From: a virus
DNA: 26,041 bases
Reading direction: 5' to 3' (one strand)
Virus record (IMG/VR): IMGVR_UViG_3300033571_008159
Location: 1 to 26,041 of that record
The notes beneath the pieces were generated by a model. It made no database searches and was not told the origin of the DNA. It saw only the letters and a program-made list of their open reading frames with translations. Both the position numbers and the translations under genes were made by a program. Position 1 is the stretch's first letter; the number at the start of each line of letters is the position of its first letter. Positions 1 through 26,041 of the stretch are shown here, in pieces.

Positions 1-180
1 GTTCTTCACCGGAGCGGCGGAGAAGCCAGACAGCTTGGTTTCCTCTTCAAAAGAACGCTCGGAAGTCTCGGTTTCGTAGATTTCCTTGTGCTCTTCACCA
101 TAGCGCGAATACTCCATACCGAACAGGGCGTTCAGGCCGGGGAGCAGTTCTTTCAGCAGTTGTGCGCGACTAATTGCCAT
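1..180 (-). CDS. Major capsid protein, N-terminal part (cut by window edge)
   Basis: Only the first 60 residues are inside the window; the gene continues past base 1. The protein opens MAISRAQLLKELLPGLNALFG and goes on with a charged Glu/Tyr-rich stretch and the motif LSGF. I recognise this N-terminus from major capsid proteins of uncultured aquatic tailed phages. The start is set by AAGGAG about 6 nt upstream of the ATG at 180. It is the last gene seen in the leftward head operon, 13 nt after a probable decoration protein, as expected for the shell protein. The fold (HK97-type) is inferred from family knowledge. Confidence 0.8.
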   Translation of the reverse strand, partial: MAISRAQLLKELLPGLNALFGMEYSRYGEEHKEIYETETSERSFEEETKLSGFSAAPVKN

Positions 181-193
181 GATCTACTCCTTA

Positions 194-886
194 TCAGACG
201 CCAACAGGGTTGAGGTATTGGTGCCCGCCGGTAACGGTGCTGACGGTTGCGAAGACGCCAGTAGACGGCTCGGTGGTGGTCGAAACCACGTAAGGAGCAT
301 TCCACTTGCAAATTACTTCCACAAAATCGCCAGAAGAGTTAGCGGTATCAGGAACCACATCAATGATGCGGATCGGCAGGGTAGCGGTGGTAGTGCCAAC
401 CGTGGTGTACAGACCGATACGGCTGTCGCCAGTAGCAGTCACACCTGCGTTTTGCACCAACTCAGCGTTAGTACCAATCACGCTACGACCCAGATAGGTC
501 GGGGTGAGGCCGTTGCCGCCTTCAGTCTGACCGGCAACCAGAACTGCTTTAAACAGCAGATCGGGGTCGTCCTGAATGTACGCCGTGATCACGGTGCCGG
601 TGGGGGCAGCGTAGCCAGTCGGGTAGTACTGGGCAAAGATGACTTGTCCTTGCGCGTTAACGTAAGAACAGCCTTGGAAGACACCCAGAGGCGTAGCCGT
701 AGCTTGGCCGGTATCTTTTTCAATGTAGCCCGTCGAAACAAGTTTCACCACATCTCCGTAGAAGATGTTGCCAGCGAACCCCGCAGGGTCAATCTGGTAT
801 TGGCGAGTTTGTCCGGCGAACACCTGACCACCGATCAGATTGATCGGCTTCAAGCCGTAAGGCTTGTCAATGGTGGGGTAAGCCAT
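194..886 (-). CDS. Probable head decoration / structural protein
   Basis: A 230-aa protein starting MAYPTIDKPYGLKPINLIGG. It is rich in Gly, Thr, Val and Ala, has low charge and no membrane segment, and reads as alternating beta-type strands (for example GTVITAYIQDDPDLLFKAVLV), typical of surface proteins of phage heads. AGGAG lies 6 nt before the ATG at 886. It sits directly before the major capsid gene, where decoration or head-stabilising proteins are commonly found. No catalytic motif is visible. The structural role is inferred from composition and position; a minor capsid or fibre-type protein is possible. Confidence 0.6.
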   Translation of the reverse strand: MAYPTIDKPYGLKPINLIGGQVFAGQTRQYQIDPAGFAGNIFYGDVVKLVSTGYIEKDTGQATATPLGVFQGCSYVNAQGQVIFAQYYPTGYAAPTGTVITAYIQDDPDLLFKAVLVAGQTEGGNGLTPTYLGRSVIGTNAELVQNAGVTATGDSRIGLYTTVGTTTATLPIRIIDVVPDTANSSGDFVEVICKWNAPYVVSTTTEPSTGVFATVSTVTGGHQYLNPVGV

Positions 887-900
887 TTGAGACTCCTAAT

Positions 901-1365
901 TTATGAACCAGAACCGAAAGTTACCTTGGTCTTCTTCTCAGAGAAAAGAGGCATCCGAGGATCACTCTCACGAAGGAAATTGTTGTCTACAGAATCCATT
1001 TGAGCCTTGTTTTGCTTATCGTAGTATTCCATACGTTGGGCCAAGAACTCGTCCGGGATACGGCAGAGCAACAGACCGCCCACTTCGATGTTTCCCTTGA
1101 AACGACCTTCAGTGGATGCGTGCATCATCATCTCGGGATACTCCTCTGCTTTGCAGGGCTCATATCCCTCGCGTAGCTTGGAGGATACGTTAGACGGATC
1201 GGCAACTCCCATCGAGGCGGTACGAATCCACCGATGTTTCCACCCCGGACGTTCATCCGGCGAAGGTAGAGCCTCGGGCGGACGCCATGCCTCCGCACGT
1301 TTAAACACTACTTCGCGGGCATCAGCCTCACGGGTGCGACGATTCTGTTGAACCTGTTCCATCAT
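901..1365 (-). CDS. Hypothetical head-operon protein, 154 aa
   Basis: Begins MMEQVQQNRRTREADAREVV, is strongly charged and mostly helical in character, and contains EVGGLLLCRIPDEF near residue 100. The start codon overlaps the stop of the upstream scaffold-like gene (ATGA), so the two are translationally coupled; GGAAGG precedes the ATG. I do not recognise a named family. Position between the scaffold-like and decoration-like genes suggests a minor head or assembly protein. The end lies 14 nt before the next gene's start. Confidence 0.6.
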   Translation of the reverse strand: MMEQVQQNRRTREADAREVVFKRAEAWRPPEALPSPDERPGWKHRWIRTASMGVADPSNVSSKLREGYEPCKAEEYPEMMMHASTEGRFKGNIEVGGLLLCRIPDEFLAQRMEYYDKQNKAQMDSVDNNFLRESDPRMPLFSEKKTKVTFGSGS

Positions 1366-2336
1366 TCATTCCTTCCAAGTAAAGCAACCTGTTTAGCGTA
1401 CTGCTCTGGGGTGATCCCAAGTCTCCTCGCAAGGTTGACCTGAGAAGCCTTCAGCTTGACGCGAGTCGGCGGGGTGCTGCGTGTAGCCGGGGCCACAACA
1501 GCTGATTTTGAAGCACGGCGTTGAGGCGTTTCCTCTTCGACCGGTTCTGACTCATATGCAGGAGAGTCGTCATCCTCACGGCTCCCGAAGTACTCGGGGA
1601 ATCTTTTGCGCATGATACTGTCAACCTTCTTGAAGTATTCTTCAGTACCAATGTAGTCAGGACCATATTCCCTTTGGAGCTTTCTGTCAAGCCCCATCGC
1701 AGACATAGTCATTTCGTCGTCTTTACCAAACCAGTCGCTGTTGCGGTCTACCCATTTCTGGGTCCGGGCGTCAAGCTGCGGCTTTTGTGGCTGAGTTGGC
1801 GGCGGTCGGAATTCTTCTTGCTGAGGAACCGAAACTGGCTGCATCTCATATGTACGCTGCATATTGAGGGTTGCCCGGGCAAGTTCCTCCTGAGCTGCTG
1901 CCATGCCATCTGCATCGCCGCTTTCAAAGGCTTCTTTAACCTTTCGTTTTGCTTTTTCAAGCTCTGAGCCTGCCACACCCTTGACAGTCTCTATATACGC
2001 ATTACTGCCGTGGGCAAGCTGTTGCTGGAGCCGCTTATTCTCCTCAAACACCTTGCGGGCAAAATCTTCAGCCGCCAGACGCTCACGCTCTGCCTGTTCT
2101 TTAGCTCTGCGTTCGTCGTGATAGCCACGGGTGAACTTCTTGATCCGCGCCTGAACTTTCTCGTCATAGGTGGCGAGTTCTTCGTCGGTCGGGTCTTCCG
2201 GGGGAGGGGCTGATTTACGGCCCCTGTCTTCAGGCGGGGTATCGTCTTCGATCTCCAACTGAATCTCTTGTTCCTCTTTGGCTTTCGCCTTGGCTTCCTT
2301 TTCGTCAGGAAACTCGTAATCGTCGTCAAACTTCAT
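1362..2336 (-). CDS. Scaffold-like protein, 324 aa
   Basis: Very charged, helix and coiled-coil-rich: an acidic Glu/Lys N-terminus (residues 1-60), a long Arg/Glu/Ala coiled coil (about 70-170), a Pro/Gln-rich linker, a folded segment with the WVDRNSDWF motif and a basic C-terminus ending in a VNLARRLGITPEQYAKQ helix. This is the layout of phage capsid scaffolding proteins, which often end in a basic coat-binding helix. It precedes the head shell genes. The start at 2336 is preferred because GAGGAG lies upstream and the whole SD-to-ATG spacer is the palindrome GTTTAAAC. Function is inferred from architecture and position. Confidence 0.65.
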   Translation of the reverse strand: MKFDDDYEFPDEKEAKAKAKEEQEIQLEIEDDTPPEDRGRKSAPPPEDPTDEELATYDEKVQARIKKFTRGYHDERRAKEQAERERLAAEDFARKVFEENKRLQQQLAHGSNAYIETVKGVAGSELEKAKRKVKEAFESGDADGMAAAQEELARATLNMQRTYEMQPVSVPQQEEFRPPPTQPQKPQLDARTQKWVDRNSDWFGKDDEMTMSAMGLDRKLQREYGPDYIGTEEYFKKVDSIMRKRFPEYFGSREDDDSPAYESEPVEEETPQRRASKSAVVAPATRSTPPTRVKLKASQVNLARRLGITPEQYAKQVALLGRNE

Positions 2337-2347
2337 GTTTAAACTCC

Positions 2348-2764
2348 TCAAGCAGCGCGGGTAATACCGCGCGGATCTTCAACAACAGCCTCGACCGAAT
2401 CATCATTGATGATCCTGAACTCTCGACCGTGAATCTTCAGGCGGGTGCCTGAATTGGGGCGCACGATGATGAAATCACCTTCTGCGCATGACGGGCCACT
2501 CGGGAATCGGGTGGTGTCTTTGTAGCAATCCGGGCCAAGTTTGACCACAAAAAGCACTGGGGTCAGCACCTCTTCGTAGTACATGGTCTTGTCCGCTTTG
2601 ACCAGTCCAACCTCACTGTCGGCATATTCCTCCATTGCCTCGGGGACAACGCAAAGAAGATGGAAGGTTTTAGGGTCAGGCAGTTGCTTTGCCTTTTGCT
2701 CGGCGGTCCTGTTCATGATCGAGGAAAGATCAACGGCCAGCGCCGGATTTATGACTTCAGTCAT
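2348..2764 (-). CDS. GroES-like (Cpn10-fold) structural or chaperonin protein
   Basis: A 138-aa protein. Residues 30 to 130 follow the Cpn10 plan: LCVVPEAMEEYADSEVGLV, a mobile-loop-like segment, VLFVVKLGPDCYKD, then CAEGDFIIVRPNSGT, a short strand and VEAVVEDPRGITR. The KxGD-GT-G-E-I-DD-AVV pattern resembles co-chaperonin GroES and related phage proteins seen next to portal genes. The start at 2764 is chosen over an upstream in-frame codon because it overlaps the preceding gene's stop by 8 nt. It may act as a co-chaperonin or have been reused as a head protein; sequence alone does not decide. Confidence 0.65.
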   Translation of the reverse strand: MTEVINPALAVDLSSIMNRTAEQKAKQLPDPKTFHLLCVVPEAMEEYADSEVGLVKADKTMYYEEVLTPVLFVVKLGPDCYKDTTRFPSGPSCAEGDFIIVRPNSGTRLKIHGREFRIINDDSVEAVVEDPRGITRAA

Positions 2765-2954
2765 CTGAATGCTCCATTTTTTGCACGAGGTCGTTGATGA
2801 TGTTCTCTGCAAGGCTCAGACCCCGGATGACCCCGCAGATTTTCTTGTACTCGTCATACGTGTCAGCTCTGCTTGCGGCCACGTAGGCCACCTGCTCCTG
2901 ACGCAGTTTGTCGATCTCCTTGACTACTAAAGCGAGAGCTTTGTACTCATTCAT
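2757..2954 (-). CDS. Small helical protein, 65 aa
   Basis: Starts MNEYKALALVVKEIDKLRQE and is predicted mostly helical and charged, with no signal peptide. Its ATG overlaps the portal stop codon (ATGA) and GGAAGG lies just upstream, so it is coupled to the portal gene. No known family is recognised. A role in portal or connector assembly is suggested only by position. Confidence 0.65.
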   Translation of the reverse strand: MNEYKALALVVKEIDKLRQEQVAYVAASRADTYDEYKKICGVIRGLSLAENIINDLVQKMEHSDD

Positions 2955-5422
2955 TTACTTCCTTTCCTTGCAGCCTTTTGGGCGTCGAGTTGCATTGCCA
3001 CTTGCGCCTTGTGCTTGGCGATTTCCACGCCGAGCTTGGCTCCTTCTGCCTGCTGGGACTTGGCAAGTTTGTCCCGAGCGGCGGCGGCATTTGCCGCAAC
3101 CTGCATGGCCGCGATTTCTTTTTGCGCGGCGATTCGTGCCATCTCGATTTCGATCTGGTCTGACTTGGCAGCGGCCTCCATAGCCTGCTTCTGGGCCTTG
3201 AGCTCCAAGTCCTTTTGTTTGAGCTGGAGCTCCTGCATCTGCATTTGGACCACGGGGTCCTGCATCTGCTGCATTGCCGCCGCCTGTTGGGCTTGGGCTT
3301 GGTTGCCGCTGACAATCTGCTGAGTCGCCTGCGCGGCCATCATGGCAATCTGGTTGGCCATCTCTGGCGGCAGGTTCTTCTGCTGCTCTTCGGACGGCAG
3401 CGGGGCACCCATGAGTTGCTCAACTTGCAGGCGGAACTTGAATCCAACGTGTTCGTTGATATGAGCCATGACGGCCCCAACAATCTGCTGGGCCATCGGG
3501 TTTTGCTGCAACAGCTGCTGCATGGCCGGGTCCTGCATAAACATCATGTGGACCGCAATATGGGCGTCATGGTTTTGCTCCACAAACGCCTTATTCTTCT
3601 TTCCATTCAAGAAGTTCTGGTTCTCCTGCACCGGATCAACCGGGGTTGCATCATCCTCAATCGGCACCAGCTTGGCAGCGTTCTTGATGCCCAGCACCTC
3701 AATCATCTGCCGGTGCAGCAGGGGCAGGTCATACAACTGCGGGGCAGATTGGGCAAGTTGGAGAACTGCCTGATACTGCACGATCTTCTGCGCCATTGTG
3801 GCGGCGTTCGGGTCGGACACGGGGATGACATCCACCATGTCGTAGTCCATCCTGCGTGCCCTGCGGCTACCCTCGTAAGGCTGGTACTCGTACTCCTCGG
3901 GGCAGAAGTCGGCAATGATGGCCTTGAGCAGTTTAAACTCCTGCTTCATGGCGAAATGCAGGCGCGACTGAACGGCTGTCATCACCTTCAGGGTGCGCTC
4001 AAGAATGGCCAGCGTTGTACCCACCGGGGCCTGACTGGACATGTCAGAGACCTTCATGTCGCCCGACGAAGCAAAGGCGCGGCCCTCCTGAACAATCTGG
4101 TTAAACAGGGCGTAGAGAACTTGGCTGGGCTCTTTGTACGGCAGCGGCAGGATGTTGTCGCGTATCGAACCGGACGGAACATCCACATCTCTGAACTCTC
4201 CCGGAGCAATCGGGGTGTCATCTCCCTTGATGCGCAGACCCCGGCTTTTTAAACCACCGGGCAGGTTTGACAGGGTTCCGGCATCCACCAATTGGCGGAT
4301 AAGCATGGTTGCGCTCTTGGCGTAGCCACCAATCAGGTGGATCAAGCCGTAACCATAGAAGCCAAAGCCCGGGATGTACTGGTAATGCACGAAGTGCTGA
4401 CGCTTCATGTGAAGTTTGTCACCCTCGTACCAGTTGCGGCGGATCGCCAGAATTTTGCTGGTCCCCTTCTCAATGGTGACCACATACGGCAGGGCAATGC
4501 CCGTTTCTTCTCCTGCCTTGTTTGTATGCTCGTATCCCTTGAGGTCAAGGTTTACATGCATTTCAAGGATGCGGAAGCGATCATCCTGAATGGCGGTCAT
4601 GCCGGTTTCTTCGGCCTTTTGCTTCTCGATGTCATCGAGTTCGTATGTAGGCTCCCCCAAGTCCACATCCATATAGAAGCCAGCTTCTTGGAGCTTGAGA
4701 ATCTCGTTGGGGGTCTTGCGCATAACATGCGTCACACGCTCTGCGGTCTCCAGATTAGAGGCTCCATAAGGAACCACAATGTCTTCTGCGGGGATGAATA
4801 CCGCAACCTGCCTGCCTTTGCTGGGGTCGTAGTAGACCTTTTTAAACGCTGAACCTGTGATTGGCAGAGCCCACAGGAGTTTTTCATGCTCCGCCCGGTA
4901 CTCAGTCATAACCTCCGTCAATTGGAAGTTCATGTCCTCCCGAACCCGGGTGGCAGCTTCTTCGCGCATTTTGTCGATGGCCCCAACAATCTGGGTCTTG
5001 ACCGGCCCCATCGCGGGGAAGGTTTCCATCATGGACTCCGACTGGAATCGGACAACGGACTCGGTGAGCATGGGGTGAAAGACCCCGCAGGCTCCGTTCC
5101 ACGGCTCTGTGCGCTCTTCATATTTGAGGCCCAGCAGCTTTAAACCATCAACGTAGGTACGAACCCAATCGCGGCGGTCGCCAATATCTTGAGTGAAATC
5201 ATCAATCAGCTCGGAACCCAGTGAGTCCAAGTCGCTGGGATTCATGTACTCCGCCAAGTTGGCATCAAAATCCTCGGCGGTTTCCGGGGCTGGCATCAGA
5301 TCAATCTCCATGCCGTCAATCCCAATACTCACTGCGTCGGGATTCTCGATCTCAATTTCAACCGCCGGGGCGACATCCATAATCCCAACGGGTGCGCCGT
5401 ACAGAGCTTTATCAATTGCCAT
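2951..5422 (-). CDS. Portal protein, 823 aa
   Basis: Large protein placed after terL, with the makeup of long portal proteins (P22 / podovirus-like size): an acidic N-terminal region with DRRDWVRTYVDGLKLLG and EPWNGACGVFHPMLTES, a central domain with PADIVVPY-like (IPAEDIVVPYGA) and FGFYGYGLIHLIGG motifs, an SSQAPVGTTLAILERTLKVM helix, and about 200 C-terminal residues rich in Gln, Ala and Met that form a coiled coil. The portal is the dodecameric DNA channel at one head vertex and docks the terminase. ATG at 5422 follows AAAGGA. Three TTTAAA sites fall inside the gene as Phe-Lys or Leu-Lys codons, a high local density. Confidence 0.85.
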   Translation of the reverse strand: MAIDKALYGAPVGIMDVAPAVEIEIENPDAVSIGIDGMEIDLMPAPETAEDFDANLAEYMNPSDLDSLGSELIDDFTQDIGDRRDWVRTYVDGLKLLGLKYEERTEPWNGACGVFHPMLTESVVRFQSESMMETFPAMGPVKTQIVGAIDKMREEAATRVREDMNFQLTEVMTEYRAEHEKLLWALPITGSAFKKVYYDPSKGRQVAVFIPAEDIVVPYGASNLETAERVTHVMRKTPNEILKLQEAGFYMDVDLGEPTYELDDIEKQKAEETGMTAIQDDRFRILEMHVNLDLKGYEHTNKAGEETGIALPYVVTIEKGTSKILAIRRNWYEGDKLHMKRQHFVHYQYIPGFGFYGYGLIHLIGGYAKSATMLIRQLVDAGTLSNLPGGLKSRGLRIKGDDTPIAPGEFRDVDVPSGSIRDNILPLPYKEPSQVLYALFNQIVQEGRAFASSGDMKVSDMSSQAPVGTTLAILERTLKVMTAVQSRLHFAMKQEFKLLKAIIADFCPEEYEYQPYEGSRRARRMDYDMVDVIPVSDPNAATMAQKIVQYQAVLQLAQSAPQLYDLPLLHRQMIEVLGIKNAAKLVPIEDDATPVDPVQENQNFLNGKKNKAFVEQNHDAHIAVHMMFMQDPAMQQLLQQNPMAQQIVGAVMAHINEHVGFKFRLQVEQLMGAPLPSEEQQKNLPPEMANQIAMMAAQATQQIVSGNQAQAQQAAAMQQMQDPVVQMQMQELQLKQKDLELKAQKQAMEAAAKSDQIEIEMARIAAQKEIAAMQVAANAAAARDKLAKSQQAEGAKLGVEIAKHKAQVAMQLDAQKAARKGSK

Positions 5423-5432
5423 GATGTGTCCT

Positions 5433-5852
5433 TTAAATAAGTTTTACGCGACCGCCTTTGCGGTACCCCTCGGGCATCTCCGAGGTTGGGAGGAATATGT
5501 CTTTGTCTTTGAGCCCCATGTCGCGGGCCGACTCCACAATTTGTAGGTATTTGTGCGCCCCAATGTCATGGGGTCTACTTGTAAGCAACTCTTTGAGGAT
5601 GGGCAGGAACTTGGGGTTGTCCTTCCACTTTTTTGTGCCGCCACCTTGCCCAACTGCGTCGTTGTAGCCAGAGACAATTGAAAACCCGCTGTCGGGGTTT
5701 GGGTCATATGAGCCGTCTTCCAAACCCTTATGGGTAACACGCACGGCTCCGATCTTGAGCAAGGCATCAAAGTTCAAAGGCCTGTAATCAACCTTCAGGT
5801 CTTGGTTGTCACTTGTCAAAGCCTTGTACTTCTCAAAATCTTTTATCGGCAT
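5433..5852 (-). CDS. Hypothetical protein between terL and portal, 139 aa
   Basis: Starts MPIKDFEKYKALTSDNQDLK, 7 nt after the terL stop, with GAGG 5 nt upstream; longer in-frame versions starting inside terL lack this signal. Residues 50-80 are Gly/Asp/Ser-rich and the C-terminus is short and basic (EGYRKGGRVKLI). That KGGRV-type tail recurs in small head-region proteins of aquatic phages, but I do not know its function. The gene ends 10 nt before the portal start. No enzyme motif is seen. Confidence 0.6.
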   Translation of the reverse strand: MPIKDFEKYKALTSDNQDLKVDYRPLNFDALLKIGAVRVTHKGLEDGSYDPNPDSGFSIVSGYNDAVGQGGGTKKWKDNPKFLPILKELLTSRPHDIGAHKYLQIVESARDMGLKDKDIFLPTSEMPEGYRKGGRVKLI

Positions 5853-5859
5853 CACAACC

Positions 5860-7374
5860 TCAAACTGTGTAAAACCGCTCTCTTGCGCGGCGACCTTTGA
5901 AATAAACCGGCTCATCCGGCTCATCGGTATCAATCGGGATGAATCCCCCCTGTCTGAAACGAAGCAGGGCCTGACTGGTCGAGTCAACAAGGTCATCATG
6001 GTCCCCGTTGGGGAAAGAGGCCAGTTCTTCCATCAGTTCATCAGCCCAGCGGGTCGCAGGACACCACACCACTCCAGAAGCAAACAGGTCAGAAATTGCG
6101 TTTACACGCGCAATCTTATCGCTTCCTTTGCTCGGTGTATATTCCGAAAGAGGGATGCCCATCTGCCGCAACTCATAGATCAAAGGAGCGCCAGCGGCCT
6201 TCTTTTCCACAATCAGGGTGTCCGGGTTCCACTCCTTGAACATCTCAAACGCCTTTGATTTGAGTTCAGGGAACTCCAAACGGGCCTTGAAGCTGTCCAA
6301 AACGATGATGTTGGACTTGTAATTGCCCTTCTCATCAGGATGTTTAAACACCCCCCACGTTGTACAGGCGGAGTAGTCTGCGCGGTTGGATTTCTCAAAG
6401 GCGGTGTCCCAGCTTTGGATGATGTACTCACAAGAGGGGGGTGACTCATGGTCCCAAATGCGCCATTGGTCCCTCTTGATGATGGCCCCTTCCTCGGAGG
6501 TTGGGTTTTGCTGGTACTGGGCCTCCCACTTGGCCACTGGAAGTTCAGCTTTGAGGGCTTCCAGCTCCTCTTTCTTCCAAAATCCGGGCCAGAGGGGGTT
6601 GCCGGAGGGCAAAATGGCGGGAAATTCAATCACTTCCCACTCATCTGTGCCCCCTTTTTGACTGTTTTTGAGTATTTGGCCGGTCAGATCACGCTTTGCC
6701 CAGCGGGTCATCACAATGATGATCGCTCCCCCGGGCTGTAAACGCTGGCGCGGGCCGGATGTGTACCACTCATACACATTGTCATACACCGCAGGATTGC
6801 CCTGCTTGGCCTCTTGCTCCGAATGGGGGTCATCGATGATCAAAACATCGGCACCCTTACCCGTAACGGCACCCCCAACACCGATAGCGAAGTAGTCGCC
6901 GCCCTTGTCGGTATTCCATCTGCCCGCCGCCTTTGAATCTGTGGACAACTTGGTCTCAAAAACCCGCCCGTAGGCTTCTGACTGCACCAGATTCCTCACC
7001 TTACGACCAAATCCAACAGCCAATTCTGCGGTGTGAGCGGTCTGAATGATCTTCTTTTCCGGGTACAAACCCAAAAACCAAGCCGGGAGGAGGTAGGAAG
7101 CAAACTCGGACTTGGTATGCCGGGGCGGCATATTGATGATCAACCGCTTCAACTCCCCACGGGCAACCCTCTCAAAGGCGTCAGCCATGATCTGGTGATG
7201 TTTACCCGAGATAAACCCCGGCCACATGTGAGAGACAAAGTAAATAAACGAACTTTTGCACCTCTCTACCCGGTCCATCTCCAAGAGCATCATGATCTTG
7301 GCCCGCTTGTCCTCATCCACCAGCGGGATCAGAGCCTTGTAGTTCTCTATCTCATCACGGGTCAGTAACGTCAC
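5860..7374 (-). CDS. terL: Terminase large subunit, 504 aa
   Basis: ATP-driven DNA packaging motor with headful or end-cutting nuclease. The ATPase half has a Walker A variant PPRHTKSE (about residues 83-90) and Walker B VLIIDDPHSE (about 177-186), with the coupling segment VMTRWAKRDLTGQIL. The C-terminal RNase H-like nuclease half has SWDTAFEKS, LIVEKKAAG and DDLVDS, which supply the metal-binding acidic residues. I place the start at a GTG (7374) whose GTGA overlaps the stop of the preceding gene; the longer in-frame ATG would overlap that gene by 50 nt. Three in-line motifs and length match the Terminase_6-type family. Confidence 0.93.
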   Translation of the reverse strand: MTLLTRDEIENYKALIPLVDEDKRAKIMMLLEMDRVERCKSSFIYFVSHMWPGFISGKHHQIMADAFERVARGELKRLIINMPPRHTKSEFASYLLPAWFLGLYPEKKIIQTAHTAELAVGFGRKVRNLVQSEAYGRVFETKLSTDSKAAGRWNTDKGGDYFAIGVGGAVTGKGADVLIIDDPHSEQEAKQGNPAVYDNVYEWYTSGPRQRLQPGGAIIIVMTRWAKRDLTGQILKNSQKGGTDEWEVIEFPAILPSGNPLWPGFWKKEELEALKAELPVAKWEAQYQQNPTSEEGAIIKRDQWRIWDHESPPSCEYIIQSWDTAFEKSNRADYSACTTWGVFKHPDEKGNYKSNIIVLDSFKARLEFPELKSKAFEMFKEWNPDTLIVEKKAAGAPLIYELRQMGIPLSEYTPSKGSDKIARVNAISDLFASGVVWCPATRWADELMEELASFPNGDHDDLVDSTSQALLRFRQGGFIPIDTDEPDEPVYFKGRRARERFYTV

Positions 7375-7601
7375 AAAGCAGCCACTTCCCTTACAGACCT
7401 GTCCACAACCTTGATCCCATTCCACCGAGTAGTTTTGACCGCCAAGTGGCCATCCTCCTCCAGCTTATGGACAATCCTGTGAATATTCGCCTTGGACTTC
7501 ATCCCCAATCCCTTGGCAATCACCAAATACGACGGCGATACACCATGAATACGGATGTACGCCTTGATGAAGTCATACACCAGCTTGTGCTTTTCTTGCA
7601 T
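7371..7601 (-). CDS. LexA-type winged-helix DNA-binding protein, 76 aa
   Basis: A stand-alone DNA-binding domain. DFIKAYIRIHGVSPSYLVIA, then GLGMKSKANIHRIVHKLEEDG and HLAVK follow the three helices and wing of the LexA N-terminal domain; the Ser24-protease domain is absent. GAGG 7 nt upstream favours the second ATG at 7601 over 7607. It overlaps the 64-aa gene upstream by about 30 nt and its stop overlaps the terL GTG. It sits where some phages carry a small terminase or regulator. It could regulate this operon or assist packaging-site recognition; neither is shown. Confidence 0.75.
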   Translation of the reverse strand: MQEKHKLVYDFIKAYIRIHGVSPSYLVIAKGLGMKSKANIHRIVHKLEEDGHLAVKTTRWNGIKVVDRSVREVAAL

Positions 7602-7767
7602 GCTCATCCCTCATGTGAGTAATTGCAAACATCACAGCCTCAACATGCGCAACACAATCCTGCGCCCTCTCTAAAGCCTCTTCATAGCTGCGTCCAAGCA
7701 TGCACCGATGGACATCCTTCAAAGCCTTCTCGGCCATCATGCACGGGTATGCGTAGTCAATCAACAT
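7573..7767 (-). CDS. Small hypothetical protein, 64 aa
   Basis: Starts MLIDYAYPCMMAEKALKDVH; mainly helical, with several His and Met residues and two Cys. A strong AGGAGGT Shine-Dalgarno lies 7 nt before the ATG, and a GTTTAAAC sits 22 nt upstream of the start. It opens the second transcriptional group of the leftward block after a 286-nt gap. No family recognised. Confidence 0.6.
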   Translation of the reverse strand: MLIDYAYPCMMAEKALKDVHRCMLGRSYEEALERAQDCVAHVEAVMFAITHMRDEHARKAQAGV

Positions 7768-8053
7768 GATCCACCTCCTAGCGAACGAAGTTTAAACGTG
7801 AAAGCGAACATTCGCAAGAGGGTCTCCAAAAAATATACACCCCCCGGGGTAGGCGATTTGGAAGCGATGGGGGTGCTTTATGGGGAAGGGGTAATCGTTT
7901 GTGTGGATTACAGCGTAAGCGTGGGCGGGGGGCCCCTTCGGCAAAATGGGGGGGTGGGGGGTCGCTCTGCCGCTCCTGCCGCCACGCTGATGCCACCTGC
8001 CCCCCTGCCGATAGCAGGCATCCCCTGATGACCGTTCCCCTCTGCGGATAGAG
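7768..8053. other. Noncoding gap between terS and the 64-aa gene
   Basis: No convincing gene. On the minus strand TTGCGA and TAAACT are 17 nt apart (rough sigma70 match) with the -10 overlapping GTTTAAAC at 7790-7797. A short inverted repeat (GCGAA / TTCGC) lies at 7804-7815. The plus strand has four runs of three or more G between 7923 and 7961, a G-quadruplex-capable pattern, and CCTGC / GCAGG hairpin arms near 8003-8020 downstream of the terS stop. The hairpin lacks a T-run, so it is at best a weak terminator. Confidence 0.4.
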
Positions 8054-8716
8054 TCAGCCTGCCTTGATTGATTCGCGTCTGATAGGCTTGACGTTGTCCA
8101 GCAGGCGTAGGTGTCCAGACAGTTCCCGCTTCAGGTCTTCAGCCGACACCTTCTCACCCTTGGCATCATCCTCATGTTTAAACAACCCTGATGCCTTGCC
8201 GAGGAGTTCCAGTGCTTTGATTTTCGAGCCCTCTTGTTTGGCCTTTGCACTATGTTCAATCAACCCCCTGAGTACATACCGTCTTGTGGCAACCATGTCT
8301 TCCAGCAAGTGTTCCGTTGTCTGCTCGATGGCTTCCTTGACCACCGCTTGAACCTTCGGGTTCCGCGATAGCGACCATGCCGCCGCCTTAATTGATCTTT
8401 CATCTCCCTTGGCATCTGGGTACGCTTCTTTGTACGCTTGCAGTTGGGTTTTCCCCTCTATCAGACCCTGTGCGTACTTGAGTTGTTTTGCCGTTATTGG
8501 TCTCTCCCTCTGGCTCCCTACTGGTTGTCCGTCTGTTCTCCTCTTTGGTGCTTCTGCGTGGGCGGCTAACCGTTCCGCTTCGCTCAGTTCCGGGCCGCTG
8601 TCGGGGCCATCATCGACCGGCTCCATCAGTTCCCGCTCCGCTTCTTCCAGCGCCGCCATGTACTGTTCTTTGCTGATCTTCCCGGGCCTTGACCCATTGC
8701 CTGCCTGCTTGTCCAT
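8054..8716 (-). CDS. terS: Terminase small subunit, 220 aa
   Basis: DNA-recognition subunit of the packaging terminase. After an acidic, disordered N-terminus (1-75), residues 76 to 150 carry the small-terminase helix-turn-helix plan: ITAKQLKYAQGLIEGKTQLQ, A-YKEAYPDAK, SIKAAAWSLSRNPKVQAVV. A coiled coil and basic tail follow. GGAGG sits 7 nt before the ATG. It is the first gene of the leftward operon, directly downstream of a sigma70-like promoter (8764-8792). The link to terL four genes on supports the call; terS and terL are here separated by two small genes and a noncoding gap, which is not the usual tight pair. Confidence 0.82.
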   Translation of the reverse strand: MDKQAGNGSRPGKISKEQYMAALEEAERELMEPVDDGPDSGPELSEAERLAAHAEAPKRRTDGQPVGSQRERPITAKQLKYAQGLIEGKTQLQAYKEAYPDAKGDERSIKAAAWSLSRNPKVQAVVKEAIEQTTEHLLEDMVATRRYVLRGLIEHSAKAKQEGSKIKALELLGKASGLFKHEDDAKGEKVSAEDLKRELSGHLRLLDNVKPIRRESIKAG

Positions 8717-8763
8717 GTGATTTCCTCCAGTACTGATGCTCCATACAGCATCGTTCGCCGTGC

Positions 8764-8792
8764 AGTCTATCTGAGCGGTTTAAACCCGTCAA
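8764..8792 (-). promoter_or_regulatory. Leftward promoter upstream of terS
   Basis: Read on the minus strand, TTGACG (8792-8787) and TAGACT (8769-8764) are separated by 17 nt. The start of RNA would fall about 40 nt before the terS ATG. The palindrome GTTTAAAC (8778-8785) occupies the middle of the spacer, so a protein binding that palindrome would affect this promoter. Confidence 0.6.
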
Positions 8793-8836
8793 CCATACCT
8801 ACCCCTTACCCTCTCCCCGATCTCGCCCCCTACGCA

Positions 8837-8964
8837 GGTCTGCAATGAATAAGTACTACATAACTTATCCACACAATTCACCGCCGCCTGTGGACAAGTC
8901 CCCATATCCACACTTGCCTGTGATCTGCCGTGGATAACTTAGTAAAACTTTTTTATTGCAGACC
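8837..8964. other. Candidate replication origin with DnaA-box cluster
   Basis: A perfect 9-mer TTATCCACA at 8865-8873 is followed within 65 nt by three near matches: TGTGGACAA (8889-8897), ATATCCACA (8904-8912) and CGTGGATAA (8929-8937). An AT-rich stretch with a T-run follows at 8938-8957. The cluster is framed by a 10-bp inverted repeat, GGTCTGCAAT (8837-8846) and ATTGCAGACC (8955-8964). It lies between the divergent late and early gene blocks. Known DnaA-box spacing and flanking AT-rich DNA support an origin; a role in regulation by host DnaA is the main alternative. The stretch 8990-9140 after it is C-rich and holds nothing else I can identify. Confidence 0.65.
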
Positions 8965-9143
8965 ATCCTCCCTGCCGTTTAAATATCCCCCATGCACCCT
9001 ACCCCTACCCTGACCCCTTCAGCGCCTTGTAGACCCCTTTTCCCAGAACATGACCCCCTCTAATAAGAGCGCCGAATCCACCCGGAGTGCTACGCACCCA
9101 GAACCCCCCGATCCAATAACCCTACGGTTTAGTCGGGAATGTA

Positions 9144-9173
9144 TTGACCCTGTTTACACGCTAGTGCTATGAT
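9144..9173 (+). promoter_or_regulatory. Rightward early promoter
   Basis: TTGACC (9144-9149), an 18-nt spacer and TATGAT (9168-9173) preceded by TG (extended -10). Transcription would start near 9180 and run through a leader of about 205 nt into the small-gene array. Confidence 0.7.
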
Positions 9174-9197
9174 GCGGCCATGCACTAGTGATAGTGC
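9161..9197. promoter_or_regulatory. Operator-like inverted repeats on the rightward promoter
   Basis: CTAGTGC (9161-9167) abuts the -10 and is mirrored by GCACTAG (9182-9188) 14 nt on. GCACTA (9182-9187) also pairs with TAGTGC (9192-9197). The same GCACTAG word occurs in the promoter at 11585-11611. A shared repressor is inferred. Confidence 0.5.
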
Positions 9198-9200
9198 TTA

Positions 9201-9385
9201 TGTGAACGGCCCACGATACGGTCGGTCTGAGGCGAAACCCGGAGGAAGTCCGGGAGCAAGTCAGACAGGGTTCAGCCCTGTACCAGTCCACCGTGACGGT
9301 AGATAAAACATCTCCCAATAGATGCCAACGTGATGCCCTTTCCGAGGGCATTGCAGTGCCATCTGCACTTAACCCGGAGAAAACC
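9201..9385 (+). promoter_or_regulatory. Long structured 5' leader RNA
   Basis: The untranslated stretch between the promoter and the first small gene holds successive hairpins: GTCTGA/TCAGAC (9225-9230 with 9261-9266) enclosing a second stem CCCGGA/TCCGGG (9238-9254); ACAGGG/CCCTGT (9265-9281); ACCG/CGGT (9290-9300); CATCT/AGATG (9309-9324); and the two-hairpin motif described separately (9330-9369). No coding capacity fits it. It could be an mRNA leader with a regulatory role or a processed small RNA. I do not recognise a known riboswitch. Confidence 0.5.
9330..9369 (+). promoter_or_regulatory. Two-hairpin RNA motif, copy 1
   Basis: Stem A pairs GUGAUGCCCU with AGGGCAUUGC (9330-9339 with 9345-9354), including an invariant tandem U-G/G-U wobble. 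Stem B pairs AGTGC with GCACT (9355-9359 with 9365-9369). The RBS CCGGAG and the ATG at 9386 follow. Confidence 0.65.
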
Positions 9386-9568
9386 ATGTACAACGTCCTT
9401 TTGATCAACGCCAGTGGCTACATCGTTGACCGCAACCACTTTGAAACAGTCACCGAGGCCCTAGCCCTTGCCGATGAATGGTCTACCGACTATCCCGGCC
9501 ATGCAATTGACATCAAGTTTGTCCTGCCTGCCCGTGCGCCGACATGGACTGAATTGACCCTCGCGTGA
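9386..9568 (+). CDS. Small hypothetical protein 1 of the array, 60 aa
   Basis: Starts MYNVLLINASGYIVDRNHFE, preceded by CCGGAG 6 nt upstream; an upstream in-frame ATG lies inside the structured leader and is not used here. The pattern of a beta hairpin followed by a helix (TVTEALALADEWS) and another strand suggests a small alpha/beta fold. No family recognised. It is the first gene after the early rightward promoter, so probably expressed early and possibly host-directed (inference). Confidence 0.65.
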   Translation: MYNVLLINASGYIVDRNHFETVTEALALADEWSTDYPGHAIDIKFVLPARAPTWTELTLA

Positions 9569-9575
9569 TTGCAGT

Positions 9576-9618
9576 CTGATGCCCTGCTTGTCTGGGCATT
9601 GGAGTGCCATCTTGCACT
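9576..9618 (+). promoter_or_regulatory. Two-hairpin RNA motif, copy 2
   Basis: Stem A pairs CUGAUGCCC (9576-9584) with GGGCAUUGG (9594-9602). The closing pair is C-G here but G-C in the other copies, a compensatory change. Stem B is AGTGC/GCACT (9603-9607 with 9614-9618). It starts 8 nt after the stop of the 60-aa gene. Confidence 0.65.
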
Positions 9619-9634
9619 GACCCGGAGAAACAAC

Positions 9635-9790
9635 ATGGAAACCCTGCTCAATAAATACCGCGCCAACCCCACCGCCATCCGTCATGCCGCCGTGCTGACG
9701 TATCACCGCAAACACCCATTCGCTGAGTGCTTGCTTGGTGATGATGACCTTGCCCTGTTGCGCCGCCTGTGTGCATTCAAGCATGACTGA
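9635..9790 (+). CDS. Small hypothetical protein 2 of the array, 51 aa
   Basis: Starts METLLNKYRANPTAIRHAAV after CCGGAG; helical and basic in the first half, ending AFKHD. The last three codons and the stop are part of the hammerhead ribozyme downstream: the stem I strand GCATGA encodes the C-terminal residues and the UGA stop lies in CUGAUGA. No family recognised. Confidence 0.62.
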   Translation: METLLNKYRANPTAIRHAAVLTYHRKHPFAECLLGDDDLALLRRLCAFKHD

Positions 9791-9832
9791 TGAGGCTTAA
9801 ATAGCCGAAACCCCCGCGAGGGGGTCTCATGC
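9781..9832 (+). ncRNA. Hammerhead ribozyme 1 (type I)
   Basis: All core elements are present in order. Stem I strand GCATGA (9781-9786), CUGAUGA core (9787-9793), stem II GGCT-TAAAT-AGCC (9794-9806), GAAA (9807-9810), stem III of five C and five G closed by a GCGA tetraloop (9811-9824), U-C (9825-9826), and the second stem I strand TCATGC (9827-9832), which pairs perfectly with the first. Expected cleavage is between 9826 and 9827, leaving a 24-nt 5'-OH leader with its RBS on the downstream gene and a stable 3' hairpin on the upstream RNA. The upstream gene's stop is inside the core, so terminating ribosomes would compete with folding. Confidence 0.93.
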
Positions 9833-9850
9833 AACCACCGGAGAGAAACC

Positions 9851-10138
9851 ATGACCATCGAATTGACAACCCTCGCCGATGTACTGAAAACATGGGCATT
9901 GCCCGAATTGAAGGATGCCCAGAAAGCATTCAACAAACACCCCAATGGGGTGAATTGGAACCGCTGTTTGAGGGCAATGCTGACCTATCAGCAACTGGAA
10001 TTTGCCCTGCGGTCTTCCACCGTGGACAGGGAAAAACTGATGTTTGATCTTGAGTCAAACTCCCTCGGGCATTGGCAAGATGCTGTTTGCCGAGCAACCA
10101 TGCGCATGACCTGCGCCCATGCCCTGCGGAACATTTAA
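9851..10138 (+). CDS. Small hypothetical protein 3 of the array, 95 aa
   Basis: Starts MTIELTTLADVLKTWALPEL after CCGGAGAG. It is helical throughout, with KAFNKHPNGVNWNRCLRAML and TMRMTCAHALRNI. Its stop codon TAA is embedded in an ATTTAAAC site (10133-10140). It shares a weak pattern (helix, NxxNR, helix, LG-W/D) with the 101-aa protein two genes on (NKHPNGVNWN versus KTPHANRWFD), suggesting a distant duplication. No known family. Confidence 0.68.
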   Translation: MTIELTTLADVLKTWALPELKDAQKAFNKHPNGVNWNRCLRAMLTYQQLEFALRSSTVDREKLMFDLESNSLGHWQDAVCRATMRMTCAHALRNI

Positions 10139-10160
10139 ACCAACTGAGAGGAAAACCACC

Positions 10161-10415
10161 ATGAAAATCACCGTTTACACAGACCCCGGTCACGGTTGGG
10201 GTGCAGTCAAACGTCAACTGCTTGCCGATCTGGGGATCGCCGACAAGGTCTCCACGTATTCATACCAGCGGGGCCAGACGGTCTACCTTGAGGAGGACTG
10301 CGACCTGTCCCTGCTGATCGGGGCACTGCGTGACCGGGGCATAACCCCCGTGTTTGCCGAGCGGCACACAGACCGCCGCAGTCCGATCCGATCCTATGAC
10401 ACCTATCACGCCTGA
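10161..10415 (+). CDS. Small hypothetical protein 4 of the array, 84 aa
   Basis: Starts MKITVYTDPGHGWGAVKRQL with GAGAGGA upstream. It shows a beta-alpha-beta plan: strand ITVYTD, helix AVKRQLLADLG, strands STYSYQRGQTVYLEED, and a short helix LSLLIGALRDRGI before a basic Arg-rich tail. Similar small proteins occur in many phages but I know no function. The gap before it is only 22 nt and carries no ribozyme or hairpin motif. Confidence 0.68.
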   Translation: MKITVYTDPGHGWGAVKRQLLADLGIADKVSTYSYQRGQTVYLEEDCDLSLLIGALRDRGITPVFAERHTDRRSPIRSYDTYHA

Positions 10416-10422
10416 TTCCACC

Positions 10423-10465
10423 GTGATGCACCCTGCCCCGGGTGCATTGCAGTGCAATCCGCACT
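10423..10465 (+). promoter_or_regulatory. Two-hairpin RNA motif, copy 3
   Basis: Stem A is longer here, GTGATGCACCC (10423-10433) with GGGTGCATTGC (10440-10450); the inserted A is matched by an inserted T on the other strand. Stem B is AGTGC/GCACT (10451-10455 with 10461-10465). It starts 7 nt after a stop codon. Confidence 0.68.
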
Positions 10466-10481
10466 TAACCGGAGACCTTCC

Positions 10482-10787
10482 ATGCAAACCACTGACCTCG
10501 ACTCTGCCGCTGTCATTGCAACCCTCAAGGCTGAAGCCCGAAAGGCCAGCAAGAACTTCATCAAGACCCCCCACGCAAATCGGTGGTTCGATATGACCGG
10601 AACCGCCTTTGTGTATCAGCAAGCCTACCTCTTCTTCAACAGTTTTACCCGTAGTCCCCGCGACAAGTTCGCCCTGCTTGCCCTGTTGGCGACCGAGCCG
10701 ATTGACAACTGGGGTGATGTAATTTGCAACTTCGTGCTTGGCGTGTCTCTCGCCGAGGCCCTGCGTGAGTTTGCAACCTTCCCCTGA
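10482..10787 (+). CDS. Small hypothetical protein 5 of the array, 101 aa
   Basis: Starts MQTTDLDSAAVIATLKAEAR after CCGGAGA. Helical, with HANRWFDMTGTAFVYQQAYL and VLGVSLAEALREFATF at the end. Resembles the 95-aa protein in length and helix order, so the two may be paralogues. No known family. Confidence 0.68.
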   Translation: MQTTDLDSAAVIATLKAEARKASKNFIKTPHANRWFDMTGTAFVYQQAYLFFNSFTRSPRDKFALLALLATEPIDNWGDVICNFVLGVSLAEALREFATFP

Positions 10788-10794
10788 TTCCACC

Positions 10795-10834
10795 GTGATG
10801 CCCATTCTGTGGGCATTGCAGTGCAATCCGCACT
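10795..10834 (+). promoter_or_regulatory. Two-hairpin RNA motif, copy 4
   Basis: Stem A GTGATGCCCA (10795-10804) with TGGGCATTGC (10810-10819); stem B AGTGC/GCACT (10820-10824 with 10830-10834). The flanks (TTCCACC before it, AATCC in loop B) match copy 3 closely, so these two are the most recent duplicates. Confidence 0.68.
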
Positions 10835-10850
10835 TCACTGGAGAAGACAA

Positions 10851-11207
10851 ATGAACTACAAGACACAAGCACAAGCCGCCCTCTCAGGCATCAAGCAACT
10901 TGGCATTCTGGGCGATGCCATCCGGGCCAAGGAAACTGGCGACATGGGCGGTTTGGCCTACATCGTTGGCATGGCTCTCAACACCGGTGACTCCGTCAAG
11001 TGGGGCCTGCTGTTCGCCGTTGGGGATGAACTCGATGCCATCAAGTTGCAGGCAGAGATCGATGCCATCGATGCCATGCGTGAGCGAATCGCCTACCTCG
11101 AAAGAAAAAGCGAGGCAATGTGGCTTGAAGATCAAGACAACGATGCGTGGGAGCGAGAGCAAGCCCATGTCCGGTACGCCGAGGCTGGCGGTCGCAAGCA
11201 CAACTGA
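10851..11207 (+). CDS. Small hypothetical protein 6 of the array, 118 aa
   Basis: Starts MNYKTQAQAALSGIKQLGIL. An Ala/Gly-rich N-terminal half (residues 10-60) with moderately hydrophobic helices (GLAYIVGMALNTG, WGLLFAVGDEL) is followed by a long charged coiled coil (AIDAMRERIAYLERKSEAMW). It ends RKHN, with those codons forming the first strand of hammerhead 2. A weak membrane association is possible for the first half. No family recognised. Confidence 0.68.
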   Translation: MNYKTQAQAALSGIKQLGILGDAIRAKETGDMGGLAYIVGMALNTGDSVKWGLLFAVGDELDAIKLQAEIDAIDAMRERIAYLERKSEAMWLEDQDNDAWEREQAHVRYAEAGGRKHN

Positions 11208-11247
11208 TGAGACCTGAATGGTCGAAACCCCTTCGGGGGTCTTGTGC
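11198..11247 (+). ncRNA. Hammerhead ribozyme 2 (type I)
   Basis: Stem I GCACAA (11198-11203) with TTGTGC (11242-11247); CUGAUGA core (11204-11210); stem II GACC-TGAAT-GGTC (11211-11223); GAAA (11224-11227); stem III CCCC-TTCG-GGGG (11228-11239); U-C (11240-11241) with cleavage expected after 11241. Against ribozyme 1, all three stems have changed with pairing kept, while the core and the stem II loop (UAAAU versus UGAAU) are conserved. The stop codon of the 118-aa gene is again the UGA of the core. The downstream RNA would begin 25 nt before the next ATG. Confidence 0.93.
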
Positions 11248-11266
11248 AACTAACCGGAGACCAACC

Positions 11267-11428
11267 ATGCCAACGAAAACCGAGATTTATGAATACCTGT
11301 GCGCCCTGCGCGATTCGGGCGAGGTCAACATGTTCTTAGCCTCGCCCTACCTTGAATATGAATTCGGCATGACCCGTGCCGAGGCCAAGCAAGCCTTGCT
11401 TGATTGGATAAGATCATTTAAACGATGA
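11267..11428 (+). CDS. Small conserved phage protein 7 of the array, 53 aa
   Basis: Starts MPTKTEIYEYLCALRDSGEV after CCGGAGA and continues NMFLASPYLEYEFGMTRAEA. The LRDSGE-NMF-A-PYL-EFG-EA-LLDW pattern is one I recognise from small proteins of unknown function in several phages and cyanophages. It is helical and acidic, ending FKR on an ATTTAAAC site. Last gene of the ribozyme array. Confidence 0.68.
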   Translation: MPTKTEIYEYLCALRDSGEVNMFLASPYLEYEFGMTRAEAKQALLDWIRSFKR

Positions 11429-11441
11429 TGACTTGGCCCTT

Positions 11442-11457
11442 CCCACCCCCGGGTGGG
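11442..11457 (+). terminator. Possible terminator or 3' hairpin after the array
   Basis: CCCACCC (11442-11448) and GGGTGGG (11451-11457) form a very stable stem, but no T-run follows, so termination is unsure. It may instead protect the 3' end of the array RNA. The rest of the 11429-11636 gap holds a small GGGC/GCCC hairpin, GTTTAAAT at 11564 and the promoter at 11585. Confidence 0.35.
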
Positions 11458-11584
11458 CCTGTCCCGTGGACACCCGCGCAGGAGAGGGCCTACCGGCTCA
11501 AGCACAAACCCGCGCCACCTGACGGGCCTGATGCCCCCTTCTGATGACCGTACCTTTCCCGTTGTTTAAATGCAACATGGGTAC

Positions 11585-11611
11585 TTGCACTAGCACCATC
11601 GGTGCTACAAT
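11585..11611 (+). promoter_or_regulatory. Promoter and operator before the SprT-like gene
   Basis: TTGCAC (11585-11590), a 15-nt spacer and TACAAT (11606-11611) with TG one base upstream (extended -10). The spacer is a perfect inverted repeat AGCACC-ATC-GGTGCT (11592-11606), and GCACTAG (11587-11593) repeats the word found at the early rightward promoter. Predicted RNA start is about 20 nt before the ATG. Confidence 0.55.
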
Positions 11612-11636
11612 CACAATCACCAACCGGAGAAACAAA

Positions 11637-12218
11637 ATGTCTATGTCCTACAGCACCCGTGAAGAATGGCTGACCGCCGCCGTTGAGGAACTTCGCCCCG
11701 TTTTCGGGGCAGTCAACAAACCCATCCCCGCCAAAATCCGGGTCGCCTGTGGCTTCCCGTTGGATGCCAAGCGTAGCAAGGCCATCGGCCAATGTTGGGC
11801 CGACACCGCCAGCGGGGACAAGACCATCGAGATTCTGATCTCGCCGGTGCTGGACAAACCCTCCGAGGTTTTCGAGGTGCTGGTGCATGAGTTGTGCCAT
11901 GCCACGGCAGGTGCGTTTAACCACGGCGTGAATTTTCAAAAGGTCGCCGCCATGATGGGTCTGGTTGCCTGCGGGGGTGGAAAGCAATCATGGAAGTCCA
12001 CCAAGGGCAATGCCGACTTCCTCCAGACCTATGGAGCGATTATCGATTCGCTCCAAGACTACCCGCATGCCGCCCTGACGTACCGGGACAAAAAGACGCA
12101 GGGAACCCGCCTGCTGAAGGCTATGTGCCCGTCCTGCGGGTACACCATTCGATTGACCCAGAAATGGGCCGACCAAGGCCTGCCTACCTGCCCCTGCGGC
12201 GACCAGTTGTCACTTTAA
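11637..12218 (+). CDS. SprT-like zinc metallopeptidase, 193 aa
   Basis: A zinc-dependent protease-like fold. HELCH at residues 84-88 is the HExxH zinc-binding and catalytic motif, followed by a third ligand region around FNHGVNFQKVAAMMG. The C-terminus has a zinc-ribbon pair, CPSCGY and CPCGD, as in SprT/Spartan-like proteins. Host Spartan-type enzymes cut DNA-protein crosslinks; the phage target is unknown. Start: CCGGAGA 7 nt before ATG 11637. The stop TAA overlaps a CTTTAAAC site. It is the first gene of a three-gene unit with an AAA+ ATPase and a VWA protein. Confidence 0.83.
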   Translation: MSMSYSTREEWLTAAVEELRPVFGAVNKPIPAKIRVACGFPLDAKRSKAIGQCWADTASGDKTIEILISPVLDKPSEVFEVLVHELCHATAGAFNHGVNFQKVAAMMGLVACGGGKQSWKSTKGNADFLQTYGAIIDSLQDYPHAALTYRDKKTQGTRLLKAMCPSCGYTIRLTQKWADQGLPTCPCGDQLSL

Positions 12219-12232
12219 ACCGGAGAATCACC

Positions 12233-13657
12233 ATGATCATCAAAGAAGTCGAAATCGCCCGTCTGCCCCTGAGCAAGGTCTATGGGGCCTATCAGCAATA
12301 CCATCACAAGCCTTCATCGTGGAAGAACAAGGCAGATGCAGTCGGCTGGCTTGCTCTTCAGGTCGAGGCCGGGGCATTGTCGATGGACAGCATCCGGAGC
12401 GCCCCGGATGCAATGCCCTCTGCCGCCCCTGCCGGGGTCGACCCCGCGCTGGTTGCCGCTCTTGAAAAGAAGATCGCCGACCAGAAGGCTATCTCCCTTC
12501 AGGCCCTGCAACGGGCAGACCATGTTGCCGACCGGCTGATCAATGAGGTCAACACCCTGACCGACACCCTCGTTGAGACCGAGCGCCGCCTGCATAATTC
12601 GATTACATCCAGCAAACCCGACCTGTCGAACGTGCAGTATGAGGTCGCCCGTGCGGTGCGTGATGCGTTCGCGCCCTTCCAAAAGGCAGTGCAGGATGCC
12701 GGGGCCGAGGTCGCGGTGGCGCAGGCATCCTCAGTTGTTCCGGTCGGGCGCAAGCCTGTGTCCGAGGTGTTTGGTGTTGCCGTGCATGACATGCGCGGGG
12801 CCGAGTTGACGGTCGAGGTCTGGGATCACCCGGAGGCCCCCGCCGTTGACCCGGATTTCATCTGGACAGAGTCGATTCTGCGCTACCTGACACTAGCAGA
12901 CCGCACCGGCGACAACCTGTGGTTTGGCGGGGAAAAGGGTACAGGAAAGTCCGAGACCGCCAGACAGTTTGCCGCGCGTACAGGTCGCGCGTTTAAACGC
13001 ATCAACTTCCACAAGCACACCTCTGCCGAGGAATATGTGGGTGCGGTGGGTCTGGTTGACGGGCAAACCGTGTTTCAGCCCAAGGATTTTTTGCAGGCCT
13101 ACACCTCGCCCTCCACCGTGATCCTGCTCGATGAGGTGACCAACGCAGACCCGGGGGAACTGGCCCCGCTCAATGGCTTTCTTGAACCCAACGCCGCTGT
13201 TTCATTCGGGGGCCAGACGCACCGCCGTGCGCCCGGGGTGCTGGTCTTCGCCGCCGACAATACCTTCGGTTCCGGTGATGATTCAGGTCGCCATGTTGGG
13301 ACGCGAGTCCAAAATTCTGCTCTGATTGACCGGTTCGCCCACGTTGTACCGTTCACGTTTCTCCCCGAGGCTCAGGAGATCGATGCCATCGTGCGCCGCA
13401 CGGGTTGTGCCCGGGAACTTGCAGAGCATGTCATGGCATGCATCACGGTCGCCCGTCAGAAAGTCACCAGTGGGGACATTGTGGACGCACCGTCCATCCG
13501 CTCTGCAATGGCCTTCGTCCGCGCCGTGAGCGTCCTGCCGGTTGACCAAGCATGGCGCACCGCTGTTGTCGCCCGTCAGCCGAGTGAATCTCATGCTGAG
13601 TTGAACCTGATCTTCACCGCCTGCATCAACGCAGACACCATCAAAAAATATTTGTGA
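12233..13657 (+). CDS. MoxR/CobS-type AAA+ ATPase, 474 aa
   Basis: Walker A GEKGTGKS at residues 233-240, Walker B VILLDEV at 296-302, sensor 1 region FAADNTFG, then an arginine-bearing segment ALIDRFAHVV. This order and the NPxx-like pore and lid parts fit the MoxR/CobS branch of AAA+ proteins, which work with VWA-domain partners. The first 200 residues are an extra domain with a coiled coil (LVAALEKKIADQKAISLQAL) and are unlike CobS. Start ATG 12233 follows CCGGAGA. In CobNST the pair inserts cobalt into a corrin ring, and in RavA-ViaA it acts as a chaperone. No CobN is present here, so chelatase activity is not implied. Confidence 0.85.
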   Translation: MIIKEVEIARLPLSKVYGAYQQYHHKPSSWKNKADAVGWLALQVEAGALSMDSIRSAPDAMPSAAPAGVDPALVAALEKKIADQKAISLQALQRADHVADRLINEVNTLTDTLVETERRLHNSITSSKPDLSNVQYEVARAVRDAFAPFQKAVQDAGAEVAVAQASSVVPVGRKPVSEVFGVAVHDMRGAELTVEVWDHPEAPAVDPDFIWTESILRYLTLADRTGDNLWFGGEKGTGKSETARQFAARTGRAFKRINFHKHTSAEEYVGAVGLVDGQTVFQPKDFLQAYTSPSTVILLDEVTNADPGELAPLNGFLEPNAAVSFGGQTHRRAPGVLVFAADNTFGSGDDSGRHVGTRVQNSALIDRFAHVVPFTFLPEAQEIDAIVRRTGCARELAEHVMACITVARQKVTSGDIVDAPSIRSAMAFVRAVSVLPVDQAWRTAVVARQPSESHAELNLIFTACINADTIKKYL

Positions 13658-13668
13658 GGAGTTTAAAC

Positions 13669-15276
13669 ATGAAACGCTATAAGGGTTATGAATTCCGCGC
13701 CGGGGTTGAAGCCTTCGCCAGCAAGGCCACCAAGGCCCTCGGGCTGACTGGTGTCAACATCGTCTGGTCTCGCGGCATCAGCACCGCAGGCATCGACAAT
13801 CGCGGGACACTGTACCTGTCTGACGTTGACGATGCGTCCACGCTGACCGAGACCGACCTGCACAAGTATTGCGGCTTCGTCCTGCATGAGTTGTGCCACC
13901 ATGCCTACACCAACTTTAATGTTCGCGGCTCGACCGATTACATCCGCACCCTGCATAATGCAGTGGAGGATGCATGGATCGAACACCGCGCCATCGACCG
14001 CTCCTTGATGGGCAATGTCGCACAGGTTTTTGAGGTGCTGATCGCCGGGATGGTGGCTGATGCCCTCGGCTCTGTGACTGATTGGGCTGACCCCCGTCAG
14101 TACCCCTTCGCCCTCGCCGTATACCTGCGCAAGCATGCCGCCCGTAAAGTGCCCCTTGCCAACGGTCTGGAACCGATCTTCCGCGAGGCAGGTCTGCGTC
14201 TGGAGAGTGCGCAGAGCAGTGTGGACACCCTTGCAATTGCAGAGTGGGTCATGTCCCAACTCAAGGCCCTGCAACCGGAGCAAAAGCCCAACGAACCCAA
14301 CAAACCCAACGATAAGCCAAAGCAAGGCCCTAAGGGTGACGCTGGTGACGCTGACGGTGATGACGCTGGTGATGACGCTGGTGACGCTGATGACGCTGAC
14401 GCTGGTGACGATGCTGGCAACCCCGGCGATCCCGGGCAAGGTGGCAAGCCTGTCGGTGATGCGACCGCACCCGCTGATGATTGTTCCCCCGCAGAGGTCG
14501 AACCCTCCATCGAGGGCAACAGTGTGACGCGAACATATTATGATCGCACTGACATCATCGATCCAGCCAAGTGCCTTGAGGCCAAGTGGCAGGAGATCAA
14601 GACCACCGTCCCGGGTCGCCTGCGCTACAACCTTCGCCGCCTGTTTGACAACAGCGACCGCACTGATTTTCAACTCGGTCGCAAGTACGGGTCTGTGAAT
14701 TCGTCCGCTCTGCCGACCTACCAGCACAATGCCAATGTGTTTAAACTTCGCCGCGAGATTGACGGGATCGAATCTGCGGTGGTGATCTGCCTCGATGTCT
14801 CATCATCTATGTACCGGGATGAGGCAGACAGGCGGCGCATCCGGCTGGCAAGCGAATGCACCGCCGCCCTGCTTGAGACACTCAAGCATGCGCAGGTCTC
14901 CACCTCGCTGATTGCCTACGGGTCAAAGGTCTCTGTGATCAAACGCTGGACGGACGGTCTACCAGTTACACGGGATCGCCTGAGCAAGATCGCCTCGCAG
15001 GGATCGACCCATACCTTTATAGCCATGCGTCATGCGCATGAACTGCTGATGGCCCGACCGGAGGCCCGGAAGGTCTGCATCGTGCTGACGGACGGTGAGT
15101 GCAACGCACCCTTCGACAGTAAGCATCAGGTTCAAGTGGGCAAGGCTCTTGGGATCACCACCATTGGCATCGGCATCAGTCTTGATGTCAGTCGTGTATT
15201 CCCTGAGCATATCAACGTCAGGGATGTTAAAGACCTCGCCGAGGCCACATTTAAGCAGATCAAACTGGCGGCATGA
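13669..15276 (+). CDS. CobT-like VWA-domain protein with HExxH motif, 535 aa
   Basis: Partner of the upstream AAA+ ATPase. The N-terminal domain has HELCHH at residues 73-78 (zinc-metallopeptidase-like) followed by HNAVEDAWIEHRAI, the extra-ligand region. Residues about 210-275 are an acidic low-complexity linker of Gly-Asp-Ala repeats. The C-terminal VWA domain carries the metal-ion site DVSSS (376-380), a conserved Thr region STHTFIAM and LTDGE. CobT and related proteins combine acidic linker and VWA in this order. The SD-to-ATG spacer is GTTTAAAC. The stop codon is the loop of a terminator. Confidence 0.82.
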   Translation: MKRYKGYEFRAGVEAFASKATKALGLTGVNIVWSRGISTAGIDNRGTLYLSDVDDASTLTETDLHKYCGFVLHELCHHAYTNFNVRGSTDYIRTLHNAVEDAWIEHRAIDRSLMGNVAQVFEVLIAGMVADALGSVTDWADPRQYPFALAVYLRKHAARKVPLANGLEPIFREAGLRLESAQSSVDTLAIAEWVMSQLKALQPEQKPNEPNKPNDKPKQGPKGDAGDADGDDAGDDAGDADDADAGDDAGNPGDPGQGGKPVGDATAPADDCSPAEVEPSIEGNSVTRTYYDRTDIIDPAKCLEAKWQEIKTTVPGRLRYNLRRLFDNSDRTDFQLGRKYGSVNSSALPTYQHNANVFKLRREIDGIESAVVICLDVSSSMYRDEADRRRIRLASECTAALLETLKHAQVSTSLIAYGSKVSVIKRWTDGLPVTRDRLSKIASQGSTHTFIAMRHAHELLMARPEARKVCIVLTDGECNAPFDSKHQVQVGKALGITTIGIGISLDVSRVFPEHINVRDVKDLAEATFKQIKLAA

Positions 15277-15289
15277 TGCCGCCTTTTTT
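15267..15289 (+). terminator. Intrinsic terminator with the stop codon as its loop
   Basis: GGCGGCA (15267-15273), loop TGA and TGCCGCC (15277-15283) are followed by six T. The three-base loop is the stop codon of the VWA gene. The RBS of the next gene (AAGGAG, 15290) starts right after the T-run, so some readthrough must feed the next cluster unless it has an unseen promoter. Confidence 0.85.
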
Positions 15290-15302
15290 AAGGAGAGACA
15301 AA

Positions 15303-15518
15303 GTGATTGATTGGAAAAACTGGAGACCGAATGTCGATGGAGCATTGGCTCTTTTGGCAGAGGGTGGCAACAGCAATAACGGCACTCTGACGATGGAGAC
15401 GGGTGTCTGTAAGCCTTGGTCTGTGGCCACGATAAGGGCACTCAGGCGCAGGGGTTATCGAGTTGACAACCTTACAACCGGCGTGTTTTTGCTTCACAAA
15501 AAAGGAGAAAGCAAATGA
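15303..15518 (+). CDS. Small hypothetical protein, 71 aa
   Basis: Starts at GTG (15303) with AAGGAG 7 nt upstream; MIDWKNWRPNVDGALALLAE. The C-terminal half ATIRALRRRGYRVDNLTTGVF resembles a small winged-helix wing, but this is weak. It ends KKGESK because its last codons include the RBS of the next gene. Its stop overlaps the next ATG (ATGA). Confidence 0.6.
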   Translation: MIDWKNWRPNVDGALALLAEGGNSNNGTLTMETGVCKPWSVATIRALRRRGYRVDNLTTGVFLLHKKGESK

Positions 15519-15745
15519 AATGGAATCATCGAGTAATGAATTGCCCCTCCGAGAACGGAGGAGATGACTACATCACCTTCAAGGAAGTCTTCTATGACGA
15601 TGACGGTGAGCCATACGCTTACAGCGAACCCTTCATTGGTGGCGACAACTTGGAGGAGTTGGAAACATTGGTGGCCAGTTTAAATGCCGCCCTGAAACAG
15701 CCAATGCTCCATGAAAAAACCTTTGAAAAAGGAGAAAGCAAATGA
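15515..15745 (+). CDS. Small acidic hypothetical protein, 76 aa
   Basis: MKWNHRVMNCPSENGGDDYI, then an acidic EVFYDDDGEPYAYSEPF region and a helix EELETLVASLNAALK. This resembles short phage proteins of unknown function with a beta-strand pair and helix. RBS AAAGGAGAAAGCAA is the same sequence that starts the following gene; its own C-terminus KKGESK-like (EKGESK) results from that. Coupled at both ends by ATGA overlaps. Confidence 0.62.
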   Translation: MKWNHRVMNCPSENGGDDYITFKEVFYDDDGEPYAYSEPFIGGDNLEELETLVASLNAALKQPMLHEKTFEKGESK

Positions 15746-15918
15746 CTGAAGAACATCCTTGGCACATCGAACTCGACTACATGAGAGCGCACCTGCGCTA
15801 TGTGCTAAACAACCTTGATGCCATCAGCAAACGCAACGATGTGAAAGGCAAGATCGAGAGTGTGTACTTCATGCTCGATGATCTGTGTGAGCAAACCAAA
15901 GGTGAAAGCAATGAATGA
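15742..15918 (+). CDS. Small hypothetical protein, 58 aa
   Basis: MTEEHPWHIELDYMRAHLRY, then VLNNLDAISKRNDVKGKIES; helical. ATG 15742 overlaps the previous stop and is preceded by GGAGAAAGCAA. The end overlaps the next gene by 8 nt. No family recognised. It is short enough to be overlooked by default gene finding. Confidence 0.6.
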   Translation: MTEEHPWHIELDYMRAHLRYVLNNLDAISKRNDVKGKIESVYFMLDDLCEQTKGESNE

Positions 15919-16141
15919 AGAAACAGGCAAGTGGGTGATTCTGAGTTACTTCCCGAATTCACCAGTGGATGTTTATGGGTTGTTTGACTCGGAACGGGAA
16001 GCCCGTGACTACGCAGACAAGCATGGCTTCGCAATTGGGCAGGGGGCATACGATGTCAAGTCGGTGCTCAATGCCCACTACCATGAAGACCCGAGCGACT
16101 ACGTTGGCATGGGTTGGATTGGCGCAGACGGCAGACCATAA
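15911..16141 (+). CDS. Small hypothetical protein, 76 aa
   Basis: MNEETGKWVILSYFPNSPVD, with DSEREARDYADKHG and YDVKSVLNAH, a beta-alpha-beta type pattern. The start at 15911 follows GGTGAAAGC; a longer in-frame version overlapping the previous gene has no RBS. No family recognised. Confidence 0.62.
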   Translation: MNEETGKWVILSYFPNSPVDVYGLFDSEREARDYADKHGFAIGQGAYDVKSVLNAHYHEDPSDYVGMGWIGADGRP

Positions 16142-16163
16142 CAGTTTAAACAGGAGAACTGAA

Positions 16164-16316
16164 ATGACCTACAACCTGCGATCTGATGAGTCATACGAAG
16201 ACGAAATGTACGACCTCTACCTTGAGCGTCAGGCCCGTCTGCGCTACGAGCGCACCTTGGCCCGACACCCAGACCCGCAAGACCCAGACTACCCGGAGAT
16301 CGATGATGAAGCATGA
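16164..16316 (+). CDS. Small charged hypothetical protein, 50 aa
   Basis: MTYNLRSDESYEDEMYDLYL, then ERQARLRYERTLARH and a Pro/Asp-rich tail DPQDPDYPEID. GTTTAAAC (16144-16151) and AGGAG precede the ATG. No family recognised. A CUGAUGA and GAAA in its coding sequence imitate part of a hammerhead but the flanking stems are missing. Confidence 0.58.
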   Translation: MTYNLRSDESYEDEMYDLYLERQARLRYERTLARHPDPQDPDYPEIDDEA

Positions 16317-16425
16317 CCCCTTCGACTACTGGTCTGCGCCCGGGAGGGGGTGGCGTATCGCCCTCTTGCTGGTGCTGGTTGCTATCTGTATGCTTGACCT
16401 GTTCTTCTGGAGGCCGCATGGATAA
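16303..16425 (+). CDS. Small single-pass membrane protein, 40 aa
   Basis: MMKHDPFDYWSAPGRGWR is followed by a hydrophobic segment IALLLVLVAICMLDLFFW and ends RPHG, so it is probably inserted in the inner membrane. CGGAG lies 5 nt before ATG 16303. It overlaps the previous gene by 14 nt and the next by 8 nt. Small membrane proteins in phage early clusters include holin-like and exclusion proteins; nothing decides here. Confidence 0.58.
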   Translation: MMKHDPFDYWSAPGRGWRIALLLVLVAICMLDLFFWRPHG

Positions 16426-16639
16426 GGAACAACTGGAGAAAATACTCGACACCCACAACAAGGTCATGGACGTTGTCTCGGAATCGGGCCTTGATGGGTT
16501 CGACATAGTCGCGGTTCTGAGCAAGTGCCTGATCAACTACGCCGTGCATATCGAGGATCGTGATGAATTCAACATCCGCATGGCAATGACCTACGACTTC
16601 GTCAAGTCGCAGACCCCTCCTCTGGAGGAGATGCACTGA
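16418..16639 (+). CDS. Small hypothetical protein, 73 aa
   Basis: MDKEQLEKILDTHNKVMDVV, then ESGLDGFDIVAVLSKCLINY; a helical protein. TGGAGG 5 nt before ATG 16418 sets the start. Its stop shares a base with the next ATG (TGATG). No family recognised. Confidence 0.62.
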   Translation: MDKEQLEKILDTHNKVMDVVSESGLDGFDIVAVLSKCLINYAVHIEDRDEFNIRMAMTYDFVKSQTPPLEEMH

Positions 16640-16884
16640 TGCGCAAGATCAAGGTCATCAACCAAGGTGGCGACTACTTCAGGGAGCAACTGGAGAAGTA
16701 CGCCCACCTGCTGGAACCAGTCCCCGACCATTCACACATTAAACGCCGAGAAAGGTATATCAACTATCTGCCGCGACAGAAATGTTGGGCTGTCTTCACC
16801 ATGCCATCAAACATCAATGATTCACCGATGATGCGCAGTCGATACGACAACGTGATCAGCGCAGTACACAGCGCACTTAATTAG
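16639..16884 (+). CDS. Hypothetical protein at the end of the early cluster, 81 aa
   Basis: MRKIKVINQGGDYFREQLEK, then LLEPVPDHSHIKRRERYINY and QKCWAVFTMPSN. Basic and mixed alpha/beta. GGAGGAG lies upstream of the TGATG junction. It ends at TAG immediately before GTTTAAAC and the convergent terminator. No family recognised. Confidence 0.62.
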   Translation: MRKIKVINQGGDYFREQLEKYAHLLEPVPDHSHIKRRERYINYLPRQKCWAVFTMPSNINDSPMMRSRYDNVISAVHSALN

Positions 16885-16890
16885 TTTAAA

Positions 16891-16914
16891 CGGGGGCCTT
16901 GTGCCCCCGCTTTT
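16891..16914. terminator. Intrinsic terminator between convergent operons
   Basis: CGGGGGC (16891-16897) pairs with GCCCCCG (16903-16909) across CTTGT, followed by C and four T for rightward RNA. Read leftward, the stem is followed by TTT of the GTTTAAAC at 16884-16891, so it could also end the primase operon. Confidence 0.75.
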
Positions 16915-18599
16915 CAAAACGCATCCAAGTTTTCCGAGTAAGTACCCGCCACCTTGTTGTACAGCAATGTGGTTTCACCCTGCGTCCCCACCCATCTATA
17001 GCGGCACTTCCAGACCGCAATCTCAACGACAGGCCCATCACCTCGATGAACGGTGATGCCGCAGTCTGTCTTCGCCCACCATGACATTGACCCCGCAATG
17101 GACATCCCATCAGGCCGGGGCTGATCATTCCCGCTCCTCTGCATTTTCGAGGGGTGAGCGATGAACCACGTATGCACATCATGCGCCTTGCAGAACTTCT
17201 GCACCCGGGTCAGCATCTGACTGATTGCATCCGTTTCCGTCATGTCCCTCCGATCCAGTTGAATGTAGTTGTACGGGTCAATCACCAGACCCCGCACCCC
17301 CATCCTTGTCACCGCCGCCCTCGCCCTGTCGAGGATCGAGTCCAACGTGCTTGGCTCTTCGCCGTTGGTGTCGATAAACAGGAAATGATCCTGAACGAAT
17401 TTAAACGCATCCTCCCTCTCGCTGTCTCCCATCCGGTCGCGCCCCTCAAAAAACCTTTTGTGGGTGTATATCTCCATCAGACGGGTGATGTGAATTTCAG
17501 GTTGATTCTCAAAGGAGCAGATCGCAAACTTCCAGTGCATCGACCGCGCAAGATTGACCATGATCTGGTCGAGGAAGTTGCTCTTACCGCTCGATGGATA
17601 GCCGGTGATGACCGTAAGTTGGGAGGGGGCGATCGTGTAGATTTCATCGACCGATGGGTAGCCGGTGCTAAACCCTCTCCCCGTGCCTTTGGTGTAAAGG
17701 TCTTTGACCTTCTCGGCAAATGTGTTTGCATCCGAGAGCCCGTTGACCGGATATGGTTCTGCGCCGCTGATGATCCCCTCAATGTCCACCTTGGGATCGT
17801 CAGACGCCAGAAGGACATCGTTTAAATCCTTCTTGCCAAACTTGGCCAAGCGGCACTTGTCTTTTCCGATCCTCCGCGCCAACTCCTCCGCAAGCGCCTG
17901 ACCGGGGATGTCCTGATCTGTGGCCAGAACCACATACGGGGCAGCATCGATGATCTCCCGGGCGTTCCAGACATACGCAAAACGCTTGTCTTCAGAGGGG
18001 AGAACCTTGCCATCTGCGACCTTGACAGGAGCGCCGCCGGGTACGCTGACGACATTGTTTAAACCGATCTCCACCGCAGACAGGGCATCGAACTCGCCCT
18101 CCACGATGATCAGAGGCTCACCCTTCTTTACATGTTCAAGGCCATAGAAATCATGTGCGCCGCCTGCGTCTTGAGTGAAGTCCTTGTCCTCGATGGACCG
18201 GTACTTCGCGGCAATCAAATTTCCATCACGGTAGTACGGGAAGCCGATGGCCTCTGTCTTGCGCCCGAGTCGTGAGAAGAACTTCTGGGCTGAGAATAGC
18301 CGCATCTTGTCTGCGGTCTGAGGGGAGATACCCCGGGAAATCAGATAGGCGTAATGCTCATCTTTGAGGCTGTTGCTCACGATGGCGGGGGCGGGAACTG
18401 CTTGCAATCGCTTCTCCTTGGGCGGCTGGACAGCCCCCTCTGCGTAGCAGTGATGGCAGTGATAGACCACCGCACCATCTGCCTTGCGGCTGAGGGTCAT
18501 GTCCTTGATTTTTTTCTTTTTTCTCTCCGGGGTGCAGAACGGGCAGATTACCCGTGTCGTGTCACCAAATCTTGTTTCTTCTACGAGGGCCTCGATCAT
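16914..18599 (-). CDS. Primase-helicase, T7 gp4-like, 561 aa
   Basis: Bifunctional replication protein. A zinc-binding domain comes first (C19, C22 and the YHCHHC pair C48, C51), then a Toprim-type domain with VEGE at 166-169 and ATDQD near 226-230. The RecA-like helicase has Walker A GYPSSGKS at 333-340, a Walker B-like GLVIDPYNYI and FIAHPSKMQ. Gp4-type proteins lay RNA primers and unwind DNA at the fork. Four of the metal-binding and ATP motifs are visible, so the call is firm. Its ATG overlaps the HNH gene stop (ATGA). Several TTTAAA sites fall inside the gene. Confidence 0.92.
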   Translation of the reverse strand: MIEALVEETRFGDTTRVICPFCTPERKKKKIKDMTLSRKADGAVVYHCHHCYAEGAVQPPKEKRLQAVPAPAIVSNSLKDEHYAYLISRGISPQTADKMRLFSAQKFFSRLGRKTEAIGFPYYRDGNLIAAKYRSIEDKDFTQDAGGAHDFYGLEHVKKGEPLIIVEGEFDALSAVEIGLNNVVSVPGGAPVKVADGKVLPSEDKRFAYVWNAREIIDAAPYVVLATDQDIPGQALAEELARRIGKDKCRLAKFGKKDLNDVLLASDDPKVDIEGIISGAEPYPVNGLSDANTFAEKVKDLYTKGTGRGFSTGYPSVDEIYTIAPSQLTVITGYPSSGKSNFLDQIMVNLARSMHWKFAICSFENQPEIHITRLMEIYTHKRFFEGRDRMGDSEREDAFKFVQDHFLFIDTNGEEPSTLDSILDRARAAVTRMGVRGLVIDPYNYIQLDRRDMTETDAISQMLTRVQKFCKAHDVHTWFIAHPSKMQRSGNDQPRPDGMSIAGSMSWWAKTDCGITVHRGDGPVVEIAVWKCRYRWVGTQGETTLLYNKVAGTYSENLDAF

Positions 18600-18844
18600 T
18601 TCATGCTTCCGTCTGCCTTACGTTTAAAACTGCGGTTGGACGAAGAGGGACGGGCGACCAGATTGCTTCGGGTTGTTGTGCCGCCTTTGCTCAGGGGCTT
18701 CTTGTGATCAACATCTTTCCCATCTCCCTTGTGGACGATGCCTTCTCTCTCCAACATCCTTCGGGCCTTGTTGCGTTGCGCCCGTTTCTTTTTGACTGCG
18801 GGTGTTCCGTCATAGTTGCGATACTCTGCGGCGTAGTCTCTCAT
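18596..18844 (-). CDS. HNH-type nuclease-like protein, 82 aa
   Basis: Short basic protein: MRDYAAEYRNYDGTPAVKKK, then ARRMLEREGIVHKGDGKDVD, HKKPLSKGGTTTRSNL and SSSNRSFKRK. The VDHK-PLSKGG-SNL-NRS order matches small HNH proteins of phages, with H as the metal-binding His and N as the central Asn. Such proteins nick DNA or help packaging; some are homing remnants. Start: AGGAG, spacer TTTAAAC, ATG at 18844; upstream in-frame codons lack an RBS. The gene overlaps the primase start. Confidence 0.8.
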   Translation of the reverse strand: MRDYAAEYRNYDGTPAVKKKRAQRNKARRMLEREGIVHKGDGKDVDHKKPLSKGGTTTRSNLVARPSSSNRSFKRKADGSMK

Positions 18845-18852
18845 GTTTAAAC

Positions 18853-18966
18853 TCCTGAAGGAGGGGGCCGGTTTGCTACTGGTGAGAGGGGCGACAGTGA
18901 CATGTATGAAGCCTCTGTTCCCAGCAAGGTTCCCGTGCAAGGGTTAACGAGCCAGCCCCCGAAACC
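18853..18966 (-). other. Noncoding gap with long-range stem upstream of the HNH gene
   Basis: On the minus strand GGGGGCTGG near 18962 can pair with CCGGCCCCC near 18870 (one G-U), framing about 80 nt with further short stems. It has no T-run and ends at the HNH gene RBS. It may be an mRNA leader structure. No coding evidence. Confidence 0.3.
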
Positions 18967-19233
18967 TCATTTTGCCGCAGATCCAGTGTCCATGTTGTCC
19001 ACAAAACGCTGGATGATGCCACCAAGAACATCCATGCGGCTGATGTTTTTCAACTCTGCGACAGATGTGATGAAACAATAATGTTGATGGCTAACGGTGA
19101 TGGCGTGTGCCTCCGCTTTTTTACTCTGAACTGCCGCCTTTTGAGGCTTTGCCTTCAAACTCTTGGGCCTGCCCACCTTCCGCTTGGAGATGGTGATCTC
19201 GGGGATTGACTCTACTACTGACTTCTCAAGCAT
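18967..19233 (-). CDS. AT-hook-like basic protein, 88 aa
   Basis: MLEKSVVESIPEITISKRK is followed by VGRPKSLKAKPQKAAVQSKK. The GRP core flanked by basic residues is an AT-hook, which binds the minor groove of AT-rich DNA. The C-terminal half is a folded segment ISRMDVLGGIIQRFVDNM. The second ATG (19233) has GGAG 5 nt upstream, so I use it over 19245. A link to the AT-rich GTTTAAAC sites scattered in this genome is only a hypothesis. Confidence 0.65.
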   Translation of the reverse strand: MLEKSVVESIPEITISKRKVGRPKSLKAKPQKAAVQSKKAEAHAITVSHQHYCFITSVAELKNISRMDVLGGIIQRFVDNMDTGSAAK

Positions 19234-19269
19234 ATTGCTCTCCATTGGTTAAGATCCCTGTGGCCGTTG

Positions 19270-19470
19270 TTACGGCTCTTGGTCTGAATCACTTTGTGAG
19301 CCGTAGAGTTCCTCTGGACTCCGCTTGGCTCTCACATGTAGCCACTGATGATAATCTGCGACTGTTGGCATGCAGGTGGCCACCAATGTCCTGAGCCAGA
19401 CTTCCCAGATCAGGTCTTGACGATCACACCATTCCTCAAACTCCCTCATCATCTTGTCTTCATCTTCCAT
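19270..19470 (-). CDS. Small acidic hypothetical protein, 66 aa
   Basis: MEDEDKMMREFEEWCDRQDL, then WEVWLRTLVATCMPTVADYH and an acidic tail. AAAGGAG sits 8 nt before ATG 19470. Helical with four Trp. No family recognised. Confidence 0.62.
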   Translation of the reverse strand: MEDEDKMMREFEEWCDRQDLIWEVWLRTLVATCMPTVADYHQWLHVRAKRSPEELYGSQSDSDQEP

Positions 19471-19708
19471 CTGGCGCTCCTTTAAGATTTTTCACCCAAA
19501 GGCCCCCCTTCCCCAGAGGAGACAATGGGTGGCTTTCACCGCCTTGCGGCATCTGCATGTTTCTTTCGAAACCCCTCGGCTTGCAGATTCGGCCAGCCGT
19601 CCGGACTGTAGGGTAGTTGCCCTTGCTTGCGCTACCGGATAACCCTTTTCTTCCACGCAGTCAGGTTGAACTCTTGCTGTCGTGCGGAGTACGGTTATCG
19701 TAGGCAAC

Positions 19709-19830
19709 AAAAAAGCCGCTTGCAACTGCGATCCGGTAGCAACCTTGCCTGATGGCTCTCCCACTGAAAGCATCGGGTAAGGCGGATCGCATGCACAAGC
19801 GGCCTACATTTGTTGTTTGCTACGACAACA
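19709..19830 (-). ncRNA. Candidate structured small RNA with own promoter
   Basis: Transcription leftward from the promoter at 19837-19864 would start near 19830. The body is a 21-base inverted repeat (19715-19735 with 19783-19803) mismatched only in a 4-base internal loop, followed by six T (complement of 19709-19714), the form of an intrinsic terminator. Outer arms at 19820-19829 and 19694-19703 pair 9 of 10, the remaining position a G-U, and would extend the structure if the terminator is read through. The loop region may form smaller stems. No known RNA family recognised. Confidence 0.6.
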
Positions 19831-19836
19831 CTGCGG

Positions 19837-19864
19837 ATTCTGCCAGAACTTTTTTATCTGTCAA
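19837..19864 (-). promoter_or_regulatory. Promoter of the candidate small RNA
   Basis: On the minus strand TTGACA (perfect -35; complement TGTCAA at 19859-19864), a 16-nt spacer, then CAGAAT (complement ATTCTG at 19837-19842) with an upstream TGG (extended -10). Confidence 0.6.
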
Positions 19865-19989
19865 TACACCTGTTACAAATTTTTTCTGAGCGGATGCGGA
19901 TTGACTTCAGCGGCAACCTTGGCATTGGTGTTTAAACAATCAGGCGGAGGCTCATGTGGTGAGCCTGCTGCGTGCGGGCCGAAAACCGT

Positions 19990-20472
19990 TTACACTACAC
20001 CTGCATGCTTCTCCGGTGTGCCTGCTTCACAGCAGTTGCTTCTCTCCTTTCCCCGCCCCGCGCGGGGTTTCTTTTTGGGAGCGACATCGTCCATCTTCTC
20101 GATGATGATCTCTGCCCGGGGGCGCTCAGGGTCAAGACCCCAGTACAGGTGGCGCTCCTTAACCTGACGGTCGTTCTCATAGACCAGCCCCTGCATCAGG
20201 TCGAGGATCAGGGAGTCATCCAGATCAGGCCTTCTGGAGGCGTAGTAAATCCACATGGTCACCTTCAGGTCGCCCGACATGAGAGGGGCGATCTCTTTGC
20301 ACTGTTGTTTAAATACAACAGCATAGCCTCGTGCTTTGTCAGACTTGATAAGTCTTGGCATGTTGCCGAAGCGAACCATCTTCCTACTGTTGGCCTTGCT
20401 TGCGGGCTCACCAAAAATAATCATTGATAGTGATTGCAATTCGTTTGGAGTATCGCTATCATTCGTAACCAT
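19990..20472 (-). CDS. rusA: RusA-type Holliday junction resolvase
   Basis: Resolves four-way DNA junctions during recombination and packaging. IIFGEPASKANSRKMV, then a helix ARGYAVVFKQQCKE, and RRPDLDDSLILDLMQGLVYE with NDRQVKERHLY follow the RusA pattern with its acidic cluster (Asp residues of DLDD). The Lys found in the RusA DLDN-K motif is not clear here. The C-terminus is basic (KKKPRAGRGKE). The start is uncertain: ATG 20472 (160 aa, weak RBS) or ATG 20424, which removes 16 residues and sits closer to the family N-terminus but has no visible RBS. It is divergent from the nuclease gene. Confidence 0.78.
   Translation of the reverse strand: MVTNDSDTPNELQSLSMIIFGEPASKANSRKMVRFGNMPRLIKSDKARGYAVVFKQQCKEIAPLMSGDLKVTMWIYYASRRPDLDDSLILDLMQGLVYENDRQVKERHLYWGLDPERPRAEIIIEKMDDVAPKKKPRAGRGKERSNCCEAGTPEKHAGVV
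20426..20462 (+). promoter_or_regulatory. Rightward promoter with inverted-repeat operator
   Basis: TTGCAA (20434-20439), a 17-nt spacer and TATCAT (20457-20462). GATAGTGAT (20426-20434) and ATCGCTATC (20452-20460) form an inverted repeat matching at 8 of 9 positions that covers both promoter boxes. It drives the recombination block at 20493. It also overlaps the N-terminal codons of RusA if the long start is used. Confidence 0.6.
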
Positions 20473-20492
20473 AGACGCTTTCAAGGATGTTT

Positions 20493-21365
20493 ATGAAGAT
20501 CACCAACAAGTTTGATGTGCCACTGCCATTGGTAACTCTGGCCTCCAAGGAATACTACACCAAGGGGGCCGCGCAGTACAGCGTGACTGAGTTGATCAGC
20601 CCTCCAAAGATCAGGAGGTTGCGCGAACGTCACAACGAAGACATTGAGCAGGATGTCGCTGACATGCTCTGGCAACTGCTGGGTTCAGCCCTGCATGTGG
20701 TTATGGAGAGAGGGGAGACCGCTGGGTGGAAGAAGGAGGAGCGCCTCTTTGCAAAGATCAACGGCGTCACCCTGTCTGGTCAGATCGACCTCCAGCAGGA
20801 GACCGACAAGGGCATCGTGATCTGGGACTACAAGTTTACCTCCGCATGGGCGGTGATGAACGACAAGGTTGAGTGGGAACAGCAGTTGAACATCTACAAG
20901 TGGCTGGTGGAGCAGACCGGCAAGAAGGTTGTGGGCCTGAAGATTTGCTCCTTCATCCGCGACTTCAGCCGCCACGAGACCAAGGAGAACTACCCCAAGG
21001 CTCCCATCCATGTCATGGACTTTCCGATGTGGGACAGCCAGCAGACGCAGGCCTATATCGAGGAGCGGCTGGAGTTGCACCGCGATGCGAAGGTTGATTC
21101 AGATTTGGGGGAAGACCTGCGGGACTGCACCCCAGAGGAAAGGTGGATGTCGGACACGACATACGCCGTCAGGAGGGAAGGCAGGAAGACTGCCATCCGT
21201 GTGTTTAAAACTATCGAAGAGGCCAATGAACTGGCCGAGAAGGAGAAAGGCTATGTCGAAACAAGACTCGGAGAACCCAGACGTTGTGTCGGTGACTATT
21301 GCGGGGTCAGCCGTTGGTGCAAACAGCATCAACTCTGGAAGGCAGGATTCCATGAGTCAGATTGA
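20493..21365 (+). CDS. PD-(D/E)XK exonuclease (RecB/Cas4-like), 290 aa
   Basis: MKITNKFDVPLPLVTLASKE, then GSALHVVME and LSGQIDLQ, followed by WDYKFTSAW; the D and DYK residues make the PD-(D/E)XK core, and QLNIYKWL is the Q-x3-Y motif of the RecB/Cas4 branch. The C-terminus has spaced cysteines (RRCVGDYCGVSRWC), which in related proteins hold an Fe-S cluster. The second ATG (20493) has AAGGA 5 nt upstream. It pairs with a single-strand annealing protein, so it may be the phage recombination exonuclease (inference). Confidence 0.8.
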   Translation: MKITNKFDVPLPLVTLASKEYYTKGAAQYSVTELISPPKIRRLRERHNEDIEQDVADMLWQLLGSALHVVMERGETAGWKKEERLFAKINGVTLSGQIDLQQETDKGIVIWDYKFTSAWAVMNDKVEWEQQLNIYKWLVEQTGKKVVGLKICSFIRDFSRHETKENYPKAPIHVMDFPMWDSQQTQAYIEERLELHRDAKVDSDLGEDLRDCTPEERWMSDTTYAVRREGRKTAIRVFKTIEEANELAEKEKGYVETRLGEPRRCVGDYCGVSRWCKQHQLWKAGFHESD

Positions 21366-22032
21366 TCTTCTCAAGGTCAATGTCAACGAACATACCGAGA
21401 ACAAGCAGGGGCTGACCTACCTGTCTTGGGCGTGGGCTTGGGCTGAGGCTCTGAAGGCCGACCCCCATGCAAACTTCCAGATTCAGATGTTTGATGGCAA
21501 ACCGTATCTGGAGATCAACGACACCGCGATGGTGTTCGTGACTGTGTGTATGTTCGGCAAGCCGGTGACCTGCTTCCTGCCTGTAATGAACGGGGGTAAC
21601 AAGCCCATCACATTCTCCGGGCGGGAGGTTCAGACCCGCAACGGCAGGATCATCGAGAAGATTGACTCCTTCAACGTCAACACCGCCATCATGCGTTGTC
21701 TGACTAAAGGTCTGGCCCTGCATGGTCTGGGCCTGTACATCTACGCTGGTGAGGATTTGCCCGAGGGCGATGCAGAGCCTGCCCCCACGGTGGCAGAGAA
21801 AAAGGCTCCACCAGCTATCAGTGAGCAGGACGATGCCAACGCCCGTCTGTTCGCCGAGGGTATCGAGCAGTACATGTTCGTGGCCACAACCGAGAAGGGC
21901 CTGCGTTCGTACTGGAAGGAGAACGAGGTAGCCCTCAACAAACTCAAGGAAACCCATCCCGCCCTCTACGAGGGCATTCTCGCCGCATTCAAGAAGACTG
22001 CGGCACAACTCAAGGAGAAGGCAAATGCCTAA
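21352..22032 (+). CDS. DUF1071 (Sak-like) single-strand annealing protein, 226 aa
   Basis: MSQIDLLKVNVNEHTENKQG, GLTYLSWAWAWAEALK, DTAMVFVTVCMFG, CFLPVMNG, and NTAIMRCLTKGLALHGLG are the conserved DUF1071 blocks, a Rad52/ERF-type annealing family. It would bind ssDNA and pair complementary strands during phage recombination or replication restart. The C-terminal third is a charged helical linker with an Ala/Lys-rich end. The start overlaps the nuclease gene by 14 nt. The trio nuclease, annealing protein and SSB-like protein is the usual phage recombination set. Confidence 0.88.
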   Translation: MSQIDLLKVNVNEHTENKQGLTYLSWAWAWAEALKADPHANFQIQMFDGKPYLEINDTAMVFVTVCMFGKPVTCFLPVMNGGNKPITFSGREVQTRNGRIIEKIDSFNVNTAIMRCLTKGLALHGLGLYIYAGEDLPEGDAEPAPTVAEKKAPPAISEQDDANARLFAEGIEQYMFVATTEKGLRSYWKENEVALNKLKETHPALYEGILAAFKKTAAQLKEKANA

Positions 22033-22333
22033 CTACCCACAAAAAACTTTCAAGCCCCACAAGGACTCGGGAAGCCTCAAGGCCTCCACGATCAAGAAGA
22101 CAGAGAAATCTGCCGACTACTGGGGTGACATTGCCATTGACCTGAACGACAAGACCGCACTGAAGGTCGTAGACGGGCTGACCATTGTCAGACTGTCTGG
22201 CTGGAAGCGCAAAGGCAATGACGGCAAGATGTACCTGTCTTTGGCCGTGAACCGCTATGTGCCCGAGGAAGGCGGAGCAACGGGCCGTCCGCAGAAGGCC
22301 GAGGACTTCGGCGATGATGACATCCCCTTCTGA
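22025..22333 (+). CDS. Single-stranded DNA-binding-like protein, 102 aa
   Basis: MPNYPQKTFKPHKDSGSLKA, DGLTIVRLSGWKRKGNDGKM and YLSLAVNRYVPEEG suggest an OB-fold-like beta protein. The C-terminus DFGDDDIPF has the acidic tip with terminal Phe typical of SSB proteins, used to recruit partners. AAGGAGAAGGCAA precedes ATG 22025. Position after the annealing protein supports an SSB role. Confidence 0.7.
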   Translation: MPNYPQKTFKPHKDSGSLKASTIKKTEKSADYWGDIAIDLNDKTALKVVDGLTIVRLSGWKRKGNDGKMYLSLAVNRYVPEEGGATGRPQKAEDFGDDDIPF

Positions 22334-22335
22334 TC

Positions 22336-22728
22336 ATGGCCCTACAGTTTGAATGCCGCAAGGTCGCCCTCAAGCAGGATCGAACAGGCTTCATCCTGAC
22401 GGTGGCCATACACCCTGACGAAATCCCGGAGGAACTCTTGCGGGACTTTGTCGGCTCCAGATACGGGTGTGCGCTGGTTCGCATCCAAGATGATGAATCT
22501 GCCACCCAGTACAACAACCGTGTCCAGAAGGCGGGGATGTTGTGCCGAGACCACAAGTTCTGGGAATTCCTTGAATGCTCATCGGAGGAGGAGGCCGCAA
22601 CGGAACTCTGCGCCCGATGTGGCATCAATTCAAGAACCGAACTTCATGGTAATGAGGAGGCCAAGGCCCACTTCGATGGGCTTTTGAAAGACTACGAAAA
22701 CTGGCGGTATGACAACCTGCCATTCTGA
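22336..22728 (+). CDS. Hypothetical recombination-block protein, 130 aa
   Basis: MALQFECRKVALKQDRTGFI, LTVAIHPDEIPEELLRDFVG and SRYGCALVRIQDDE follow a pattern I know from small proteins next to phage SSB and annealing genes, function unknown. The middle holds FWEFLECSSEEEAATELCAR, and it ends YDNLPF, an acidic-aromatic tip again like an SSB tail. The start lacks a strong RBS and is coupled to the previous gene, 2 nt apart. Confidence 0.65.
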   Translation: MALQFECRKVALKQDRTGFILTVAIHPDEIPEELLRDFVGSRYGCALVRIQDDESATQYNNRVQKAGMLCRDHKFWEFLECSSEEEAATELCARCGINSRTELHGNEEAKAHFDGLLKDYENWRYDNLPF

Positions 22729-22737
22729 GGAACAACA

Positions 22738-23055
22738 ATGACAGCATCGACGTTTAAACCATTCATGGCTTACCTGTCACAGAAGGACTTGATCAAACTC
22801 AGGCGCTTCTCAAAACAGTCCAAGACCCCGATGGCGCAGATCATTCGGGAGGCGGTCGCCGCAAGGATGGCCTCTGGTGACCCATTCACCGCAGGATTCA
22901 ACTCGGGGGTTGCCAAGTGCATCGAAACCGTGCAAAACATGAGTGTGGCGCAGATGAGGTTCCCCTCCGGCAAATCGTTCGCAGAGGTGGTCAAGGACGA
23001 ACTTGAAAACCAACTCATTGCGGAGGCAGAGCATGAAACTGAGGGGGCAACGTAA
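22738..23055 (+). CDS. Ribbon-helix-helix-like DNA-binding protein, 105 aa
   Basis: FKPFMAYLSQKDLIKLRRFS, then KQSKTPMAQIIREAVAARMA gives one strand followed by two helices, the RHH / CopG plan. The rest is helical (SFAEVVKDELENQLIAEAE). GAGG upstream of ATG 22738. The Phe-Lys near the N-terminus is a GTTTAAAC site. A regulator is likely; the target is not known. Confidence 0.62.
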   Translation: MTASTFKPFMAYLSQKDLIKLRRFSKQSKTPMAQIIREAVAARMASGDPFTAGFNSGVAKCIETVQNMSVAQMRFPSGKSFAEVVKDELENQLIAEAEHETEGAT

Positions 23056-23308
23056 CCAGTGCCAAGGGTGCAAGGAATACTTCAACAGCAACTATGCGTT
23101 CGATAAACACAGAACCGGAAAGCACGGCGTTAACCGCCGTTGTCGGAGTCCTGAAGAGATGCTGGAACTCGGCATGCTCAAGAATCAGGCAGGGTTCTGG
23201 ATATCGAGCGCAGGAATTTACCGAGGAGAAGACGATGCAAGTGACGAAACCGAAGATGGTGCAGAAGGCGGAGAAACTCAAAGCGCCGCTGCTCGACCCC
23301 ACGTTTAA
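23033..23308 (+). CDS. C2H2 zinc-finger protein, 91 aa
   Basis: MKLRGQRNQCQGCKEYFNSN has CxxC, then a 12-residue spacer AFDKHRTGKHG with the His pair, making a classical C2H2 finger. RCRSPEEMLELGMLKNQAGF follows, as in a conserved phage protein set. The last 25 residues are acidic (DDASDETEDGAEGG) and their codons overlap the next gene by 74 nt. GGAGG precedes ATG 23033. Confidence 0.75.
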   Translation: MKLRGQRNQCQGCKEYFNSNYAFDKHRTGKHGVNRRCRSPEEMLELGMLKNQAGFWISSAGIYRGEDDASDETEDGAEGGETQSAAARPHV

Positions 23309-23405
23309 ATACATCAACGCAGCCGCCACGGACGTTCAGTCAACGTGGCGCAAGTTCGGGTGGACCCCGCCAAGTGCGGTCAAGGAACGCCATGAAGCAA
23401 GGTGA
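23235..23405 (+). CDS. Small hypothetical protein, 56 aa
   Basis: MQVTKPKMVQKAEKLKAPLL, DPTFKYINAAATDVQSTWRK and FGWTPPSAVKERHEAR. GAGGAG lies 7 nt before ATG 23235. Its first 74 nt lie inside the zinc-finger gene in another frame. Basic, ending with the RBS of the next gene in its last codons. Confidence 0.62.
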   Translation: MQVTKPKMVQKAEKLKAPLLDPTFKYINAAATDVQSTWRKFGWTPPSAVKERHEAR

Positions 23406-23595
23406 GTCCATTCAAGACATCAGGATGATTGACTGGTACGCCGCCTTCATCCTGATGAAACTCAGCACACTGGACAACACCGCAGACTGGACTGCGTCTG
23501 AGGTGTTTGACAGGGCACAAGCAATGATGGATGAAAGAGAGAAGCGAATTGATCAAGTCAAACCAACCCGAGGCCAGAAGAATACTCAGGGATAA
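23392..23595 (+). CDS. Small hypothetical protein, 67 aa
   Basis: MKQGESIQDIRMIDWYAAFI, then LMKLSTLDNTADWTASEVFD and a charged end. AAGGA 5 nt before ATG 23392. Helical. It overlaps the previous gene by 14 nt and the next by 65 nt. No family recognised. Confidence 0.6.
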   Translation: MKQGESIQDIRMIDWYAAFILMKLSTLDNTADWTASEVFDRAQAMMDEREKRIDQVKPTRGQKNTQG

Positions 23596-23803
23596 CCCTG
23601 ATGGCCTGACTATCAATGAGATGGTGCGCATGATGCCTCAGATACCCAATGAGAATGCGCTCAGACGCTGTCTGTCGAGAATGCCAGATACCTACATCGA
23701 CAGGTGGGTTGGGCCGGTTCGTGGGCAGTACGAGGCCGTGTGGTGCGTGGTCATCCCGCCGCCAGACTGCCCAAAACCAACGAGACCGCTGCGGAGGCGA
23801 TGA
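23531..23803 (+). CDS. Winged-helix-like small protein, 90 aa
   Basis: ARRILRDNPDGLTINEMVRM, then PNENALRRCLSRMPDTYIDR and GQYEAVWCVV suggest a DNA-binding helix-turn-helix with a beta wing. The start is uncertain: ATG 23531, or an in-frame TTG at 23549 nearer a purine-rich RBS. The last base is shared with the next start. Function is not known. Confidence 0.55.
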   Translation: MKERSELIKSNQPEARRILRDNPDGLTINEMVRMMPQIPNENALRRCLSRMPDTYIDRWVGPVRGQYEAVWCVVIPPPDCPKPTRPLRRR

Positions 23804-24129
23804 TGTTTAAACATATTTTGTTGTGCGCTCTATTTGCTAGTCCTGCCTACGCAAGCCAGTTCTGGGACGGCAACAAGTTATTCAATGCCATGAATGGCAA
23901 TCAGTTTGAAAAAATGCATGCGCTTGGCTATGTGATGGGTGTAATTGACAATGATGCAAACAAATCATTCTGCGCACCGAGCACGGCCACTCTGGGCCAG
24001 ATGCACGACATCGTGAAGGTGCAGTTAGAAGGGCGACCAGAACTTCGCCATTTCAATGCTGATGTAATTGTGCGTGTATCGCTGGCCCGTGTGTGGCCGT
24101 GTGACTCCAAAAAGGGCAGTTCTTTGTAA
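23803..24129 (+). CDS. Rap1a/Tai-like exported protein, 108 aa
   Basis: An N-terminal signal peptide MFKHILLCALFASPAYASQ (cleavage likely after AYA) indicates export to the periplasm. The mature part has the Rap1a/Tai pattern: FWDGNKLFNA, ALGYVMGVIDND, FCAPSTATLGQMHDIVKVQL, EGRPELRHF and a late W-PC. That family includes immunity proteins that protect Serratia from its own T6SS effectors, with two disulfide-type Cys as seen here. GGAGG 5 nt before ATG 23803; an upstream ATG at 23800 is too close. Its first codons (Phe-Lys) are a GTTTAAAC site. Confidence 0.7.
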   Translation: MFKHILLCALFASPAYASQFWDGNKLFNAMNGNQFEKMHALGYVMGVIDNDANKSFCAPSTATLGQMHDIVKVQLEGRPELRHFNADVIVRVSLARVWPCDSKKGSSL

Positions 24130-24173
24130 CCCGATACGGTGGCGGGATTTCCACCGGATTTCAGGAGAAAACG

Positions 24174-24404
24174 ATGAGTGAAGCAATCAGGGCACAGGTC
24201 TATGAAATGACCACCTACGTGAAGGACGGGATAAAGTATGTCCCGCATTATCGAAACAGCAACATCTTTGTTGGGCCGGGGTATCCAAGACGTACCCAGA
24301 GGAGATACACAGAGATTGAATTGCAAGAGGCCGGGGCGGTCAGAACCCCATCTTTCCTTTGGTCAAGAGGCTTCGTTGGTGAAGTTTCTGACAAAAACCC
24401 TTAA
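24174..24404 (+). CDS. Hypothetical basic protein, 76 aa
   Basis: MSEAIRAQVYEMTTYVKDGI, KYVPHYRNSNIFVGPGYPRR, then charged segments. AGGAG 7 nt before ATG 24174. Little secondary structure can be seen. No family recognised. A CGGTGG/CCACCG hairpin lies in the 44-nt gap upstream. Confidence 0.58.
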   Translation: MSEAIRAQVYEMTTYVKDGIKYVPHYRNSNIFVGPGYPRRTQRRYTEIELQEAGAVRTPSFLWSRGFVGEVSDKNP

Positions 24405-24419
24405 ACACTGGAGATTGAA

Positions 24420-24620
24420 ATGAGAAAACTGTTTATTGCACTGATCCTTGCCGCCAACTTGGCCCCCAGCATTGCGTTTGCACGGGCCGGTACGCTTGTC
24501 CGGTGTGACTATGTAAGCACATCACAGGGCGGCAGGTACATTGGGACGTATTGTGTGGACTATCAGTGCAGCTACACCACCACCCGGATGTTCACCAGCT
24601 ATTGCCCGTTCAGCATATGA
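24420..24620 (+). CDS. Small exported Cys-rich protein, 66 aa
   Basis: MRKLFIALILAANLAPSIAF is a signal peptide with an ARA-type cleavage site. The mature part (about 43 aa) is rich in Tyr and Thr and has four Cys (RC, YC, QC, YC), suggesting two disulfides. It is translationally coupled to the next gene (ATGA). With the Rap1a-like gene nearby, it forms a small exported-protein cluster. No family recognised. Confidence 0.62.
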   Translation: MRKLFIALILAANLAPSIAFARAGTLVRCDYVSTSQGGRYIGTYCVDYQCSYTTTRMFTSYCPFSI

Positions 24621-24853
24621 GTATCAACACAGGTGGGTCAGCGTTTCCAAATTGGCCGGAATCGGCTTTCCCCAGCACATTTAAGTCATTCGATCCTGAG
24701 ACTGGGCAAATACATCGTTGGGGCATGACCCTGCGCGACTACTTTGCGGCAAAAGCACTTCCGATGTTTAACGGCTCAGGCGACTTCAATTGGTCGGCTG
24801 AACAGGCATACAAAATGGCAGACGCCATGCTCAAAGCAAGGGAGCAGCCATGA
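24617..24853 (+). CDS. Small conserved phage protein, 78 aa
   Basis: MSINTGGSAFPNWPESAFPS, then GMTLRDYFAAKALPMF and AYKMADAMLKAREQP. The MTLRDYFAAKAL pattern with a closing ADAML helix is very common in phages of many hosts and has no known function. Coupled at both ends by ATGA overlaps. Confidence 0.7.
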   Translation: MSINTGGSAFPNWPESAFPSTFKSFDPETGQIHRWGMTLRDYFAAKALPMFNGSGDFNWSAEQAYKMADAMLKAREQP

Positions 24854-25263
24854 ACAAGCCGATGACAAAACAAGAATGGCTTTCTTACATTGAGAAGACA
24901 TGGGATACCGCTCAGAGGGAAGCATGGGGTGAGACTCCGCGCAAGGGAGCAGGCATGAGTGACAGAGAAGCACTGGCCGAGCAGCCAGCACAACAGGACA
25001 ACCCGCACCCGGAGTATTGCAAAGGCTATGCCGCCGGATTGGAAGCTGGGGCAATCAGCGAGAAAAAGTCAGTACAGCAGCAGGAGCCGGTGGCGATCTG
25101 CGAATACTGCGAGAAAGAGCGCCAAGTCATCCAAGCAGAAGGCAAGCCGTGGGTGGGGCTGACGGATGAGGAGCTTCATGGAGTTATTCGCGCTGGTGGA
25201 TACGACAGCATGGAGGAATTCGCCCGCGCCATCGAAGCCAAACTCAAGGAGAAGAACACATGA
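24850..25263 (+). CDS. Hypothetical phage protein, 137 aa
   Basis: MNKPMTKQEWLSYIEKTWDT, then Gln/Ala-rich stretches, CEYCEKERQ and WVGLTDEELHGVIRAGGYDS with AIEAKLKEKN at the end. The LTDEEL plus AIEAKLKEKN ending is a frequent patchwork tail of phage proteins. CEYC looks like half of a zinc site. ATGA overlaps on both sides. Confidence 0.68.
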   Translation: MNKPMTKQEWLSYIEKTWDTAQREAWGETPRKGAGMSDREALAEQPAQQDNPHPEYCKGYAAGLEAGAISEKKSVQQQEPVAICEYCEKERQVIQAEGKPWVGLTDEELHGVIRAGGYDSMEEFARAIEAKLKEKNT

Positions 25264-25625
25264 ACAGAAAAAGTTGCCCCAAGGGAATGGTTGACACTTG
25301 CTGTGAAGACTACGACAACTGCCCCACTAAGCATGACAAAGACGCCGAAATAAAACGCCTCAACGAAAAGATCGAGTTTCTTGCGCGAACCAATATGCTG
25401 TACAGCGATTGGGAACACCGCGAGACACAAGTTACAAGCGACCTTATTCGTAAAGGCATTGAGGCTACAAAAATCAAAGCAAGCGATGAAGCGTTGATGG
25501 AAGTTGCGCTTGAAGCCATCGAAGGTTTTATTCCATACCTTCCACTTGATGACACTGTTCAGATGGCCCGCTACGATCAAGCAATCAAAAGGCTGACGAA
25601 AAGACTCAAGGAGAAGAATGGATGA
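25260..25625 (+). CDS. Hypothetical coiled-coil protein, 121 aa
   Basis: MNRKSCPKGMVDTCCEDYDN has a Cys-rich N-terminus; HDKDAEIKRLNEKIEFLART is a coiled coil. ASDEALMEVALEAIEGFIPY and a final KRLTKRLKEKNG match recurrent phage tail segments. Coupled by ATGA on both sides. No known function. Confidence 0.65.
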   Translation: MNRKSCPKGMVDTCCEDYDNCPTKHDKDAEIKRLNEKIEFLARTNMLYSDWEHRETQVTSDLIRKGIEATKIKASDEALMEVALEAIEGFIPYLPLDDTVQMARYDQAIKRLTKRLKEKNG

Positions 25626-26041
25626 CCACCCAGCTTGTGCGCGACATTATGAAGCTGGTGTCTGATGGCGGCATTGATCCCACTGAGATGCACTGGTTTG
25701 ATGCGACCGGATGCTTTATGGATCAAAGCGAGGAGTCTCAGACACCTTTGCACGACAGCAGGCCACCTTTTCGCAAGTGCATGGTCTGCTGGGAAGGGCA
25801 GTCCAGAAGCCATCAGCGGATGAGAATGTGGCTACTGGTGGCGGGGGATGATCCAGAAGAGGGCATCGTGCTGACTGTCTGGAGGCAGCCAGCCACCCAG
25901 CGCCCGGTGGCGTCGCCCATCATGGTTTACCTCATCGACGATGGACAGATCAGATACGGCCCGATGGATGAGGGGGTTACGATGGACAAGACCGAGGCCG
26001 AGATGATCCTTGGGTTTGTCTCGGCGTGGTACGAGTCCCTA
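25622..26041 (+). CDS. Hypothetical protein, N-terminal part (cut by window edge)
   Basis: An open frame of 140 codons starts at ATG 25622 (ATGA overlap with the previous stop) and runs off the window. MTTQLVRDIMKLVSDGGIDP, then HWFDATGCFMDQSEE, FRKCMVCWEGQS and a beta-rich segment VLTVWRQPATQRPVA. The CMVC pair may be part of a metal site. No family recognised. Confidence 0.62.
   Translation, partial: MTTQLVRDIMKLVSDGGIDPTEMHWFDATGCFMDQSEESQTPLHDSRPPFRKCMVCWEGQSRSHQRMRMWLLVAGDDPEEGIVLTVWRQPATQRPVASPIMVYLIDDGQIRYGPMDEGVTMDKTEAEMILGFVSAWYESL

Follow-up and report, generated by a model that had tools for sequence, protein, structure and literature searches.

Hammerhead ribozymes appear to mark gene boundaries in the small-gene transcript of a phage, with a second RNA motif, M2, found in like slots of the same gene row and most likely having a related job, a reading to which we assign a probability of about 0.75. 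The window (the whole 26,041-nucleotide stretch analysed, IMG/VR record IMGVR_UViG_3300033571_008159) carries this row on its plus strand, with hammerheads in two of the gaps and M2 in four. The hammerhead half is a known arrangement, clustered phage hammerheads having been put forward as mRNA processors in the available text of PMC3088659. The newer half is M2, an apparently undescribed hairpin that fills most of the other gaps.

The array begins with g1 (9386–9568, 60 aa, stop at 9566–9568) and g2 (9635–9790, 51 aa), which have M2 copies 1 and 2 in front respectively and are without Pfam or PHROG matches, and the 3′ end of g2 lies within the first hammerhead, HHR1. This hammerhead stands in front of g3 (9851–10138, 95 aa), which is followed by g4 (10161–10415, 84 aa, stop at 10413–10415), g5 (10482–10787, 101 aa, stop at 10785–10787; M2 copy 3 in front), g6 (10851–11207, 118 aa; M2 copy 4 in front), the 3′ end of which lies within the second hammerhead, HHR2, and g7 (11267–11428, 53 aa), with HHR2 in front. 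The row is made up of small, variable genes, some of them paralogues, as g3 and g5 are (27% identity, E about 6e-5). Two gaps of the row are free of elements, namely the 22 nt gap 5′ of g4 and the gap before the SprT gene; a relative of g4 in locus L150 (88% identical) sits behind a hammerhead. As g4, the SprT gene, and 42 of 64 sprT-like genes have no element in front, no element is obligatory. At the head of the array lies a conserved, structured leader RNA (9204–9316), identified from an alignment of 11 loci, window included, in which 9 of 29 predicted pairs show changes on both sides. A candidate sigma-70-like promoter upstream of it (9144–9173, TTGACC-18-TATGAT) is a consensus match only, at 10 of 12 positions, with 2 promoter-like matches found against 2.1 in shuffles. 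In the array region searched, the short ORF g8 is the sole match to Limnohabitans phage DC33, and a scan of 28 kb of that phage with the covariance models R2 and R3, described below, returned no element.

HHR1 (9781–9832, g2/g3 gap) and HHR2 (11198–11247, g6/g7 gap) are type I hammerheads by sequence and structure, with self-cleavage predicted for both. The initial annotation had described two complete hammerheads with core, three stems, and a U-C site, and this proves correct to the base. In HHR1, stem I (GCATGA 9781–9786 / TCATGC 9827–9832) encloses the core CTGATGA (9787–9793), stem II (GGCT 9794–9797 / AGCC 9803–9806), GAA (9807–9809), and stem III (ACCCCC 9810–9815 / GGGGGT 9820–9825, GCGA loop), with C17 at 9826 and predicted cleavage between 9826 and 9827. 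HHR2 is built from stem I (GCACAA 11198–11203 / TTGTGC 11242–11247), the core (11204–11210), stem II (GACC 11211–11214 / GGTC 11220–11223), GAA (11224–11226), and stem III (ACCCC 11227–11231 / GGGGT 11236–11240, TTCG loop), with C17 at 11241 and predicted cleavage between 11241 and 11242. Both copies have the core CUGANGA, GAA, and A15.1-U16.1 in sequence and in the R3 alignments, together with a GUC cleavage triplet that conforms to NUH, and the sequence and isolated folds give both the type I layout, with stem I open and stems II and III closed by loops. The TGA stop codons of g2 (9788–9790) and g6 (11205–11207) lie within the respective cores. The predicted 5′ ends at 9827 and 11242, 24 and 25 nt ahead of the ATGs at 9851 and 11267, were likewise confirmed from the sequence. 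When folded in isolation, the hammerhead is the minimum for both copies (z -4.76 for HHR1, -3.03 for HHR2); in a 131-nt context HHR2 retains the hammerhead, and the minimum for HHR1 lacks stem I, which is displaced by upstream pairing.

A covariance model built with the window excluded, R3, matches HHR1 with E 1.3e-19 and HHR2 with E 4.7e-17, with no third match in the 26-kb window up to E 1. Scanning of 300 dinucleotide-shuffled versions of the window gave no hit with a score of at least 13. R3 comprises 53 hammerheads from 38 loci. Its exclusions, the window and nine related loci, were aimed at loci with common array genes, and it still includes L052 (a g7 relative), L095 and L096 (g4 relatives), and L143, which share one such gene or are phage relatives. 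The alignment behind it (A5) holds 53 of 73 references, with long or atypical stems and loops left out, so that R3 describes the group with a six-pair stem I; it was scanned against the window, 67 other sources, and then 8 more. A third CTGATGA...GAAA at 16183, where the pattern has 3 matches in the window against 0.5 expected, was rejected, as it overlaps open reading frames and has no R3 match. In the E-value mode of Rfam both copies were matched weakly, HHR2 best by Hammerhead_HH9 (RF02275; 28.3 bits, E 0.0026) and HHR1 best by RAGATH-1-hammerhead (RF03152; 26.1 bits, E 1.7), the RAGATH motifs having reportedly been defined in a 2015 paper. The cores of these families are the same as those of HHR2 and HHR1 respectively, but both copies score below gathering (28.3 against 52 bits for RF02275, 26.1 against 56.3 for RF03152) and so fall outside them. 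At gathering scores, Rfam likewise reports none of the 29 hammerheads that the scan used here finds in 12 sources, so that the abundance of phage hammerheads is probably underestimated.

The placement of the two copies is shared by hammerheads in other phages. The initial annotation had them intergenic and placed as processors of the transcript, and the same placement between an upstream stop (at -14 to +1) and a downstream ATG (17–45 nt past the cut) is seen for 114 of 154 phage hammerheads, compared with 63 of 3080 random positions (2%). It had also called use as a repeated gene spacer, in company with a second motif, unusual; for the repeated use by itself this is not supported, with clusters described in 2011 in the available part of PMC3088659, at least 119 such hammerhead stretches retrieved from IMG/VR by one pattern, and two to five hammerheads per locus in 33 of 96 loci, window included. 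A stem I of at least 4 and a stem II of at least 3 pairs, neither required by the pattern, are present in 108 of 126 distinct pattern matches, and stem I reaches six pairs, the most counted, in 86 of these 126. Conservation outside the search criteria extends to the flanks, with an A before stem I (47/53) and AA after it (44/53 and 47/53), and to loop II, with U in 47/53 and A in 45/53; as a sequence pattern, this conserved loop II U-N-A, together with the A/AA next to stem I, would suit a tertiary contact of loop II with stem I. Changes on both sides are seen for 14 of 16 hammerhead pairs, in a set itself selected for pairing, and the 99.6% pairing is partly circular because the collection, by pattern and scan, required paired stems. 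The R3 matches, the stem I and II counts, the flank and loop II conservation, and the placement count are free of this circularity. Position 17 is a C in 150 of 155 hammerheads, a count partly imposed since the pattern that fetched most loci demands this C. Of 156 source records, 153 were read, L001, L036, and L037 having been dropped as copies of the window. The contigs are partly near relatives (one hammerhead is common to L171 and L178), so that counts are not counts of independent events.

The remark that a second RNA motif occurs among the hammerheads is borne out by M2, an apparently undescribed RNA that is genuine and covarying. The four window copies lie between the operon leader and g1 (copy 1, 9317–9371; R1 E=6.1e-10, R2 E=1.9e-11), g1 and g2 (copy 2, 9565–9619; R1 E=8.2e-12, R2 E=5.4e-10), g4 and g5 (copy 3, 10412–10467; R1 E=8.3e-11, R2 E=8.4e-10), and g5 and g6 (copy 4, 10782–10836; R1 E=1.1e-12, R2 E=2.2e-14), each also identified by its fold. 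M2 folds into an irregular hairpin with roughly 18 pairs. Its lower stem, which has the upstream TGA at its base, is followed upwards by a Y/C mismatch, CA/UG, then a 2x2 loop (SC/AG), and last the upper stem. Of its 18 pairs, 15 are changed on both sides, with a covariation of 0.513 against at most 0.098 when slid. An upstream stop is nearby in 94 of 112 copies (TGA in 82 of these 94), the ATG lies 30–35 nt past the A of AGTGC in 86 of 102, and GCAC occurs downstream in 78 of 112. On one strand A41, G42, and U43 are invariant (40/40), which is partly a selection effect, and the invariance of AGTGC is partly imposed because the M2 searches were seeded with [AG]GTGC.

The alignments A1, of 26 rows, and A4, of 40, were assembled by manual selection from rows outside the window, and R1 was built without the window and scanned against 153 of 156 sources. 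R2 was scanned against 177 of 189 sources, the remainder being mostly duplicates of contigs already included, with L156, L001, and L188 scanned afterwards. The placement counts started from 114 distinct copies, with matches on the second copies L157 and L187 excluded, of which two without AGTG (L179 1034 and L164 1250) were dropped to leave the 112 on which counts are based. A two-hairpin structure, with an upper stem, an AGTGC/GCACT hairpin, and TTCC paired to the ribosome-binding site, was replaced by the single long hairpin; in A1, the share of cells that pair is 73.1% for AGTGC/GCACT and 86.5% for TTCC/GGAG, neither with change on both sides, compared with 12 of 18 pairs so changed in the long hairpin. 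AGTGC/GCAC is retained solely as an alternative fold, and the TTCC pairing may be a minor one. The idea that M2 might be a variant hammerhead was also rejected, the CTGATG of some copies being unconserved and no GAAA junction present. No match in Rfam 15 up to E 5 was found at any of the four window copies, one M2-subclass pattern gave 0 matches in bacterial genome contigs, and among the paper titles listed by literature searches, in a library short of subscription journals, none dealt with an intergenic phage hairpin like M2.

M2 and hammerheads occur on the same contig in 18 cases, including L045 and L091, which have little or nothing in common with the window phage, and 7 of 26 new loci fetched by M2 patterns alone also carry hammerheads. 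Transcription of the row would probably start just 5′ of the leader RNA and continue through g1–g7. In a hammerhead gap, where the upstream stop is the core TGA, the next Shine-Dalgarno lies directly 3′ of stem I, and self-cleavage just after C17, ahead of the base that opens the stem I 3′ strand, would split the polycistronic RNA, giving a 24–25 nt leader with a 5′-OH. Any ribosome standing at the upstream stop would hide the core, and cleavage would therefore have to fall before its arrival or after its departure. Since M2 occupies the same kind of slot, it most likely has a related boundary job, and it is probably a second boundary element, either a processing hairpin of the RNase III type or an insulator, a new ribozyme being less likely.

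We favour a processing or insulating hairpin, by analogy with the sites at which RNase III cuts the early mRNA of T7. RNase III processing sites are helices of about two turns that lie between genes and contain mismatches, and M2, an intergenic helix of about 18 covarying pairs with mismatches, resembles them in this, with cutting putative. However, its invariant A41, G42, and U43 go beyond the known requirements of RNase III. Once cut or opened, the AGTGC 3′ strand of M2 could pair with the downstream GCAC, giving a short hairpin before the ribosome-binding site. In T7, the polycistronic early RNA made by the host polymerase is cut at RNase III hairpins into mono- and dicistronic mRNAs, with R1.1 RNA cut at one bond, according to the available text of PMC4858673. 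The likeness is one of architecture, M2 differing in its conserved one-strand AGUGC and in the stop at its foot. A bolder formulation, which we hold tentatively and at somewhat less than even odds, is that M2 is an undescribed class that cuts phage polycistronic mRNA, or has it cut, at hammerhead-like boundaries, giving some phages two RNA punctuation systems per operon, with a new minimal self-cleaving ribozyme as its boldest form.

We consider it unlikely that M2 represents a new small self-cleaving ribozyme class, doing the hammerhead's job by itself. Pistol, hatchet, and twister-sister ribozymes have structures with a junction or pseudoknot, whereas the conserved unpaired part of M2 is tiny (Y/C, SC/AG), no larger junction or pseudoknot is seen, some copies are nearly continuous helices, and no known ribozyme model in Rfam matches. 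In favour are the invariant residues round the internal loop, the shared kind of slot, and the shared contigs, an association of the kind through which those three classes were found by way of hammerhead-linked genes, as the accessible portion of PMC4604425 relates. Somewhat less doubtful, and still improbable, is a mainly translational role for both elements, joining the stop to the next ribosome-binding site for insulation or coupling, with cleavage incidental or absent. The stop inside the element or at its foot and the tight ATG distance, in both classes, are consistent with such a device, as are the two exclusive folds of M2, but it leaves the conserved unpaired residues flanking the core unexplained and sits poorly with the near-constant C17, albeit partly imposed by the fetching pattern. 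Moreover, M2 copy 1 comes after the leader RNA, with no array gene in front, so stop-codon coupling is not the sole role of M2.

It is very improbable that the elements act at the DNA level, as boundaries at which recombination swaps small-gene cassettes and to which RNA structure is secondary, as the variable, partly paralogous genes and the differing elements of related genes might suggest. Homology at the DNA level would conserve sequence, whereas here sequence varies and pairing is kept, which argues against this as the sole explanation. The chance that HHR1 and HHR2 are degenerate or misfolded relics is slighter again; the competing context fold of HHR1 would fit inactivity, but the core and all stems are intact in both copies, the related phage L007 retains an intact hammerhead, and three tandem sets tested elsewhere are active, with cleavage in vitro and for one in E. 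coli, in the part of PMC3088659 available.

Perreault et al. (2011, PMC3088659, available text) describe clustered prophage hammerheads that flank single genes or short blocks and propose that long phage RNA is processed to single-gene mRNAs, much as in the arrangement here. In contrast to those clusters, as far as they are described there, the copies here belong to type I and in most cases have six pairs in stem I (86/126 pattern matches), the stop codon is often part of the core, and a second RNA motif shares the arrays; that main text has 0 occurrences of "stop codon", and its available part mentions no stop overlap or partner motif. A 2017 review (PMC6155905), in the part available, regards the biological role of hammerheads in prokaryotes and phages as an open question, and a covarying partner in the same kind of slot offers a handle on it, as the job of M2 may be that of the hammerhead too, or the reverse. 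If M2 is a nuclease site, the hammerheads here would be a host-independent substitute; if it cleaves itself, it would be a new ribozyme class. The strict placement, with the stop in or beside the core and the ATG at a set distance, makes the processing model directly testable.

Comparison of the genes downstream of 64 M2 copies and 155 hammerheads shows that 3 of 34 families have members behind each kind of element. Among g3-like genes, four have a hammerhead in front (49–100% identity), six have M2, all distant (27–35% identity) and one being the window's own g5, and nine have neither. Close relatives thus keep their element kind, and paralogy, rather than exchange in the same slot, may explain the rest.

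What is new in this phage is an array of small genes that mixes hammerheads with a second, apparently undescribed RNA, the irregular hairpin M2. The array, genes g1–g7 at 9386-11428, lies on the plus strand of a tailed-phage record of 26,041 bases, whose left part encodes terminase and portal proteins on the minus strand. It is followed, again on the plus strand, by a SprT-like gene (named after its relatives), a gene for an ATPase (best PHROG named porphyrin biosynthesis) that we take to be CobS-like, and a further, presumably CobT-like, gene. None of g1–g7 has a Pfam or PHROG match (E 0.001). A 61-kb relative from IMG/VR, L001, encodes an identical SprT protein and carries the same elements. 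A 39-aa ORF (MMTWPFPPPGG...) at 11425-11544 overlaps the end of g7, with a 73% match in contig L013; it lies within the sole part of 9100-11700 matching Limnohabitans phage DC33 (PQ492659.1, 39 kb), a record whose label, Inoviridae, is ill-suited to that size.

The hammerheads, HHR1 (9781-9832, between g2 and g3) and HHR2 (11198-11247, between g6 and g7), are real. Read directly from the sequence, every detail of the initial annotation is correct, including the intact core, the three stems that differ between copies yet stay paired, and predicted cleavage sites 24 nt and 25 nt before the next ATG. The Rfam models it proposed as a check detect both elements in E-value mode (HH9, 28.3 bits, E 0.0026; RAGATH-1, 26.1 bits, E 1.7), with both falling below gathering; at gathering, Rfam reported none in 12 sources, the window included, in which a three-stem scan finds 29 hammerheads. 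That scan gives no match in 300 dinucleotide shuffles of the window, and a model of 53 phage hammerheads built without the window scores HHR1 at 79.7 bits (E 1.3e-19) and HHR2 at 70.5 bits (E 4.7e-17), with no third match in the window up to E 1. Folded alone, both have the hammerhead as minimum, which in a 131-nt context is predicted to be kept by HHR2 and lost by HHR1. Both are type I, with an open stem I spanning the gene boundary, and the core TGA (CTGATGA) is the stop codon of the upstream gene, so that the 5' strand of stem I encodes that gene's final residues (KHD, KHN). Of the 42 hammerheads whose core TGA position holds a qualifying stop, 5 have the KHN ending.

At least 119 IMG/VR stretches match one pattern of core and short stem III, which imposed neither stem I nor stem II; both are nevertheless formed in 108 of the 126 distinct matches listed. 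A stricter scan of 153 records yields 155 distinct hammerheads in 96 records, 33 of which hold 2-5 copies. Sufficient upstream sequence is available for 154 of them. In 114 of these, an ORF of 35 codons or more stops at -14 to +1 and another such ORF has its ATG 17-45 nt past the cut, compared with 63 of 3080 random positions in the same loci; as a class these hammerheads are therefore gene-boundary elements. Conservation of unpaired residues in loop II and next to stem I hints that the two may make a tertiary contact, as in fast, extended hammerheads. The hammerhead half of the array is a further case of an already known arrangement, the nearest parallel being Perreault et al. 2011 (PMC3088659).

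M2 fills four further gaps of the array (9317-9371, 9565-9619, 10412-10467 and 10782-10836), bearing out the initial annotation's second RNA motif, with all four copies matched (E 6.1e-10 to 1.1e-12) by a model of 26 copies from outside the window. The best-borne-out structure is a single hairpin, comprising a lower stem of 4-7 pairs, a Y/C mismatch, CA/UG, a 2x2 loop (SC/AG), an upper stem of 8-11 pairs and a loop. Across 40 copies (39 distinct), 88.8% of cells are paired and both sides vary in 15 of 18 pairs, giving a covariation score of 0.513 versus at most 0.098 for slid versions; within the window, the lower stem GATG/CATC of copy 1 becomes GATT/AATC in copies 3 and 4. Rfam yields no family for M2 at any E up to 5. 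A qualifying upstream stop accompanies 94 of 112 scored copies (82 TGA, 10 TAA, 2 TAG); in 60 of the 94 it is found at the lower stem's foot, one base beyond where the model begins. In 86 of 102, the ATG comes 30-35 nt after the A of AGTGC. A downstream GCAC able to pair with AGTGC is present in 78 of 112 copies, so that the 3' strand could form an alternative hairpin after the long one is cut or melted. In copies of seven contigs without GCAC (L003-L007, L088, L154), AGTGCAA is followed by GTTTAAAC; similar TTTAAA stretches recur in the window.

Both kinds occur together in 18 contigs (window/L001, L007, L045, L088, L091, L104, L115, L137, L143, L150, L154, L158, L163, L166, L171, L178, L184 and L186), 7 of which came from M2-only searches that gave 26 new loci. 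Most are relatives of the window phage; among 22 window proteins compared, L045, in which three M2 and three hammerheads alternate, matches the terminase alone (35% identical), and L091 matches none. A hammerhead model built without the window finds none in 11 SprT-bearing loci lacking an M2 match (L009, L010, L011, L013, L017, L018, L026 and L032-L035), several of which are short fragments. The L045 array with both elements also holds a 46-nt repeat, 98% identical, at 3543-3588 and 5584-5629, the second copy directly before AGGAGC...ATG at 5630; this repeat is possibly another type of spacer, the third. Slots of this kind are elsewhere occupied by hairpin-rich sequences that are neither hammerheads nor M2 (L002 ~2560-2645; L124 upstream of 3550 in minus-strand coordinates; L013 5181-5240).

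Counting the window's own copies, M2 precedes 13 of 17 g2-like and 22 of 64 sprT-like genes, and hammerheads none of either. Of the g3-like genes, 4 have a hammerhead in front, 6 an M2 and 9 neither element. In the window, g3 lies behind a hammerhead and its paralogue g5 (27% identical) behind M2, and clustering of downstream genes gives mixed families in 3 of 34 with at least two members; either element is therefore possible at related genes. Window g4 has no element, and its L150 relative (88% identical) follows a hammerhead. Close orthologues, however, mostly retain their kind of element: identity to g3 is 49-100% for the four g3-like genes behind hammerheads and only 27-35% for the six behind M2. 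The data thus suggest, but do not prove, that elements are exchanged at a single slot.

Position, core, structure, covariation and co-occurrence of the array elements are established, and the common placement of M2 and the hammerheads suggests a single purpose achieved in two different ways. A single transcript would run through the whole array and be cleaved by the hammerheads, with the elements helping to set mRNA ends. The placement is equally consistent with a role solely in translation or insulation, and M2 may, less probably, be a ribozyme itself. For processing at hairpins of early phage mRNA, the nearest proven parallel is the T7 early transcript (PMC4858673).

A structured leader RNA of four hairpins (9204-9316) is conserved at the array head in 11 loci (window, L002-L007, L014, L088, L150 and L154), with long runs that do not vary (TAGA.AAA and GTCCAC among them), changes on both sides in 9 of 29 predicted pairs, and no Rfam match in the window. 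An M2 match follows it directly in 10 of the 11, the exception being L002. The proposed single transcript is read from a weak promoter scan, whose count is not above shuffles: it gives a promoter-like match at 9144-9173 and, within the array itself, no plus-strand match. Near promoter-like stretches, at ~9158-9200 and 11585-11610, lie CACTAGTG-like repeats, with similar letters in relatives, which could be operators.
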